DNA from: Flavobacteriaceae bacterium MAR_2010_188
GTDB lineage: Bacteria; Bacteroidota; Bacteroidia; Flavobacteriales; Flavobacteriaceae
Assembly: GCA_900104375.1 (NCBI GenBank)
Contig: LT629302.1
Span: 744,001-808,000, forward strand
DNA: 64,000 nucleotides
Direction: 5' to 3'
Shown here: positions 1-64,000 of the stretch, in pieces
Layout of the letters: every line of letters starts with the position of its first letter
Numbering within the stretch: the stretch's first letter is position 1
The notes under the pieces: model-generated
Database searches by the model: none
Told to the model about the DNA's origin: nothing
The model's input: the letters and a program-made list of their open reading frames with translations, nothing else
Translations under genes and position numbers: made by a program

Positions 1-849
1 GATGAATTTATTGCTCCACTTGAAACTACTTTTAACTTGCCATCATTTGCCAATGAATATCCCGAAAATAACTCCGAGTCTATTGAACCAGATAATGATA
101 AGGAAATATTATTGATTGTTGAAGACAATGCCGATGTGCTATCATATATTAGAAATATATTCCAGAATAATTATTTCATATTAGAGGCAGAAAATGGAGT
201 AAAAGGTATTGATTTGGCAATACAGCATATACCAGACATTATTATAAGCGATATTATGATGCCCATAAAAAATGGGATAGAACTATGTGAAACCTTAAAG
301 GCCGATGAACGTACAAGCCATATACCGTTAATATTGTTAACTGCGAAAGCAGGAATTAAAAATGAAATTGAAGGCATTAAAACTGGCGCTGACGATTATA
401 TAACGAAACCATTTAACGAAGATCTACTGGTTTTAAAGGTTGAAAAACTTTTGGAAGGTCGCAAAAAATTGCGGGAACGTTATAGTCAAGAATTAATTCT
501 TAAACCACAGGATATCGCGATTAATTCAGTAGAAGTACAATTTTTAAAGCGTGTTCAAAAAGTGATGGACATGCAACTAGAAAAAAGTGATTTTACTACC
601 GTGCGCTTTGCAGAAGAGTTGGGCATAAGCCGGATGCAATTGCATCGAAAATTAAAGGCTTTGACAGGTTTGAGTGCCACCGAATTTATGAAATCCCAGC
701 GGCTCAAACTCGCAACGACCTTATTGAGTCAGGGCGATGCCAATATTTCAGAAATCAGCTATATGGTCGGTTTTAACGATCCTTCTTACTTCACAAAATG
801 TTTTAAGGCAACCTATGGCTGTTCTCCTAAGGAATATCAATCAAGATGA
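1..849 (+). CDS. Hybrid two-component regulator, C-terminal part (receiver + AraC HTH)
   Basis: The reading frame is open from base 1, so the gene starts left of the window; an internal TTG at 37 is not needed as a start. What is visible is a response-regulator receiver domain (about nt 103-450) with the acidic pair in IVEDN, the phospho-acceptor Asp in SDIMMP (nt 250-252) and the conserved Lys in YITKPF. It is followed by an AraC-type double helix-turn-helix (about nt 595-846) ending SPKEYQ. In Bacteroidota this order is the usual tail of one-piece hybrid sensor kinases that control polysaccharide-use or TonB-receptor genes. The sensor and kinase part is not visible, so a free receiver-AraC regulator cannot be fully excluded. 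No target operon is recognisable next to it. Confidence 0.9.
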   Translation, partial: DEFIAPLETTFNLPSFANEYPENNSESIEPDNDKEILLIVEDNADVLSYIRNIFQNNYFILEAENGVKGIDLAIQHIPDIIISDIMMPIKNGIELCETLKADERTSHIPLILLTAKAGIKNEIEGIKTGADDYITKPFNEDLLVLKVEKLLEGRKKLRERYSQELILKPQDIAINSVEVQFLKRVQKVMDMQLEKSDFTTVRFAEELGISRMQLHRKLKALTGLSATEFMKSQRLKLATTLLSQGDANISEISYMVGFNDPSYFTKCFKATYGCSPKEYQSR

Positions 850-1226
850 TAGGTCTATTTTCAGTAGATAGTGTAATTTATAATTATAGACTTTCTGCAG
901 GATTCATCAAGACTTGAAATAGCCAATAACTAATATTCAACTTAGAAAAATACTATCAACCAATCTAAAAGGAATTTTTTCTACTCCGAAGTTCATCTTT
1001 CATCCTTCCTCCTTTATAATGTTTGACTGCTTCAATGGTTAATAAATCAGTCTATTTAAACCGATAGCTTTTGTAAGGGTATCAACTTCAATTTCAATTT
1101 CGAATTCATTTGTTACATATATACTAGCATCTGTTACACTTCACCTAATTAATGAAAGAGCATAGCCATAGCTTTATGCAGTCGCTGATCTATATGAATT
1201 TTCTACGGGAAAACCTATGACAACCC

Positions 1227-1376
1227 ATGAAGAGAAAACTATTGGAAGGTACCATATACAATGTAGCACCCCGTGACATTTATCTAAATATTAATCGTCT
1301 TGAAAAAGGGCACTATAAATTGAATATCGTGGCCAAAAACAAAATAATAAGGAGTACCAATTTTATAAAGGATTAA
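1227..1376 (+). CDS. Small ORF or C-terminal relic, 49 aa
   Basis: A short ORF opens at ATG 1227 and codes for about 49 residues with the pattern LEKGHYKLNIVAKNKII followed by STNFIK. This resembles C-terminal strands of secreted flavobacterial proteins. The same frame upstream holds another short open stretch (1152-1217) that ends in TGA at 1218-1220, so the two together may be a gene broken by a stop. It could also be a genuine small protein. The rest of the 850-1452 gap shows nothing recognisable. Confidence 0.35.
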   Translation: MKRKLLEGTIYNVAPRDIYLNINRLEKGHYKLNIVAKNKIIRSTNFIKD

Positions 1377-1452
1377 AGAAATAAAAGAAAGTAAAACTGA
1401 TATTGACCTTTTGGCACATTTGAATAATATAAATAATATACTCGCGAAAATC

Positions 1453-2268
1453 ATGAAACTATTAAAAACTCTATGCATCCTTTTAATTTTGTCGATTGGG
1501 CCAAATGTAAATGCCCAATTTCTTAAGAAACTTTCCCAAAAAGCGGAAAAAGCTGCGGAACGTGCAGTAGAGCGCAAAGTAGAACAGAAATCTTCACGTG
1601 AAACAGAAAAAGCATTCGATTCTGTATTTAATAATGATGGTAAAGTATTAAAGGCAAATAAAGAAGCGCTAGCAGATAACTATAAATTTTCATATAAATA
1701 TGTGATGTCGATCAACGATAGTAAGGACCTTAACATTATTAATTATTATTTAACTGATCAAGAGGAATATATAGGTAGTAGTGTTCCAGCGGATAAGGGC
1801 CAAGAAATGATAACCGTAATGGACTTATCAAAGCGTACCGCATTTATGTTCATGGACTTGGGAGACAAAAAAAGCGTAATGTCCTTCGGTCTTGATATGG
1901 AAGAAGAAGTCGAGGAGCAGCTAAATAAAACTGATTTCTCAGTATCCAAAACTGGAAATACAAAAGAGATTTTAGGATATTCCTGTGAAGAATTTAAAGT
2001 GATAAGTACGGAATATAATGGCAATATATGGGTGACACAAAATGCCCCGGTAACATTCGCTGCCGCTTTCGGTGACTTAAAATTGAAGAATTCGAAGTCG
2101 GGGAAAGGTATGAATCAATCCTGGATAAGCATGGTTGAGGGCCTGACGATGGAGATGGTTATTACCGATACTACCAAGAAAAAACCTCAAACCCTTACCA
2201 TGAAATGTGAGGCACTTGAAGAAATTGATTTAAAGATTGATACTTCACTTTATTCCAAATCATTCTAG
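1453..2268 (+). CDS. DUF4412-like secreted protein
   Basis: The start at ATG 1453 is preferred over an upstream alternative at 1411 because it places a clean signal peptide (MKLLKTLCILLILSIG, then VNAQ) at the N-terminus. After it comes a highly charged Lys/Glu/Arg helix (KKLSQKAEKAAERAVER), then a beta-rich domain with ILGYSCEEFKV and later MVEGLTMEMV, the pattern of the DUF4412 family. Such proteins are exported and of unknown function. It is the first gene of a four-gene co-oriented run (1453-6916) with short gaps. The family is assigned from motif memory, not from a search. Confidence 0.75.
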   Translation: MKLLKTLCILLILSIGPNVNAQFLKKLSQKAEKAAERAVERKVEQKSSRETEKAFDSVFNNDGKVLKANKEALADNYKFSYKYVMSINDSKDLNIINYYLTDQEEYIGSSVPADKGQEMITVMDLSKRTAFMFMDLGDKKSVMSFGLDMEEEVEEQLNKTDFSVSKTGNTKEILGYSCEEFKVISTEYNGNIWVTQNAPVTFAAAFGDLKLKNSKSGKGMNQSWISMVEGLTMEMVITDTTKKKPQTLTMKCEALEEIDLKIDTSLYSKSF

Positions 2269-2318
2269 TTCAAAAAAATAGAATATTCATTTTCAATTTA
2301 AAAAAATACCAGCAACAG

Positions 2319-2966
2319 ATGAAAAACTACATTATAGTAATGGCGTTAATCGCCTTTTTCTCGTGCGGTGATGGAAGTTCAGAGAAAACCGAAACCAATG
2401 GAATGCAGACTAGCAATAGTGCTGTAGAAAATGAAAATAAAATTATTCCTAATCAAAATTTACAGCAGAATGGTGATTATAGTGAGTTGTTCAACCGAAA
2501 TCCTAAAAATTGTATGTTGATGGAGGCCAAGGAAATTGCCACGGAATTACAACTATCCGAAGATCGTTCTGTTTTTGTAAGCAATAGTTACGGTAACTGC
2601 GCATTTTCTTTAAAATTGAACGATGGCTCCCCAACCAAAGTCTCCTTTATGTTCATTGAGTGGGATAAAAAAACCATCCAGAAAGAATTGGACTCTTTTA
2701 GGGATATAGAATCTTCATTCGGAGCGGACAATGACGAAGGGATTTTGGTTGTTAGTGATACAAGGGATACCAATTTTGGTATCCGCAAGGCGAGAGGGGA
2801 CCTGTTTATGTTGAATCCCAACTATAACGGTGCCATCCTCATCAGATTCGGCGGTGTTATTGAAGAATCAACAAATAAGGTAACATATACGGATGCCCAA
2901 AAAAACGAACGTCTTAATAATGCAGTGACCATAGCGAATTACTTATTAAAGAAATACAAAAAATAG
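2319..2966 (+). CDS. Putative lipoprotein of unknown function
   Basis: A 215-residue protein with a short hydrophobic N-terminus ending in a lipobox (AFFSC), which predicts export and lipidation at the Cys. A low-complexity Asn/Glu/Ser stretch follows, then a globular part containing NCMLMEAKEIATELQL and a later hydrophobic strand GAILIRFGGV. It resembles small periplasmic lipoproteins but no family is recognised. It lies 50 bp after the DUF4412-like gene and 10 bp before the next gene, which suggests co-transcription and a shared envelope role. Confidence 0.75.
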   Translation: MKNYIIVMALIAFFSCGDGSSEKTETNGMQTSNSAVENENKIIPNQNLQQNGDYSELFNRNPKNCMLMEAKEIATELQLSEDRSVFVSNSYGNCAFSLKLNDGSPTKVSFMFIEWDKKTIQKELDSFRDIESSFGADNDEGILVVSDTRDTNFGIRKARGDLFMLNPNYNGAILIRFGGVIEESTNKVTYTDAQKNERLNNAVTIANYLLKKYKK

Positions 2967-2976
2967 AATTAGGGCA

Positions 2977-5055
2977 ATGAAAAAAAGGACTACACTTATA
3001 CACATAATCTTTTTTAGTTTTTTTGCCGCGACTTACGGCCAGGATAAAGAATTTAAAATGCCATCGTTAGACGACGGAAAAAATACGGTCGACCTAAAAT
3101 TTAATCAAGATGAAACCTATCCTGATCTAAAAACGACCTATATGGTTGGCACTATAGAAGACACTTTAAGATTTTCGGTAAAGAATATTGGTTTTGATCT
3201 TCTTCCCTTCAAGGTTATGGTAATTTCTCCCGACTTAACACAGGACATCAGGGTCATTTTGGTTAAAAACCACTGGAAGGATATTGCCAAGACAAAAAAG
3301 ACCAATGATGGCCTTTTTCAGGATGAATTTAGGACTGCCGGACAATTCGGTATTATGCTCATCGGTGCCAAACCCAACCTTCCTTTTAGGCTAGCGGTCT
3401 ACCACGGCGGGGTTGTGAAGCGCACCTCTCCTCTTTTTATTGCTGCCGCGGATTTTAAACCGGGTATTACTAATTTGAACGATACAGGTGCCAACTCAAC
3501 AGACGATGCGTCGAATTCAGGGTCTGAAGAAAAGGGAGGTAGTGCTGTGCTATGGATCATTGCTATTGCATTGCTATTGATATTCGCTTTACTTCTCTAT
3601 TTTTTATTTGTAAAACGCGCTAAAAATAAAGCGCTCTTAATATTACTCCTACCCACCACAATCATGTTAATGGCGGGTGGCGTTCCTTCAAATCGTGCAT
3701 CATTTTTAAATGGAGTGAAGTCAATGTCCAAAACCTTGAGCGGAGTATTTAGTCAGGCTCGCGACATGCAAGGTTTTATTGAAAAAATGAGCAAAGGGGC
3801 TCAGGATTCTGGTATTTTTGATAATCTAACCGGATCCGACCAAAACTTTGAACCGGATTTGGATCCAAATGGTCAGCCTCAATTACCTTCTTCTTGCCTT
3901 TCCGCCAGCCCATCCAGCAATCCGGACTCCAACAGAAATTCCAACAGAAACCAAAGAGAAGGAAATGAGGACAGCAGTGATTATCCCGATACTAAAAGCT
4001 CCAACGATGGTAGTTCCTCAACACCATCTACATCGACCATGACTCCCGCTGAAGTATTTGAAGATCCCTTTCTTGATAATGGAACAACTTCAGGTCCAAA
4101 CTTGAGGACACCAAAGTATGATAAAAACGGTAATCTTATAGATGCAGGGGACTATCCAGATACCCCCACCAAGGTTCCGACCCATCCAGTAACCGGTGAA
4201 CCGATATTGCCTGTTTTTGCAGGAAGGACCACTTCAAGCAGTGACAATTTAGTACCACCAAAATATGATAAGAACGGTTATTTAATAAATGCTGGTGATT
4301 ATCCAAATTCGCCTCCAACGGTACCTATAAATCCCGATACGGGCGAAGCAATGCCGCCAGTATTTGCTGATAATGGTGTGCAAGGTCAAAGCGACTCGCC
4401 AAGACAGCCTAAGTATGACAAAAATGGTAATCTTGTTGATCCGGGGGATTATCCTGATGCTCCCACAAAAGTTGGGATAGATTTTGAAAAGGGTGAACCA
4501 ATACCTCCCGTTTTTACGGGTGAAATGACCGTGGGTGGTCGCTCAGAAGAAGGTCTGGAACCCCAAGATGATAAAGAGGATTTGTCTACTGGTTCGGACA
4601 AAACTTCGGCAGAAGGGAATAAGAGGTCCAATTCCAATACCGGTAATAGAAATGGAAACGACGACACCAAAGATAATTCTGAGGGCTGTCAATGTTTGAA
4701 AAAAGCCTACGCAGACCTCGAAGAAACGCGTTATAAATTCGAAAAATTGGCGGTTATATTGAATATCACCAGTGAAGATGTAACTGCCTCTTTGGCCTTG
4801 GGGGATAACGTAAGTGGTATTCATGCCGTAAGTGGCCTCGCATGGCAAAACGAACGGGTAAAAATAGTACGGTCTTATGAAGAGTTTAGGGAAGCCTATG
4901 ATTCTAGGTATGAGCAATTAGTGGAAGAACTATATGCGCGTTTAATGGAAATAGATAGGTGTGAGTTAAAACTTGGTTTTGAGAACTGGTATAGTATCGC
5001 TGGCTTTATGTATTACGAATTCGCCAAGGCCAGATTCCACCGCAATGGCAGGTGA
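2977..5055 (+). CDS. Membrane protein with three PKYDKNG repeats
   Basis: A 692-residue protein with a signal peptide (cleavage near ATYGQ), a beta-rich periplasmic N-terminal domain, and two hydrophobic segments around residues 190-240. A low-complexity Ser/Asn/Pro region follows. Three repeats start at residues 379, 428 and 478 (period 49-50), each with PKYDKNG, GDYP and GEP-like or GEA-like then PVF. The last 110 residues are alpha-helical with Cys pairs (EGCQCLKKAY, DRCELKLGF). No family is recognised. The repeats diverge in codons, so they are old rather than recent duplications. Position between a lipoprotein and an OmpA lipoprotein suggests an envelope-spanning assembly, which is inference. 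Confidence 0.75.
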   Translation: MKKRTTLIHIIFFSFFAATYGQDKEFKMPSLDDGKNTVDLKFNQDETYPDLKTTYMVGTIEDTLRFSVKNIGFDLLPFKVMVISPDLTQDIRVILVKNHWKDIAKTKKTNDGLFQDEFRTAGQFGIMLIGAKPNLPFRLAVYHGGVVKRTSPLFIAAADFKPGITNLNDTGANSTDDASNSGSEEKGGSAVLWIIAIALLLIFALLLYFLFVKRAKNKALLILLLPTTIMLMAGGVPSNRASFLNGVKSMSKTLSGVFSQARDMQGFIEKMSKGAQDSGIFDNLTGSDQNFEPDLDPNGQPQLPSSCLSASPSSNPDSNRNSNRNQREGNEDSSDYPDTKSSNDGSSSTPSTSTMTPAEVFEDPFLDNGTTSGPNLRTPKYDKNGNLIDAGDYPDTPTKVPTHPVTGEPILPVFAGRTTSSSDNLVPPKYDKNGYLINAGDYPNSPPTVPINPDTGEAMPPVFADNGVQGQSDSPRQPKYDKNGNLVDPGDYPDAPTKVGIDFEKGEPIPPVFTGEMTVGGRSEEGLEPQDDKEDLSTGSDKTSAEGNKRSNSNTGNRNGNDDTKDNSEGCQCLKKAYADLEETRYKFEKLAVILNITSEDVTASLALGDNVSGIHAVSGLAWQNERVKIVRSYEEFREAYDSRYEQLVEELYARLMEIDRCELKLGFENWYSIAGFMYYEFAKARFHRNGR

Positions 5056-5110
5056 ACGGGATTTTAGGAAAGAATACTATTAAAGTACAAAGACTTTAAA
5101 AGACATAAGA

Positions 5111-6916
5111 ATGAAAATTATGAAAGCAACTATTATAATGGGTGTTTTGATTATGCTATTTTCCTGTAATAACGCTGAGAAACAGGCTTCGCATGAAGAT
5201 GTTGACCAAACCATACGAGAAGGGTCGAAAAAGACAAATCCTTCAGAGAAAAACGTCACGGACAGCGTCGCCAAACAGATGATGGAGATGTTTGGGATGG
5301 AGGGAGAAACTTTTCATGATATGATGAAAACAGATTCTCTTGAAAGCGAAATCAATTCAGTTTTTAGCTCAGCCGGACTACAAAAACTATTGGAAGATGC
5401 TAATTTGTCCGATGCCGATACGGAGGCCTTGTTATTTCGGATCAAACAAATGGAAAACCAGAACAAAGGTACTGCTGGTGGAGATGTAAGCAAAACAGGG
5501 AAAGAGGCTTTGGATGGCTATTTTAAGGAATTGCAAAACGTTTTGGCTAATTCTGGAAGTGAAAAGCAACTAAAGGATCTCCAGGCCATGATGGAAAAAC
5601 AGAATGTACAGGCTCAATTGGATGGACTTTCAACTCCAAAACCAGTTAAAACAGAGAATTTACGTAAAATATTGGGAGCGGATGACAATACCTTTATTGA
5701 GAGCGACCTTAGCTCATATTCATTGTACGGAGGCAATAAAGAAAAAAGGGAAGCTTTAATGAAACTCTCAACCGCCTCAAAGGAAGAGGGTGAAACCATT
5801 TTAATGGACTATTATCAAATCTCTAAAAAGGAACTTGAACTTCTGAAATCAATGCCTACAAGACAACATATAAGTTCGGAAAATGCGGCTAGGAAAATTT
5901 TGGAGGACGGTTTGCCTCCAGCGGTTGGAAATCATAACTCAAGTGGAAAGGCATCTCCCAAATTTAAAAATATGACCGAATTTTATTTCCAGGAACATGC
6001 CGGACGAGCTAATAATTTCATAAAGAATTCCGTGGGAGCAAGAGCTAAATTTTATAAGGAAAACCCAGGATGGTATGGTGACAAAACAGATGCAGGCAAC
6101 ACCTATGTCGATTCAAGAAATCAATATATATTTTTGCCACTTGGCGCTTTGTCATTTGCAGATAAGGTTATTTCACACGATGTGGGCTCACAAGGTTCAA
6201 ACAGTGGCGGCGCCGTTAATGAACCCGATTTTGCATTAGAACGCTTTGATAAACGGGATCCACGAATCTGTAATCTTGGAACCAAAGGCGTACTAACATT
6301 AGAATTTACCAATAATACAATCGCAGATGTAAATGGTCCCGATCTCTACATTTTTGAAATGGGACAAATAGAACCTACGAACCTGGAAATTTCCAAGGAT
6401 GGTAAAACCTGGATCAATGTCGGCAAGATTGAAGGTGGTACAGCAAAGGTGGATATTGCACCATACATTAAGAAGGGCGAAACTTATAATTATATTCGTT
6501 TAACCGACCTCGAGACTTGGAGTGAGCTGCCTGGCGCAGATGTAGATGCGGTAGCAGCCATCGGTGGAGCCCTAAGACTCAATTTAGACAGTGCGGTGCT
6601 TTTTGATACCGGAAAATTTCAGCTTAAGGAAACTGCTAGTAGCGAATTAAAAAAGTTGTTAGATGCAATCAAAACTATTCCAAAAGCAAGAATTGTGGTA
6701 GAAGGTCATACGGATGACGTGGGTAATCCAGCTTCCAATAAAATACTATCCGAAAATAGAGCGACAGAAGTTTCCAATTATCTTAAAAAGCATCTTTCAA
6801 AAGAATATAGGATTGAAATCAAAGGATTTGGGGAAAGCCAGCCGATTGCACCGAATAATACTGAAAAGAATAGGGAAAAAAATAGACGGGTAGAAATTTT
6901 GGTGATTCCTTTTTGA
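5111..6916 (+). CDS. OmpA-family lipoprotein with discoidin-like middle domain
   Basis: A 601-residue protein with a lipobox (LIMLFSC) near residue 20; ATG 5111 and ATG 5120 are both possible starts. The first 250 residues are helical and Met/Glu/Lys-rich. The middle part (about 330-480) contains LTLEFTNNTIADVNGPDLYI and LEISKDGKTWINVG, a pattern I associate with discoidin-like domains of cell-surface proteins. The C-terminal 115 residues are an OmpA peptidoglycan-binding domain: VLFDTGKFQL, VEGHTDDVGNPASNKILSE, RATEVSNYL and NREKNRRVEI. It probably anchors the operon's products to the cell wall. It is the last gene of the four-gene run. Confidence 0.85.
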   Translation: MKIMKATIIMGVLIMLFSCNNAEKQASHEDVDQTIREGSKKTNPSEKNVTDSVAKQMMEMFGMEGETFHDMMKTDSLESEINSVFSSAGLQKLLEDANLSDADTEALLFRIKQMENQNKGTAGGDVSKTGKEALDGYFKELQNVLANSGSEKQLKDLQAMMEKQNVQAQLDGLSTPKPVKTENLRKILGADDNTFIESDLSSYSLYGGNKEKREALMKLSTASKEEGETILMDYYQISKKELELLKSMPTRQHISSENAARKILEDGLPPAVGNHNSSGKASPKFKNMTEFYFQEHAGRANNFIKNSVGARAKFYKENPGWYGDKTDAGNTYVDSRNQYIFLPLGALSFADKVISHDVGSQGSNSGGAVNEPDFALERFDKRDPRICNLGTKGVLTLEFTNNTIADVNGPDLYIFEMGQIEPTNLEISKDGKTWINVGKIEGGTAKVDIAPYIKKGETYNYIRLTDLETWSELPGADVDAVAAIGGALRLNLDSAVLFDTGKFQLKETASSELKKLLDAIKTIPKARIVVEGHTDDVGNPASNKILSENRATEVSNYLKKHLSKEYRIEIKGFGESQPIAPNNTEKNREKNRRVEILVIPF

Positions 6917-7007
6917 ATTCTGAGTTGTTGAAGTGATTAAAAGGAATTTAATATGCTGATCAATTATAGTCAGCCTAGAGGTAACATATTGTGTCGGATA
7001 AGTGTCC

Positions 7008-8159
7008 TTAATAATTTACATAATCCACAATCTCTAATCCGTAACCAATAATACCCACACGCTTGGTGTGTTGGCTATTAGAAATCAACCGTAGTTTGGT
7101 GATTTTAAGACTATGAAGAATCTGGGCACCGATACCAAAATCCTTGGCGTCCATCTCAATGCCAGGAGCTTTAACTACTTGGTCTTTAACCTGAGTCTCT
7201 TTAAGCGTTGCCAAGCGTTTTAGAAGATTCATGGATTGGGCTTGCTGATTTATAAATAAAATCGCTCCTTTACCCTCTTCATTTATCACCCTAAACATAT
7301 CATCCAGTTTTTCGTCTGCATTATTGGTTAAGGTTCCAAGAATATCATTATTGACTAAGGTCGCATTTACCCTGGTCAATACTGCTTCATTTATTCCCCA
7401 AGTTCCTTTGGTTAGCGCAATATGAATTTGGTCATTTGTAGTTTGCTGAAATGCTCTTAATCTGAATTTTCCAAACCTAGTTTCTATATCAAAGTCCTCC
7501 TTCTTTTCAATTAAAGAATCATGCTCCATTCTATAGGCGACCAAATCCTCAATTGAAATAATCTTTAAGTCGAATCTTTCTGCAACTTTCAAAAGTTCTG
7601 GCAAACGTGCCATGGTTCCATCGTTATTCAAAATTTCAACCAAAATACCTGCAGGTTTAAATCCAGCAAGTCTAGCCAAATCTACCGCAGCTTCAGTATG
7701 ACCGGTCCGACGAAGGACTCCGCCATTTTTCGCCTTTAAAGGAAAAATATGACCTGGACGACCCAAATCATGAGGTTTGGTATCATTTTTTACTAACGCC
7801 TTGATGGTTTTGGAACGGTCGTGTACTGAGATTCCGGTGGTACAGCCGTGGCCGATTAAATCTACAGAAACAGTAAACTGAGTGTGATGCAATACGGTAT
7901 TATTCTGCACCATCATACTTAAATCTAATTCTTCACATCGATCTTCGGTAAGCGGAGCACAGATCAATCCACGTCCGTGTTGTGCCATAAAGTTGATCAT
8001 CTCTGGGGTCACGGCTTCTGCGGCGGCAATAAAGTCTCCTTCGTTCTCACGATTTTCATCATCGACCACGATAATTACCTTACCGTTTTTAATATCTTCT
8101 ATCGCTTCCGGAATGGAATTTAAAACAACTTCTTTTGCCAAAACAGTGTCAGTTCTCAT
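7008..8159 (-). CDS. ribB: 3,4-dihydroxy-2-butanone-4-phosphate synthase with degenerate GTP cyclohydrolase II domain
   Basis: The first ~215 residues are a complete DHBP synthase: the acidic loop [24 protein letters not shown] and [17 protein letters not shown]. The enzyme makes the four-carbon precursor of riboflavin from ribulose 5-phosphate. The remaining ~165 residues align in layout with GTP cyclohydrolase II, but the zinc site is absent. Where RibA has three Cys around GDVFGSLRCDCG, this protein reads [15 protein letters not shown] and has no Cys. The second domain therefore probably cannot open GTP, and a separate RibA is expected elsewhere. It is the last gene of the minus-strand lptF-lolA-ftsK group. 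Confidence 0.93.
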
Positions 8160-8186
8160 GTAATTAGAATATTTGCAAAGATATGT

Positions 8187-10172
8187 TTAATTTATATTTT
8201 TAAGGGAACTTCTGCCAAGGTCCTCGTTGATTTTGTTCCTTATCAAATAATGGGTCACCATATAAAATGGCATACCTAGAAGCATGTAAAAGGGATTCAG
8301 CTTTTTAGTCTTTATATTTAAATGCTCAAAAAACTCGTTCGATTTTATAAAAGTTATAATCCCCATAATGATGAAAATTGCAAACCCAACCAGACTGCTG
8401 ATTAAAGCGATGTGGGCATACTGAGGAAACTTATTGTTTTTGAATACAAAATGAAGTAACAGGGCAAAAGCCGAAATCCAATAGATAATAAAAGCAATAC
8501 GAGATAGCGTTTTGGCTTTGGTTGCCTCCTTGGTAGAATTTATAAATTTTTCGGAGATTTTGATTCCCCGTTCCTTCATTTGAAAGTAAGAAATCCCGTT
8601 TCCAAGCATTGTAGTGTAAGCGATTCTCTTGGCATTGATGTCCAAATTCTTTTCCTCGTAATTTTTGATGACATCTACCAAACGATCATTATTATAATCG
8701 GTTATATAACTGTAATCCTTATAACTGCCATCCGCCAATTTTACTTTGTAGTCTGGCTGCATGCCCAAGAACTTTTTAAATGGGTCTAGATAGCTTCCCA
8801 ACTCAAACAATCCACGGTCCTTGGTTGCCCTTGAAGTTAGATAAATTCCCAATGGGAGAATGATGAGAGTAGAAAGCCAGGTTCCCAGCACTGAACTATA
8901 GGAACCATCTTGACTACTGTTCTTGGCGAAAATCCCAATAAAGTGGTAGCTCAAGAAAAGCAAGATTGCAATAACCATTGGTAATCCGAGTCCACCTTTC
9001 CTGATCAAAGCTCCCAATGGTGCGCCAACGAAAAATAAAACGATACAGGCGATACCTAAGGCAAATTTTTCATGCAGAGCAATCACGTGTTTGTTGAGCC
9101 ATTTGGTTTCATCCGCGTAGGTAGAGGTTCTAGTTGTAATAATCTGTGACGTGCTATTTACGTTATTAGAAGCAAGATTTAGTAATTGTATTTTAGTCTG
9201 ATTATCGAACAGCTCCATTATATCTCCTTTATAGACTGTATCTCTTTTTGGTTGTATATCCGAATTGAGGCTGGCTATATTGGTTCGTAAATACAGAGTT
9301 CTATAAAGTTCCTCCTTCCGCTCAGTTTTTTGTTGTCTAAGGCTATCAATCGTATAATTAAGGCTATTTACGTTAAGCATGTTAAACCTATTGTCATAGC
9401 TTTTATCGTCCATATCTACATCGTCAAAACCCGCGAGGTCCACGTTCATGATATATTGATCAAAACTACTTTTGATAAATGGCTTTTTGATGTTGTCTTT
9501 TGGGTCGTTAGTACGTATCTCATCGTAATGGTGACCATCATATAAAACCAGTTGAAGAATGTTAGAATTTAAACTGCTCTTCAATTCTCCCGTCTTTGAA
9601 GTTGTTACGGTGAAATTGCCAGGGCGACTACTGTTCTTTCTATGAATGATGACATCGGAAAGAAACTGACCTCGATCACCACTCTTTTTTTCAACCTTAA
9701 TATTTATATCTCCTAATTGGTTAAACTGACCTTCGGCAATAACCATAGCCGGCTGTTTTTGGGCGATATTCTTTCTAAGGTTATAAAAGTTGAAGTTTGC
9801 TGCTGGGATAACATTGTTGGCGAAAAAGAAGGAGACAAATCCTAAAATCACGATGAAAATACTGAGACCCCGCATGGCTCTTTGCAATGAAATCCCGGTA
9901 GATTTCATGGCGGCGAATTCGTAGTTTTCGGCAAAACTACCAAAAACCATAATCGATGAAACGAGAATGGTTAAAGGTAAAATTAGCGGAATTAGGGTAG
10001 GAGTGGCAAAAATCAGGAATTTATAAATGATGCTGATTGATAAATCCTTACCCGCCAGTTCTCCTATATAAAGCCAGATTGCCTGTAAAACAAAAATGAG
10101 CATGAGTATTAAAAACACGCTCAAAAAAGTTTTTAAGTAGGTCGTTAATATGTACCTATCTAATATTTTCAT
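8187..10172 (-). CDS. LptF/LptG (YjgP/YjgQ) family permease
   Basis: A 661-residue protein starting MKILDRYILTTYLKTF, the standard N-terminus of LptF/LptG permeases, the inner-membrane part of the ABC machine that extracts lipopolysaccharide for transport to the outer membrane. Three or four N-terminal membrane segments, a large periplasmic beta domain and a further membrane block are visible. It is longer than the usual 350-500 residues because of a C-terminal extension with about two additional membrane helices. It lies directly downstream of lolA and ftsK, a flavobacterial neighbourhood for envelope biogenesis. LptF and LptG cannot be told apart here. Confidence 0.9.
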   Translation of the reverse strand: MKILDRYILTTYLKTFLSVFLILMLIFVLQAIWLYIGELAGKDLSISIIYKFLIFATPTLIPLILPLTILVSSIMVFGSFAENYEFAAMKSTGISLQRAMRGLSIFIVILGFVSFFFANNVIPAANFNFYNLRKNIAQKQPAMVIAEGQFNQLGDINIKVEKKSGDRGQFLSDVIIHRKNSSRPGNFTVTTSKTGELKSSLNSNILQLVLYDGHHYDEIRTNDPKDNIKKPFIKSSFDQYIMNVDLAGFDDVDMDDKSYDNRFNMLNVNSLNYTIDSLRQQKTERKEELYRTLYLRTNIASLNSDIQPKRDTVYKGDIMELFDNQTKIQLLNLASNNVNSTSQIITTRTSTYADETKWLNKHVIALHEKFALGIACIVLFFVGAPLGALIRKGGLGLPMVIAILLFLSYHFIGIFAKNSSQDGSYSSVLGTWLSTLIILPLGIYLTSRATKDRGLFELGSYLDPFKKFLGMQPDYKVKLADGSYKDYSYITDYNNDRLVDVIKNYEEKNLDINAKRIAYTTMLGNGISYFQMKERGIKISEKFINSTKEATKAKTLSRIAFIIYWISAFALLLHFVFKNNKFPQYAHIALISSLVGFAIFIIMGIITFIKSNEFFEHLNIKTKKLNPFYMLLGMPFYMVTHYLIRNKINEDLGRSSLKNIN

Positions 10173-10188
10173 TCAAGATTCCCAAAGC

Positions 10189-10842
10189 CTAGTCTATCTT
10201 ATTGATGTAATAATCTTTGTACTTATTTTTATCAAATGTAAATAAGGTCTTTGAGATAGGTTCGTTAGTTTTAAAAGAATTAACTGTAAGAGTGGTTTTT
10301 GTTCCATTCTTTCCAATTTCTATAAGCGTATAGATATGTTTTGTGGTGTTATCTATACCCAATAATACTTGTTTTATTTCTGAATTTGTGTCAATCGGAT
10401 TCAATTTTACAAATTGAATCTTTCTACCCTTCACATCTTGTACAATATCCATTTCGTAAGTATAACCATCTTTGTAAAAAGAAAGCATTTTACTCGGGGT
10501 AATTGTGTTTTCATCTTCGGTGTTTTCTGAAGAAACCGTAACCTCTTCATCCTCTGGACTAATAGTGTAAAGCGTTTTACCGTCGTAGATTCTGGTTACC
10601 CCTAACACGTTTAGAACATATTGGTCGCCCTTCATCACCACATCACCACGGGTCTCTTGGTTAATGTTCTCGTTTGCGTTATTTAAAGAGTATTTAAAAT
10701 CTATCGTAATATTATCGTAGGATTGCGTCTTTTGATAAACTTCATCCAGAATTTGCTTGGCTTTTGGATTATTTTGAGAAAAGCTCACTAATCCTATAAA
10801 CATAATACATAATGTAACTATTCGTTTCATTGTAATTTTCAT
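10189..10842 (-). CDS. lolA: LolA-like outer-membrane lipoprotein carrier
   Basis: A periplasmic carrier-type protein: signal peptide (IVTLCIMFIGLVSFSQ), then QILDEVYQKTQSYDNITIDF, the N-terminal helix-strand typical of LolA, and later YDGKTLYTISPEDEEVTV. It would ferry lipoproteins from the inner to the outer membrane. I use ATG 10842 (MKITMKRIV); ATG 10830 is equally possible. An upstream start at 10872 would overlap the ftsK end and prefix the signal peptide with polar residues. The spacing to ftsK (17 bp) suggests one transcript. Confidence 0.88.
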   Translation of the reverse strand: MKITMKRIVTLCIMFIGLVSFSQNNPKAKQILDEVYQKTQSYDNITIDFKYSLNNANENINQETRGDVVMKGDQYVLNVLGVTRIYDGKTLYTISPEDEEVTVSSENTEDENTITPSKMLSFYKDGYTYEMDIVQDVKGRKIQFVKLNPIDTNSEIKQVLLGIDNTTKHIYTLIEIGKNGTKTTLTVNSFKTNEPISKTLFTFDKNKYKDYYINKID

Positions 10843-10858
10843 TTTGCTATTGTTAGTC

Positions 10859-13279
10859 TTAAACATTTTCATTTTCGAGTAACTGGTCTAAGGCATTTAG
10901 ATCAGTAATTAAAACCTGTCTGGCTTTGCTGCCTTCAAAACCTCCGACAATTCCGGCGGCTTCTAGTTGATCAATAAGCCTTCCGGCTCTATTATATCCA
11001 AGTTTTAATTTACGTTGAAGCAAAGAAGCTGAACCCTGTTGGGCGGTAACTATAATTTCAGCGGCGTCCCTAAACAGCTTATCGCGTTCGCTGATATCTA
11101 TATCAAGACTTGTGCCATTCTCCTCACCAACATACTCTGGTAAAATGTACGCATCTGGATAAGCTTTTTGTGAGCCGATAAACTCGGTAACACTTTCCAC
11201 TTCTGGAGTATCTACAAAGGCACATTGTATTCTCGTTACATCATTCCCTTGAGTAAAAAGCATATCTCCACGACCAATAAGTTGGTCTGCGCCGCTGGTA
11301 TCAAGAATAGTTCTAGAATCTATTTTTGAAGTTACCCTAAAAGCGATACGGGCGGGGAAATTCGCCTTAATGATTCCGGTAATAACATTTACCGAAGGAC
11401 GTTGGGTGGCAATAATCAAGTGGATACCAATTGCACGTGCTAGCTGTGCCAAACGCGCGATAGGAGTTTCTACCTCTTTACCGGCGGTCATAATAAGGTC
11501 GGCGAACTCATCTACCACCAAAACGATGTAAGGTAAAAATTGATGCCCTTCATTAGGGTTGAGTTTTCTAGCTTTAAACTTGTCGTTATATTCCTTAATG
11601 TTACGAACCATGGCGTTCTTAAGCATTTCGTAACGGTTATCCATCTCAATACAAAGTGAATTCAGAGTATTGATAACCTTGGTATTGTCGGTGATAATAG
11701 CTTCTTCAGAATCCGGTAGTTTCGCGAGGTAATGTCTTTCAATTTTATTGAAAAGAGTGAGCTCCACTTTCTTAGGATCTACAAGTACAAATTTTACTTC
11801 GGCAGGATGCTTTTTATAAAGCAGGGACGTAAGGACTGCATTTAAACCAACCGACTTACCTTGACCCGTTGCACCCGCCATAAGAAGGTGAGGCATTTTA
11901 GCAAGGTCTACCACAAAGGTTTCATTGCTAATGGTCTTACCAAAAGCAATCGGTAATTCCATTTCAGATTTCTGGAATTTTTGGGAAGCGATAACCGACC
12001 GCATTGAAACGATGGTTGCATTTTTATTTGGTACCTCTATACCAATAGTTCCTTTACCAGGAATTGGTGCAATAATCCTAATACCTAGAGCTGCCAAAGA
12101 AAGGGCAATGTCGTCTTCTAGATTTTTTATTTTTGAAATCCTCACTCCGGCTTCAGGGACAATTTCATACAAGGTTACCGTTGGCCCAATGGTTGCCTTA
12201 ATGCTCGAAATCCCAATTTTATAATTGTTTAGGGTTTCAACAATCTTATTTTTATTTTCCTCTAATTCTTCTTGGTTGATCGTGATGCCTTCAGCATCAT
12301 ATTTTCTTAAAAGATCCAGCGGAGGAAATTGATATTTGCTCAATTCTAAAGTCGGATCAAATTGTCCAAAATCCTCAACCAATTTATTGGAAAGATTGTC
12401 CGATTCAGAAATCTCTTCTTCGATGGTTTCAACTTCCATATCTAAGGTTGGCTCTTCAATTTCTTCTTCTTCCTGAACGATGACCAGAGGCTTAGATTCT
12501 ACTTTGGACATTTCTTTCTGTCTTTCTTTTTCTTTTTCCTTTGCTTCATCTAAAGAGATTTCAAAAGCAGATTTTATCTCTTCGGCCTCGGCACTTAAAT
12601 CATTGTCTAAAGACATATAGCTTTCCGAGCTGTTGGAAGAAGCAGTTCTAAATTCCTTTCCAGCTTTATAATCGTCCTTTAAATCCCTTTTAGCTCTTTT
12701 AAAAAGATCAACAAAATGCTCGCCGGTAACCTTGAATCGAAGAGATATATATATGATAAGACAGAACAACAGCAGGAGTGCGGTACCGATAACGCCAAGA
12801 TAATCTTGTAAAAAAGAGTTCATCTCATACCCGATAGTCCCACCGAGAGCATCATATTTTTCAGAGAAAAATCCAAAGAAAACCGAAAGCCATATAGCGA
12901 TAAGGGTTCCCCAGATCCAATGTTGTATTAGTCTAGTCTTATTGATATTTAAAGTCACGTAGACTCCAGAAAGGAAAAGTAGGGCAGAAAAAATAAATGA
13001 GGAAACCCCAAATCCTTTATTTATAAAAAGATCGCTGATCCAAGCGCCGAGTTTATTGAGCCAATTTTCAGCTTCGACCTCTCGTGTGCCTAATTGGTCT
13101 ATCGTACTTTGATCAATTTTTCCAGTGAAAAAGAATGAAAGACAAGCAATGAATAATAAAAGACCTAAAATGATAAGAAGACTCCCAAAAATCAATTTTT
13201 GCTGGCTCGACAGTTTTAAGTTCGGAGCTTTTCTCAGGGTTCTTTTCTTAACGGGTTTTTTACTTGTCTTCTTCGCCAT
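10859..13279 (-). CDS. ftsK: DNA translocase FtsK
   Basis: The start is the ATG at 13279 (MAKKTSKK); the TTG just before it is not needed. About four N-terminal membrane helices anchor the protein at the septum, followed by an acidic linker (residues ~200-310). The motor carries the Walker A GATGQGKS near residue 468 and the Walker B VLVVDEFADLI near residue 585. The C-terminal gamma domain (LLQRKLKLGYNRAGRLIDQL) recognises oriented DNA sequences. It segregates chromosome termini at division. At 806 residues it is of normal flavobacterial length. It lies in the conserved tpx-dgkA-ftsK-lolA order. Confidence 0.97.
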   Translation of the reverse strand: MAKKTSKKPVKKRTLRKAPNLKLSSQQKLIFGSLLIILGLLLFIACLSFFFTGKIDQSTIDQLGTREVEAENWLNKLGAWISDLFINKGFGVSSFIFSALLFLSGVYVTLNINKTRLIQHWIWGTLIAIWLSVFFGFFSEKYDALGGTIGYEMNSFLQDYLGVIGTALLLLFCLIIYISLRFKVTGEHFVDLFKRAKRDLKDDYKAGKEFRTASSNSSESYMSLDNDLSAEAEEIKSAFEISLDEAKEKEKERQKEMSKVESKPLVIVQEEEEIEEPTLDMEVETIEEEISESDNLSNKLVEDFGQFDPTLELSKYQFPPLDLLRKYDAEGITINQEELEENKNKIVETLNNYKIGISSIKATIGPTVTLYEIVPEAGVRISKIKNLEDDIALSLAALGIRIIAPIPGKGTIGIEVPNKNATIVSMRSVIASQKFQKSEMELPIAFGKTISNETFVVDLAKMPHLLMAGATGQGKSVGLNAVLTSLLYKKHPAEVKFVLVDPKKVELTLFNKIERHYLAKLPDSEEAIITDNTKVINTLNSLCIEMDNRYEMLKNAMVRNIKEYNDKFKARKLNPNEGHQFLPYIVLVVDEFADLIMTAGKEVETPIARLAQLARAIGIHLIIATQRPSVNVITGIIKANFPARIAFRVTSKIDSRTILDTSGADQLIGRGDMLFTQGNDVTRIQCAFVDTPEVESVTEFIGSQKAYPDAYILPEYVGEENGTSLDIDISERDKLFRDAAEIIVTAQQGSASLLQRKLKLGYNRAGRLIDQLEAAGIVGGFEGSKARQVLITDLNALDQLLENENV

Positions 13280-13341
13280 CAAATACTAGTTAGGTTAAAC
13301 AAAAATACAAATAACTAACGGTATTCATAACGAATTTGGTA

Positions 13342-13713
13342 TTATAGAAACTTTGGAATATAGATAATAAGCCCAGCTATAATAGCTGCCGTAGAAGCAA
13401 TAAAAACTGCCCCTGCGGCAATATCCTTAATAACTCCGATGGCGGTATGAAAGTCTGGATGAACAAAATCTGCAATGTACTCTACCGCAGTATTTAAACC
13501 TTCAATACTCATTACCATCCCGATAAAAGCAATTTGGATCAACCATTCTGTTGAAGATAATTTAAAATAAAATCCAGCGATAGTCATAATAATCGCAATC
13601 ACAAACTGAATCTGAATACTCGATTCATTTTTGATCAGATAAACGGCGCCTTTAAATGCGAAACCAACGCTTTTAACTCGGTTTATAAAAAGATTATCTT
13701 TTTTTTTGGTCAT
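13342..13713 (-). CDS. dgkA: Diacylglycerol kinase family protein
   Basis: A 123-residue integral membrane protein with three hydrophobic helices and the family signature EGLNTAVEYIADFV around residues 70-85, which carries the catalytic and metal-binding residues. It phosphorylates diacylglycerol or undecaprenol in the inner membrane. It follows tpx by 4 bp and precedes ftsK, so it is probably co-transcribed with both. Whether the substrate is diacylglycerol or undecaprenol cannot be read from sequence. Confidence 0.92.
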   Translation of the reverse strand: MTKKKDNLFINRVKSVGFAFKGAVYLIKNESSIQIQFVIAIIMTIAGFYFKLSSTEWLIQIAFIGMVMSIEGLNTAVEYIADFVHPDFHTAIGVIKDIAAGAVFIASTAAIIAGLIIYIPKFL

Positions 13714-13717
13714 TATA

Positions 13718-14221
13718 TTATTGATCTAACGCACTGATAGCCTTATCGTAATCCGGTTCATCACTAATTACTTCAACTTGTTCTGTATGGAGAATGGTTC
13801 CATTTTCATCGATGACGATAATGCAGCGAGAATGCAAAGCTTCGAACGGTCCATCTACAATATTAAGACCGTAAGTTTTGCCAAAATCCCCGGTTTTATA
13901 ATCTGAAAGTGCCACTACATTTTCAATGCCCTCATTTGCACAAAAACGATTTTGAGCAAAGGGTAAATCGCGCGAAATACACAATACCTTGGTATTATCT
14001 AATTGGGTTGCCTTCTCGTTGAACGTTCTTACAGACTGGGCACAGGTATTTGTATCGATACTTGGAAATACATTCAATATCAATCGACTTCCTCTAAAAT
14101 CTTTTAAGGTTTTTGTTGAAAGGTCTGAGGCGGTAAGAGAAAAATCAGATGCTTTTTTTCCAACGGGCGGCAGATCACTTGAAGTATGATTTTTATTACC
14201 TCTTAAGATTATATTGGCCAT
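13718..14221 (-). CDS. tpx: Thiol peroxidase
   Basis: A 167-residue 2-Cys peroxiredoxin of the Tpx class. The peroxidatic Cys60 lies in SIDTNTCAQS and the resolving Cys94 in LPFAQNRFC, the expected spacing for atypical 2-Cys Tpx. It reduces hydrogen and alkyl peroxides in the cytoplasm or periplasm with thioredoxin. The N-terminus has no signal peptide. It is the first gene of the minus-strand tpx-dgkA-ftsK run; its 5' side faces the gap with the TPP riboswitch, which reads in the opposite direction. Confidence 0.95.
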   Translation of the reverse strand: MANIILRGNKNHTSSDLPPVGKKASDFSLTASDLSTKTLKDFRGSRLILNVFPSIDTNTCAQSVRTFNEKATQLDNTKVLCISRDLPFAQNRFCANEGIENVVALSDYKTGDFGKTYGLNIVDGPFEALHSRCIIVIDENGTILHTEQVEVISDEPDYDKAISALDQ

Positions 14222-14375
14222 AGATTTCTTGTTTTTTATGAAGTGCTCAAAAATAATAAAATATTTAGGGAAAGAGGTTTTTATTAAGATTTATCGGTGC
14301 CCAATGCCATTGGTAAATGATATATAATTGAACTGTAATCTCTAAAAAATATTTGAGTTAAAATATTGCCAAAAT

Positions 14376-14407
14376 AAGAAAACGAAACATTTTTTTCGCT
14401 ATCTTTA
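14376..14407 (+). promoter_or_regulatory. Putative promoter for the riboswitch transcript
   Basis: TATCTTTA at 14400-14407 matches the Bacteroidota -7 box TAnnTTTG at seven of eight positions. A TTG lies about 20 bases upstream (14376-14378), the usual place for the -33 element. It would start transcription just at the riboswitch. This is weak, pattern-based evidence. Confidence 0.4.
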
Positions 14408-14410
14408 TTA

Positions 14411-14495
14411 TATCATATTGGGGTGCTTAAGTCAGACAGCTGAGATACATACCCATATTACTTAGATGGATAATGCCAACTAATGGAATATGATT
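14411..14495 (+). promoter_or_regulatory. TPP (thiamine pyrophosphate) riboswitch
   Basis: The THI-box is almost complete: GGGGTGC (14420-14426), GCTGAGATACAT then ACCC, and GGATAATGCCA in the 3' half, followed by a GGAA. The closing P1 stem pairs TCATATT (14413-14419) with AATATGA (14487-14493) perfectly. It binds thiamine pyrophosphate and normally switches off thiamine synthesis or uptake genes. Here no gene follows in its direction: the next gene is the M28 peptidase on the opposite strand. See the terminator at 14497-14540. Confidence 0.92.
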
Positions 14496-14496
14496 C

Positions 14497-14540
14497 ACAA
14501 AGGGAGCGAAGATTTAAATCTTGTTCCCTTTGTTCTTTTA
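14497..14540 (+). terminator. Rho-independent terminator behind the TPP riboswitch
   Basis: ACAAAGGGAGC (14497-14507) pairs with GTTCCCTTTGT (14523-14533) through one G-U pair. The interval between them, AAGATTTAAATCTT, is itself self-complementary and extends the stem to about 18 bp with one bulge. A short T-rich run (TCTTTTA) follows. It lies right after the riboswitch P1 stem, the normal place for an expression platform. The T run favours plus-strand termination, and the hairpin abuts the stop codon of the convergent peptidase gene. Confidence 0.8.
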
Positions 14541-16325
14541 TAGAGTTTTCAATTTAGATTGGAGGTTCTCCGAAAACTCATTTAATTGCTTGCTATGTCT
14601 CTGTAGGTCATTTTCTTTAATCCCGATATCGTTAACTGACATTAATGCCTTCTCATACCAATTGTTCCAACTTTTTAAAATTTTAATTTCGTCCATAGCA
14701 TTTTTACCAGAAGAAATTTCGGCCTTACTTAAAATAAACTCGATTTCTAAACGTTTTTCAGCAGCCTTCAAAATTTGTTGAGCAATAGCATTGGCGGTTA
14801 TTTCGTCGGAATTCAACAAGGTATACGCACTGACCAACGCCGCTGTTCCAACATTTTTCATGGTAGTTTTTGAAACCTTATCGATGCGGTCGTTATCGGT
14901 ATGATAAAATTGATCGGTGAAATGCCAAAGCAATAAACCCGGAATGTCGGAATCTAAAAATGGTGTATGATCACTTCCGCCTTCAAAAGGATTGGTGTTG
15001 ACTTCCCAGTTTTCTGCCGCTCCTTGGTCTTTAAATACAGAAAGGATAAAGTCATTCAGGTAATGAGGTTTCATATCCTTTTCTTCCAATACCTTGCCGC
15101 CCCATTCGGTATGCTTATCGTTACCTCGGGTATAAATAGCGCTGGGGTCTGGCATTTTTTCAATAAGGAAAGAGCCGCCGGTTAAAGCGGTATTTTCGCC
15201 TACCATGTCCAAACTGATTCCCCATTTGATTTCTGGTCGAGATTCCGGATTTTCTTTTATATAACGTCGGGTCGAAACTATCTCATCTCCCCATAAAAAG
15301 GTCAGGGTGCGGTCTAAATCTAGTTTATTCCTTTTTATTAAACCCGAAGTCGCCATTGCCATTTCTAGCTGTGTGCCAACCCCGGTTGCGTTGTCGTTAG
15401 CTCCCGGTTCTTGAATATGAGCACTAAATACCAAACTCTCGTTTGGAAGAGTCGACCCTTTTATAGTGGCTACCACGGTTAGTTCTTCCGATTTGTAGGA
15501 TTTGGTCTTTATATTCACCTTTAAGCTCACCTTTCCCTTAGATAATTCTTGTTTTAATTTTTCCTTTGCTTCATACGAAAGTGCAATCCCCCATGCTTTA
15601 TCGATATACTTGGCAGGTAAACTTCTAAATTGAATAGAGGTTATATTTTTTTCAGGTTGAAGATATGCTGGGTTATCGTAAGTCATAATCCCAAGAGCTC
15701 CTTTTTCAAATACATCTGCGCCGTATAAATAGTAGCCAGACATTTCAGCAAAAAGGATTTTGCCCGAAACATCTATTGTCTTTAAATCACTTTTATCTTT
15801 TATATAAATTACCTCAGCTTCAACTCCTGTATTTGGCGTCGATTTAGAATTAAGAAAGACCATATTTCGGTTGCTAGTTTGGTCTAAAAGTTTTGAGTTT
15901 TGCCCAACTATACTAACATTTGCTGAAACAGGTTCCCAAGTGGGATTATCCAATGCCCGTTTTTCAATTCTATAGGTCAATCGCTCTTGATTCGAACTTG
16001 TTTCTTCAATAACATAGCCCGCTTCTTCCAAATGCTTAGTAATCCAGTAAATACTTTCATTAAATCCAGTATTACCCACGACGCGCCAATATTTTTCAAC
16101 AAAAGCGGTTGTTTCGTAAGCTGTTTCGCCATCTATGATTGGTCTCACCAAATCAAAATAGCTCTGGGTGATTTCGCTAAGTTTTGGTGATTCTGATGAA
16201 GTGGATTCAGAAACGTTTACCTCGTTTTGCTGTTGGGTCTTGGTGCCTGAGCAAGAAATAAAAGCAGAGATGCTTAAAACAGTAAGAACGTAAGTGAAAA
16301 TGCTTTTAAGTTGAAAAATCTCCAT
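14538..16325 (-). CDS. M28 family metallopeptidase, lipoprotein
   Basis: A 595-residue protein with a lipobox (SAFISCSG, Cys25), so it is exported and lipidated. The C-terminal half holds the two-zinc exopeptidase site: SAHIQEPGANDNATGVG (His, bridging Asp), LWGDEIVSTRRY (Glu pair region), SLDMVGEN (Asp) and GGSDHTPF (His). An apical PA-like insert is plausible around residues 150-280. It probably removes N-terminal residues from peptides at the cell envelope. It follows the NUDIX gene by 6 bp on the same strand. Confidence 0.88.
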   Translation of the reverse strand: MEIFQLKSIFTYVLTVLSISAFISCSGTKTQQQNEVNVSESTSSESPKLSEITQSYFDLVRPIIDGETAYETTAFVEKYWRVVGNTGFNESIYWITKHLEEAGYVIEETSSNQERLTYRIEKRALDNPTWEPVSANVSIVGQNSKLLDQTSNRNMVFLNSKSTPNTGVEAEVIYIKDKSDLKTIDVSGKILFAEMSGYYLYGADVFEKGALGIMTYDNPAYLQPEKNITSIQFRSLPAKYIDKAWGIALSYEAKEKLKQELSKGKVSLKVNIKTKSYKSEELTVVATIKGSTLPNESLVFSAHIQEPGANDNATGVGTQLEMAMATSGLIKRNKLDLDRTLTFLWGDEIVSTRRYIKENPESRPEIKWGISLDMVGENTALTGGSFLIEKMPDPSAIYTRGNDKHTEWGGKVLEEKDMKPHYLNDFILSVFKDQGAAENWEVNTNPFEGGSDHTPFLDSDIPGLLLWHFTDQFYHTDNDRIDKVSKTTMKNVGTAALVSAYTLLNSDEITANAIAQQILKAAEKRLEIEFILSKAEISSGKNAMDEIKILKSWNNWYEKALMSVNDIGIKENDLQRHSKQLNEFSENLQSKLKTL

Positions 16326-16331
16326 TGAATC

Positions 16332-16919
16332 TTAGGAATTAAATAAACCGTTAATTTTCGCATACTGCAAAAGCATGATAGTCTTGGCATCCTTGATTTC
16401 ATTAGTCGAAATCATGCGGTAGGCTTTTTCAAAATCTAGCTCTAACACTTCTATGTTTTCGTGTTCAGAATCAAGTCCACCGCCATCGCTCACCTTCATG
16501 TCCTTAGAATATTCGGCAATAAAAAAGTATAAAATTTTTGTAACCGACCCTGGTGACATATAAGATTCCATCACCTTTTTAACGTTGTCGATTCTATAAC
16601 CGGTTTCTTCCTCCGTTTCCTTTTTGATGCATTCCTCTGGCTTGTCATTATCTAACAATCCGGCGCAGGCCTCAATCAACATTCCGTCCCCGTTACCATT
16701 TAAATAGGTAGGCAATCTAAATTGTTTGGTAAGAACTACCTTGTTTTTAGATTTATTGAAGAGTAAAATTACCGCCCCATTTCCGCGGTCGTAAGCTTCA
16801 CGGGATTGGGTTTCCCAGCTACCATCTTTTTTATGATAGTCGTAGGTGACTTTATTTAGAGTATACCAATTATCCGAAAGAATTTCCTTCTTCAGGTTTT
16901 TAATTTGATTATTTGCCAT
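16332..16919 (-). CDS. NUDIX hydrolase (GDP-mannose pyrophosphatase NudK-like)
   Basis: A 195-residue cytosolic NUDIX protein with the box GLLDNDKPEECIKKETEEET; the usual Arg of the REuxEE core is Lys. The layout (KNKVVLTKQFRLPTYLNGNG before the box, SPGSVTKILYFF after it) resembles NudK/ADP-sugar pyrophosphatases, which cleave GDP-mannose or other nucleotide sugars. It sits between dnaN and the M28 peptidase gene on the same strand. Substrate remains inference. Confidence 0.88.
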   Translation of the reverse strand: MANNQIKNLKKEILSDNWYTLNKVTYDYHKKDGSWETQSREAYDRGNGAVILLFNKSKNKVVLTKQFRLPTYLNGNGDGMLIEACAGLLDNDKPEECIKKETEEETGYRIDNVKKVMESYMSPGSVTKILYFFIAEYSKDMKVSDGGGLDSEHENIEVLELDFEKAYRMISTNEIKDAKTIMLLQYAKINGLFNS

Positions 16920-17040
16920 GATAATTTTTATCGTTTTTCAATACCACAAGGCATTGATGAGACGGCAAATTTATTCAATTAAACTTGAATGAAATTTAGG
17001 TACAAAAAGAAATTCTGAAAATGGAGTCGGATGAAGGCTA

Positions 17041-18159
17041 CTAGTTATTCAACATAACTGGCATTACCAGCATAGTCACTTTTTCACCATCATCCAAACC
17101 ATCAACTGGAGTTAGAATTCCAGCTCGGTTAGGCAAGCTCATTTCGAGCTGAACTTCATCTGAGTTTAGGTTGTTCAACATTTCTGTAAGAAATCTAGAG
17201 TTGAAGCCTATCTGCATATCATCGCCTTGGTAATCACAGTTAAGACGCTCTTCGGCCTTATTGCTGTAGTCGATGTCTTCAGCAGAAATATTTAATTCTG
17301 CACCCGCGATTTTTAATCTTATTTGGTGGGTCGTTTTATTGGAGAAAATACTGACCCTACGAACAGAATTTAAGAATTGGGTTCTGTCGATAGTCAGTTT
17401 ATTTGGATTCTCTTTAGGGATAACTGCTTCGTAATTTGGATATTTTCCATCGATAAGACGGCAGATTAAAACCGAATTATCAAAAGTGAAGCAGGCATTA
17501 GATTCGTTGTATTCAATTTTTACATCGTCTTCGCTACCCGCTAGAATTCCTTTTAAAAGATTTAAAGGTTTTTTAGGCATAATGAATTCTGCCGATTGAC
17601 TTGCACTTACATCTTCTCTGGTATATTTTACCAATTTATGAGCATCTGTTGAGACAAAAGTTAATCCGTCGCTAGAAAACTGAAAGAACACCCCGCTCAT
17701 TACCGGTCTTAAATCATCATTACCTGCAGCGAAAATAGTTTTGCTTATCGCAGTGGCCAAAATATCTCCGGCAACCATAGTGGTGCTAGGGTCTTCTAAA
17801 GTGACCGATTTTGGAAATTCGTTCCCATCTGCATATGCCAAGGCATATTTACCATGATTAGAACTAATCTCTATAGTATGGTTATCCTCTGCCACGAAAG
17901 TTAGAGGTTGCTCAGGAAATGTTTTTAAAGTGTCGAGTAACAATTTTGCTGGTAAGGCAATGCTTCCTTCAGAATCACTTTCTACATCGATAGTAGAAGA
18001 CATTGTAGTCTCTAAATCGCTTGAAGAAACGGTAAGTTTGTTATTATCTAATTCAAAAAGAAAATTATCTAAAATGGGAAGTGTGTTAGATGAGTTTATA
18101 ACTCCTCCTAAAACCTGTAATTGTTTAAGCAAATAAGTACTCGATACTATAAATTTCAT
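17041..18159 (-). CDS. dnaN: DNA polymerase III beta sliding clamp
   Basis: A 372-residue protein of the usual clamp length. It begins MKFIVSSTYLLKQLQVLGGV and contains the three repeated clamp domains, with DLETTMSSTIDV in the first and GKYPNYEAVIPKE in the third. It ends MLVMPVMLNN. The ring tethers polymerase III to DNA. It follows the fused gldF-gldG gene on the same strand, a flavobacterial arrangement where gldF, gldG and dnaN are neighbours. Confidence 0.97.
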   Translation of the reverse strand: MKFIVSSTYLLKQLQVLGGVINSSNTLPILDNFLFELDNNKLTVSSSDLETTMSSTIDVESDSEGSIALPAKLLLDTLKTFPEQPLTFVAEDNHTIEISSNHGKYALAYADGNEFPKSVTLEDPSTTMVAGDILATAISKTIFAAGNDDLRPVMSGVFFQFSSDGLTFVSTDAHKLVKYTREDVSASQSAEFIMPKKPLNLLKGILAGSEDDVKIEYNESNACFTFDNSVLICRLIDGKYPNYEAVIPKENPNKLTIDRTQFLNSVRRVSIFSNKTTHQIRLKIAGAELNISAEDIDYSNKAEERLNCDYQGDDMQIGFNSRFLTEMLNNLNSDEVQLEMSLPNRAGILTPVDGLDDGEKVTMLVMPVMLNN

Positions 18160-18247
18160 CTATATTATTTTAAGTCTATAAGGTCAAATAAGAGCTACAA
18201 ATATATCCCAATAGACTTGGTTTTTAAAACAAACTTATTAACAACAG

Positions 18248-20635
18248 CTAGGTGTATTTCCGCTTTCTGAAATAATTGAAGGCCAAGCCGAATAGCCCGA
18301 GCAGAAGTAGCGGCACCCCTAAATTAATGAACTGCCATTTTGATCGTTCATCAGATACTTTTTGGGTATCCAAGAACGGAATTATGATATCCTTGGTCCT
18401 AATGTTTATAAGTCCATCGTCATTGAGCAGATAATTAACCGCATTTAAGAGAAATTCCTTGTTTCCGAACGACCTTCCGGATGCGCGATCAAAGCCTAAT
18501 TCTTGAGGTTGATTTCTAACAACTTCATTTTTTATCACATCCCCGTCGGCGATGATTATCATTTTTGTGGATTCGCTTTCATTCTTAAAATCCGTCAACT
18601 CAAAAGGAAGAACTCTATTATTATAGACCGATGTGAATTTACCTTGAAGTAAAACCGCCAAATTTTGTGGTCCATCATTAAACGAAGGCATATCTGGCTC
18701 TTGGGTTACGATTTCCAAATTTACGGTCGATGGTACGCCTTGGAGTTTGGTAAGTTCCGAAGATTTAAGCAACACAATCTTTTCAACATTATTTTTTAGT
18801 GTATCGATTTGGCTGGCAAAATCGAAACGCACTAAGTTGATGTTTTTGGTTATTGGATTAACCGGATTATTGCTGGCCAATGGAGAGTAGGGCCATTGCA
18901 ATTGTTGAAATTGCGCATTGCTACCTTCTCCCATCGCTAAAGTTATGGGCGCAGAATATAAATCCTGTACGATTACCGGATTAATCCTAGCTCCGTATTT
19001 AAAAAAGAAATCGGTGAGGTTTAGTTCCTTGCCAATACTGGTGGCCGAGGCAGATTCATTATAGAGCGAGTCTTTGTCCATGATAATCGACTCGGTTAGC
19101 CAAAGACTTTTGCCGCCATTCATGGTAAACTGATCTAAGACCAACTTTTCTTCTTCGGTAAAAGGGATTGAAGGTTTTGCTGAAATAATCAGATCAAAAT
19201 CTTCTAATTGTTTTAAGGCTTTTAGCGGATTATTGGCAACGCTATCTAAGGTGAAGGGCGCTAAGTTGTAATATTCCTTTAAAGATTTTAAGAAATCTGC
19301 GATATACACATCCTGTAATTGACCATTTCCTTTTAAGATGGCAATTTTTCTATCTTTTGGTACGGTAAGTTTTTTAAACCCTTCAGCAAAAGCATATTCT
19401 AGATTTTGAATGGAATTAGTGATGATTTCTGGTTGTGAAGCTCCAATTTTATTTTTAAGCAGAGGAATATTAACCGTCTGTCCATTATAACTTGCCAAAG
19501 CCCAAGGAAAAATTAGTTCTTGGGAAGATTTACCGTTTTCTTGAACGGTTAGTTGTAAAGGTTGAAGCCCTCTTTCGGCTAAATTTTTTATGTTGCTTTC
19601 TCGCAAAGATTCATCTTCTAGCGGATCGTAAAAAGTGAATTTTATATTGCTATTATAATATGAAAACTCCTCTAGTATTTGTTTAGTTTCGGTTTGAAGT
19701 CGTCTATATTCTGAAGGAAAATCGCCTTCCAAAAAAACGTCGATCAAAATGGGCGACTCAACATTTTCAACAATTTTCAAAGCAGACTCTGATAAAGTAT
19801 AACGATGGTCGGCGGTTAAATCGATTCTGCTATTGATGGACTGCGCGAAAAAATTCAACAATAATAAGGCTACTGGAACGCCAATCAACAAGCCGAGTTC
19901 ATTTTTCTTGAAGGATTTAGTGCTAATCAACCTAACCGTAAAAAAGATAAACAGTATGATAATGGTTAAGAAATAGATGATGTCCCTAAAATCGATGACG
20001 CCTCTGCTCATACTATTAAAATGGTAGTCCATCCCGAGCTTTTCAAGATAAATGCCATCAGAAAAAAGTTGATATTCCGAAAGTCCTTCAAACCCGAAAT
20101 ACATAAAAAAGCAAAGAAAAACTGCGATAATAAAAGCAACGATCTGATTATCTGAAATAGAGGATGCAAAAATCCCAATTGCGGTATAGCTAGCAGCTAA
20201 AAATAATAGTCCGATAAAGGAACCGCCTACACTTCCAAGGTCTATGTTGCCGATAGGATTACCGAGTTGATAAACCGTGTATATGTAAAGAAAACTAGGT
20301 AGCAATGCAATGATAATAAGAAGCAGGGAACCGAGATATTTCCCCAATATAATTTGTAATCTAGAAATTGGCCTGGTTAAAAGTAATTCTAGAGTACCTT
20401 GTTTCTTCTCTTCAGAAATACTACGCATTGTAACTGCCGGAACCAGAAAAATAAGAATCCACGGGGCAAGCTGAAAATAAGGAGACAGATCAGCAAATCC
20501 ATTATCGAGGAGGTTGAAGTCGCCTTTAAAAACCCATAATGACAGGCCGGTCATCAAAAGGTAGATTGCAAAAACCAGATACCCCATTGGGCTGGCAAAA
20601 AACGAACTTATTTCTCTCTTTAATATGGCAATCAA
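18248..20635 (-). CDS. gldFG: Fused GldF-GldG gliding-motility ABC transporter protein
   Basis: One uninterrupted 795-residue frame. Residues ~1-240 are the ABC-2 permease GldF: MIAILKREISSFFASPMGYL, RSISEEKKQGTLELLLTRPI and six membrane helices. Residues ~245-795 are GldG: an N-terminal anchor helix, LTADHRYTLSESAL, a long periplasmic domain of the ABC_transp_aux type and a C-terminal helix near residue 770. In Flavobacterium johnsoniae gldF and gldG are separate genes; their ATPase partner is GldA. The system is linked to gliding in some species. No gldA is visible here. The start ATG lies 21 bp from a tract of 16 heptamer repeats. Confidence 0.9.
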   Translation of the reverse strand: MIAILKREISSFFASPMGYLVFAIYLLMTGLSLWVFKGDFNLLDNGFADLSPYFQLAPWILIFLVPAVTMRSISEEKKQGTLELLLTRPISRLQIILGKYLGSLLLIIIALLPSFLYIYTVYQLGNPIGNIDLGSVGGSFIGLLFLAASYTAIGIFASSISDNQIVAFIIAVFLCFFMYFGFEGLSEYQLFSDGIYLEKLGMDYHFNSMSRGVIDFRDIIYFLTIIILFIFFTVRLISTKSFKKNELGLLIGVPVALLLLNFFAQSINSRIDLTADHRYTLSESALKIVENVESPILIDVFLEGDFPSEYRRLQTETKQILEEFSYYNSNIKFTFYDPLEDESLRESNIKNLAERGLQPLQLTVQENGKSSQELIFPWALASYNGQTVNIPLLKNKIGASQPEIITNSIQNLEYAFAEGFKKLTVPKDRKIAILKGNGQLQDVYIADFLKSLKEYYNLAPFTLDSVANNPLKALKQLEDFDLIISAKPSIPFTEEEKLVLDQFTMNGGKSLWLTESIIMDKDSLYNESASATSIGKELNLTDFFFKYGARINPVIVQDLYSAPITLAMGEGSNAQFQQLQWPYSPLASNNPVNPITKNINLVRFDFASQIDTLKNNVEKIVLLKSSELTKLQGVPSTVNLEIVTQEPDMPSFNDGPQNLAVLLQGKFTSVYNNRVLPFELTDFKNESESTKMIIIADGDVIKNEVVRNQPQELGFDRASGRSFGNKEFLLNAVNYLLNDDGLINIRTKDIIIPFLDTQKVSDERSKWQFINLGVPLLLLGLFGLAFNYFRKRKYT

Positions 20636-20655
20636 ATTTCTTCTTTTTTAATTCT

Positions 20656-20767
20656 CAAATTCCAAATTCCAAATTCCAAATTCCAAATTCCAAATTCCAA
20701 ATTCCAAATTCCAAATTCCAAATTCCAAATTCCAAATTCCAAATTCCAAATTCCAAATTCCAAATTC
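20656..20767. repeat. Heptamer tandem repeat, 16 copies of CAAATTC
   Basis: Sixteen uninterrupted copies of the 7-mer CAAATTC (GAATTTG on the other strand). The tract lies in the 5' region of gldFG, 21-132 bp before its start codon. Perfect short repeats of this kind change copy number by slippage. Because it lies outside coding sequence, slippage would change promoter or leader spacing rather than reading frame. Confidence 0.97.
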
Positions 20768-20769
20768 AA

Positions 20770-20818
20770 AACTAATAACTAACAACTAACAACTAACAAC
20801 TAACAACTAACAACTACT
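20770..20818. repeat. Heptamer tandem repeat, 7 copies of AACTAAC
   Basis: Seven copies of a different 7-mer, AACTAAC; five are perfect, and the first and last each have one change. It directly follows the CAAATTC tract. The stop codon of the monooxygenase gene (20807-20809) lies inside it, so the tract begins in the gene's last codons. A shorter relative of the same heptamer occurs near 23172-23200. Confidence 0.95.
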
Positions 20819-21094
20819 CACCAAACTCCAAGCTTCAGGTTTATCCTTAAATAAAATTTTAGTCTCGGACCAAACACCTTTAAAAAGATCACTGTTTCTA
20901 TATGCTTCAAGATTGGAGTCTTCTTTCCAATGGCTGTGGGTAAAGAAAATGTTTTTATTTTCCTTATCCCGCAAAAGTTCTAAGAATTCACAGCCTGCAA
21001 AGTTTTTAATTTTGTGTTTGTTCGCTTCAAAAAGTTCTAAGAACTCATCGATTTTGTCCTCTTCAAACGTCATCTTGACAAACCGTATCAACAT
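20807..21094 (-). CDS. Antibiotic biosynthesis monooxygenase family (quinol monooxygenase-like)
   Basis: A 95-residue single-domain protein with the ABM ferredoxin-like pattern: MLIRFVKMTF, then the helix with FLELFEANKHKI and the later strand IFFTHSHWKEDSNLEAYRNS. Such small dimers oxidise quinols or act in haem or aromatic metabolism without cofactor; the substrate here is unknown. Its ATG overlaps the stop of the SAM hydrolase gene by one base (TAATG), so the two are translationally coupled. The stop codon lies in the heptamer tract. Confidence 0.85.
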   Translation of the reverse strand: MLIRFVKMTFEEDKIDEFLELFEANKHKIKNFAGCEFLELLRDKENKNIFFTHSHWKEDSNLEAYRNSDLFKGVWSETKILFKDKPEAWSLVSSC

Positions 21095-21927
21095 TATTTT
21101 AAAAAATTTATGGTAACCGTATCCCGCATTTTTAATCCCATTAAGCTCGAGGCGCTTCCAACGGTAGCATTATCGCTTTTATAGACCGCAATTTCTAAAT
21201 AATCTGAAGAATTAAAAACAACCATCCCTTTTCCTTCATCATTCCTTTCATCTTCGGGTATTTCAAAATTTACAACATCGGAATATTTCTCATAGATTTT
21301 CTTGAACTTATAGTGTCTTGCAGAGATTTCGTATTCGCGAGTTTTCTGAATAGACTCAAAGAACTTCCTTTTAATGTTTGTAATCACGTTGCCGTAATTA
21401 TCTATATAAATGATACTTCCTATAATTTGCGATTTATCGTCGTTAACAAATGGATTTATGTTTTTGATGGGTTTTATATGTTCTATCACTTTGCCAATTA
21501 CTTCCAAAGTTCCGCCACGAGCGATATGGCAAGCGACCTTAACAAAAACGTCGAGAACAGGAAAGCTGGTCGAAACCTTATCATGAATATTTATTTCAAC
21601 TATCTTTTCTGCTGAGATAGTAGAGCAAATCATGCTCATAATCCCGTTGTTGGCACAGATAAAATAGTGGTCGTCTAAAAAGACTGCAATATGTTTATTT
21701 TCTTGGTTTAATTCAGAATCGATGCCGATAAGATGAATTGTTCCTTTTGGAAAACTCTTGTAAGCGCTCTCTATGATGTAGGCTGCCTCCGGAACATTAA
21801 ATGGTGAAACTAAGTGGGAGATATCAACAATTTTAACTTCTGGCAACTCACTATAGATGGCACCCTTTATGGAACCTGCGAAATGATCCTTCTCTCCAAA
21901 GTCAGTAGTTAATGTGATTATCGCCAT
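21094..21927 (-). CDS. S-adenosyl-L-methionine hydrolase (DUF62 family)
   Basis: A 277-residue protein of the SAM hydroxide adenosyltransferase/fluorinase family. ITLTTDFGEKDHFAG at the N-terminus, KIVDISHLVSPFNVPEAAY and IIYIDNYGNVITNI in the C-terminal domain are family landmarks. Members without halogenase features hydrolyse SAM to adenosine and methionine. It is encoded back to back with phoH, with about 200 bp between the divergent starts, and is coupled to the monooxygenase gene downstream. The physiological role is not established. Confidence 0.92.
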   Translation of the reverse strand: MAIITLTTDFGEKDHFAGSIKGAIYSELPEVKIVDISHLVSPFNVPEAAYIIESAYKSFPKGTIHLIGIDSELNQENKHIAVFLDDHYFICANNGIMSMICSTISAEKIVEINIHDKVSTSFPVLDVFVKVACHIARGGTLEVIGKVIEHIKPIKNINPFVNDDKSQIIGSIIYIDNYGNVITNIKRKFFESIQKTREYEISARHYKFKKIYEKYSDVVNFEIPEDERNDEGKGMVVFNSSDYLEIAVYKSDNATVGSASSLMGLKMRDTVTINFLK

Positions 21928-22134
21928 CGGATAACAGTCACTTGTTTAGGTGTCGGTTTAGGTTGAAAAATCCGTAACTTATCTGTTAAAAAATAAATGG
22001 ATTTTTAATGTTAGCTCGAAACAAGTAATTAAAATTTTCGCTTAGATTTGTAATAAGAGCAAAACTTTTTTCACTCTTGTTTCAGGACAAATCTAATAAA
22101 ACTAAACAGATTAATTTATTAAATCCCATAGCTT

Positions 22135-23088
22135 TTGAATGAACTTATAATCGAATTGGAAGAAATAGCTCCAAAGGAATTTTTTGGTGCCCAAAATGTT
22201 AATATTGAACTTTTAAAAACCTACTTCCCAAAAATTAAAATAGTTGCCAGAGGTAATAGAATCATGGCATATGGAGATGAGGACCAACTTGAAGAATTTG
22301 ACAAGCGAATCGATATGTTGATGGAGCACTTCGGTAAATTCAATAAAATTGATGAAAACTCAATCGAAAGGATTCTAACTTCTTTAAATAAAGATGAATA
22401 TTCTACTTCCACCCAAAGTGGAGAAGTAATTTTACATGGTGTGGGCGGCAAACTCATAAAAGCCCAAACGGTTAACCAAAGAAAATTGGTAGACAGTGTT
22501 AAGCAAAACGATATGGTTTTTGCCATTGGTCCTGCAGGTACCGGTAAAACATATACCTGCGTGGCATTAGCGGTAAGAGCTTTGAAAAACAAGGAAGTAA
22601 AACGAATCATTCTTACACGACCAGCGGTAGAAGCGGGTGAAAACCTAGGATTTCTACCAGGTGATCTAAAGGAAAAGTTGGACCCGTATATGCAACCATT
22701 ATATGATGCATTAAGGGATATGATTCCGGCGGAAAGATTGGCGGCTTTTTTAGAAAATGGAACCATTCAAATCGCACCGTTAGCTTTTATGAGAGGTAGA
22801 ACATTGGACCATGCTTTTGTTATTTTGGATGAAGGTCAAAATACGACCCACGCACAGATGAAGATGTTTTTGACCAGAATGGGAAAAAATGCAAAATTTC
22901 TTTTAACCGGGGATCCAGGACAGATTGATTTACCAAGAAGAACCATATCAGGACTTAAAGAAGCATTATTAATCCTTAAAAATGTTGAAGGAGTTGGGAT
23001 GGTGTATTTAGATGACAAGGATGTGATAAGACACAAACTAGTTAAGAAAGTCATTGCAGCTTACAAGAGTATTGAGAATAGGGAGTAG
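22135..23088 (+). CDS. phoH: PhoH family ATPase
   Basis: A 317-residue cytosolic protein. An N-terminal KH-like part is followed by the P-loop AIGPAGTGKTYTCVALAV (about residue 135), FLPGDLKEKLDPYMQPLYDA, and Walker B VILDEGQNTTHAQM. The PhoH family is associated with RNA metabolism and phosphate stress, but its exact reaction is uncertain. A TAGATTTG box at 22043-22050 upstream matches the Bacteroidota -7 promoter element. It precedes purC on the same strand, as is common in flavobacteria. Confidence 0.95.
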   Translation: MNELIIELEEIAPKEFFGAQNVNIELLKTYFPKIKIVARGNRIMAYGDEDQLEEFDKRIDMLMEHFGKFNKIDENSIERILTSLNKDEYSTSTQSGEVILHGVGGKLIKAQTVNQRKLVDSVKQNDMVFAIGPAGTGKTYTCVALAVRALKNKEVKRIILTRPAVEAGENLGFLPGDLKEKLDPYMQPLYDALRDMIPAERLAAFLENGTIQIAPLAFMRGRTLDHAFVILDEGQNTTHAQMKMFLTRMGKNAKFLLTGDPGQIDLPRRTISGLKEALLILKNVEGVGMVYLDDKDVIRHKLVKKVIAAYKSIENRE

Positions 23089-23171
23089 TGGGTAGAGATT
23101 AGGGATTAGAGAGTAGAGAATTATGGATACTAGACATAAGAGGTTAGAGAACAAAAGTTTTAATTTTTCTA

Positions 23172-23243
23172 TAACAACTAACAACTAACAACCAACAACC
23201 AAACCTGCCTGCCGTTAGGCAGGAACCAACAACCAAAAACCAA
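23172..23243. repeat. Intergenic repeat cluster between phoH and purC
   Basis: Heptamers AACTAAC/AACCAAC form an A/C-rich tract interrupted at 23204-23223 by a 20-bp near-palindrome (CCTGCC ... GGCAGG arms). A G/A-rich stretch with repeated TTAG and GTAGAG words precedes it at about 23090-23150. The palindrome is of the same type as the one inserted in the DUF6090 gene at 55139-55159. The tract ends just before the GTG start of purC. Confidence 0.8.
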
Positions 23244-23248
23244 AAAAC

Positions 23249-24202
23249 GTGGCTAATAAAACAATAACATCAACAGATTTTAATTTCCCAGGACAGAAGA
23301 GTGTGTATAAAGGAAAAGTCCGAGATGTCTACAATATAAATGATGAGAAAATGGTAATGATTGCAACCGATCGCCTTAGTGCGTTCGATGTAGTTATGCC
23401 AAAAGGAATTCCATATAAGGGTCAGATCTTAAATCAGATTGCCACCCGAATGATGGAAGAAACAGAAGATATTGTGCCCAATTGGTTAGAAGCGACTCCC
23501 GATCCCAATGTTGCGGTAGGTAAGATTTGCGAACCGTTTAAAGTTGAGATGGTCATACGTGGATATATGTCTGGTCATGCTGCAAGAACTTATCATTCTG
23601 GTGCTCGCATGATTGCTGGGATTACCCTTCCGGACGGATTAAATGAAAACGACCAATTCCATAAAACTATCATTACACCTACGACTAAAGCTGCGCAGGG
23701 GAGCCATGATCAAGATATTAGTAGAGAGGAAATTTTTGAGCAAGGTCTAGTTTCTGAATATGATTATTATGTTCTTGAAGATTACACCCATAAACTTTTT
23801 GAGCGTGGGACCGAAATTGCCGCTTCTCGTGGCTTGATTTTGGTTGACACTAAATATGAATTTGGCAAAACCATGGATGGGAAAATAGTTCTGATTGACG
23901 AAATCCATACCCCAGACTCGTCGCGCTATTTCTATAAAGAAGGCTACAAGGAGCGTCAAGAAAAAGGTGAACCCCAAAAACAACTATCTAAGGAATTTGT
24001 GAGACGTTGGCTCATCGCTAATGGATTTCAAGGCCTAGAAGGTCAGGTTCTACCCGATATGTCGGACAAATACATTGAAACAATTTCAGATCGCTATATA
24101 GAATTATACGAGCAGATTATGGGCGAAAAATTTATAAAGGCAGATGTTTCTAATATTGAAGAACGTATAAAAAGGAATGTTTTGGCTTATCTAAATTCTT
24201 AA
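23249..24202 (+). CDS. purC: Phosphoribosylaminoimidazole-succinocarboxamide synthase
   Basis: A 317-residue SAICAR synthase that joins CAIR and aspartate in purine synthesis. [31 protein letters not shown] and [13 protein letters not shown] are family motifs. The start is GTG at 23249; no ATG lies upstream in frame, and the conserved region begins about 12 residues in. The length fits the longer SAICAR synthases of bacteroidetes and yeast rather than the 240-residue E. coli type. Confidence 0.96.
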
Positions 24203-24277
24203 ATTAAATCAAGATAGAAGTAAATGAATCGCAGAAATGTTAATTGTCATTTATAATATAAAAGGCATTCAAGATTT

Positions 24278-24478
24278 CTAAAACATCGATTGTTCGTTAT
24301 CGCTATCAGATTCATCTTCTTTTTTATCCACTTGTTCAATTTTTACTTCAGTTGTCATGTCTTCACGCCTTGCGTTAATAGGAATGGGCATTCCGCCGGC
24401 AAGACCCACACCAATGGATGCCAATAAAATCATTAAAATGAGGCATAACAATCTTATAATTTTTTTAAATTTTTTCAT
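24278..24478 (-). CDS. Small single-span membrane protein, 66 aa
   Basis: A 66-residue protein with a basic start (MKKFKKIIRL), one membrane helix (LLCLILMILLASIGVGLAGG) and a strongly acidic tail (KKEDESDSDNEQS). ATG start and composition favour a real gene over chance. Function is unknown. The 60-bp space behind its upstream neighbour holds two small hairpins (CCTC/GAGG and GACC/GGTC). Confidence 0.65.
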   Translation of the reverse strand: MKKFKKIIRLLCLILMILLASIGVGLAGGMPIPINARREDMTTEVKIEQVDKKEDESDSDNEQSMF

Positions 24479-24542
24479 AACCGAGTAATATCCTCTAAGA
24501 GGAATTAATAGTAATCTTGACCTAAAAGGTCTTGTCCCATGA

Positions 24543-24923
24543 TTATGAAAGCTGCTCGGACGTGGTGGAGCTGAAGAAATGCGTTAGAAAGAAATTAAAT
24601 CGAAATTTAAAGGATGTATAAATCTTATTTTGAAGAACTAAAACCTCTGTCGTTTCCTTGGAGTAATGATTCAAAAGTTGAAATAAATGCGAATGAAAAT
24701 AAATTTCAAAGGAAATTGAATTCTTTAGATATGCATAAGACGCAAAATCCGAGGTGCAAGTCTTTTCCAGTTGAAAATCTTGAAAATGTTCAATCCTTAT
24801 CTGCGAATTTTCAGAAACATTTAAATTTCCTGAAAAACCACTATAACACATCAGCATAGTCAGAAGAAGTATTTCTGAAAATCTGCTCCTTGAATTATTT
24901 AATATGTTAAGGCTGGAAATCAT
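24543..24923 (-). CDS. Small secreted protein of unknown function, 126 aa
   Basis: A 126-residue ORF with a moderately hydrophobic N-terminus (ILLLTMLMCYSGFSG) that could be a late signal peptide, scattered Ser/Phe/His residues and a tail rich in Phe (FRFNFFLTHFF). It resembles in layout the protein at 43713-44060. No family is recognised. An overlapping plus-strand ORF (24614-24859) has no such features. It is a plausible but unproven gene. Confidence 0.5.
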   Translation of the reverse strand: MISSLNILNNSRSRFSEILLLTMLMCYSGFSGNLNVSENSQIRIEHFQDFQLEKTCTSDFASYAYLKNSISFEIYFHSHLFQLLNHYSKETTEVLVLQNKIYTSFKFRFNFFLTHFFSSTTSEQLS

Positions 24924-24963
24924 CCTGAGACAAATATAGGGTATACCGGTAATTTATAATGTT

Positions 24964-25500
24964 TTACGACCAACCTTCTTTTTCAATGATATTTGTTATA
25001 TGCCCCAAATGATGTTTCCCATGCCACGCATACATTGCAGTTGCTCTTTTTAAAGTCATCTTTTCATTATTTGAGGGATGAACAAAGGTTCTATTAAATT
25101 GTTCCTCATTCATCGACTTTAATAAAACCGCCCAGCGGTAATGGATACCTTCCAACATTTTCATGGATGGTTCGATAGGGATATTTTTTCCATCGGCTAA
25201 CTCTGCCCAAAGTTGTTCTTCGTAAGGTTTAATGGTTGGGTTATCTTCTGTAAGCGCCAATTTATATCGAATTAAGGAATTAATATGAGAATCGGCACAG
25301 TGATGTACAACTTGCCTTATTGTCCAACCACCTTCACGATAAGGCGTATCTAATTGTAAATCGCTTAAATTAATAACTGCCTGCTTTACTTTATTTGGAA
25401 ACTCTTCAATTTCACTAATCGCTTCATTGAGATTTTGAGGAGTAAATTCTACCGGATAGCTAAACTTCCCAATCGGATATTTTAGTTTTTCAATGTCCAT
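24964..25500 (-). CDS. DinB/YfiT-family metal-dependent protein
   Basis: A 178-residue four-helix DinB fold. The three metal-ligand histidines are apparent in RQVVHHCADSH (residues ~60-70) and HGKHHLGHI near the C-terminus. YfiT-like members act as thiol S-transferases or metal hydrolases. GGWTIRQVVHH and the YAWHGKHHLGHI ending are characteristic. The gene starts one base after the stop of the S10 carboxypeptidase gene, so both are in one operon. Confidence 0.88.
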   Translation of the reverse strand: MDIEKLKYPIGKFSYPVEFTPQNLNEAISEIEEFPNKVKQAVINLSDLQLDTPYREGGWTIRQVVHHCADSHINSLIRYKLALTEDNPTIKPYEEQLWAELADGKNIPIEPSMKMLEGIHYRWAVLLKSMNEEQFNRTFVHPSNNEKMTLKRATAMYAWHGKHHLGHITNIIEKEGWS

Positions 25501-27015
25501 TTAATTCGTCTTTGTTAAAAATTCTCGAATGTCTTCGGCCAATTTGTCAAAATCCGCTTTATGTGTGTACATCATATGTCCGGCTTCATAATATTTTAAT
25601 TCTACCCTTTCGCTCACAATGCCGTTGCGAGAAAAGGTATATTCTGAATCGAAGAAAGGACAGATCAAATCGTAGTATCCACAGGCCACCAAAACATTCA
25701 TAGCCGTATTTCGTCGCATGGTATCACCTAGTAATCGGGCTGTATTTACTGGGGTTGGCTCCCAGTATTGTCCTTCCGGCACATTTCTCCAACGCCATTT
25801 TTCGCCGATTTCATCATTATCCGTAAGATAAGGACGGTCCATTTTGATGTTGAGCACAGACGAATAGAAGTGATTTAATCCCGCGGTATAAGCTGAGCCA
25901 ATCTGGTAGGAGGAAGGGTCGCCCAAATGTGGATATCCCGAAAATCGGTCACTTTCTTCACCCTTAAATCGGCCATCTAGCCTTCCGATGGCCAAACCTT
26001 TTTCTTCTAATAATTTCTTCTGAAATCTTGGAACCAAAACTCGGTTATCCGAATTATAGATATATTCCGCATCAAGTCCAATAAAATAAGAGAGCTTATC
26101 TGAAAGCGCTCTTTTTTCGGTTTCTGAAATTAGATTTCCCTTGTAAAGCGCAGGAGTGTAAGTGTTATAAACGAAATCTCTAGCTTCTTCAACAAAGGTC
26201 TCTAAGGTTTTTCCTTGTCCCGCTTTTTTATGATACCATGCGGTCGCTGCCATACTCGGCAAATATGTGATATACGAGGTAATATTGTCGTGTATCGAAG
26301 TTGAGCCGTCATAATCTAATGCTTGACTAATAAGTATAAGTCCGTTTAAGGCCATGTCCTGACCATTTTGCTCCAAGGTATTCGCAACTGCAGCGGCTCG
26401 AGTAGTTCCAAAACTCTCGCCAGCGATGTATTTAGGGGAATTCCAGCGCTCATTCTCGGTAATCCAGATTCTCATAAAGGCTGCGATGGAATTTGCATCT
26501 TCAACCAGACCCCAATAATCTTCAACTTTTCCTTTACCTAAAACCCGGCTGTAACCTGTGCCGACTGGATCAATAAATACTAAATCGGTAATATCTAGAA
26601 GGCTGTTCTTGTTTTCCAATAAATTATAAGGAGCGGCTCCATCATCTGCATCTGCATCGGTAGGAACGTCTACAATCTTAGGTCCAAACATTCCCATTTG
26701 TAACCAAACTGAAGCAGAACCTGGTCCGCCATTGAAAACAAAAGTAACTGGTCGATTGGAGTTTTCACTTTTTGTATCTTGAACATAAGCAACTGACCAG
26801 ATTGAAGCGACCGTATCCTGTTCTTGATTTTTAAGATAGGTTTCTGAAGCTAATGCCGTATAATTTATTGCCTTTCCATTGATTGAAATTTGATGCTTAC
26901 TGCTGAAAGATTTAGCCGGTAAGATTGGTTTTACGGTTTTTGTTTCCTCTTGAGCACTCAAATTAAAAGTGAAAGAAATCAGTATTAACAAAATTGAAAA
27001 TTTATTTATAGTCAT
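25501..27015 (-). CDS. Serine carboxypeptidase-like (S10) exported peptidase
   Basis: A 504-residue protein with a signal peptide ending FNLSAQE. The alpha/beta-hydrolase elements of S10 carboxypeptidases are present: FNGGPGSASVWLQMG (oxyanion region), nucleophile Ser in IAGESFGTTRAAA, Asp in CGYYDLICPFFDS and His in YEAGHMMYTHK. It probably trims C-terminal residues from peptides in the periplasm. It is the upstream partner of the DinB-like gene; the two have no intervening bases. Confidence 0.92.
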   Translation of the reverse strand: MTINKFSILLILISFTFNLSAQEETKTVKPILPAKSFSSKHQISINGKAINYTALASETYLKNQEQDTVASIWSVAYVQDTKSENSNRPVTFVFNGGPGSASVWLQMGMFGPKIVDVPTDADADDGAAPYNLLENKNSLLDITDLVFIDPVGTGYSRVLGKGKVEDYWGLVEDANSIAAFMRIWITENERWNSPKYIAGESFGTTRAAAVANTLEQNGQDMALNGLILISQALDYDGSTSIHDNITSYITYLPSMAATAWYHKKAGQGKTLETFVEEARDFVYNTYTPALYKGNLISETEKRALSDKLSYFIGLDAEYIYNSDNRVLVPRFQKKLLEEKGLAIGRLDGRFKGEESDRFSGYPHLGDPSSYQIGSAYTAGLNHFYSSVLNIKMDRPYLTDNDEIGEKWRWRNVPEGQYWEPTPVNTARLLGDTMRRNTAMNVLVACGYYDLICPFFDSEYTFSRNGIVSERVELKYYEAGHMMYTHKADFDKLAEDIREFLTKTN

Positions 27016-27029
27016 AAGATATTATGGAT

Positions 27030-27614
27030 TTAATCTTGCATTGAATTTATTTTGGTTTCTATTCTAGTATCCGGAATCAGCCACATCAGCGCGACCGCAA
27101 CATACAAAGCACCCGCAATCCATACACTAAAGAAACTGAGGGCAATGGCGCAGATATAAATGACGGTCGATATCCATCCTTTTTTATCATTACCGATGGC
27201 TTCTGCTAAAATTGAAGTCTTCCCATGATTTCTGATAATCAGTCTTTGAAGAATAAAATATGCGATAGCAGACATTAATAGCACCACACCATAAAGTGCC
27301 GTAGGCCATGTTTCAAAATGATTTTCACCCATCCACCCAGTTACAAATGGGATAAGGGATAGCCAAAAGAGCAGGTGCATATTGGCCCAGAGAATTTTTC
27401 CGGTCACCTTTATTACCGTCTGCATCATATGGTGATGGTTGTTCCAATAAATAGCTAAGTAGATGAAGCTTAACACATAACTTAGAAACACAGGGATTAA
27501 TGGTTTCAGATTTTCAAGTTCACTGCCATGCGGCACTTTAATCTCCAATACCATAATGGTGATAATGATGGCAAGTACTCCATCACTAAAGGCTTCCATA
27601 CGTCCTTTATTCAT
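27030..27614 (-). CDS. TMEM175 family potassium channel (DUF1211)
   Basis: A 194-residue protein with about six membrane helices. The family signature near the N-terminus, RMEAFSDGVLAIIITIMVLE, contains the FSD motif of bacterial TMEM175 channels; YWNNHHHMM is another landmark. These form tetrameric potassium-selective channels in the inner membrane. It is followed closely (14 bp) by the S10 peptidase gene on the same strand. Confidence 0.9.
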   Translation of the reverse strand: MNKGRMEAFSDGVLAIIITIMVLEIKVPHGSELENLKPLIPVFLSYVLSFIYLAIYWNNHHHMMQTVIKVTGKILWANMHLLFWLSLIPFVTGWMGENHFETWPTALYGVVLLMSAIAYFILQRLIIRNHGKTSILAEAIGNDKKGWISTVIYICAIALSFFSVWIAGALYVAVALMWLIPDTRIETKINSMQD

Positions 27615-27647
27615 AAAAGAATGATTATTTATTTAAAATGAATAGCA

Positions 27648-28202
27648 TTAGTCAGGATTTTCCATTGAAGCTTCACGAGGAAGCGGGAATTCACCATCAG
27701 ACTTACCTAATTCTTGGTCTAAACCGAACAGCGATTCATCGGTTGCTTTATCGCCGCCAGCAATCTTCAACTTATCTAAAAGATCCATGACCAGTTTCTC
27801 TTCTTCAATCTGTTCTTCAACAAACCATTGTGCAAAATTATAGGTCGCCCAATCCTTTTCGTCATGCGCCAAATTTACGATATCATAAATTGCGTTGGAA
27901 TTATCAACTTCATGCTGAAAGGTTTTTTGGAAACAATCCTGCAAGCTACTCGGGTCTGCCGGTGGCTGCTGCAAAGCGGTAATTTTAACTTTGCCACCGC
28001 GATCCATGATATAGCGCATTACCTTCATCATATGGTCACGTTCTTCTTGTGAATGCTTAAAGAGATAGGTCGCAATACCTCCGTAACCTTGGTCATCTGC
28101 CCAACATGCGTAAGATAAATAAATCTGTGCAGCCTCACCTTCTTTGGTTACTTGTCGGTTAAGGATTTCTTCAATATTTTTTGAAAGTCGGTTGGTATTC
28201 AT
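27648..28202 (-). CDS. Ferritin
   Basis: A 184-residue ferritin-like diiron protein. EGEAAQIYLSYACWADDQGY, KHSQEERDHMMKVMRYI (Glu and His ligands), and FVEEQIEEEKLVMDLLDKL are the ferroxidase-site helices. A short C-terminal extension (about 20 residues, FPLPREASMENPD) lies beyond the fifth helix. It stores iron in the cytoplasm. It is the first gene of the minus-strand run ending at 24964 and diverges from the alanine symporter gene across a 175-bp gap. Confidence 0.92.
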   Translation of the reverse strand: MNTNRLSKNIEEILNRQVTKEGEAAQIYLSYACWADDQGYGGIATYLFKHSQEERDHMMKVMRYIMDRGGKVKITALQQPPADPSSLQDCFQKTFQHEVDNSNAIYDIVNLAHDEKDWATYNFAQWFVEEQIEEEKLVMDLLDKLKIAGGDKATDESLFGLDQELGKSDGEFPLPREASMENPD

Positions 28203-28329
28203 TTTTATTAGGTATTAAATTATAATTTCTTCCTTTATACATCCAATGTAGATGCAGGACCACTAAATTACTTATTTATGATTTATCCATTCCTATTGAG
28301 GTAAAAAATGCACATAAATAAGTAAATGG

Positions 28330-28375
28330 AATATTCTCAGTGAGTTTTAATACTTTTAGTAGCTCAGAGAATATT
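28330..28375 (+). promoter_or_regulatory. Inverted repeat just before the alanine symporter start
   Basis: AATATTCTC (28330-28338) and TGAG (28341-28344) pair with CTCA (28363-28366) and GAGAATATT (28367-28375), giving a 13-bp stem with a two-base bulge and an 18-base loop. It ends two bases before the ATG at 28378. It could hide the start codon in the mRNA or be a repressor operator. No T run follows, so it is not a terminator. Confidence 0.7.
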
Positions 28376-28377
28376 AT

Positions 28378-29757
28378 ATGGACAAGATTAATTATTATAT
28401 AGAGGCGTTCGCTTCGGCCGCTTGGGGTCTGCCTTTGGTCATTTTGCTTATCGGCGGTGGATTGTATTTATTAATTCGCTCCAGATTTTTACCCTTCCGG
28501 TTTTTTGGTCATGCCATAAATGTTCTTCGAGGAAAGTACGACGATCCAGATGACCCGGGAGAAATCAGCCATTTTAAAGCACTTTCTACTGCATTGTCTT
28601 CTACCATCGGTATGGGGAATATTGCTGGCGTAGCTTTAGCCATCTCGATTGGAGGACCTGGTGCAATGTTTTGGATGTGGGTAAGTGCTATTGTTGGTAT
28701 GGCCACCAAGTTTTTCACCTGTACTTTGGCGATTATGTATAGAGGGAAGGATAGCGCAGGGCAAATACAAGGCGGACCGATGTATTTTATAATGGAAGGT
28801 CTTGGTAAAAAATGGAAACCTCTTGCCATCATGTTCAGTATTTTCGGGATGCTTGGCGCGCTTCCGGTTGTTAATGTGAATCAGCTTAAAGATTCGGTTA
28901 ATGATATTCTCCTAACGCCGATGGGTGTAAACGTAGGGTTTCAATCTAATTTAATCATGGCCCTTGTTCTGGTTGCTCTTACTTCATTGGTGATTTTTGG
29001 TGGTTTAAAGCGAATCAGTAATACCGCTTCTAAGCTGGTTCCGGGCATGGTCCTTTTATACTTTGTTTTGGTCATGGTGATTTTAGTTACTCATTATGAT
29101 GTAGTGCCGCATTATTTCGGATTAATATTTACCGACGCTTTCGCTGCTGATTATTACAGCGGAGATAAATTTATGGGAGGTGTTCTTGGTGCTTTAATGG
29201 TATACGGAATTAGGAGAGGTGCCTTTTCTAATGAAGCAGGAATAGGAACCGCACCGATGGCACATGGAGCGGCAAAAACCAATGAACCAGTGCGTGAAGG
29301 TTTGGTAGCAATGCTAGGACCCTTTATCGATACCATGATTGTTTGCACCCTCACCGCATTAGCTATTTTAGTAACGGGTGTTTGGCAGACAAGTTCAGAA
29401 AATGGAGTGGTTTTAACCTCTCTAGCTTTTGAAGATTCCATGCCAGGATATGGTCAATATCTGTTGATGATTTGCGTGTTTATTTTCAGTATTTCGTCAT
29501 TATTTTCATATTCGTATTATGGACAAAAGTGTACTTCCTTTCTCTTTGGAGATGATAAAAAGCATTATTATATCTATTTCTATATTTTAAGTATCATTGT
29601 TGCAGCGACCACCAAATTCACCACGATGATCAATTTAATAGATGGGGTTTTCGCCTTAATGGCAATACCGACGATGTTGGCTACAATCATATTAGCGCCA
29701 AAGGTTACTAAAGAGATCAAAGCATATAGAGCAAGACTAAAATCAGGACAAGCATGA
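28378..29757 (+). CDS. Sodium:alanine symporter (AGCS family)
   Basis: A 459-residue carrier with 10-11 membrane helices. The AGCS signatures ALSSTIGMGNIAGVALAI and RRGAFSNEAGIGTAPMAHGA are complete. It imports alanine or glycine with sodium. An inverted repeat covers the leader next to the ATG. Its last codons overlap the DUF4212 gene by 4 bp (ATGA), so it is transcribed with the acetate-uptake genes. Amino-acid preference is not readable. Confidence 0.95.
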   Translation: MDKINYYIEAFASAAWGLPLVILLIGGGLYLLIRSRFLPFRFFGHAINVLRGKYDDPDDPGEISHFKALSTALSSTIGMGNIAGVALAISIGGPGAMFWMWVSAIVGMATKFFTCTLAIMYRGKDSAGQIQGGPMYFIMEGLGKKWKPLAIMFSIFGMLGALPVVNVNQLKDSVNDILLTPMGVNVGFQSNLIMALVLVALTSLVIFGGLKRISNTASKLVPGMVLLYFVLVMVILVTHYDVVPHYFGLIFTDAFAADYYSGDKFMGGVLGALMVYGIRRGAFSNEAGIGTAPMAHGAAKTNEPVREGLVAMLGPFIDTMIVCTLTALAILVTGVWQTSSENGVVLTSLAFEDSMPGYGQYLLMICVFIFSISSLFSYSYYGQKCTSFLFGDDKKHYYIYFYILSIIVAATTKFTTMINLIDGVFALMAIPTMLATIILAPKVTKEIKAYRARLKSGQA

Positions 29758-30011
29758 AAGAAAACAGCAACGCCATCGCATATTGGCGAGAAAATATAAG
29801 ATATGTGTTGATTCTATTAGCAATTTGGTTTTTGGTCTCTTTTGGCGCCGGCATCTTCCTTAAGGATTATCTGGATCAGTTCAGGATAGCGGGTTTTAAA
29901 GTAGGGTTTTGGTTTGCCCAACAAGGCAGCATTTATGTATTTGTGATTTTAATTTTTGTGTACGTTCGTTTGATGAACAAACTCGATAAAAAATATGGAT
30001 ATGATGAATAG
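29754..30011 (+). CDS. DUF4212 small subunit of a sodium/solute symporter
   Basis: An 85-residue protein with two membrane helices (WFLVSFGAGIF, and FVILIFVYVRLMNKLDKKYG at the C-terminus). WRENIRYVLILLAIWF at the start is typical of DUF4212. Such proteins are the small partner of the SSS transporter encoded next. It overlaps the upstream gene by 4 bp and the downstream one by 17 bp. Confidence 0.92.
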   Translation: MKENSNAIAYWRENIRYVLILLAIWFLVSFGAGIFLKDYLDQFRIAGFKVGFWFAQQGSIYVFVILIFVYVRLMNKLDKKYGYDE

Positions 30012-31731
30012 CCTTGTACTAATTCAAGAATTAGACGTACAGACTTGGACCTATATTTTAGTGGGTATCACCTTCTCAATTTATATCGGTATTGCCATTT
30101 GGTCTAGGGCTAGCTCAACCAAGGATTTTTATGTGGCTGGTGGTGGTGTTTCGCCTTTAGCCAATGGAATGGCAACCGCGGCTGATTGGATGAGTGCAGC
30201 TTCCTTTATCTCCATGGCGGGTATCATATCTTTTGCGGGATACGATGGGGCGGTTTATCTTATGGGCTGGACCGGCGGTTACGTGCTTTTGGCTCTATTG
30301 TTAGCGCCTTATCTCCGTAAGTTCGGAAAATTTACGGTCCCAGATTTTATTGGCGATAGATACTATTCTGATACCGCTAGGATTGTTGCGGTGCTTTGTG
30401 CATTGTTGGTTTCGTTTACCTATGTGGCCGGTCAGATGCGTGGGGTTGGAATCGTTTTTTCAAGATTTTTGGAGGTAGATATTAATACCGGAGTAATTAT
30501 AGGAATGCTTATCGTTCTTTTTTACGCCGTGCTTGGTGGTATGAAGGGTATCACCTATACCCAAGTTGCGCAATACTGCGTCTTGATTTTCGCATTTATG
30601 GTACCTGCGATTTTTATCTCAATACAGATGACGGGTAATCCTATTCCTCAGTTGGGATTTGGAAGTCAACTTGCTGATGGTTCTGGCACCTATCTTTTAG
30701 ATAAACTCGATGGATTGAGTACAGAACTTGGTTTTGCCGAGTATACGGATGGAACTAAATCGGTGCTCGATGTCTTTGCAATCACTTTAGCACTTATGGT
30801 CGGTACCGCTGGTCTTCCGCATGTAATCGTAAGATTCTTTACGGTGAAACGGGTAAAGGATGCAAGGAAATCGGCAGGTCTAGCTCTTCTCTTGATTGCC
30901 ATTCTATACACAACCGCTCCGGCGGTCGCTGTTTTCGCAAGAACCAATTTAATCGAAACTGTATCAAATTCATCTTATTCTGGCGTTCCTGCTTGGTTTA
31001 AAAAATGGGAAACGACAGGATTGATAAGCTTTACCGATAAAAATGGGGATGGAATCATTCAATATGTAGCGGATAAAGAAAGAAACGAACTTGTAGTCGA
31101 TAATGATATTATGGTTCTGGCAAACCCAGAAATTGCTGACTTACCCAATTGGGTGATTGCATTGGTTGCTGCTGGTGGTTTAGCTGCTGCACTTTCTACC
31201 GCTGCTGGATTGTTGTTGGTAATTTCATCATCAGTGTCTCATGATTTGGTGAAGAAAATAATTAAACCAGACATCACGGACAAAGGTGAATTAATCGTAG
31301 CCAGATTAGCGGCAGTTGTTGCGGTTTGTATTGCTGGTTACTTTGGAATCCATCCGCCGGGATTTGTGGCTGCAGTGGTCGCGCTAGCCTTTGGTCTCGC
31401 CGCCGCCTCATTTTTCCCTGCCATTATTTTAGGGATTTTTTACAAGAAAATGAATAAGGAAGGCGCCATCTCCGGTATGATTGTCGGTATTTCAATAATG
31501 CTCTTTTATATGATGAAGTATAAACTGGGTTGGTTAGATGAAACGGTTCCAGATAAATCCGAATGGTGGTTTGGTATTTCGCCGGAAGGTTTTGGATCTG
31601 TTGCGATGGTTCTAAACTTTGTAGTTTCTATCGTGGTTATGAAATTCACCAAAGAACCGCCAGAAGAAGTTCAGGAAATTGTGGAAAACATAAGAATCCC
31701 GAGCGGAGCAGGAGAAGCAGGTTCACATTAG
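29995..31731 (+). CDS. Sodium/solute symporter, ActP-like large subunit
   Basis: A 578-residue SSS-family carrier with about 13 helices. DFYVAGGGVSPLANGMATAADWMSAASF and RFFTVKRVKDARKSAGLA are hallmarks of the acetate/glycolate branch; the large loop between helices (about 320-380) is typical of the subfamily paired with DUF4212. It imports acetate or a similar short acid. Starts at 29995, 30001 and 30004 are all ATG and close. The acetyl-CoA synthetase gene 93 bp downstream supports acetate as substrate. Confidence 0.93.
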   Translation: MDMMNSLVLIQELDVQTWTYILVGITFSIYIGIAIWSRASSTKDFYVAGGGVSPLANGMATAADWMSAASFISMAGIISFAGYDGAVYLMGWTGGYVLLALLLAPYLRKFGKFTVPDFIGDRYYSDTARIVAVLCALLVSFTYVAGQMRGVGIVFSRFLEVDINTGVIIGMLIVLFYAVLGGMKGITYTQVAQYCVLIFAFMVPAIFISIQMTGNPIPQLGFGSQLADGSGTYLLDKLDGLSTELGFAEYTDGTKSVLDVFAITLALMVGTAGLPHVIVRFFTVKRVKDARKSAGLALLLIAILYTTAPAVAVFARTNLIETVSNSSYSGVPAWFKKWETTGLISFTDKNGDGIIQYVADKERNELVVDNDIMVLANPEIADLPNWVIALVAAGGLAAALSTAAGLLLVISSSVSHDLVKKIIKPDITDKGELIVARLAAVVAVCIAGYFGIHPPGFVAAVVALAFGLAAASFFPAIILGIFYKKMNKEGAISGMIVGISIMLFYMMKYKLGWLDETVPDKSEWWFGISPEGFGSVAMVLNFVVSIVVMKFTKEPPEEVQEIVENIRIPSGAGEAGSH

Positions 31732-31824
31732 AATTACTAGGTCGAAGCTTAAACATTTTAAACTCTCACTTAATTTCGATAAACGGTCGTAATACCTTAA
31801 ATTACTATAAAATTATTTCATTTT

Positions 31825-33732
31825 ATGAGCAATTACCACATTAAGCACTTAGAAGAATATTTTCAGGTTTATAGAAAATCGGTTAGAAACCCCGATATTT
31901 TTTGGGAAGAAATAGCCGAAGAACATTTTTTATGGCGCAAGAAATGGGATAAGGTGCTCGAGTGGGATTTTACAAAACCAGAAATCAAGTGGTTTCAAGG
32001 AGCCAAACTTAATATCACTGAAAACTGTATCGACCGACATCTTGCCACCCGCAAGGACAAGACGGCCCTCCTTTTTGAACCTAACGACCCAAATGAAGAG
32101 GCGCAACATATTACCTATCAACAATTATACGAAAGGGTTAATCAGTTCGCCAACGTCCTAAAGGATAAAGGGATAAAAAAAGGGGATAGAGTATGCATTT
32201 ACTTACCGATGATTCCGGAGCTCGCCATTTCAGTTTTGGCTTGCGCTCGGATTGGGGCGATACATTCCGTTGTTTTTGCAGGATTTTCTTCTAATGCCCT
32301 TGCAACCCGAATCAACGACAGTGAATGTAAAATGGTCATTACCAGTGATGGTTCTTACCGTGGGAATAAAACAATTGATCTGAAAGGAATTGTCGATGAA
32401 GGCGTAAGTCAATGTGATTGTGTTGAAAGTGTTTTGGTGGTAAAAAGAACAGGTTCTGAAATTAACATGAAAGACAATCGTGATTATTGGCTTCAACCTT
32501 TATTAGATCAAGCTTCAAACCAATGCGATGCCGAGTTGATGGATGCTGAAGATCCCTTATTTATTTTATATACCTCTGGTTCCACCGGAAAACCAAAAGG
32601 AATGGTTCACACCACCGCTGGTTATATGGTGTATACGGCTTATACTTTCAAAAATGTTTTTCAATATAAAGATAATGATGTCTATTGGTGTACTGCCGAT
32701 ATCGGTTGGATTACCGGCCATAGTTATATTGTTTACGGACCGCTTGCCAATGGGGCAACCACGGTTATGTTTGAAGGTGTTCCGAGTTATCCAAATTTTG
32801 GAAGGTTTTGGGAAATCATCGCTAAACATAAGGTCAATCAATTTTACACTGCGCCAACCGCGATTAGAGCTTTGGCAAAAGAAGGAATTCAACATATCGA
32901 AAATCACGATTTAAGTTCACTTAAAGTTTTAGGAACAGTGGGAGAGCCGATAAATGAAGAAGCATGGCATTGGTATGACGATAATATTGGCAATAGAAAA
33001 TCGCCAATTGTTGATACTTGGTGGCAGACAGAAACAGGTGGAATTATGATAACCCCAATTCCGTTTGCAACACCAACCAAACCAACCTACGCAACTCTTC
33101 CTTTTCCAGGAATACAACCAGCTTTGATGGATGAAAATGGGAAAGAGGTGGATGGGAATCAGGTAGACGGAAGATTATGTATAAAGTTTCCTTGGCCATC
33201 CATTGCCAGGACCATTTGGGGAAATCACCAACGATATAAGGATACTTATTTTTCGGCTTTTGAAAACATGTATTTTACAGGAGATGGTGCCCTTCGGGAT
33301 GAAGTTGGTTACTATAGAATAACGGGAAGGGTAGATGATGTGATTATTGTTTCTGGACATAATCTAGGAACTGCGCCAATTGAAGATGCCATTAATGAAC
33401 ATCAAGCCGTCGCAGAATCGGCTATTGTCGGATTTCCGCATGATGTAAAAGGAAACGCCCTTTATGGCTTTGTTATTCTGAAGGATTTTGGTGAAACCAG
33501 AGACCATAATAATCTTAGAAATGAGATCAATCAGCTTATTACAGAACAGATAGGACCGATTGCCAAACTTGATAAAATTCAGTTTACGCATGGTTTACCC
33601 AAAACAAGGAGCGGTAAAATAATGAGAAGGATTTTGCGTAAAATCGCAAGCAACGATATCGATAATCTCGGCGATACGAGTACATTGTTGAATCCAGAAG
33701 TGGTGGATGAGATAATTAAAAATGCTTTGTAA
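31825..33732 (+). CDS. acs: Acetyl-coenzyme A synthetase
   Basis: A 635-residue AMP-forming ligase of normal length. The P-loop-like FILYTSGSTGKPKGMVHT, DTWWQTETGGIMITPIPF and YFTGDGALRDEVGYYRITGR are complete, and SGKIMRRILRKIA near the C-terminus carries the catalytic, acetylatable Lys. It activates acetate taken up by the adjacent permease. The hinge reads VSGHNLGTAPIEDAI where many Acs enzymes have GHRLGTAEIE, a variant that may be lineage-typical. Confidence 0.95.
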   Translation: MSNYHIKHLEEYFQVYRKSVRNPDIFWEEIAEEHFLWRKKWDKVLEWDFTKPEIKWFQGAKLNITENCIDRHLATRKDKTALLFEPNDPNEEAQHITYQQLYERVNQFANVLKDKGIKKGDRVCIYLPMIPELAISVLACARIGAIHSVVFAGFSSNALATRINDSECKMVITSDGSYRGNKTIDLKGIVDEGVSQCDCVESVLVVKRTGSEINMKDNRDYWLQPLLDQASNQCDAELMDAEDPLFILYTSGSTGKPKGMVHTTAGYMVYTAYTFKNVFQYKDNDVYWCTADIGWITGHSYIVYGPLANGATTVMFEGVPSYPNFGRFWEIIAKHKVNQFYTAPTAIRALAKEGIQHIENHDLSSLKVLGTVGEPINEEAWHWYDDNIGNRKSPIVDTWWQTETGGIMITPIPFATPTKPTYATLPFPGIQPALMDENGKEVDGNQVDGRLCIKFPWPSIARTIWGNHQRYKDTYFSAFENMYFTGDGALRDEVGYYRITGRVDDVIIVSGHNLGTAPIEDAINEHQAVAESAIVGFPHDVKGNALYGFVILKDFGETRDHNNLRNEINQLITEQIGPIAKLDKIQFTHGLPKTRSGKIMRRILRKIASNDIDNLGDTSTLLNPEVVDEIIKNAL

Positions 33733-33773
33733 TGTTTGTAACATGACAGGCCAGGGTGATGATAAATAAAGCA

Positions 33774-34196
33774 ACACACTTTCATAGGCTCAGTGTGACA
33801 CGTACGAAATCATTGTCAGGCTGAGCCTGTCGAAGCCTTTTCTGCATCCTTCAAATGAAACGTTCCAAAAAAAGTACCCTTCGACAAGCTCAGGGCGACG
33901 AAAAGTAAAGCGACACCTGTTTACATGCTCAATGCGAGGCAAGTTAGAAAACCACACTTCGACAAGCTCAGTGTGACACGTACGAAATCATTGTCAGGCT
34001 GAGCCTGTCGAAGCCTTTTCTGCATCCTTCAAATGAAACGTTCCAAAAAAAAGTACCCTTCGACAAGCTCAGGGCGACGAAAAGTAAAGCGACACCTGTT
34101 TACATGCTCAATGCGAGGCAAGTTAGAAAACCACACTTCGACAAGCTCAGTGTGACACGTACGAAATCATTGTCAGGCTGAGCCTGTCGAAGCCCC
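33774..34196. repeat. 178-bp tandem repeat, about 2.3 copies, with inner hairpins
   Basis: The block containing CAGTGTGACACGTACGAAAT starts at 33791, 33969 and 34148, so the period is 178 then 179 bp (one extra A in a poly-A run). Each unit carries CTGAGCCTGTCGAAG and its near-complement CTTCGACAAGCTCAG, able to form a long hairpin. CTTCGACAAGCTCAG is a widespread interspersed word in flavobacterial genomes. The block occupies most of the 600-bp gap between acs and the M28 peptidase gene. No coding content is seen. Confidence 0.95.
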
Positions 34197-34338
34197 GAAC
34201 TAATTAATATCATCAATCTTTGGTGAATTCCTAAGTTCTCGCCTCTATCTTCCTATTGAACCCATTAATCCCTATATTTGTTAGGCTCCCTATTTCCGCT
34301 TAACCATTCATTAAATTAAGACTAATTAATATTCCATT

Positions 34339-36555
34339 ATGAAAAAACTTTCATTGACCTCTCTATTATTAATTTTTTGCTTTCAAGTCACTATTATGGC
34401 GCAAAATAAAGCAGTGATGGGATTCTCCGATGAGGCCGCAAAAAAACAACTTCAACTTGAAGCAGATTTTGATAAGCTTCCAAAAACCCAGAATCTCGAT
34501 GACTGGATGAAATTTTTGTCCTCGCGTCCCCATCACGTGGGTTCAGAATTCGACAAAGAAGTGGTTGATTTCGTGGCAGAGAAATTCAAGAGTTGGGGTT
34601 ATGATGTAAAGGTCGAAAAATTCAACGTGCTCTTTCCAACTCCAAAATTAAGACTGCTGGAAATGACGTCTCCAGAAAAATATACGGCAGAACTTACCGA
34701 ACCACCGGTAGAAGGCGATGAGTCTTCCACCCAATTAGAAGAAGCTCTACCTGGTTACAATGCTTTTTCGGTTGACGGCGACGTTACCGCAGAACTTGTT
34801 TTCGTAAACTACGGTATTCCTGCCGATTACGAAGAATTAGAAAGACGTGGGATTGATGTAAAAGGTAAAATAGTAATCGCAAAATATCAAGGTTCTTGGA
34901 GAGGCATTAAACCAAAAGTTGCGGCCGAAAAAGGCGCGATTGGTTGTATCATGTATTCTGACCCAGGTGATGATGGTTACGGTGGAGGCGATGTTTACCC
35001 AACCGGGCCCTATAAAAATGAATATGGCGTTCAGCGTGGGGCAGTAATGGATTTACCTTATCAGCCCGGCGATCCTTTAACTCCGGGTTATGGAGCTACC
35101 GATGATGCCAAACGTTTAAAGATTGAAGATGCAACATCGTTGACTAAAATTCCGGTCTTGCCAATTTCTTATCATGATGCATTGCCCTTGCTGAAAGCTA
35201 TTGGAGGGCCAGTTGCTCCTGGAAGTTGGAGAGGTGGTATGCCGATTACATACCATATTGGACCTGGACCAGCAAAAGTTCATCTTAAATTAGAATTTAA
35301 TTGGGATATGAAACCAGCTTACGATGTTATCGCTACTTTAAAAGGTAGTACCTACCCAGACGAATGGGTGTTAAGAGGAAATCACCACGATGCTTGGGTA
35401 CACGGTGCCAATGACCCAATCAGCGGGTTGGTGGCTCTAATGGAAGAAGCGCGAGTGGTGAGCGAATTGGTAAAAAAAGGTTTTAAACCAAAACGTACCA
35501 TTAAATATTGTGCTTGGGGCGCTGAAGAGCCAGGACTTATAGGTTCTACGGAGTGGGTAGAAACAAATGAGAAAGAATTGAAAGAAAAAGCGGTTGCTTA
35601 CATAAATACCGATGGTACCGGAGCCGGATTTTTAGGTGTGGGCGGTTCTCATACGTTGGAAGAATTTTTTGACCAAATCACTAGGGAAGTTAAAGACCCT
35701 GTAAACGATGTTAGTGTTTTTGAAAGACGCAATGCAGTTGAAAAATTTCAAGGGAAACCTGCTTGGAACTACTATAATCTTTCTGCTCTTGGTTCTGGAT
35801 CTGATTATTCTCCGTTCTTTCAGCATTTAGGAATTTCATCATTTAATATGGGATTTGGCGGTGAAAGTTCAGGTGGTGAATATCACACTATGTACGATTC
35901 ATATAAGCTTTACACTAGATTTAAAGATCCTGGGTTTGTCTATGGAGCCACTTTGGTAAAAGTTGCGGGTAGAACCACGTTACGTTTAGCGAATGCCGAA
36001 GTACTTCCGTTTGAGTTTGAACATTTTGCAAACACCGTTTCAGAGTATGTGGAAGAGCTTAAAAAGATGGCAGATAAAATGAGGAAAGATACGGAGTTGG
36101 CAAACAAGCTGGTGTCCGAAAATCTTTATGCTTTAGTAGATGACCCCAGCGAAAATCTTATTGCGCCGAAGCAAAAGAAAATCGTTCCTTATTTCAATTT
36201 TGCGCCGATAGAGAATTCCTTGGCAGATTTAAAAAGAGCGGCAGACGCTTTTGATAAAGCATCTAAGAATGTTAAACCTAATGAAGTTAAGGATGTAAAA
36301 AAATTGAATTCCGTTTTAAAGGATATGGAAAAATCCCTTTTGCGAGAAAAAGGATTACCGAAACGTCCGTGGTATAAGCATCATATTTATGCACCAGGAT
36401 TTTATACCGGGTATGGCGTGAAAACCTTACCTGGAGTTCGGGAAGCAATAGAGCAACGAGAATTCGAAAACGTTGACGAGCAAGTTAACATTTTAGCAAC
36501 GGTGCTAAAAGATTTCACCGCAAAAATAAAAGAGGCAACCGCGCTTCTAAAATAA
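34339..36555 (+). CDS. M28 family glutamate-carboxypeptidase-like metallopeptidase
   Basis: A 738-residue exported enzyme (signal peptide to MAQNK). Order: N-terminal helix, PA domain (residues ~140-290), two-zinc peptidase domain with NHHDAWVHGANDPISG, WGAEEPGLIGSTEW and GGEYHTMYDS, and a C-terminal dimerisation domain (~600-738). This is the layout of PSMA/glutamate carboxypeptidase II. It likely releases C-terminal acidic residues in the periplasm. TATATTTG at 34273-34280 matches the -7 promoter box, and a strong terminator follows at 36560. Confidence 0.93.
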   Translation: MKKLSLTSLLLIFCFQVTIMAQNKAVMGFSDEAAKKQLQLEADFDKLPKTQNLDDWMKFLSSRPHHVGSEFDKEVVDFVAEKFKSWGYDVKVEKFNVLFPTPKLRLLEMTSPEKYTAELTEPPVEGDESSTQLEEALPGYNAFSVDGDVTAELVFVNYGIPADYEELERRGIDVKGKIVIAKYQGSWRGIKPKVAAEKGAIGCIMYSDPGDDGYGGGDVYPTGPYKNEYGVQRGAVMDLPYQPGDPLTPGYGATDDAKRLKIEDATSLTKIPVLPISYHDALPLLKAIGGPVAPGSWRGGMPITYHIGPGPAKVHLKLEFNWDMKPAYDVIATLKGSTYPDEWVLRGNHHDAWVHGANDPISGLVALMEEARVVSELVKKGFKPKRTIKYCAWGAEEPGLIGSTEWVETNEKELKEKAVAYINTDGTGAGFLGVGGSHTLEEFFDQITREVKDPVNDVSVFERRNAVEKFQGKPAWNYYNLSALGSGSDYSPFFQHLGISSFNMGFGGESSGGEYHTMYDSYKLYTRFKDPGFVYGATLVKVAGRTTLRLANAEVLPFEFEHFANTVSEYVEELKKMADKMRKDTELANKLVSENLYALVDDPSENLIAPKQKKIVPYFNFAPIENSLADLKRAADAFDKASKNVKPNEVKDVKKLNSVLKDMEKSLLREKGLPKRPWYKHHIYAPGFYTGYGVKTLPGVREAIEQREFENVDEQVNILATVLKDFTAKIKEATALLK

Positions 36556-36559
36556 TTGT

Positions 36560-36586
36560 AAATCCCGCTTCGGCGGGATTTTTTTT
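36560..36586 (+). terminator. Rho-independent terminator
   Basis: An AATCCCGC stem, TTCG tetraloop and GCGGGATT are followed by an uninterrupted T run. It lies 5 bp after the M28 peptidase stop codon and ends its transcript. Confidence 0.95.
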
Positions 36587-36669
36587 CAGCTAGTTACTGT
36601 ATAAGGAATCTCATATTTATCTAAGTGGAATAATTATAGAGAATACTAAATAAAATAATTCAACAAATT

Positions 36670-37323
36670 ATGAGCAACGTAGAGAGCATCCTTAAAGAAA
36701 AGTATGGTTTCGAGAATCCTTTTAAAACCGACGCGCTGGCAGAGAAGGCATTGCATTATTTAAAGAAAGAGACCAACTTACTTGACATTGGTTGTGGAGA
36801 AGGAGCAGATACAGTATTCTTTGCGAATAATGGATTCCGAGTTACGGCTTTGGATTTCAACGAAACCCATTTAGACCGTTTGCAGACATTTCTTGACGAT
36901 AACTCAATTAAAAATGCCACAATCGTACATACTGATATTCTGGATTTTCAATATCCTTTAAATCATTATGAGGTGATTAATTGTCTGCTGGTAGGTTGTT
37001 GTATGCTTCGGAGTGATTTTGAGGCGCTAAATCTAAAACTTAGATTAACCCTCAAAAAAGGGGGTATTCTCATAATGTCATTAAGAAATTATCTAGATCC
37101 TCAGTTTGTAGATTATGTTTCGACTGAAAAAATGATTGAACCCAATACGTTTACGAAAAGAGACGACTGTTGTGAAATTAGATACTATATCGAAAAAAAC
37201 CGACTTCTTGAATCTTTCCATGACTTTGAAATTCTCTATTATTTTGAAGGTTTTGCCAAGGATAAGTACGAAGAAATAGAACAGCATGGGGATTCTTATA
37301 TCATCTGTAGAAAGTTGGAATAA
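36670..37323 (+). CDS. Class I SAM-dependent methyltransferase (TehB-like)
   Basis: A 217-residue cytosolic enzyme with the SAM-binding glycine motif LLDIGCGEGADTVFFANNG (residues ~37-55), the acidic loop end RVTALDFNETHLDRL and motif II around DILDFQYPLNHYEVINCLLVG. It resembles TehB/tellurite-type methyltransferases; the acceptor is unknown. It stands alone, starting after the terminator and facing a minus-strand lipoprotein gene. Confidence 0.85.
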   Translation: MSNVESILKEKYGFENPFKTDALAEKALHYLKKETNLLDIGCGEGADTVFFANNGFRVTALDFNETHLDRLQTFLDDNSIKNATIVHTDILDFQYPLNHYEVINCLLVGCCMLRSDFEALNLKLRLTLKKGGILIMSLRNYLDPQFVDYVSTEKMIEPNTFTKRDDCCEIRYYIEKNRLLESFHDFEILYYFEGFAKDKYEEIEQHGDSYIICRKLE

Positions 37324-37449
37324 CTCCCATTCAACATTAAATCAGGAAGATCGATTCAAAAAGTCAGCAGGATTTAATTTTATTTTTTCTGTTGTTATAA
37401 GTTGGTTTCTTGTACGAACTATTAACCCCAAAAGGTGATGCAACCGTCT

Positions 37450-37971
37450 TTATTCATTCAAATATTTTGTTTTTCCGCATTGAGCAAAACTTTTGTCCCG
37501 TTTAAAATCAATTCGATTTGTCTCTGCAAAGTCCGAAATTAAGTCCGCGAACTGCTCTTTCTTTTCCTTAGTAACAGTTTGGTTTAAAACATTAAAGAAA
37601 TAGTTTTCTATTTCTCCGTTAGGCTCGAAATAAATTTTGTGAACAATAGTAATCGTTTCGTCTTCGACTTCCCAAGTGAATTTATTTTCCGACAAGTAAT
37701 TCCCGATTTGTTGGTGTAAATCAGTCCAAGATTCCATTACCGAATCATAGTCAGTTTTGGAAATTTGAGGATTTAGTAAATTGGGATGAGATTCGCCCAA
37801 ATTCATTTTATTATATTCGATTAGCTCTTGTTTATTGTCGAAGTTATATATACCAATTGACCTGGTTTTTTCAATACTGTCCGTCTTTTTCTTAGCATCT
37901 TGTTTGCAACTACTAATCCCAATTAAAGCTATTAAAATAAAAAGTTCTTTAAATATCAATTTCAGTTTCAT
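37450..37971 (-). CDS. Putative lipoprotein, 173 aa
   Basis: The N-terminus (MKLKLIFKELFILIALIGIS then SCKQD) is a lipoprotein signal with Cys22. The rest is hydrophilic, with a helical mid-part (SVMESWTDLHQQIGNYL) and a tail IDFKRDKSFAQCGKTKYLNE. No family is recognised. It stands alone and converges with the methyltransferase gene. Confidence 0.7.
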   Translation of the reverse strand: MKLKLIFKELFILIALIGISSCKQDAKKKTDSIEKTRSIGIYNFDNKQELIEYNKMNLGESHPNLLNPQISKTDYDSVMESWTDLHQQIGNYLSENKFTWEVEDETITIVHKIYFEPNGEIENYFFNVLNQTVTKEKKEQFADLISDFAETNRIDFKRDKSFAQCGKTKYLNE

Positions 37972-38244
37972 AATATAAAGTTTTTGATCGATTCCAAATA
38001 TATAACTAAATAATTAGTTTAAACTATGTTTTTAGTTTCAAAAGCTTAATTAACATTTCTATGCCAAAAAGGGAGGATGAAAGAATGGAGAATTTAAAGC
38101 TGAATTCGATATCGACTTAAGTGATAAAAAATTTAATGTAAGTTTACATCTTAAAATACTACTTTTAAATAGACTCTAAAATCAACTTGAATAAATCTAA
38201 TTTATCTTGCTTTACACATCTAAGATTTAAAAAAAACTATCGTT

Positions 38245-38721
38245 ATGAAATACACTAAGATTCTTGCATCACTATTATTATGTTCAGTCTTTTCTTTGTC
38301 TTCCTGTAATGACAAGCCTACTTCAAAAGTAGGGGAAATACCAGAAGGAGATGTGTCAAATTCGGCCACTACCACAGAGGCTGATACTCCTATCACTAGT
38401 ACAGAGCCCGCCCAAAATGCGGCTGGAGTTTGGCATTATACCTGTCCAAATGGAGATTCAGGAGGCGCTGGATCTGCAGTTCCATGCGCAGTTTGTGGTG
38501 CTACTTTGGCGCATAACTCAGCTTATCATGGCAATCCTACTGATACTTCTAATGCATCTAGTACTGCTCCATTTGCTAATAATCCCGCGGCCGAAAGTGG
38601 TCAAAATACAGCTGGAGTGTGGCATTATATCTGTCCAAAAGGAGATGCAGGCGGAGCTGGAACTGCTACTGCATGTCCCACTTGTGGTACTACCTTGGTA
38701 CATAATCAGGCCTTTCATTAA
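38245..38721 (+). CDS. Lipoprotein with two zinc-ribbon-like repeats
   Basis: A 158-residue protein: lipobox SLSSC (Cys21), a Thr/Ser/Ala linker, then two near-identical units. Unit 1 begins at residue 60 (AGVWHYTCPNGDSGG ... CAVCGATLAHNSAYH), unit 2 at residue 123 (AGVWHYICPKGDAGG ... CPTCGTTLVHNQAFH). Each has one Cys followed by a CxxCG pair and several His, which suggests metal binding outside the cell. The linker also repeats (N-T-A-G-V-W). Single units of this type occur in other flavobacterial proteins. Function is unknown. Confidence 0.8.
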   Translation: MKYTKILASLLLCSVFSLSSCNDKPTSKVGEIPEGDVSNSATTTEADTPITSTEPAQNAAGVWHYTCPNGDSGGAGSAVPCAVCGATLAHNSAYHGNPTDTSNASSTAPFANNPAAESGQNTAGVWHYICPKGDAGGAGTATACPTCGTTLVHNQAFH

Positions 38722-38946
38722 GATAAGCTGTAAGGGTTATAATTTTAAGGTAACAGCTAACTCTGCTAGACAAACTTACCCTGAGAATAAGGTCTTACTA
38801 AATTTGTAGGCTTACACTAGACTATCTAAACAGTATTGCTGGATTATGCTTTAGGAGGAAACTCCATTGGAAATGTCTAAGGTATGTGTTTGTTTATTAA
38901 ATCAGTTTTTAGAACACAGATCTAAGCTTTAACCACCTTATCCTAA

Positions 38947-39813
38947 ATGAACTTAGCACAAAAATTAGGATTTTCAGAGAATGCAAAGTTGCTGATAATT
39001 CACGCCGATGATGCGGGACTTTCTCATTCCGAAAATATGGCCACGATCCAATCGCTGGAGCAAGGTATGGTCAATTCTTATAGCCTAATGGTTCCTTGCC
39101 CGTGGTTTTATGAGATGGCAGTTTTTGCAAAGAACAATCCACGGTTTGATTGTGGTATTCACTTAACCCTAACCTGCGAATGGGAAAATTATAAATTCGG
39201 ACCTGTTTTACCAATCAACCAAGTCCCAAGTTTAGTGGATGAAAATGGTTATTTTTATAAAAAAAGAGAAGACCTTCGAAAAAATGCCACTGCCGAAGAT
39301 GTGAAAAACGAGCTTCATGCCCAAATAAAAAAAGCAATTAGCTTCGGATTAAACCCCACACATCTAGACTCTCATATGTATAGTGTTGGCGCCAGCCCAG
39401 AATTTTTTAAGATATATAGAGAGTTGGGCAAAAAATACAATTTGCCTGTCTTGCTGAGCAGAGAGCTAATGGAGATGGTAGGACTAAATCCTGATGAGAT
39501 ACTAGACAAAGAAGATTTAATTCTTGAAAAATTACATATCGGAAAGTTTAGTGATTTTAAATCTGGTCGGTTAGAGGATTATTACTCGAATGTCTTTCAA
39601 CATTTGGAAAGTGGTTTAAACGTTATTTTAATACATCCGGCATTTGATGATAATGAAATGAAGGGAATAACCGTAAACCATCCTAATTTTGGTTCTGAGT
39701 GGCGACAAATCGATTTTGATATTTTTACCAATCAAGAAAATATGAAAAAACTCAAGGAATCCGACATCCAACTAATTACTTGGAACGACCTCAAACAAGT
39801 ACTTATTGCTTAG
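38947..39813 (+). CDS. ChbG/YdjC family carbohydrate deacetylase
   Basis: A 288-residue cytosolic protein. [17 protein letters not shown] carries the paired Asp at the start of the YdjC barrel; [11 protein letters not shown] and [12 protein letters not shown] supply the metal-binding histidines; [11 protein letters not shown] follows. Family members remove acetyl groups from chito-oligosaccharides or related sugars. No sugar operon surrounds it, so the substrate is open. Confidence 0.88.
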
Positions 39814-40015
39814 TTCAAATTAATTACAACTCTCCGAAACCTTAATTTAAATACAGTTTTAGGATTGCTAGAAACTATAAATGGCATTAAGCCTACCGAT
39901 TTTTTTCTTAACTTCTTTTAACTCAAATTCTATTAAAGAAAGCCGCTTTCTATCCGTTTTTAGCTAACAATTTCTAGTATCCAGTCTTCAATTAAATTAC
40001 TTAAAAGACTAGTTT

Positions 40016-40047
40016 ATATGACAAAATGTAAATAAAACTTGTCATAT
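40016..40047. promoter_or_regulatory. Inverted repeat overlapping a promoter (candidate XRE operator)
   Basis: ATATGACAA (40016-40024) and TTGTCATAT (40039-40047) are perfect inverted arms separated by 14 bases. The right arm holds the TTG (40039-40041) that would be the -33 element, with TATTTTTG at 40061-40068 as an exact -7 box 19 bases later. Further TGTCA/TGACA words occur at 40069 and 40103. A regulator binding here would block the promoter of the 40109/40513 pair. Confidence 0.65.
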
Positions 40048-40108
40048 TCAATAAGTCATGTATTTTTGTGTCAAATAAACTTTACAAATAATCAAATATA
40101 GTTGACAA

Positions 40109-40516
40109 ATGAAAACTGAAAACAAAACACTTCAAATGAAAAAGGTTACTCAGAATCTTGCAGTATGGACTGGACTATGGTTAGTGTCTTTAGCACTGGC
40201 CACCTTTGGACCAAAATTTCTCTGGGAGCAAAACAAGATTTGGAGTATACTGGCAATTTTAATCAATACGGCCTTTGGAGCAGGTATGATATGGGCAAAC
40301 ATAAAACATATTGGTGTACTAGATGAACTTCAAAAGAAAATTCAAATGGATGCCATGGGCGTTGCTTTAGGTGTTGGTATCGTAGGAGGATTAAGTTATT
40401 CTGTTATGGATATTGCGAATGTCATCTCCAGTGATGCCGAAATTGGCTTTCTGGTGATGTTGATCAGTGTATCTTATATAATAGCATTAGTTATAGGAAA
40501 AAAACGTTACGCATGA
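40109..40516 (+). CDS. Four-helix membrane protein paired with an XRE regulator
   Basis: A 135-residue protein with about four membrane helices (LAVWTGLWLVSLALATFG, WSILAILINTAFGAGMIWA, GVALGVGIVGGLSYSVMDI, EIGFLVMLISVSYIIALVIG) and a cytosolic basic end (KKRYA). No function is recognised. It shares 4 bp with the XRE gene, so both are made from one mRNA. A membrane protein plus small XRE regulator is a common two-gene unit in flavobacteria. Its job is unknown. Confidence 0.8.
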   Translation: MKTENKTLQMKKVTQNLAVWTGLWLVSLALATFGPKFLWEQNKIWSILAILINTAFGAGMIWANIKHIGVLDELQKKIQMDAMGVALGVGIVGGLSYSVMDIANVISSDAEIGFLVMLISVSYIIALVIGKKRYA

Positions 40517-40713
40517 AAAATAAATTAAAAGTTCTTCGTGCAGAATTAGATATGACCCAAGCAGATCTTGCCGACGCATTGGAGGTTTCCCGCCAAACGA
40601 TTAATGCCATCGAAAAAGGCAAGTTTGATCCCAGCTTACCATTGGCATTTAAAATGGCGAAATTATTTGACTTGGCCATTGAAGAAATTTTCGATAATTC
40701 TGAAAAAGTGTGA
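40513..40713 (+). CDS. XRE-family HTH regulator, 66 aa
   Basis: A compact helix-turn-helix protein: LKVLRAELDMTQADLADALEV, then SRQTINAIEKGKFDPSLPLAFKMAKLF, the standard Cro/CI fold with conserved Gln, Arg and Glu. It ends after IEEIFD. Overlaps the membrane protein gene by 4 bp (ATGA). It probably represses its own operon through the inverted repeat at 40016. Confidence 0.92.
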   Translation: MKNKLKVLRAELDMTQADLADALEVSRQTINAIEKGKFDPSLPLAFKMAKLFDLAIEEIFDNSEKV

Positions 40714-40812
40714 CTCCAGATTAAGAATCCTTAGTTCTTGCCATTGCCAATTTTGAAAATTAATTCTGTCCTAACTTTATGTTACAGAAATATTCAAAAA
40801 AAATTAAAGCAC

Positions 40813-41090
40813 ATGGCACTTATAAATCTATAAATCAACTTTAACGGAATTGCGAATGAAGCTTTCAATTTATACAGATCGATATTTGGCGGAGAATTCG
40901 CAACTATTATCCGTTTTAAAGAATTAGAGAATCTGGATTTAACGTCTCAGAAGCTGAAGCAAATAAGATTTTGCACTTTGCTTTACCGATCGGCAAAAAT
41001 GTCCTTATGGCGAATGATGTACCCAAAATTATGGTCCGAGTAAACGAAAATGAAAACAGAAGTAAAATTTCAATCGCAATTAACCTTTGA
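40813..41090 (+). pseudogene. Broken VOC (PhnB-like) family gene
   Basis: A trace of a PhnB-like dioxygenase-fold protein. From ATG 40813 the frame reads INL, a TAA where homologues have Tyr, then INFNGIANEAFNLYRSIFGG. After ENLD the frame shifts, and a second frame resumes with NKILHFALPIGKNVLMAN and ends SIAINL with TGA at 41088-41090. At least one stop and one frameshift show that it is dead. The minus-strand ORF across this stretch is a shadow. Confidence 0.75.
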
Positions 41091-41184
41091 GAGCATAAGC
41101 CAATAAGGACTATAACATTTAGACTACTAAGACGGGATCTCCTAATTATATATGTACGAATTCTTATCTTACCTTTCAAAATAG

Positions 41185-41211
41185 AAATATACTTTCCTAG
41201 AAAGTATATTT
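41185..41211. repeat. Perfect inverted repeat upstream of the lipoprotein cassette
   Basis: AAATATACTTTC (41185-41196) and GAAAGTATATTT (41200-41211) are perfect 12-bp arms with a CTA loop. It ends 4 bp before the GTTGTGTGTAAT boundary at 41216. It may be the inner hairpin of a worn attC-like element, or a terminator; no long T run follows. Confidence 0.75.
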
Positions 41212-41241
41212 AATTGTTGTGTGTAATAAAAACCATCTATA

Positions 41242-41610
41242 ATGAACAAATTAACTTTATTACTTATTGCGGTTCTGACTTTAAATTCCTGTTACATATT
41301 CTGGGAAAATGGAATAGAAGTGGAAATTGAAAATAATTCGGACACCTCTATTTCTGACGTGAAATTTACAACTTCAGAAGACTTAAATTCTGTAGATTTT
41401 GCAACTATTGATCCTGATGAAAAAGTCTCGGATTTTTTGAAAATGACTGATAATAAAAGCGATGGTGGTTACGTATTAAAATTTACTCGTGCAAACGGTA
41501 AAGAAGAAATAAGTGGAGCTGGATATTATACAAATGGCGGCTCTCTTGATAGTCGAGTAATCTTCAAAATAGAAAAGGATACTGTATATGCTTCCACAAG
41601 TCAATATTAA
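41242..41610 (+). CDS. Small lipoprotein, 122 aa, cassette-borne
   Basis: Signal peptide with lipobox (LLLIAVLTLNSC, Cys17), then a beta-rich domain with VEIENNSDTSISDVKFTT and GGYVLKFTRANGKEE. It looks like a small secreted beta-sandwich protein; the family is not recognised. The gene alone occupies the interval between two copies of GTTGTGTGTAAT (41216 and 41742), with the attC-like hairpin at its 3' side. Confidence 0.75.
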   Translation: MNKLTLLLIAVLTLNSCYIFWENGIEVEIENNSDTSISDVKFTTSEDLNSVDFATIDPDEKVSDFLKMTDNKSDGGYVLKFTRANGKEEISGAGYYTNGGSLDSRVIFKIEKDTVYASTSQY

Positions 41611-41618
41611 AAAAACTA

Positions 41619-41753
41619 TGCACAACAATATATAAAAACAATGCTTAAATCAGTCTTGAATCGAAAGTCCGTGCTCGCTTGCTAAGCGGATTGTCCTGCG
41701 GACAATCACGCTCGCCAGCTCGCACAGTTTTTATACGAGACGTTGTGTGTAAT
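41619..41753 (+). repeat. attC-like hairpin element after the lipoprotein gene
   Basis: Two-part stems as in integron attC sites. The outer boxes are CACAAC (41621-41626) and GTTGTG (41742-41747). The inner boxes are TATAAAAAC and GTTTTTATA. The centre holds a further stem, ATTGTCC (41690-41696) with GGACAAT (41700-41706). GTTGTGTGTAAT at 41742-41753 is a perfect copy of the sequence at 41216-41227, in front of the gene. No integrase is visible in the window. Confidence 0.7.
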
Positions 41754-41798
41754 GCATGAAAGAACCTCCGAATTAATAAGGAAAAAGACGAAAACTAT

Positions 41799-42287
41799 TT
41801 AGTTTTCGTCTTCAGGCTCGATAAATTCTGACTGATATTTTTCTAAAAACTTCTTCTGCCTTTCAATCATTTGTTGGGTGATTTTGTCAATATTCATAAA
41901 ATCTTTGCCAAAATCACTTCCAAAAAAATCGTCATTAAAGTAATGTTTACTAAAAAGTGAATCCTTAGTGAAAACCTCGTCAAATCCATTATTTTCAAAA
42001 TCTGAAAAATTTGTGAAGAATCTTGATTTAAAAGATTGCAGCAAACTATCCTTATCTAAAACTGAAAGATCATCTAATTTACCATCAGATGACCAAGAAT
42101 AAATACTATCATACCTTATTAAATTTCCATTCTCATCAAATTCCTTGTCAACTTTCCAAGACCCTTTAGGCTGTTCAACCACTTTTCCTTCACTTTCTAT
42201 TATTTCAGTTTTTCTCGTGTCATTTTTTTGACCGTTGCAACTGACACTTAACAAGCCAATCATAAATAATAAAAAATATCTTTTCAT
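41799..42287 (-). CDS. Putative lipoprotein, 162 aa
   Basis: ATG 42287 is chosen over the preceding GTG. The N-terminus (MKRYFLLFMIGLLSVSC) is a lipoprotein signal. The rest is charged and Phe/Asp-rich (NNGFDEVFTKDSLFSKHYFN, FFGSDFGKDFMNIDKI) and ends in a helix QQMIERQKKFLEKYQSEF. No family is recognised. It follows two minus-strand genes (42299-43144) in the same direction and may be co-transcribed. Confidence 0.7.
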   Translation of the reverse strand: MKRYFLLFMIGLLSVSCNGQKNDTRKTEIIESEGKVVEQPKGSWKVDKEFDENGNLIRYDSIYSWSSDGKLDDLSVLDKDSLLQSFKSRFFTNFSDFENNGFDEVFTKDSLFSKHYFNDDFFGSDFGKDFMNIDKITQQMIERQKKFLEKYQSEFIEPEDEN

Positions 42288-42298
42288 CACTTTAGATT

Positions 42299-42559
42299 TT
42301 AGGTTAAACTTAATTTTGGGTTTATTAAAAATGTTTTGAACAAACCACCAGTCTCTATCGTTTTAATCAATTTATCTTGGTGGAACACATTTGTATGTCG
42401 TTCATCATTTTTATACCAAAGACATTCCAAATAAGTATCATAATCAACCAAACCAAGTACTGAATCTTTTTTTGGAACATATTTGAGAACTTGCATTTTT
42501 GGAGCGGTAAGTTTTCCTCTAACTTTCACCCAGTCCCCAGATTTAAACTTTCTTGGCAT
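42299..42559 (-). CDS. YodC-like (DUF2158) small protein
   Basis: An 86-residue protein beginning PRKFKSGDWVKVRGK, followed by a strand APKMQVLKYV, a conserved LECLWY and VFHQDKLIK. The order KSGD-V-K ... C-W-(Y/F) ... L matches the small SH3-like YodC/DUF2158 fold. The role is unknown. It lies between the Hsp20 gene and the lipoprotein gene on the same strand. Confidence 0.65.
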   Translation of the reverse strand: MPRKFKSGDWVKVRGKLTAPKMQVLKYVPKKDSVLGLVDYDTYLECLWYKNDERHTNVFHQDKLIKTIETGGLFKTFLINPKLSLT

Positions 42560-42667
42560 AAGATTAAAATTTTAAAGATTAAAACATTATTAGTAGTATA
42601 GAGGAGACCGATTACTCGGTCCCCTTCTATATACTTCATACTTCAATCAAAAAATTTTGTGAATCAG

Positions 42668-43144
42668 TTATGAAATCTTAATGCTTCTGGATGGCTTTTG
42701 TTTAGCCTCTTCCTTTTTCGGTAAGAGAATACTCAAAATACCTTCGTTATAACGCGCATTAATTTTTTCATCATTTACACTTTCAGGCAGAGTAAAGGTT
42801 CTTTTGAACGAAGAGTAACCAAACTCCCTACGAGTATAGTTTTCTTCTTTGTGTTCATTTTCTTCCTTTGTCTCTGTTGAGATTGATAATAGTTGATTAT
42901 CAATGTCAATTTGGAAATCTGATTTTTTAAGACCCGGAACTGCCATTTCTACCATAAATGCATCGGCGGTTTCTTTGATGTTTACTTTTGGCAAAGTAAT
43001 TCCAGTATTGAAGTTTGAGGTAAATACGGATGGTAGGTCTCGATTAAATATATCATCTAACCAATTTGACAAAGTTGGGAAGTTTTGATTTGAATTACTG
43101 TTCGCTAAACTTCCGCTTTTAGGAACACTAACTAAATTGCTCAT
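42668..43144 (-). CDS. Small heat-shock protein Hsp20
   Basis: A 158-residue chaperone with an alpha-crystallin domain. LPKVNIKETADAFMVEMAVP opens the domain; GLKKSDFQIDIDNQLLSIS and TRREFGYSSFKRTFTLPE follow; the later RYNEGILSILLPK carries the I-x-I-like anchor. It prevents aggregation of unfolding proteins. A perfect 14-bp palindrome (TTTCAAATTTGAAA, 43172-43185) lies 28 bp before the ATG. Confidence 0.95.
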   Translation of the reverse strand: MSNLVSVPKSGSLANSNSNQNFPTLSNWLDDIFNRDLPSVFTSNFNTGITLPKVNIKETADAFMVEMAVPGLKKSDFQIDIDNQLLSISTETKEENEHKEENYTRREFGYSSFKRTFTLPESVNDEKINARYNEGILSILLPKKEEAKQKPSRSIKIS

Positions 43145-43171
43145 AATTACAAAATTTTAAATTAAACATTA

Positions 43172-43185
43172 TTTCAAATTTGAAA
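43172..43185. promoter_or_regulatory. Palindrome upstream of hsp20
   Basis: TTTCAAATTTGAAA is perfectly self-complementary and 28 bp upstream of the hsp20 start. It could be a repressor site or may reflect AT-rich composition. In the rest of the gap to 43712 only a 46-codon open stretch (43512-43651, KGEFENLLDKSLWLDQ) is seen; it is not recognised. Confidence 0.4.
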
Positions 43186-43712
43186 TCTAAATTGATTTCG
43201 ATTTAAATAAAACAAAAAAAATACCATAATGGAAAAAGGGTGTTTTATCCTAAATTTTTAATTGAATATGTGTGTTTCGCTGTCAATTTTTCAGCATAAA
43301 TGTCATTCTTTCACTTAAGTAAATGTCAACTCGACATTTTGAATATATGGAAATTAGAAAAGCCAGAGTTGAAAAATTGGAAACTTGGAACAATAATCAC
43401 CTATTACCATTTTTGCTGCCAATATTTCAATTAAGGAAATGGACAGTTGCTCAAACCCCATAGATGGACCGGCAAATCTTAAGGTGAATCTGATTATTTT
43501 CCCATATTAAAAAAGGGGAGTTTGAAAATTTATTGGACAAGTCCTTGTGGCTCGATCAAATAATGATCGACAAACTTAAACGTTCCATAATGATTGATAA
43601 AATGTACAACAAATGTAATGGGAACTTGATGGGAAAATATGCTATATAATAAAGATTTTTATGAATTTCTTAACTTAGAATAGTCTTAAATTTGTCTAAT
43701 AATTTTCTCAAT

Positions 43713-44060
43713 ATGCTTGGCTTTAAGTATTTTATTTGCAGCCTATTTTTATGTTTGTCTTTCGGCTCTCCACAATCTTTTCATGGAGTCTCCTCAACAA
43801 TTGATAGCCAGACAGAGATTATTTCTACCACAAGCGACAACCATCATCAAGCCCTATTAGTTGATGGACATTTCGAAACACATCAGGCCAATTGGTCTTT
43901 TAAAACATTTAAAACACCCTTCATACCAAGTAATCATAAGGTTTCGCTACCTTCTGCCGAAACCTACGATTATAAACTGCTTTATTTAGGGATTAGCAAA
44001 ACCATTCCTTTAAAATTAACATCAAGTAAGCTCATCTTTCCCTTTCATTTTTTTACATAA
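43713..44060 (+). CDS. Small secreted protein, 115 aa, unknown
   Basis: ATG 43713 gives a hydrophobic N-terminus (MLGFKYFICSLFLCLSFG) typical of a signal peptide; the TTG at 43692 is not needed. The rest has a His/Glu-rich patch (SDNHHQALLVDGHFETHQ) and a Phe-rich tail. Its layout resembles the ORF at 24543-24923. No function is recognised. Confidence 0.55.
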   Translation: MLGFKYFICSLFLCLSFGSPQSFHGVSSTIDSQTEIISTTSDNHHQALLVDGHFETHQANWSFKTFKTPFIPSNHKVSLPSAETYDYKLLYLGISKTIPLKLTSSKLIFPFHFFT

Positions 44061-44155
44061 ACGATTGTCCGATTATTTTTTTTTGAATCTGTTCCCACTC
44101 TGTAGGAATACAGATTCGTAATCCAATTCAATCTAAATTCTAAAATATAATTAAA

Positions 44156-44662
44156 ATGAAAATATCAATGTCGGTGATGATTGTACTCACCACCTTATTT
44201 TGTGTGCTGCCATATTTATATTTCATGCTTATGGGAAACTATAATACCAAAAAGAAAGAGAAATTATTTAAAGATGCCATCAAAGGAGAAAACTTGACGC
44301 TTAACAATAAAGAACAATGGAACGATAGTTTTATAGGACTAGACGAATCTCGAAATATTCTGATATTCATAAAATTAGTGAACCAAGAACCGACCATTCT
44401 GAAAGTTGATCTTAAACAAATCACAACTTGTCAAATCAATAGAAAAACGAGAGAGTTTAAAAAGGAAAAGAAAATGGAATCTGAACTTCAGTCCTTGGAT
44501 TTAGAATTGACCATTCAATCTAAAGGAGAACCAATCACTTTTAATTTTTATGATATAGTCGAAGAGTTTTCTGAAAATTTGGAGCTAAAACGTGCTGAAA
44601 AATGGCAGACTTTGATACTCCAAGGTAGGGATATTTCAATTTTCAATAAAAGGGCAGCTTAA
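44156..44662 (+). CDS. Membrane-anchored protein, 168 aa, unknown
   Basis: One N-terminal membrane helix (MSVMIVLTTLFCVLPYLYFML) followed by a basic cytosolic domain. The domain has VDLKQITTCQINRKTREFKK, then an alternating strand pattern LDLELTIQSKGEPITFNFYD and an amphipathic helix (SENLELKRAEKWQTLILQ). No family is recognised. It sits between the small secreted gene and dedA on the same strand. Confidence 0.7.
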   Translation: MKISMSVMIVLTTLFCVLPYLYFMLMGNYNTKKKEKLFKDAIKGENLTLNNKEQWNDSFIGLDESRNILIFIKLVNQEPTILKVDLKQITTCQINRKTREFKKEKKMESELQSLDLELTIQSKGEPITFNFYDIVEEFSENLELKRAEKWQTLILQGRDISIFNKRAA

Positions 44663-44821
44663 TTCAGCTGCATCGATAATCGTAACTACCTTAATCTATG
44701 AAAGGTCTCTGGATTAAGGTTCGGTTACGATTGTTACCACTAAAAAAGCTGCATCGTTGAATGTTTAAAATCTTGAAAAATAGATTTTAAGTAGAACACT
44801 AATCGCATAAATACTTAAACT

Positions 44822-45508
44822 TTGGAAATCATTAATATCCTTTTGGATTTTGTATTTAATCTCGACCAACATCTTTTGGAACTGGTTTTGGATTATGGAG
44901 TTTGGATTTATGCTATTCTATTTTTGATAGTATTTATGGAAACAGGGCTGGTGATTATGGCTTTTTTGCCCGGAGATATACTATTATTCACTGCAGGCAC
45001 TTTTTGCGCAGGCGTACAAAATGATATGGGACAGACAGCTGAATTAAATCTTTTTTTCACCTTGCTAATTTTGGTTATAGCCGCAATTCTCGGAGATGGT
45101 GTCAATTATTATCTTGGTAAGACTATAGGTCTTAAAATACTCAACTGGGAAATACGCGGTAAGAAAATCGTAAATCCTAAATACATCTTGAAGACAAACC
45201 AGTTCTATGACAATTATGGTTCAAAAACTATCATTATTGCTCGTTTCTTGCCTTTGATCAGAACGTTTGCGCCTTTTGTGGCAGGAATTGCAGAAATGCG
45301 ATATGCTAAATTTATACGCTATAATGTGTCTGGAGCAATTATATGGGTTTTTAGCTTGGTTTTTATAGGCTACTTTTTCGGAAATCTAAACATCGTTAAG
45401 AATAATTTTGAAATTGTAATCTTCGGAATCATTATTTTGTCATTAGCACCAATGTTCATTGAAATCATTAGGAACAACATAAAGAAAGAACAGCGCCTAA
45501 CTAACTAA
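44822..45508 (+). CDS. DedA family membrane protein
   Basis: A 228-residue VTT-domain protein with about five helices. MAFLPGDILLFTAGTF and IIARFLPLIRTFAPFVAGIA, with the Arg and Gly/Pro turns of DedA, are present. These proteins help move or scramble lipid carriers across the inner membrane. The start is TTG at 44822; no better codon lies upstream. It is followed 23 bp on by terC. Confidence 0.9.
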   Translation: MEIINILLDFVFNLDQHLLELVLDYGVWIYAILFLIVFMETGLVIMAFLPGDILLFTAGTFCAGVQNDMGQTAELNLFFTLLILVIAAILGDGVNYYLGKTIGLKILNWEIRGKKIVNPKYILKTNQFYDNYGSKTIIIARFLPLIRTFAPFVAGIAEMRYAKFIRYNVSGAIIWVFSLVFIGYFFGNLNIVKNNFEIVIFGIIILSLAPMFIEIIRNNIKKEQRLTN

Positions 45509-45531
45509 CTAAAAAAAAACTATACTACTAG

Positions 45532-46476
45532 ATGCAACATCTAACACCTTGGGTTGTACTAATATCCTATTTGCTTGCACTGCTGTTGATTGACTTTTTT
45601 ATATTACACAAAAAGAACAGAGAAACTTCAGCAAAGAGAGCCATTTTTGAAACTATTTTCTTTGTCTCCAATGCCTTATTGTTTTCGGGGTTGATTTATT
45701 GGTTTTATGACACCTCTCTTGTAGCAAATGCAAATAACCTCGAACCCTCACAAGCAGTCGTCAAATACTTAACAGGTTATCTTATTGAGCTCTCTTTAAG
45801 TGTTGACAATCTTTTCGTAATCGCCATCATCTTTACATCATTTAAAATCCCAAAAGAATATCAACATCAATTGCTATTTCTCGGCATTCTTGGAGCTATT
45901 GTATTTCGTGCACTATTAATTAGTGTTGGATTACTATTATTGGAGAAAATTCATGGTATGAGTATCATTTTTGGTTTGTTTTTATTGTTTACAGCATTCA
46001 AAATGTTGAAAAAAGAAAGTGAACACAAAGAAATTGAAGAACCAAAAGGGATTATGAAGTTATTCCACTTCAGTAAAGAATTGCATGGCGGAAAATACAT
46101 TACCAAGGTCAATGGAAAACGAGTTTTTACTGCACTTTTCGGAGCATTGATAACAATAGAATTCACCGATTTACTGTTTGCATTAGATAGTATTCCCGCA
46201 ATTTTTGCAGTAACAACCGACCCGTTTATTGTTTACAGTTCAAATATATTTGCCATTATGGGCTTAAGGTCACTTTACTTTTTCCTTTCAAATATGTTAG
46301 ATAAATTCGTTTATTTGAAGTACAGTGTTTTTGCCATACTTATATTTGTTTCGCTAGAATTGATGACAGCCAGCTTGATTGAAATTCCTGAATGGTTTTC
46401 GCTTTTGTTTATCGGAGTGTCCCTTTCTGTAGGGATTTATGTATCAACACTTAAAAAAAAACCTCATGGACATTAG
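45532..46476 (+). CDS. TerC family integral membrane protein
   Basis: A 314-residue protein with about nine helices. YLTGYLIELSLSVDNLFVIA and ALITIEFTDLLFALDSIPAI carry the acidic membrane residues of the family; IFAIMGLRSLYFFLSNML is also typical. TerC proteins are implicated in manganese export or tellurite resistance. Its end overlaps the MscS-like start by 11 bp. Confidence 0.93.
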   Translation: MQHLTPWVVLISYLLALLLIDFFILHKKNRETSAKRAIFETIFFVSNALLFSGLIYWFYDTSLVANANNLEPSQAVVKYLTGYLIELSLSVDNLFVIAIIFTSFKIPKEYQHQLLFLGILGAIVFRALLISVGLLLLEKIHGMSIIFGLFLLFTAFKMLKKESEHKEIEEPKGIMKLFHFSKELHGGKYITKVNGKRVFTALFGALITIEFTDLLFALDSIPAIFAVTTDPFIVYSSNIFAIMGLRSLYFFLSNMLDKFVYLKYSVFAILIFVSLELMTASLIEIPEWFSLLFIGVSLSVGIYVSTLKKKPHGH

Positions 46477-46948
46477 ACTTGTAGAAACAATAATTGCAAT
46501 AGCTTCATTCTTTATTTTAAGATTTGTGTCAATCAAATTGTTGGCCAATATTCAGAAAAAATACGATTATTCAAAGTATAGGATTAGACCACTTCTTAAG
46601 TCAATAAACTTATTCATTTTTATAACTCTGGTAATTGTATTAATAGCAATTTGGGGTGTTAAACAGACAAATATTTTGACCTTTATTACCTCTGCGCTCA
46701 CAATTGTAGGAATAGCATTAGTTGCACAATGGTCAATACTTTCAAACATATCATCAGCCATAGTTATTTTTATAAGTCATCCTGTTAAATTGGGAGAATA
46801 CATTACGATTATAGAAAAAGATTTCGATATTAAAGGACAAGTGTCTGATATTGGCCTGTTTTACGTGATTTTAAAAACAGAAAATAATGAAAAAATAGCG
46901 ATTCCTAACAACATTTTCTTACAGAAAGCTACCAAAGTGAATTTTTAA
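46466..46948 (+). CDS. MscS-like mechanosensitive channel, short
   Basis: ATG 46466 (MDIRLVETI) is preferred to an earlier in-frame ATG inside terC. The 160-residue protein has three helices and the pore-lining third helix (TSALTIVGIALVAQWSILSNISSAIVIF), then the start of the beta domain (GEYITIIEKDFDIKGQVSDI). The C-terminal domain is short, so this is a minimal MscS type. It would release solutes on osmotic shock. Confidence 0.88.
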   Translation: MDIRLVETIIAIASFFILRFVSIKLLANIQKKYDYSKYRIRPLLKSINLFIFITLVIVLIAIWGVKQTNILTFITSALTIVGIALVAQWSILSNISSAIVIFISHPVKLGEYITIIEKDFDIKGQVSDIGLFYVILKTENNEKIAIPNNIFLQKATKVNF

Positions 46949-47035
46949 AAAATGGTCTACTAAGGAAATTGGAATTAAATCCAAAATGGATCGTAAAAAA
47001 AATAGGAAATAAATTTAAGCTCGGGAAAGAGTAAA

Positions 47036-47175
47036 TGCGCACAACAACTTATATCACAAATAGTGCGAGTCTACGCTAAAATGAACCGCTTATGTCTTTA
47101 ATTAAGTAACTTGCTTTTCGAAAAGTTAATGCTTAAAAACCCGCTACTTTTCATATATAATAGTTGGCTAGCCGA
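47036..47175. repeat. attC-like intergenic hairpin element
   Basis: It opens with GCACAACAACTTATAT (from about 47039) and closes with ATATATAATAGTTGGCTAG (about 47152-47170), which pair imperfectly. The middle contains the inner palindrome TTTTCGAAAA (47115-47124) inside longer TTAA-flanked arms. The layout matches the element at 41619. It separates the MscS-like gene from the VOC gene. It is weaker than the elements at 41619 and 49852. Confidence 0.5.
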
Positions 47176-47206
47176 GTAGACATCTGCCAATAAACATTAA
47201 TACAAA

Positions 47207-47734
47207 ATGAAGAAGACAATATTAATAATATTAGCAATTGCGATATCATTCAGTTTTGGTTTCGCATATAAGACAATTATAACGAAACACTCTAAAGCCG
47301 AGACAAAAATGAAAAAAGTAACAGGTATTGGTGGAATCTTTTTTAAATGTAAAGACCCCAAAAAAATGAAAGAATGGTATGATGCCAATCTTGGTTTAAA
47401 CACAAATGAATATGGTGCTGTTTTTGAATGGAGACAAGGTGCTGACAGTACTAAAAAGGGGTTTTCCCAATGGAGCCCCTTTGCTGAAAAAACGAAATAT
47501 TTTGAGCCGTCAACGAAAGATTTTATGATTAATTACAGAGTTGAAAATCTGGAGGCATTTATTGAAGAACTCAAGAAAAACGGAGTGACTGTTGTTGACA
47601 CAATAGAAACAGTCGAATATGGCAAATTTGTTCACATTATGGACATAGAAGGCAACAAAATTGAATTATGGGAGCCAAACGATATAGAATTTGAAAAACT
47701 CGGTAAGCAAATAGGTGCAAAAACTACAAAATAA
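47207..47734 (+). CDS. VOC-family (glyoxalase-like) protein with membrane or signal N-terminus
   Basis: A 175-residue protein. The C-terminal ~140 residues are a complete glyoxalase/VOC domain: GIGGIFFKCKDPKKMKEWYD, WSPFAEKTKYFEPS, and the tail VHIMDIEGNKIELWEPND with a metal-type Glu. The first ~30 residues are a hydrophobic segment (LIILAIAISFSFGFAY) not usual for this cytosolic family. A second ATG (MKKVTGIGG) at residue 37 would give the normal start. Either the protein is exported or it is translated from the second ATG. Confidence 0.82.
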   Translation: MKKTILIILAIAISFSFGFAYKTIITKHSKAETKMKKVTGIGGIFFKCKDPKKMKEWYDANLGLNTNEYGAVFEWRQGADSTKKGFSQWSPFAEKTKYFEPSTKDFMINYRVENLEAFIEELKKNGVTVVDTIETVEYGKFVHIMDIEGNKIELWEPNDIEFEKLGKQIGAKTTK

Positions 47735-47779
47735 CCTAGCGAATAGGAAATTAAGAATATCAAATAAATATTATTTCTA

Positions 47780-47962
47780 ATGGCTGAAAAAAAATCAAAA
47801 CTGGCAGAAATAAAAACAAAACAAACTACGGAAAGCGTTGAGGATTTTATCAATTCCCTTAATAAATGGCAAAAACGAAAGGACAGCTTCGTGCTTGTGG
47901 AAATGATGAAAAAGGCAAGTGGAGAAGATGCGAAAATGTGGGGTGCATTTTCATTGTCATAG
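47780..47962 (+). pseudogene. Truncated DUF1801 family gene
   Basis: The 60 residues include SVEDFINSLNKWQKRKDSFV and EMMKKASGEDAKMWGAF, the N-terminal third of DUF1801 proteins, which normally run to about 130-140 residues. The frame then ends at 47960-47962, and no recognisable continuation is present in the next 200 bp. It looks like a truncation or frameshift. It could be expressed as a short protein but is unlikely to be functional. Confidence 0.75.
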
Positions 47963-48192
47963 TATTCCACGTTATAAAGGAGATATGGAAAATCCAAAGG
48001 GTGGTATAAGACATTGTTTAGAAGGAAAAGGGAACTATTAGAGCGGGCTAAAATACCCTGTATTTTTTATCGTAAATTCTCGTCTGAATACGATAATCTT
48101 TACGGATTTTCTATACCTTATTATTGTTTGCTAAATCAGTTGCTTATTCATGTACCGAGGCATGAGTCTCGTAACGACCAACCATCGACTAT

Positions 48193-48975
48193 ATGATAAA
48201 ATTCTTTAGAAAAATTCGTAAAAGATTGCTGACTGAAAGCAAGTTCAGCAAGTATCTGCTTTATGCAATAGGCGAGATTTTACTGGTGGTTATCGGAATA
48301 CTTATTGCATTATCGATTAATAATTGGAATGAACAACGTAAAGATATTCTTCAAGAGCAAAAAATACTTCTACAGTTAAAATCGGATTTTAATAAGAATC
48401 TTGAGCAATTAGATGTGAAGATTTCAATGCGGTCAGATATTCTTCAAGCTTCTATAAAATTATTAGGGTATATTGATAATCCGGAATTTGTGGAATTTGA
48501 TAGTATTATTCAACAGCTTTCTTTTCTTATAACAGATCCCACTTTTGACCCGATAAGAGATAATCTAATTGAATCTGGAAATTTACATTTAATTAGACAT
48601 GACAGCTTAAGACTAAAATTGACTAATTGGTCTACTGATGTATATCAATTACAGGAAGTAGAGCTTGAATATCAAAAAGTAAGAACGGCAATAATAATCC
48701 CATTCTACGAAAAAACAGGCTTGCATAGGAACATTATCAATACATTTTGGAAAGATATCCCAATATTCGCTTTAAATAAAACGGCAGCTCTAGAACGGCA
48801 AATAGGCAATACTAAAAAAGAACTAAATGTTAGCGCAATTTTAAATAATATAGAATTAGAGGGTATTGTGGCAGATTCATTCAGTTGGAGTAATATAGGG
48901 AATATTCAGTCTTTAGCCTTGAGGAATCAAATTCTTGAAATATTAAACCTAATAGACAGTGAAATTAAAGAATAA
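48193..48975 (+). CDS. DUF6090 family membrane protein, paralogue 1
   Basis: A 260-residue protein with the family head MIKFFRKIRKRLL then SKFSKYLLYAIGEI and the membrane helix LLVVIGILIALSI, followed by NNWNEQRKD. Basic residues lie before the helix, so the long helical C-terminal part faces the periplasm. The C-terminal half shares DPTFDPI, SGN and a common helical core with the paralogue at 54046. The function of the family is unknown. It is the first of four paralogues in 8 kb. Confidence 0.9.
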   Translation: MIKFFRKIRKRLLTESKFSKYLLYAIGEILLVVIGILIALSINNWNEQRKDILQEQKILLQLKSDFNKNLEQLDVKISMRSDILQASIKLLGYIDNPEFVEFDSIIQQLSFLITDPTFDPIRDNLIESGNLHLIRHDSLRLKLTNWSTDVYQLQEVELEYQKVRTAIIIPFYEKTGLHRNIINTFWKDIPIFALNKTAALERQIGNTKKELNVSAILNNIELEGIVADSFSWSNIGNIQSLALRNQILEILNLIDSEIKE

Positions 48976-49111
48976 CCAAAAGCTAACAATGTCCATGTGT
49001 CCATGTTGAGAAAATCTCACCCCGTCACAAGAACGTAGCCTTAGCGAACTCTTCAAGCACTCACACTAATCTACCTGTCCGTATTAGGCTCTTTCCCTAA
49101 GAAGTCAAATT

Positions 49112-49251
49112 TTCCTCCCAAAAAACGAAGTTAAATAGGATTAGCAATTGGTTATTGATCCATTATTGCGGTTTTCCTTTATCTAGATTTGTAGGAATTA
49201 TTAACTTACCTACAAAATGGAAATATAAACACAAAGTATATACAGTTGTTG
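49112..49251. repeat. 140-bp direct repeat, copy A, with a promoter box
   Basis: This segment is nearly the same as 52362-52501. Both begin near AAAAAACGAAGTTAAA, share TTATTGATCCATTAT and TTACCTACAAAATG, and end GTTGTTG. Their offset is a constant 3250 bp, so there is no net length change. TAGATTTG (49184-49191) is an exact -7 promoter box; copy B has TATTTTTA at the same place. It leads into the cupin gene. Confidence 0.85.
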
Positions 49252-49255
49252 CAAG
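49244..49255 (+). repeat. 5' boundary of the cupin cassette
   Basis: AGTTGTTGCAAG at 49244-49255 is the exact reverse complement of CTTGCAACAACT at 49854-49865. The two flank the cupin gene as the 5' boundary and the R''-like box of its hairpin element. This pairing between the 5' cassette edge and its own 3' box is what integron gene cassettes show. Confidence 0.7.
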
Positions 49256-49335
49256 TAATTGTGCCCATTAAACAGATTAAAATTATATGATATTTTAAAT
49301 ATTTTCCTTAATTTAATTCCTTAAAAATCAACACA

Positions 49336-49815
49336 ATGAAAACTACTAAAGTTAAACCGTACAAAAGGAACATGGTTACCCTTGCTTTTGTTTTTTTAGC
49401 AATCGGCTTGAATGCTCAGAGTAATGTCATTTCTGACACAGATGCTTCATTTGCCACAACCATTGATAATAAAGATTTAAAATGGTTACCGGCTCCAGAT
49501 TTCTTTCCAGGGTGTTCCTTTACAATACTTCATGGCGATATATCTGAACCTAATTTGGATTTTTTCTTTAAAATAGAACCTAATACCGAAGTTGTGAATC
49601 ACACACATAATTCAGCTGAACGAATGATTTTAATGTCAGGAGATTTGGAGGTTCAATACCAAGGAGAAAAACCTGTGGTATTAAAAGCTGGCACTTATGC
49701 GTATGGCCCTGCAGGAAAGCCACATAAAGCGAAATGCCTAGATAATGGCCCTTGTGTTTTATTTGTCGCTATGGTCGACCCTTTTGATGCAGTGCCTATT
49801 ACAAAAAAAGAATAA
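49336..49815 (+). CDS. Secreted cupin-domain protein
   Basis: A 159-residue protein with a signal peptide (MVTLAFVFLAIGLNAQ after a basic start). The cupin motifs are HTHNSAERMILMSGDLEVQY (His pair, Glu) and YAYGPAGKPHKAKC (second His). It binds a metal and may be an enzyme or a ligand-binding protein; substrate unknown. It lies alone between matching 12-bp inverted boxes, with repeat A as its likely promoter. Confidence 0.88.
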   Translation: MKTTKVKPYKRNMVTLAFVFLAIGLNAQSNVISDTDASFATTIDNKDLKWLPAPDFFPGCSFTILHGDISEPNLDFFFKIEPNTEVVNHTHNSAERMILMSGDLEVQYQGEKPVVLKAGTYAYGPAGKPHKAKCLDNGPCVLFVAMVDPFDAVPITKKE

Positions 49816-49851
49816 GGTAGTTTTTGAAATCCATACAATCAAAAAAGGAAC

Positions 49852-50027
49852 TACTTGCAACAACTTGTATTGTTCATTGCTTCTGAATTTCCGATCGGAA
49901 ATTCCTCGCACTTTTACTATCTTGTTTTCTTAATCGGAAAAACCTCGGACACATCCAATGTTGATTGTTTTTTATTTTGGTCTAGTAAAGTCGCAACAAA
50001 ACAATGCACAAACAAGTTAGGCGCAGG
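49852..50027 (+). repeat. attC-like hairpin element behind the cupin gene
   Basis: It opens with CTTGCAACAACT (49854-49865), contains a perfect 20-bp palindrome at 49885-49904 and closes with GTTAGGC inside CAAGTTAGGCGCAGGC (50012-50027), which fits the integron core GTTRRRY. The opening box is complementary to the boundary in front of the gene (49244), not to its own closing box; that is the arrangement of a cassette inserted in an array. Confidence 0.7.
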
Positions 50028-50051
50028 CATAATCACCCAAACAATTGAGCT

Positions 50052-50876
50052 ATGATCTATCGTTACATAGCACCAAGTCCAGCCTTGCAGGAGTATATAA
50101 GGGATTATTTAATCGCTCATTTTATATTCGCTAAAGATCAAGATATACCCTTTAAACCTTATTCACCAAAACCTGAACAAACCATCACCTTTCTGCCAAA
50201 AGGTAACCTAACTGTCAATAATCCACTGAATGGAGAAAACCGAATGGCGCCTGCAGTCTCCATCTGCGGACAGCAGGTATCGAGATATAACTTTTATTTG
50301 ACTTCAGAATACCTGATGTTGAGGGTGCACTTTCATCCAGGTGTACTTTACCGTTTGCTGGGCATTCCGCTTTCCGAGTTTACCGACTCCTGGTTTGATG
50401 CTCCGTCTGTCATTAGCCGCGAAATACAGGAAGTTAATGAACGCCTTGCCAATTGCCAGAATTATGCTCAAATGATTGCGGTTGTAGAGGATTATCTGAT
50501 AAACATGATACAAAAAGTAAAGGCAGACACACACCCTCTGGATCAAGTTGCTTCTTGTCTGTTTACAAACCCATCCCGATTTTCTTTGGACTGGCTGGCA
50601 AAGCAGTCCTGCTTATGTCCACGACAGTTTAATCGCAAGTTCACTGAAAGAATGGGTGTTGGCCCTAAGCTGTACAGCCGTATCGTGCGTTTTTATAAAG
50701 CCTATCAATACAAAGAAATGAATCCCGGGGAAGACTGGCTGTCGATTGCATTGTTGTTTGGCTATGCTGATTATCAGCACATGGTCAAAGATTTTAAGGA
50801 ATTTGCGCATGAAACTCCTAACCTATGGATCAATCAGGACGACCAATCTCCTGAGAGACTTTTGAAGCTTGAATAA
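50052..50876 (+). CDS. AraC-family transcriptional regulator
   Basis: A 274-residue regulator with a cupin-like sensor part (LQEYIRDYLIAHFIF, VHFHPGVLYRLLGIPLSEF) and a C-terminal double helix-turn-helix: SLDWLAKQSCLCPRQFNRKF and LSIALLFGYADYQHMVKDFK. The ligand is unknown. It begins 25 bp after the attC-like element and converges with the Tat cupin gene at 50983. Confidence 0.9.
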   Translation: MIYRYIAPSPALQEYIRDYLIAHFIFAKDQDIPFKPYSPKPEQTITFLPKGNLTVNNPLNGENRMAPAVSICGQQVSRYNFYLTSEYLMLRVHFHPGVLYRLLGIPLSEFTDSWFDAPSVISREIQEVNERLANCQNYAQMIAVVEDYLINMIQKVKADTHPLDQVASCLFTNPSRFSLDWLAKQSCLCPRQFNRKFTERMGVGPKLYSRIVRFYKAYQYKEMNPGEDWLSIALLFGYADYQHMVKDFKEFAHETPNLWINQDDQSPERLLKLE

Positions 50877-50982
50877 AATAGTTGAGTATTTAGTTAAAGC
50901 AGCTCCGGAACAAAACAAGATTTTATGTTGAAGTACATGGGCCTGTTACGGCTAAACTTGCAGACTCTTATTAGTTGCAGAT

Positions 50983-51579
50983 TTAGCTGAGAGCAAGGGG
51001 AGGACCTACTACTTTCATACCATGGGCAGCAAATAATTGTTCTGCTTCTTGCGGTGTTGGTGGGCGAGTCATAGCACAACTCTTCATAAAAAATTCCTCA
51101 AGCGATCCTGCTGGCTGAATAGCCAAAAGCAACGTCCCGGGTTTATCTCCCACATAAGCCCACACATGTGGAATCATACGAGGAGCAAAGAGTGAATCGC
51201 CGGGCCGCAGTACGAATTTCTCATCGCCAACCTCAAAAGCAAATTCTCCTTCTATGGCGTAAAACCATTCATCCTGTTCGTAATGAAAATGACGGGGTGG
51301 CCCGCCTTGGCTCATTTTGGCGTGTTCGAAAGAAAAAAAAGACCCATCCGTGTCCTTACCGGAAACCTTGATCTGAAAGGGGATCACGCCCCAGATCATT
51401 AATTCCTCATTAAAACGATTTTCACCATTTGGAACATACACCGCTTTTCTAGCCCTTGCGCCTTTGAACCCTGGCGGCGCTGAGTTGGCTATTGTTCTAT
51501 TTGCGCATCCGGCCATACCGCCGGTTACCGCTACTGCCGTACCAATGCCGGCAAGTTTCACAAACTGTTTTCTGTTCAT
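50983..51579 (-). CDS. Cupin-domain lipoprotein (quercetin-dioxygenase-like)
   Basis: A 198-residue protein with NRKQFVKLAGIGTAVAV then GGMAGC, a signal that could pass the Tat or Sec route with lipidation at the Cys. The cupin holds HFHYEQDEWFYAIEGEFAFE (His, Glu ligands) and a later MIPHVWAYVG (His). It resembles small quercetin 2,3-dioxygenase-like cupins. It converges with the AraC gene, so it is not its operon partner. Confidence 0.88.
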   Translation of the reverse strand: MNRKQFVKLAGIGTAVAVTGGMAGCANRTIANSAPPGFKGARARKAVYVPNGENRFNEELMIWGVIPFQIKVSGKDTDGSFFSFEHAKMSQGGPPRHFHYEQDEWFYAIEGEFAFEVGDEKFVLRPGDSLFAPRMIPHVWAYVGDKPGTLLLAIQPAGSLEEFFMKSCAMTRPPTPQEAEQLFAAHGMKVVGPPLALS

Positions 51580-51831
51580 TATTGTTAATTTTGTTTGTTT
51601 TAGATGATGACCACTATGAAAAGCAAAATTACCTTTTTGTAGAACGGAGGTGGTGGTATAAAAAAGACATTTTACAGCAGTTGGTCAGTTGCCATCATAT
51701 TACAGAGCAAGCTTTGCAGGTGGTAACGTACCGCATCCTGTGTCTAACACAGCGTTTATAAAATAGTGGCGATAGTATTAAACGGAACAGCGATCCTTGA
51801 TCAATGACAAAGCAGAAGCTAGTCTGATGGA

Positions 51832-52203
51832 ACACAGTCATGGAAGTTTTTTACTGTTGCCTTAGGACTTTGGATGTCTGCCGAAGATTATGCAACTTTT
51901 ACGCAAATGTGGATGAATGATGGAGAAATTAATGGTGTATAATTTTTAGAGAAATCAATAGTCGAAGAAGCCCTCAAAATTCAGTCTAACACATACGGTG
52001 AGAAATTATTTGGACATGGATATGGTTGGTTTATTGATGAAGAACCTTTAATCTTCAGATATGGAGGAAGTGAGGGTGGTGTTGGAATCGGCTATCCCGA
52101 AAGGGAGACCATCGTATTTTATTTAACCCATTGTTCGGGCGGTAATCTTAAAAGGTAATTCCAAGACGAATTGGATAGAATATGGTTCCCAAACGATAAT
52201 TAA
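51832..52203 (+). pseudogene. Broken serine beta-lactamase-like gene, C-terminal part
   Basis: One frame reads GLWMSAEDYATFTQMWMNDG, has a TAA, continues FLEKSIVEEALKIQ then GHGYGWFIDEEP and GGVGIGYPE, has another TAA, and ends ELDRIWFPND. These are the C-terminal elements of class-C beta-lactamase-like serine hydrolases. The SxxK half is missing and two internal stops are present, so it is dead. The preceding 51600-51831 stretch is not recognised. Confidence 0.8.
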
Positions 52204-52361
52204 AACAGCTTAAAACAAGGTATAAAATGCAATAAAACGCATTTTTCTGCTGAACGTTAGTCACAATATGAAAAACTGTATTTTCCTGAAATAGGTTGAC
52301 TAAAAATCAAACCTTTTAGCAACATACCTAATTAAAGACAAAAATCAGCACTGCCGAAAAA

Positions 52362-52501
52362 CTTCCTGCAAAAAACGAAGTTAAACAGGATTAGAAACTG
52401 GTTATTGATCCATTATGGCGGTTTTTCTTGAACTATTTTTATAGGAATTATTATCTTACCTACAAAATGAAAATTTAAACACTAACTATATTCAGTTGTT
52501 G
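52362..52501. repeat. 140-bp direct repeat, copy B
   Basis: Copy of 49112-49251, offset exactly 3250 bp, with TATTTTTA at 52434-52441 where copy A has the exact -7 box. It ends at GTTGTTG (52495-52501) as copy A does. It leads into the DUF6090-carbohydrate-binding fusion gene. Confidence 0.85.
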
Positions 52502-52535
52502 TCCTTCAGTATCAGAAAACGCCAATCAATGATAA

Positions 52536-52572
52536 TATCGAAACTATATTTTGCAAAGCAAAATCAAATGTA
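52536..52572. repeat. Short repeat upstream of a DUF6090 gene
   Basis: TATCGAAACTATATTTTGCAAAGCAAAATCAAA recurs with small changes at 54956-54990, in both cases about 60-120 bp before a DUF6090 gene. It also follows an ATGATAA word in both places, which resembles a decayed MIK start of another paralogue. Confidence 0.65.
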
Positions 52573-52631
52573 CGGTGGACATTGAGTTGAGATAGCCTTT
52601 TGCGGACCAAATCAATGCTTAAATTAAACCA

Positions 52632-53912
52632 ATGATTAAGTTTTTTAGACGAATTCGTAAAAATCTTTTGACCAATAATAAGTTCAGCAAGTATCTGATC
52701 TATGCCGTTGGTGAAATTATTCTTGTTGTAATCGGGATTTTGATTGCGCTTCAAATCAATAATTGGAACCAAAATAAAATTGAACAAGTTGCTTTAAGCG
52801 GATATCTAAACAGCATTTCCAATAATATTGAAACAGATATTAAGAAGCTAGAATTTCTAAAAACTAGTAGAAGCGATGAAATTTCGAGGATACCCTTGGT
52901 ATCCTATATGATTTTTGATGAAGGCGATCTAGAGAGAACCGATATTAATTTTGCTTCAGAAACGTTAACCGCCATATCGGATCTAGATTATTTTACTCCA
53001 AATTTAAGCGGATTCGAATCCATTAAAAATTCAGGATTTCTAAGCAAGTTGCAGGGCCAAGACATAGAAAATCTAATCTATCAGTATTACAATCTTGTAC
53101 AAGAAATTGTTACAAAAGAAAAAGATTATAATGATATACTTCGTACTGCATTCAGTAATTTTTCTAATCAGGGATTTGAAAACATCATGTATATCAACTA
53201 TCCCGATTATATAGGTGATACTACCCAATTAACAGAACTACAACCATATTTAAAAGAAATCCTTTTTCACCCCACAGCCATTGCTCTGTATAACCAAACT
53301 TATTTTAAATCACCCTCATTGATAGTCAATTATGAGAATCTCGCGATTATTGGAAAAGAGATTATCCGTATGATCGATGATGATCGTAGAACTTTTGATG
53401 ATATAACCATTAAAAACCTTGAGAATATTTTTGAAATTAATGGTGCAGTAGGTTACCCAAATGTCCTTGTAAATGGTGCTACATACAGCCAATTTTATGA
53501 TTATGGTGTTGCTTCAGCTGGGAATATTCCTTTTGATTTGACTTGGGGAATCAATGAGATGATCATCAGTACCCCAAAAATCGATTGGGCATTTGTCTAT
53601 TTTAGAATCCCTTCTAATGCGTTGATTGAAAGACCTTCAAAAGACTTTTCTGTTTACAACACTTTAAAAGTAGAGTTAAAAGGAAAAAGTGGTGGTGAAA
53701 CTGTTACTATTGTATTAAAAGATTCAAACGATCCAGATGATGGGAGTGAAATCAATGTTCCATTAACGCTTACTGATGCATGGAAAGTCTATGAAATACC
53801 GCTCTCTGCATTTAAAACCGCCGAATTAAAAGAGCTATTTGTAGTGGGTGGTTTACTATTTTCAGGCGATGCTAAAACGGTAAGCATCAAAAACCTTGAA
53901 TTTAGTAAGTGA
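52632..53912 (+). CDS. DUF6090 protein fused to a carbohydrate-binding-like domain
   Basis: A 426-residue protein. The head (MIKFFRRIRKNLLTNNKFSK, membrane helix, INNWNQ) is DUF6090, and the middle to residue ~270 is helical. From residue ~274 (GYPNVLVNG) a beta-sandwich-like region follows with YNTLKVELKGKSGGETVTIV, LKDSNDPDDGSEINVPL, WKVYEIPLSAF and VSIKNLEF, which resembles CBM11/CIA30-type galactose-binding-like folds. The usual family length is about 250. The topology places the extra domain outside the membrane. The fold is inferred from pattern. Confidence 0.82.
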   Translation: MIKFFRRIRKNLLTNNKFSKYLIYAVGEIILVVIGILIALQINNWNQNKIEQVALSGYLNSISNNIETDIKKLEFLKTSRSDEISRIPLVSYMIFDEGDLERTDINFASETLTAISDLDYFTPNLSGFESIKNSGFLSKLQGQDIENLIYQYYNLVQEIVTKEKDYNDILRTAFSNFSNQGFENIMYINYPDYIGDTTQLTELQPYLKEILFHPTAIALYNQTYFKSPSLIVNYENLAIIGKEIIRMIDDDRRTFDDITIKNLENIFEINGAVGYPNVLVNGATYSQFYDYGVASAGNIPFDLTWGINEMIISTPKIDWAFVYFRIPSNALIERPSKDFSVYNTLKVELKGKSGGETVTIVLKDSNDPDDGSEINVPLTLTDAWKVYEIPLSAFKTAELKELFVVGGLLFSGDAKTVSIKNLEFSK

Positions 53913-53990
53913 AAATTTACAATATGATCAATCAAGCAGTTCATGATAAAATTCTTTAGCTATCTGAACATAATCCCGATAAATCGGCAT

Positions 53991-54011
53991 CAAAGGTCTA
54001 CTAGACCTTTG
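53991..54011. repeat. Perfect inverted repeat between DUF6090 genes
   Basis: CAAAGGTCTA and TAGACCTTTG are perfect 10-bp arms around one C. It lies 34 bp before the TTG start of the next paralogue, next to a CCGAT/ATCGG repeat at 53976-53987. It could be a regulator site. The stretch also contains a decayed MIKFF-like start (53944). Confidence 0.7.
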
Positions 54012-54045
54012 GTGAAGATACTATAGTTAACTAAAATATGATGAT

Positions 54046-54834
54046 TTGATAAAGTTTTTTAGAAGAATCCGTCAAAATCTACTCGCAAACAGCAAGTTTA
54101 GTAAGTACTTACTTTATGCCATTGGTGAAATTGTATTAGTAGTAATTGGAATTTTAATTGCTCTTTCAATTAATAATTGGAATGAAGAAAGGAAGGAAAT
54201 TGAACAAGAACAAACAATCCTTAAACAACTGAAAACGGATTATCAATCAAATTTACTGCAATTAGAGAATAAGATTGAAATGAGACGTAAATTAATTGCA
54301 GAAAGTTTAACCGTTTTGGATATTACTTCGAGTGATAAATCAATTAGCCAAGATTCTCTTTCCATAATATTTGCAACTTTTTTTATGGACCCTACATTTG
54401 ACCCAATTGAAAATGATGTTGTGAATTCAGGGAATATCAAATTGATAAGAAATGATACTTTAAAGCAGTTATTGTCTCATTGGACTTCGGATATTATGGC
54501 ATATAAGGAATCTGAACTTATTCAGCATGACCATTATATTTCTGAAATCATCCCTTTCATGAAAGAAGTTGGAATAATACGCAACGTAAACCATGTGTTT
54601 TGGAACGCACAAGAACTTAGAATGGGGTTTTTGGATAAAGGAAAAAACGACAAAATCTTGAACATAGGAAAAAGCCCTAAAGAAATAAATGTTCAATCCA
54701 TTTTAAAAGATCAACGTCTTGAAGGCCTAGTAACATTCATATTTACGTTTTCTCAAGTATGCATATTAGAAGGGCAAACACTCAAGGAGAAAATGCAATC
54801 GATTATCGAAATTCTAGAGAGCGAAATTAAATAA
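54046..54834 (+). CDS. DUF6090 family membrane protein, paralogue 3
   Basis: A 262-residue protein with the family head (MIKFFRRIRQNLLANSKFSK), helix LVVIGILIALSI and NNWNEERKE. The start is TTG at 54046. The periplasmic part shares DPTFDPI, SGN and PKEINVQSIL with paralogue 1 at 48193, so these two are closest. Function unknown. Confidence 0.9.
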   Translation: MIKFFRRIRQNLLANSKFSKYLLYAIGEIVLVVIGILIALSINNWNEERKEIEQEQTILKQLKTDYQSNLLQLENKIEMRRKLIAESLTVLDITSSDKSISQDSLSIIFATFFMDPTFDPIENDVVNSGNIKLIRNDTLKQLLSHWTSDIMAYKESELIQHDHYISEIIPFMKEVGIIRNVNHVFWNAQELRMGFLDKGKNDKILNIGKSPKEINVQSILKDQRLEGLVTFIFTFSQVCILEGQTLKEKMQSIIEILESEIK

Positions 54835-54847
54835 TAAAAATAGCGAA

Positions 54848-54930
54848 AGCACAACAATGTGTAAGCACAATAACGGTTGAATTTCCTAATCGGAAATCAG
54901 AACCGTTTTGTTTCAATATGTCTAGCCACC
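54848..54930. repeat. attC-like hairpin element between DUF6090 paralogues
   Basis: It opens with GCACAACAATGTGTA (about 54849) and closes with TCTAGCCAC (about 54921). Between them lie nested perfect stems: ACGGTT (54873-54878) with AACCGT (54901-54906), and ATTTCC (54881-54886) with GGAAAT (54892-54897). The centre resembles the 49885-49904 palindrome. The outer boxes are worn. Confidence 0.55.
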
Positions 54931-54955
54931 AACCAAATGATAAAATTCATTAGAT

Positions 54956-55027
54956 TATCGAAACTCTATTTTTCAAAGCAAAATCAAAGGCCTTGCCTGT
55001 CCGAAGGAGCACAGAGTGTGAAGGCGG
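54956..55027. repeat. Upstream repeat of the fourth DUF6090 gene
   Basis: A copy of the 52536-52572 repeat is followed at about 54991-55027 by an interspersed word with CCTTGCCTGTCCGAAGGAGC and a GTGAAGGCGG end, the kind of short palindrome-rich repeat found scattered in flavobacteria. It lies 50 bp before the next paralogue. An ATGATAA start-like word (54938) precedes it. Confidence 0.6.
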
Positions 55028-55078
55028 AGAGACATTTGGTAGAGATAGCCGCTTGAGGGAAAAATAGAAACCTGTAAT

Positions 55079-55834
55079 ATGATTAAATTTTTTAGACAAA
55101 TCAGATTAAGTCTAATGGAGAAAAACAAATTCAGTAAACCTGCCTTGCCGGCAGGCAGGTATCTTTTATATGCTATAGGTGAAATTCTGCTGGTGGTTTT
55201 CGGGATCTTAATTGCATTATCCATTAACAATTGGAATGACAATCGAAAAGATAGAATTGCAGAAAACGAATTATACAAAACCCTAATTGAAAGCCTAGAA
55301 GGCGACTTGGTAGATGTCCGCGCTAAAACTAAGATAATCGACAGTGCCATCGTTGCACAAAGTATATTTATAACCGAATCCTTAGATACTGTAACATCAA
55401 GATTCAGCGATGCCGAAATATTTGATCTAATTAATAAGGTTGGTTATACTAGTTATTCTTTTGTTCCAAACATTTCGTTGTACAATAAAATTGTTCAAAA
55501 TAACGAAATAGACCTTATACAGTCCGAAGAGCTTCAACGCAAAGTAATAGACATGTATGAAGTACAATACTGGGAATACAAAGATTTGGATAACACACTC
55601 GAACGTCTGGCACAAGAAGGTCTGGTAAGTAACTTTTTTGGTGATATTTCTCATTTGTACATCACGAATACCATGGAAATAAATCCAGAGTCGTTTGCTG
55701 AACATTACGAACAATTGGGTAAGGACTGTCGTAAAATATATTTTTTATCAAATACGGTTAGAAAATCCATGCTAAACTGCGAAAACAAAATACAAGCTCT
55801 TTTACCTTTATTAAGAGAGGAACTCAAAAAATAG
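55079..55834 (+). CDS. DUF6090 family membrane protein, paralogue 4, with in-frame repeat insert
   Basis: A 251-residue protein with the family head MIKFFRQIRLSLMEKNKFSK. The residues PALPAGR (21-27) are then inserted before YLLYAIGEILL, where the other three paralogues go directly from FSK to YL. The insert is the 21-bp palindrome at 55139-55159. The rest is a helical periplasmic domain with YEVQYWEYKDLDNTLERLAQ. The frame is intact, so the gene may still work. Function unknown. Confidence 0.88.
   Translation: MIKFFRQIRLSLMEKNKFSKPALPAGRYLLYAIGEILLVVFGILIALSINNWNDNRKDRIAENELYKTLIESLEGDLVDVRAKTKIIDSAIVAQSIFITESLDTVTSRFSDAEIFDLINKVGYTSYSFVPNISLYNKIVQNNEIDLIQSEELQRKVIDMYEVQYWEYKDLDNTLERLAQEGLVSNFFGDISHLYITNTMEINPESFAEHYEQLGKDCRKIYFLSNTVRKSMLNCENKIQALLPLLREELKK
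55139..55159. repeat. 21-bp palindromic repeat inserted in coding sequence
   Basis: The sequence has arms CCTGCC and GGCAGG around a CCGG centre and encodes PALPAGR. It is absent from the three paralogues at the same position. A 20-bp relative lies in the phoH-purC gap at 23204-23223. Confidence 0.85.
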
Positions 55835-56058
55835 AGAAAACAGAATGCTGGATATAGTTTATTTCTTTGGCAAGCCTATTTGCAAAAATCTTATCGGATT
55901 TCTATTCCAGTTCCATTCCCTAAATTAGTTCTATATATATTGTAAATTAGCTTATAACGAAGCTATTAAGGTAATTTTTGTGTATCTTCCTAGACTAATC
56001 AAAACCAGGGTACATCCTGAAAACCAATCAGGACTGTATCATTAAATTCATTTAATCA

Positions 56059-57099
56059 ATGCTACAAACTAACAACCAACCAACGCCGGAAAACATCATG
56101 AAAATCGGCTCCGGATTTTGGGCATCAAAAATCCTGTTATCCGCCGTAAATTTTGAAATCTTCACCACCCTTGCCCAAAAAAAATCAATGTCGGCCAAGG
56201 ACATCAAAACACATTTAGGCTTAAAGTGCAGTGACCGTCATCTCTACGATTTCTTGGATGCGCTTACCACTTTCGGCTTTCTTAATCGTACTGGTTTGCT
56301 GGAAACAGCAACCTATTCTAACAGCAAGGACACCGATTTTTTCTTGGATAAAAACAAGCCCTCTTATGTCGGTGGCATTCTCGAAATGATGAACCATCGA
56401 CTTTATAACTTCTGGGGAAATTTGGAAGAAGCTCTTCTTACAGGAGAACTGCAAAACGAGGCTAAAAATGGGGAAGATATATTTGAGGCCATTTATTCCG
56501 ATAAGGATAGGTTAAAAGGATTTATCAACGCCATGACCGGGGTCCAAATGGGGAACTTTATGGCATTTTCCCAATCCTTCGATTTCTCAAAATCCGAAAC
56601 TTTGGTCGATATAGGTGGTTCTGGTGCTATGCTTTCGTTGATGGTGGCTAAACACCAGCCTCATATGGCCTGTGTTTCGTGGGACTTACCAGCAGTTGCT
56701 CCCATTGCAGAAGATAATATTCAAATATTTAAGTTAGGGGATAGGGTAAAAACCGCCAATGGTGATTTCTTTACCGACGCCTTGCCCAAGGCCGATATCG
56801 TCGTGATGGGAAATGTTTTGCACGATTGGGATGAAGAAAAAAAACTTATGTTGATGAAAAAAGCATATGACGCTTTACCCGACGGCGGCACCTTTGTAGC
56901 CATTGAAGCTATTATCGATGAGGAAAGAAACAAAAACGCTTTTGGGATGATGATGAGCCTAAATATGCTTATCGAAACAAGAACCGGGTTCGACTATACT
57001 TTTGCAGATTTTAATAAATGGGCAGAGGCTGTCGGCTTTTCATCCACCAGCATCATGCCGTTAGCGGGACCCTCTAGTGCAGCAATAGCCATTAAATAA
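56059..57099 (+). CDS. O-methyltransferase (hydroxyindole/acetylserotonin type)
   Basis: A 346-residue enzyme with an N-terminal winged-helix dimerisation domain (KILLSAVNFEIFTTL ... CSDRHLYDFLDALTTFGFL) and a C-terminal SAM domain (LVDIGGSGAMLSLMVAKH, NVLHDWDEEKKLMLMKKAY with the catalytic His-Asp pair). It methylates a hydroxyl on a small aromatic or secondary metabolite. No pathway genes are nearby. Confidence 0.92.
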   Translation: MLQTNNQPTPENIMKIGSGFWASKILLSAVNFEIFTTLAQKKSMSAKDIKTHLGLKCSDRHLYDFLDALTTFGFLNRTGLLETATYSNSKDTDFFLDKNKPSYVGGILEMMNHRLYNFWGNLEEALLTGELQNEAKNGEDIFEAIYSDKDRLKGFINAMTGVQMGNFMAFSQSFDFSKSETLVDIGGSGAMLSLMVAKHQPHMACVSWDLPAVAPIAEDNIQIFKLGDRVKTANGDFFTDALPKADIVVMGNVLHDWDEEKKLMLMKKAYDALPDGGTFVAIEAIIDEERNKNAFGMMMSLNMLIETRTGFDYTFADFNKWAEAVGFSSTSIMPLAGPSSAAIAIK

Positions 57100-57146
57100 A
57101 ATGCTGACACTGAGGATTTAATTATAAATGCAGTCCGAGGGTTTAT

Positions 57147-57758
57147 ATGAAGCAACCAAATGAATTACACTTTGACCAAGATATTATTTTAGAAAATAAA
57201 CGAGTTAAGTTAGAGCCATTGCAGCTAAACCATTACGATGTCCTTTTACCAATTTCTAACCGGTATCCCGATTTACTAAAACTTTCTCCGCCAAAATTCG
57301 GTACGCCAGAATTGCTGAAACAATATATTGAAAGCAACCTCGCAGAAAGAAAAAATCACACAAAGTATCCGTTCGCGATTTTTGATAAAGAGGTAGAAGA
57401 ATACGCTGGCTCAACTGCTTTTTTAAATATTTCCCCAGAAAATAAACGACTGGAAATCGGCTCTACCTGGATCGGTAAACATTTTCAAAGAACCGGACTA
57501 AATCGCAATTGTAAATTTCTGTTGATGCAGTATGTTTTTGAAGTTTTGGAATATGAAAGAATAGAATTAAAAACCGACAAGCGCAATCTACAATCACAAA
57601 AAGGGATGGAAGGAATTGGAGCTAAGTTTGAAGGCACCTTGCGTAGCCATACCGTGATGTCCGATGGCTATCGCCGAAATACCGTGTATTATAGTATTTT
57701 AAAGAACGAGTGGGAGGGAATCAAGGAAACTATTTTTTCAGAAATCAGTAGGCAATAA
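57147..57758 (+). CDS. GNAT family N-acetyltransferase (RimJ/RimL-like)
   Basis: A 203-residue GNAT enzyme. KLEPLQLNHYDVLLP opens the fold, KRLEIGSTWIGKHFQRTGLN supplies the acetyl-CoA loop region (the Q/RxxGxG here is modified), and YERIELKTDKRNLQSQKGME follows. It likely acetylates a small molecule or a protein N-terminus. A terminator follows at 57774. Confidence 0.88.
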   Translation: MKQPNELHFDQDIILENKRVKLEPLQLNHYDVLLPISNRYPDLLKLSPPKFGTPELLKQYIESNLAERKNHTKYPFAIFDKEVEEYAGSTAFLNISPENKRLEIGSTWIGKHFQRTGLNRNCKFLLMQYVFEVLEYERIELKTDKRNLQSQKGMEGIGAKFEGTLRSHTVMSDGYRRNTVYYSILKNEWEGIKETIFSEISRQ

Positions 57759-57773
57759 GCTTTCAACAAAATC

Positions 57774-57801
57774 AATTCTCGCAACAGCGGGAATTTTTTT
57801 T
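57774..57801 (+). terminator. Rho-independent terminator
   Basis: AATTCTCGC and GCGGGAATT pair (one G-U) around AACA, followed by a run of Ts. It lies 15 bp after the acetyltransferase stop codon. Confidence 0.92.
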
Positions 57802-57867
57802 ATCCTACTGTAAGATATCCTTGAAAACTTACAACTTATAATACATCAATCAAAAAACGAACAGCTT

Positions 57868-58038
57868 ATGTATTATTTAGTAAAAACTGTGGCAATCATT
57901 TTCCTGAGTATTTTTCTTCCTTCCTACGGACCATCAAAATCGGTTTTAAACAAAGAAATTTCACAATCTCCACTTAAAGCTTGTAATGGGAATGATAATT
58001 CTAACTTAGAGCAATATTCTCTAAGGAACCTAAATTAA
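57868..58038 (+). CDS. Small secreted or membrane peptide, 56 aa
   Basis: The ORF MYYLVKTVAIIFLSIF ... YGPSK begins with a signal-peptide-like stretch and continues with a polar tail with a Cys (LKACNGNDN). Its TAA is followed directly by the GTG of the sigma factor gene, so the two would be translated in sequence. No family is recognised. The context makes it more likely than a chance ORF. Confidence 0.55.
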   Translation: MYYLVKTVAIIFLSIFLPSYGPSKSVLNKEISQSPLKACNGNDNSNLEQYSLRNLN

Positions 58039-58512
58039 GTGGAAAAAGAATTCTTAGATATCGTTACAGCAAATCAAAAGATAATCTATAAGGTCAGCCG
58101 ATTGTATCGCGACAGCAAGGAAGATCAAGAAGATCTGTTTCAAGAAATCGTCTATCAGTTATGGAACGCTTATCCAAAATTCAGGAATGATTCTAAGGTA
58201 ACTACCTGGATGTATCGTATCGCTTTAAATACTGCGATTGCAACTTTTCGAAAGAAAAAGGTAGAGATCGATTTTAAGGATAATATTCCGTATTCCCAAC
58301 TCCCCATTGATGACTCTCAAATTAGCGAAAATGAAATCTTGATGTATGAGGCATTAAAAAAACTTAACTCAGCCGAGCGAGCAATTATAAGTTTGTTCCT
58401 AGAAGATTACAGTTATAAGGAAATCGGCGAACTCGTGGGAATTACCGAGAATTATGTGGGCGTAAAAATGAGCCGGATAAAAGAAAAATTAAAAACAATT
58501 TTAAAAAAATAA
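58039..58512 (+). CDS. ECF-type RNA polymerase sigma factor
   Basis: A 157-residue sigma-70 ECF protein. Region 2 reads EDQEDLFQEIVYQLWNAYPKFR, with TTWMYRIALNTAIATFRKKK; region 4 reads SAERAIISLFLEDYSYKEIG then GITENYVGVKMSRIKEKLK. It starts at GTG, directly after the 56-aa ORF. It likely directs expression of a small stress or envelope regulon. Downstream is a membrane protein, the usual position of an anti-sigma factor. Confidence 0.93.
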   Translation: MEKEFLDIVTANQKIIYKVSRLYRDSKEDQEDLFQEIVYQLWNAYPKFRNDSKVTTWMYRIALNTAIATFRKKKVEIDFKDNIPYSQLPIDDSQISENEILMYEALKKLNSAERAIISLFLEDYSYKEIGELVGITENYVGVKMSRIKEKLKTILKK

Positions 58513-58515
58513 ATT

Positions 58516-59058
58516 ATGGGATTAGATGAATTAAAAACAAGTTGGGACAATAGCAAGGCAGAAAGCAGGTCCCAGGATGAGATATTAAAGATGACCAAAT
58601 TGAAAAACCATCCGACCTTGAATAGATTGAGAATCAAGTTTGTGATCGAAACAGTGATGCTGATTTTCTTCTTACTGGTTTTTCAGGATTTTTTCGATGC
58701 GGAAAAGCATTCCACTATGATGAATGTATTATTAGCGGGAGCGGCAATTCTCTATATAGTGAATGATTCCTATGGGTTCTATGTGCTGAAAAACCCAATC
58801 CGCGGGAATAATCTCAAGGATTCTGCCCAGAAATTCGTTAAGGATATAAAAATTCTTTCAATAACATCAATAAGTACCGCGCTGCTTTTTTCGATAATGG
58901 TGATCGTTTATTTCTCTTCGATTGTAAGCTTTGACAGCAGAAGATGGATTCTACTAGGTGTTTTTACCTTTATACTTGTTGGGATGTTTATCATCATGGC
59001 GAAGGATTGGAGAGGAAAAATATCTAAGATCGAAGAAGTAGACCGGGAGCTTCGGTAA
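58516..59058 (+). CDS. Putative membrane-bound partner of the sigma factor
   Basis: A 180-residue protein starting 3 bp after the sigma gene. The first ~35 residues are polar and helical (LDELKTSWDNSKAES), a possible sigma-binding part. About four membrane helices follow (VIETVMLIFFLLVF, TMMNVLLAGAAILYIV, STALLFSIMVIVYFSS, RWILLGVFTFILVGMFIIMA), ending in a polar helix RGKISKIEEVDREL. No classical zinc-type anti-sigma motif is present, so its role is inference from position. Confidence 0.75.
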   Translation: MGLDELKTSWDNSKAESRSQDEILKMTKLKNHPTLNRLRIKFVIETVMLIFFLLVFQDFFDAEKHSTMMNVLLAGAAILYIVNDSYGFYVLKNPIRGNNLKDSAQKFVKDIKILSITSISTALLFSIMVIVYFSSIVSFDSRRWILLGVFTFILVGMFIIMAKDWRGKISKIEEVDRELR

Positions 59059-59248
59059 AATATAACAACCGGAAATTCTTTAGCAGCTCCTCTGCTGAGG
59101 TCACTGTAATTCGGCGATGGATGGTAGAGACGCTTGTCTTTGGTAACCAAACAAAGGAATCGATGAGAGGTTAGCATTTTGTTTGCTAAATTGACTGCTT
59201 AATGGTTCATCAATACATTCATCCACTTTTTTGTTAAGCAGATCTGAT

Positions 59249-60100
59249 ATGAAAAAATCAATATTATACATCACCATTCTACTCGTAACAAGTATAATTT
59301 ACAGCCAAGAAAGATCATATGTGATATATAATTCTAAAGGAAAAAAAGTATCCTATAAGAAAATGATGAAATCCCTGGTAAAAAGTGATGTTGTATTATT
59401 TGGAGAACTGCACAATAACCCCATTGCTCATTGGTTGCAGTATGAAGTTACCTCTGACCTGGATGAATCCCGAAATCTTATTCTTGGTGCTGAAATGATT
59501 GAAGCCGACAATCAGTTACCCTTAAATGATTATTTAAAAGATAGCATCACTTACAAAGGCTTGGATTCCTTGGCAAGACTATGGGTAAACTATAAAACTG
59601 ATTATGCACCTTTAGTCGATTATGCTAAAGAAAAACAACTCCCGTTTATTGCGACCAACGTTCCAAGAAGATATGCCAGTTTGGTTTACAAAGGAGGGTT
59701 TGAAGCACTGGATACTCTTACGGTCACTGAAAAGGAATGGATCGCGCCTTTACCTATACTTTTTGATAGTGAGTTAAAAACCTACAAGGATATTCTCAAA
59801 ATGATGGGAGAACACGGCACTCCTGAGTTGGTTAAGGCACAGGCAATAAAAGATGCAACTATGGCTCATTTTATATTAGCAAACTATAAACCCGGCCATA
59901 CGTTTATAAACTACAATGGCGCGTACCATTCCGATTTTTATGAAGGCATTTTATGGTATCTTAAGAAAGCGAGGAATGATCTTAATTATGCAACGATCTC
60001 TACAGTATCCCAAGATAATATCGATAAGCTATTAGAAGAAAATCACAATAAAGCAGACTTCATTATTTGTGTAGACAGCGATATGACAAATACCTATTAA
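59249..60100 (+). CDS. ChaN-like iron-regulated exported protein
   Basis: ATG 59249 gives a good signal peptide (KKSILYITILLVTSIIYSQE). The 283-residue protein has VVLFGELHNNPIAHWLQYEV (metal-ligand Glu, His), GAEMIEADNQLPLNDYL, and HFILANYKPGHTFINYNGAYHSDFYEG near the end, all ChaN/haem-binding-like landmarks. It may bind haem or iron in the periplasm. A TonB-receptor relic directly downstream fits an iron or haem uptake locus. Confidence 0.85.
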   Translation: MKKSILYITILLVTSIIYSQERSYVIYNSKGKKVSYKKMMKSLVKSDVVLFGELHNNPIAHWLQYEVTSDLDESRNLILGAEMIEADNQLPLNDYLKDSITYKGLDSLARLWVNYKTDYAPLVDYAKEKQLPFIATNVPRRYASLVYKGGFEALDTLTVTEKEWIAPLPILFDSELKTYKDILKMMGEHGTPELVKAQAIKDATMAHFILANYKPGHTFINYNGAYHSDFYEGILWYLKKARNDLNYATISTVSQDNIDKLLEENHNKADFIICVDSDMTNTY

Positions 60101-60132
60101 AGGTTTAATAAATTATAAACCGTTTAGGTTTT

Positions 60133-60381
60133 GACCTCGTAGTATCGATCACGACAATTTATCTGGCTCCTGAGATAATCGCTCAATGAACTATCGGTTC
60201 TCGCTTTTCCCTTGTTATGGGTATAAAGAAGACCATACAGAAAGGTAAAGGCGAATTATTTCTCAATGCTACGGACTTATTGAATACTATGGTGATCAGT
60301 AAAGAATTTACCGGAAACAATTTTTCTTATACCAGTAAAGACTATTATGAAACTCAGGTAATACGTTTGGGATATAGCTAA
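60133..60381 (+). pseudogene. TonB-dependent receptor C-terminal relic
   Basis: The frame reads DLVVSITTIYLAPEIIAQ, a TGA, then TIGSRFSLVMGIKKTIQKGK and GELFLNATDLLNTMVISKEF, ending TQVIRLGYS with TAA. These are the last beta strands of an outer-membrane beta-barrel receptor. Only about 80 of more than 700 residues remain, with an internal stop. It lies behind the ChaN-like gene, where a receptor is expected. Confidence 0.85.
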
Positions 60382-60487
60382 AAATTTAAGTTTAATGCAG
60401 GATTGTTCAAATATTCACTGGAAATCAGGGTTCGTATAGCCACGTAATTAAAGGGGAATTTAAGATTGACAATAACTTAAGATTATT

Positions 60488-60673
60488 TTGGGGCACTTAT
60501 TTTTCATGAAGTCTGCCTTTCAATTTCCTAAAAATTTGGTTTTAAATACAAAACGCTGGCTCGTTTTCGGAATTTTTTGGGTCATTTGGGTAACAATGTT
60601 TATTTTTATGTATAGAAAATGGAAGGCTAGAATAAGTGGTATTCAAGACTTTAAAAGCCAGATTAAAGCATAG
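60488..60673 (+). pseudogene. C-terminal relic of a sigma-partner-like membrane protein
   Basis: The final part (TKRWLVFGIFWVIWVTMFIF then RKWKARISGIQDFKSQIKA) matches the last membrane helix and tail of the 58516-59058 protein, which reads SRRWILLGVFTFILVGMFII and WRGKISKIEEVDREL. The three earlier helices are absent. It is probably a decayed second copy of that gene. ATG 60506 is the first in frame. Confidence 0.65.
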
Positions 60674-60720
60674 TTTTTAAATCTTTCAAAATCTATAGGT
60701 ATCATTAAGAGTATATAAAA

Positions 60721-62121
60721 TTGAGAAAGTATAAACATTTAATTTTCATTTTAAGCTTTATCTATTTTATCGGCTGTGAAGTGGAAAATGATTTTAATGG
60801 CATTATAATTTCTAACGCTAATGTTGTTGACGTAAAAACCGGTGGACTCCAAACTCAACAGGACATCTATATTATAGGTGATCGTATAACTAAGATTAAA
60901 GATCATACCGATATTCAATTTAAAAACGCGCAGAGCATTGACGCTTCTGGTAAATACGTAATTCCTGGTTTATGCGATATGCATTCCCATATTGTGTCAT
61001 ATGACTGGGTTCTTAAGATGTATACGGCGCTTGGGGTAACCGGTCTAAGGGTAATGCATGGAGGGAATAGGATAGAGGATATCTTCCAGAATAGGAAAGA
61101 TGGTAATTATATGGGTTTTGAATTTCTTTATGGGAGTCCAATTATCGATGGTCCAGGCGAAAATTGGGGCGGATCTGTTGTTGCTTCAAACCCAGAGGAA
61201 GGTAGGGAGATTGTAAGGAAAATGCATGAGCAGGGCTACGATTTTCTAAAAGTGTACAATCTTTTGGATTATGAAACCTATTTAGCCATTGCTGACGAAT
61301 GTAAAAAACTCGATTTCCCATTTGCCGGTCATGTTCCATTTTCTGTGACAACAGAAGAGGCAATCGCTGCCGGTCAAAAAAGTATTGAACATACGATAGG
61401 TATGGATTTAGCTTTACAACATCCGGAAAGATTTAATTCGCGTTACAACAAAACTGATACCCTGATTTTTCAGGATTTAAATTTGTATACCAAGGAATTC
61501 ATGAAAGATTTGGACACCACTAAGTTTAATAATGTATTAGATGCCACAAAAAATACAAAGACCTGGTTCTGTCCTACGTTGGTAATGCTTAAATCTTTTT
61601 CTTATGCTAAAGATTCAACTTTTTTGAATAATGGAAGAAACCACTATATCCCGCAGGAAGAATTAGATATTTGGAATGCTTCATCCTCGTCCGAAGAATT
61701 TCCGGAATATTTGATGTCCGTAGATTCAACTTCAACCAACCATTCGTTCCGAGAGTATCTTTCGCTTTCTATGAAAATGTTAAAACCTATGTTGAACAAC
61801 GGTACAAAATTTTTGGCCGGTACCGACCTTAGCAATCCTTATATCTATCCAGGATTTAGCCTTCATGATGAAATGCAATTGTTTGTTGAAGCAGGATTTT
61901 CTGAATTGGAAGCTCTACAGACTGCCACCCTTAACCCCGCAATTTTTGCCGGTCGGGAAGATGACTTGGGTACCGTAGAAATCGGGAAGATTGCCAATCT
62001 GCTTATACTAGAGAAAAATCCCTTGAAAAATATAGAAAATACATTAACCATCTGTGGACTGATTCGGCGCGGAGAATATCTTGATCAAGCTGAACTTCAA
62101 AAATTGCTAAATCAAAATTAA
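60721..62121 (+). CDS. Amidohydrolase family lipoprotein
   Basis: A 466-residue protein with lipobox (FIYFIGC). The metal-dependent hydrolase barrel is complete: GLCDMHSHIVSYDW (HxH), AGHVPFSV, KSIEHTIGMDLAL (His), and FLAGTDLSNPYIYPGFSLH (Asp). It resembles imidazolonepropionase-like amidohydrolases; the substrate is unknown. The start is TTG at 60721. It is exported, unlike most of the family, and precedes another exported amidohydrolase. Confidence 0.9.
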   Translation: MRKYKHLIFILSFIYFIGCEVENDFNGIIISNANVVDVKTGGLQTQQDIYIIGDRITKIKDHTDIQFKNAQSIDASGKYVIPGLCDMHSHIVSYDWVLKMYTALGVTGLRVMHGGNRIEDIFQNRKDGNYMGFEFLYGSPIIDGPGENWGGSVVASNPEEGREIVRKMHEQGYDFLKVYNLLDYETYLAIADECKKLDFPFAGHVPFSVTTEEAIAAGQKSIEHTIGMDLALQHPERFNSRYNKTDTLIFQDLNLYTKEFMKDLDTTKFNNVLDATKNTKTWFCPTLVMLKSFSYAKDSTFLNNGRNHYIPQEELDIWNASSSSEEFPEYLMSVDSTSTNHSFREYLSLSMKMLKPMLNNGTKFLAGTDLSNPYIYPGFSLHDEMQLFVEAGFSELEALQTATLNPAIFAGREDDLGTVEIGKIANLLILEKNPLKNIENTLTICGLIRRGEYLDQAELQKLLNQN

Positions 62122-62238
62122 GAGTAGCTAAAGTATACGCTTATCGAAAAATTTTAATTTAAGCCCGCAAGAAAGTCTATCCAATTTGTTGAAGTGTGTA
62201 CCTTAGAATTTTATCTTTATAGCTCAAAGTCAATTGTT

Positions 62239-63327
62239 ATGAAGATTAAAATTTTTACCATTACCTTATTTCTTGCTCTAGTTAGCCAGTTAACTTTTTC
62301 GCAAGACGTTACTTTTGAAGAATATAACCCAACCTCATCCTTGGTCGTTCCTGGTCAGGTAATTAATAAAGCGAAGTTTCCCTTTATAGACGTGCACGGT
62401 CATCAGCGTGGAATGGACACTCAAGATTTAACCGATGTCGTTGCTGCGATGGATACCCTTAATATGAAATTAATGGTGAACCTAAGCGGTGGGAGCGGAG
62501 ATAAAATTGTTAAGGCAGTAGAAAATATTTCCAAGAATTATTCCGGTAGATTTGTAGTATTCTGTAATGTAGATTTCGATAATGCCGGAGCCGATGGATG
62601 GGTTGAAAAGACCGTCTCTCAGTTAGAAGAAGACGTAAAAAATGGTGCTAAAGGTCTAAAGGTTTTTAAAAGTTTAGGACTTTATAATAAAGATGTAGAT
62701 GGCAAATTATTGGCGGTAGACGACCCGCGTTTAGACCCAATCTGGGACAAATGTGGAGAACTTGGGATTCCAGTTCTGATACATTCTGCTGATCCAAAAC
62801 AATTTTGGCAGCCATTCGATAAAGATAATGAGCGCTGGTTGGAGCTTAAAACTCATCCACGTAGAAAGCGCGAAGCCAATGACCCTGTCCCTTGGGAAGA
62901 TATTATTGAAGCTCAGCACAATATGTTTAGAAAGCATCCAAACACCAAATTCATTAATGCGCACATGGGGTGGTTTGCAAATGACTTAGGGTTTTTAGGA
63001 CATTTGCTAGATGAAATCCCAAATATGTACGTAGGTATCGGTGCGATCATCGCCGAACTTGGTAGACAACCTAGATTCGCCAAAGCTTTTTTTGAAAAAT
63101 ACCAAGACCGTATTTTATTTGGAAAAGATAGCTGGGTACCAGAAGAATTCCCGACCTATTTTCGAGTACTAGAAAGTGCAGATGAATATTTTCCTTATCA
63201 CAAGAAATATCACGCTTACTGGCCAATGTATGGAATGTACCTTTCTGACGAGGTTCTTAAAAAAGTGTACTATAAAAATGCCTTGAGTATTGTGCCCGGT
63301 TTGGACAAAAGTAAATTCCCAGAATAA
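62239..63327 (+). CDS. Exported amidohydrolase (TIM-barrel metal-dependent hydrolase)
   Basis: ATG 62239 gives a signal peptide (MKIKIFTITLFLALVSQLTF); an upstream in-frame start at 62194 is unlikely. The barrel carries FPFIDVHGHQRGMD, PVLIHSADPKQFWQP, TKFINAHMGWFANDLG and LFGKDSWVPEEF, the metal and catalytic residues of amidohydrolase-2 type enzymes (decarboxylase or hydrolase). It ends 0 bp before the decarboxylase start (TAAATG), so they form an operon. Confidence 0.9.
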   Translation: MKIKIFTITLFLALVSQLTFSQDVTFEEYNPTSSLVVPGQVINKAKFPFIDVHGHQRGMDTQDLTDVVAAMDTLNMKLMVNLSGGSGDKIVKAVENISKNYSGRFVVFCNVDFDNAGADGWVEKTVSQLEEDVKNGAKGLKVFKSLGLYNKDVDGKLLAVDDPRLDPIWDKCGELGIPVLIHSADPKQFWQPFDKDNERWLELKTHPRRKREANDPVPWEDIIEAQHNMFRKHPNTKFINAHMGWFANDLGFLGHLLDEIPNMYVGIGAIIAELGRQPRFAKAFFEKYQDRILFGKDSWVPEEFPTYFRVLESADEYFPYHKKYHAYWPMYGMYLSDEVLKKVYYKNALSIVPGLDKSKFPE

Positions 63328-64000
63328 ATGAAAACTAAAAGTCAATCAGAGGAGAAAACCCTGGATCCCCAAAATTGGGACGAAACCAGGGCGACGATGC
63401 ATCAAATGGTAGATGATGCTGTCGATTATATGTCCGGAGTTAGGGAACGCCCAATCTGGCAAGAAATCCCTGAAGACATTCTGGAAACATTTCAACTGCC
63501 TGTACCGCGTAACGGTGAAGGCCTTGGATCGGTTTATTCTGAATTTAAAACCCACATTTTACCATACCCAATGGGGAATACCCATCCACGATTTTGGGCT
63601 TGGTATATGGGAAATGGAACTACTACCGGAGTAATGGGTGATTTCTGGGCTTCCGTTATCAATTGTAATATGGGCGGTGGTAATCACGCTGGGCATAAAA
63701 TTGAAGAACAGGTAGTAGATTGGCTCAAAGAAATCGTGGGTTTTCCAAAAGATGCTGGTGGGCTTTTGGTCAGTGGTGGCAGTATGGCAAACTATACAGC
63801 TTTGGCCGTGGCGAGAAATGTTAAGTTGAATTATGATGTAAGAAAGGAAGGAATAAGACCCAATATAGCTACAAAAGTAAGAGTGTATGCTTCATCCGAA
63901 ATTCATAGCTGCAACCAAAAGGCGCTAGAATTGTTGGGACTTGGTTCCGATAGTTTGGTTAAAATTAAAGTCAATCAAGATTTTACCATAAATCTTGAAG
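63328..64000 (+). CDS. PLP-dependent decarboxylase (aromatic amino acid type), partial
   Basis: An open frame from ATG 63328 to the window end. LPYPMGNTHPRFWAWYMGNG, HKIEEQVVDWLKEIVGFP and GGLLVSGGSMANYTALAVAR are landmarks of group II PLP decarboxylases (aromatic-L-amino-acid/glutamate decarboxylase fold). The PLP-binding Lys lies beyond the window. It follows the exported amidohydrolase with no gap, so both act together in an unidentified pathway. Confidence 0.9.
   Translation, partial: MKTKSQSEEKTLDPQNWDETRATMHQMVDDAVDYMSGVRERPIWQEIPEDILETFQLPVPRNGEGLGSVYSEFKTHILPYPMGNTHPRFWAWYMGNGTTTGVMGDFWASVINCNMGGGNHAGHKIEEQVVDWLKEIVGFPKDAGGLLVSGGSMANYTALAVARNVKLNYDVRKEGIRPNIATKVRVYASSEIHSCNQKALELLGLGSDSLVKIKVNQDFTINLE

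Follow-up and report, generated by a model that had tools for sequence, protein, structure and literature searches.

The window, a stretch of 64,000 nucleotides from Flavobacteriaceae bacterium MAR_2010_188, contains between two protein-coding genes a short element laid out like the aptamer of a thiamine pyrophosphate (TPP) riboswitch and closed by an intrinsic terminator (Table 1). On one side lies a divergent thiol peroxidase-like gene (tpx), and on the other a convergent gene encoding an M28 peptidase. As an earlier note on this DNA had observed, the element reads rightward and has no plus-strand target gene: no plus-strand gene comes next after its end at 14537, and the only plus-strand ORF of at least 60 residues that starts within 400 nt (14521-14781; 86 residues, TTG start) lies inside the minus-strand peptidase gene. 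The genome, 3.82 Mb in one contig, holds two TPP-like elements, the window copy and another at 3338542 (32 bits) that precedes a TonB-dependent receptor. The one other genome of the genus examined carries the unit at 72% identity and at a different site, again facing the end of a convergent gene. A ThiC gene was not found in the window's genome, which is therefore presumably dependent on uptake of thiamine or a precursor; synthesis of the thiamine pyrimidine is probably absent from this organism.

Table 1. Features of the predicted small RNA and its flanking genes, in window coordinates
Feature	Position	Strand	Description	Basis
tpx	13718..14221	-	thiol peroxidase-like gene (Redoxin), divergent	ORF list and Pfam
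GTTAAA box	14357..14362	+	55 nt upstream of the predicted start	motif count across copies
-7 promoter element	14400..14407	+	TATCTTTA; Bacteroidetes type TAnnTTTG, last base differs	motif count across copies; consensus from PMC9723704
Predicted transcription start	14412	+	first base of P1	spacing from the -7 box
Whole predicted small RNA	14412..14537	+	about 126 nt	match to covariance model R1 at 14409-14542, 139.2 bits, a self-trained score, this copy being among the six sequences on which R1 was trained
P1, 5' strand	14412..14419	+	helix 1	fold; both bases altered in 6 of 7 pairs
GGGGTGC	14420..14426	+	P2 5' strand and start of P3	both bases altered in 3 of 4 P2 pairs
CTGAGA loop	14440..14445	+	CTGAAA in 3 copies	exact in 50 of 53 aligned copies
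CCC	14452..14454	+	P2 3' strand	RF00059 alignment and pair counts
P5 with TAAT loop	14468..14477	+		TAAT in 52 of 53 copies
J4/5 dinucleotide	14480..14481	+	CU in place of canonical CG	cmscan alignment
P1, 3' strand	14487..14494	+	pairs with 14412-14419 as a perfect 8-bp helix	fold and pair counts
Intrinsic terminator	14497..14540	+	hairpin with stem CAAAGGGAGC/GTTCCCTTTG, and T-run	fold, stem pattern scan, copy alignment
M28 peptidase gene	14538..16325	-	convergent; stop codon within the T-run of the terminator	PF04389, E 4.4e-18

The earlier note had described a near-complete THI-box with a perfect P1 stem, followed at once by a strong hairpin terminator, and had proposed a search with the Rfam model RF00059. 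The search returned a match at 14409-14504 on the plus strand that spans model positions 1-105 (E 7.7e-8, 45.8 bits), the 8-bp P1 helix is indeed without mismatch, and the hairpin proper (14497-14533) starts 2 nt past P1 and leads into the T-run; the description as near-complete needs a qualifier at J4/5, which reads CU. Because the score falls below the gathering score of RF00059 (54.3 bits), a default Rfam scan lists nothing at the locus, and by that threshold the window copy is not a member of the TPP riboswitch family. The five other Rfam matches in that stretch (three snoRNAs, a microRNA and PsrR1; E 0.8-4.6) are noise. Folded together, aptamer and terminator (130 nt) reach -39.5 kcal/mol, against -23.9 +/- 3.4 for shuffled sequences (z -4.6; 0 of 200 as good). 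The aptamer alone, with the whole of P1, is only mildly better than its shuffles (z -1.7; 10 of 200 as good), so that it is homology and covariation that make the case for an aptamer.

Of 149 Flavobacteriaceae genomes, 140 had a TPP-like match at E 0.01 and only 44 had one above the cut-off. We read 61 elements, comprising the window copy, the other element of its genome, one from the sister genome and 58 below-cut-off matches from the 149-genome set; we class six of them as stand-alone units (window copy included), four as canonical leaders and 51 as leaders of receptor genes. R1, a covariance model built from the six stand-alone copies, was run over 397 Flavobacteriaceae genomes with strict filters, and among the matches listed its scores descended from 139 to 70 bits over 35 places before entering a mixed zone. 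By our own classing, the unit of promoter, aptamer and terminator occurs at at least 37 places, in at least 35 of the 397 genomes and under 25 genus labels; carriers thus amount to only about 9% of the sampled genomes among the matches listed, a lower bound, and distant copies may be missed, as reading of the R1 matches under 60 bits covered the two kept and the seven classed as leaders. Two copies (L133 and L134; 58.0 and 53.9 bits) were kept by eye for their terminators, though they score within the range of TonB-receptor leaders; two matches at 67.0 and 60.6 bits (genomes G187 and G357) were excluded, since in both the aptamer leads straight into the start of a TonB receptor, and seven others below 60 bits (L135-L141) were classed by eye as leaders. 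Two of the 35 carrier genomes hold two copies each (G209, at L123 and L126; G266, at L122 and L129). A third two-copy genome was observed at L237, with copies at 933-1067 and 3888-4021, about 3 kb apart.

A pattern scan of named genomes, using a search pattern that itself contains part of the motif, gave at least 118 loci. R1 scored between 68 and 137 bits in 24 of the 118 listed (21 among the first 80, 3 among the remaining 38), all of them titled or placed as Flavobacteriaceae. The named carriers are Aequorivita, Altibacter, Gelidibacter, Zunongwangia, Formosa, Winogradskyella, Thermobacterium, Arcticiflavibacter (now Psychroserpens), Oceanihabitans, Arenibacter, Robertkochia, Pricia, Gramella and Maribacter, and MAGs titled Flavobacteriaceae add further carriers; we take these genera to belong to the family, a placement that was checked for Arcticiflavibacter and Robertkochia. 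In 13 of the 24 named loci a weak second match of 23-35 bits lies on the opposite strand, and three other loci score 25-34 bits. The three pattern-scan loci from the genus of F. psychrophilum gave no R1 match. With two named loci dropped as identical to sampled ones, 56 distinct copies were available for counts; another four copies, two of them in the named locus L237 and one each in the named loci L231 and L241, stand outside the counts on 56, 53 or 37. Over 296 genomes of the order, a set that includes members of the family, R1 reported five at E 1e-10, and the sole one of these in another family (61.9 bits) is by eye of the receptor-leader type and lacks the terminator. ThiC is present in 3 of the 35 carriers versus 80 of the 362 other genomes (Fisher p 0.08), a contrast that is not decisive for thiamine auxotrophy as an explanation.

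The copies vary in a manner that maintains pairing. In a 37-copy alignment, which was fitted to R1 and is hence biased towards the structure, standard pairs occupy 94.6% of paired cells, changes occur on both sides at 25 of 31 pairs, and the covariation score is 0.501 versus 0.063-0.122 for slid partners. All six helices include at least one pair in which both bases have changed, seen for P3 in just one copy; in P2, GGGG/CCC gives way to AGGG/CCT, GAGG/CTC and GGAG/TCC. A MAFFT alignment built without structure (A4, from which L129, L133 and L134 were omitted) was not used for the pair counts. As judged by this comparison of sequences, the unit is under selection as an RNA.

Upstream of P1 the copies share a promoter signature. 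In F. psychrophilum, a member of the Flavobacteriaceae, PMC9723704 places the -7 box TAnnTTTG at -12 to -5, and the same spacing applied to TATCTTTA at 14400-14407 puts +1 at 14412. Of the 56 copies, 53 have TAnnTTW at 17-28 nt upstream of P2, where single-base shuffles give 14.8 +/- 3.2; GTTAAA stands 55-78 nt upstream of P2 in 37 of them, and shuffles of the same kind give 1.1 +/- 1.1. Transcription is predicted, on the strength of this Bacteroidetes-type box, to start at or near P1. The GTTAAA box, about 55 nt before the predicted start, is followed by T- and A-rich stretches, and is possibly an UP-type element or a regulator site. By sequence signature only, the unit possesses its own promoter and terminator outside genes. 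The ORF upstream of the RNA is on the same strand in 35 of 56 copies and on the opposite strand in 20, with none in view in one, and because of this mixture the RNA is not generally a 3' UTR.

The terminator hairpins of the 56 copies average -17.7 kcal/mol, and the stem is nearly fixed in sequence: in 37 copies, standard pairs make up 99.5% of the cells of the outer stem, and 39 of 53 copies have precisely CAAAGGGA as their 5' stem strand, most departures being compensated. The list produced by a simple terminator scan does not include the hairpin at 14497-14533. That the stem might be a general terminator sequence was considered and rejected, since among ten carrier genomes the exact stem pattern occurs solely at the RNA in the six that have it; in the other four it is absent, the stems at the RNA being different there. 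As terminators need no fixed sequence, a stem so nearly fixed makes a further role of the hairpin probable. A search for pairing in trans with the TonB-receptor leader, in four genomes, yielded no target: the genome's own leader was no better than shuffled ones, with 90 to 138 of 200 shuffles as good, in a weak test, as the program returns long, loop-rich duplexes.

In TPP aptamers the CTGAGA loop holds the pyrimidine ring of the ligand and the J4/5 'CG' holds its pyrophosphate. We take CTGAGA at 14440-14445 to be the pyrimidine-binding loop and the dinucleotide at 14480-14481 to be the J4/5 of the pyrophosphate site. Over 53 aligned copies, J4/5 is CG in two, UG in three and a gap in 13. Measured with RF00059, eight of the 37 copies exceed the gathering score (maximum 65.0 bits) and 29, the window copy included, lie below it; an E-value of 0.001 is reached by 30 and missed by seven. 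From sequence, the site for the pyrimidine appears intact and that for the pyrophosphate altered, and for this reason we call the element TPP-aptamer-like rather than assigning it to the TPP riboswitches. With the J4/5 'CG' so rarely retained, the ligand may not be TPP, and binding could also be weak or lost. If it were lost altogether, the element would be a conserved small RNA that reuses the fold of the TPP aptamer as a scaffold; the change of J4/5 in nearly all copies, and its shortening or pairing in several single-sequence folds, would then be accounted for. We think this unlikely, given a CTGAGA loop intact in 50 of 53 copies, TAAT in 52 of 53, and the eight copies of 37 that score above the TPP gathering threshold.

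The genes beyond the terminator reveal no common target. The next downstream ORFs of the 56 copies, which are mechanical calls of at least 70 residues and include some short ones that may not be genes, fall into 37 groups, with 40 convergent to the RNA and 16 codirectional; at two loci (L110 and L111) a tRNA gene lies between the RNA and the next ORF. When one member of each of the 37 groups was compared with Pfam, no thiamine family was found downstream; ten had no Pfam match, and the families recognised include release-factor, racemase, histidine-synthesis, chloride-channel, efflux and other proteins. Control of a downstream gene for thiamine synthesis or transport is not borne out by these representatives of the 37 groups. 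The M28 peptidase itself was detected at E 1e-60 solely in the window's own genome among the 21 searched (its own and 20 others).

These neighbourhoods bear directly on a proposal of the earlier note, that read-through at low TPP would yield a transcript antisense to the peptidase gene. A riboswitch acting in cis would, in general terms, read through when TPP is low, either antisense to a convergent gene or in the sense direction into a downstream one, an arrangement to which the convergent downstream ORF of 40 of 56 copies, and in the window the stop codon of the peptidase gene inside the T-run, would lend themselves. One platform for it would be pairing between the aptamer and the 5' arm of the terminator, and for the first 14 nt of that arm the best pairing over the 56 copies averages -5.9 kcal/mol versus -6.1 for shuffled aptamers. 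An antiterminator was rejected on this result, which likewise discloses, for that arm, no expression platform that swaps its pairing with the aptamer. With the gene on the far side varying by clade, and none of the 37 groups recognisably related to thiamine, we judge regulation in cis, and with it antisense read-through, to be improbable.

The earlier note had also suggested that a thiamine gene once controlled by the element had been lost. A dying riboswitch of this kind could be reconciled with a window copy that scores under the Rfam cut-off in a genome where ThiC was not found, but hardly with covarying helices, a conserved promoter and recurrence of the unit at unrelated sites; and in eight relatives the ORF next to tpx (by eye, next ORF only) is neither a thiamine gene nor one for a receptor, and R1 has no match at that site. 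A remnant was rejected on these grounds, and we consider it very improbable. The chance that an accidental resemblance merely adjoins an ordinary terminator, to which the mildly unusual energy of the aptamer alone (z -1.7) might point, is negligible in view of the RF00059 E-value of 7.7e-8 and a whole conserved family, and was already refuted by the R1 copies and their covariation.

We therefore favour, as the likely explanation, a small RNA gene that stands by itself: about 126 nt long, it would combine a TPP-type aptamer with a promoter and a terminator of its own, and would probably act in trans. Comparison of sequences indicates a conserved unit, its structure, a promoter signature and the lack of a common neighbouring target gene; from these we infer transcription, ligand binding and trans action of the small RNA. 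A Bacteroidetes-type promoter would direct transcription from the first base of P1, through the TPP-type aptamer, to a terminator that would act unconditionally. The small RNA would control no adjacent gene and would most likely act in trans. Once TPP or a closely related compound (thiamine, thiamine phosphate or a precursor) was bound, the aptamer fold would be stabilised, and the stabilised fold could alter the lifetime of the RNA or how readily it meets a partner mRNA or protein, the conserved terminator hairpin (CAAAGGGAA) being the likely contact with such a partner. The aptamer would in this way sense the thiamine state, and the RNA would exert its effect at other sites in the cell, by base pairing or by way of a protein. 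A short thiamine-sensing RNA had been offered in the earlier note as an alternative to gene loss; the comparative evidence favours that alternative, sensing itself being a prediction. More tentatively, and with appreciable doubt, we suggest that the Flavobacteriaceae possess small RNA genes of a free-standing, metabolite-sensing class, in which an aptamer that is part of no mRNA would begin at its first base pair, end at a fixed terminator and regulate in trans, its altered J4/5 sensing a thiamine compound other than TPP (thiamine or a precursor).

Riboswitch aptamers are usually read as parts of mRNAs. A conserved aptamer gene without an mRNA would, if true, represent a metabolite sensor that has evolved into an independent regulator, and it would do so in a small, concrete RNA that is open to testing. 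The numbers from the family (140 of 149 genomes matched at E 0.01, against 44 above the cut-off) also illustrate how covariance-model matches under a cut-off can conceal whole variant classes.

In the literature searched, to which most subscription journals were external, we found no description of a stand-alone TPP-type RNA, and the known systems that approach it do so in different respects. With the TPP riboswitch (RF00059) it shares the aptamer layout, GGGGTGC, and the CTGAGA and TAAT loops. It differs in being a stand-alone RNA without a downstream thiamine gene and without a visible expression platform, in the alteration of most of its J4/5 'CG' dinucleotides, and in the promoter signature placed directly at P1.

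A second comparison is with TPP-like elements that precede TonB-dependent receptors in flavobacteria (here type A leaders), for which OMthi of Bacteroides (PMC5613172) is a point of reference. The window's genome has one (L077:3043-3166), and 50 others were read in relatives (e.g., L059, L041 and L084), the 51 being drawn from below-cut-off matches with the own-genome element, also below, added. Like the stand-alone RNA, they lack the canonical J4/5 motif: CGN-purine is present in one of 51, and by eye J4/5 is shortened or paired. They may constitute a variant aptamer class with a different ligand. They differ from the stand-alone RNA in that a receptor-type ORF comes next in 50 of 51 and in that, by eye, they have neither a strong P1 nor a conserved terminator stem, whereas the stand-alone RNA mostly has ACTT for ACCT and carries its own terminator. 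Many receptor leaders (L059, L041, L089 and others) show by eye a common stretch downstream of the aptamer, such as AATAATTACCTCTTTTTATTCG, in which ACCYCTTTT is complementary to AAAAGGGGT at the 5' end of their aptamer; this complementarity is a possible expression platform. Two leaders from genomes of about 1.2 Mb (L131 and L132, in G187 and G357) have the start codon of the TonB receptor almost directly after P1, and their R1 scores, 67.0 and 60.6 bits, lie between those of the leader and stand-alone forms.

The HMP-PP riboswitch (thiS motif), as described in PMC6478431, resembles the stand-alone RNA in having a thiamine-related ligand and an aptamer closely tied to a terminator. Its aptamer, however, lies within the terminator and is found alongside genes for thiamine synthesis, whereas the stand-alone RNA keeps aptamer and terminator apart and is matched by RF00059. 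Precedents for the proposed mode of action are SreA/SreB, Rli55 and EutX, trans-acting RNAs yielded by riboswitch leaders, in each of which a short RNA with a metabolite aptamer has its effect at a distance from the site that encodes it (PMC8383071). Those RNAs arise from 5' leaders or regulated loci of Firmicutes through ligand-dependent termination or release; the stand-alone RNA differs from them in resembling a gene of its own, placed at unrelated sites.
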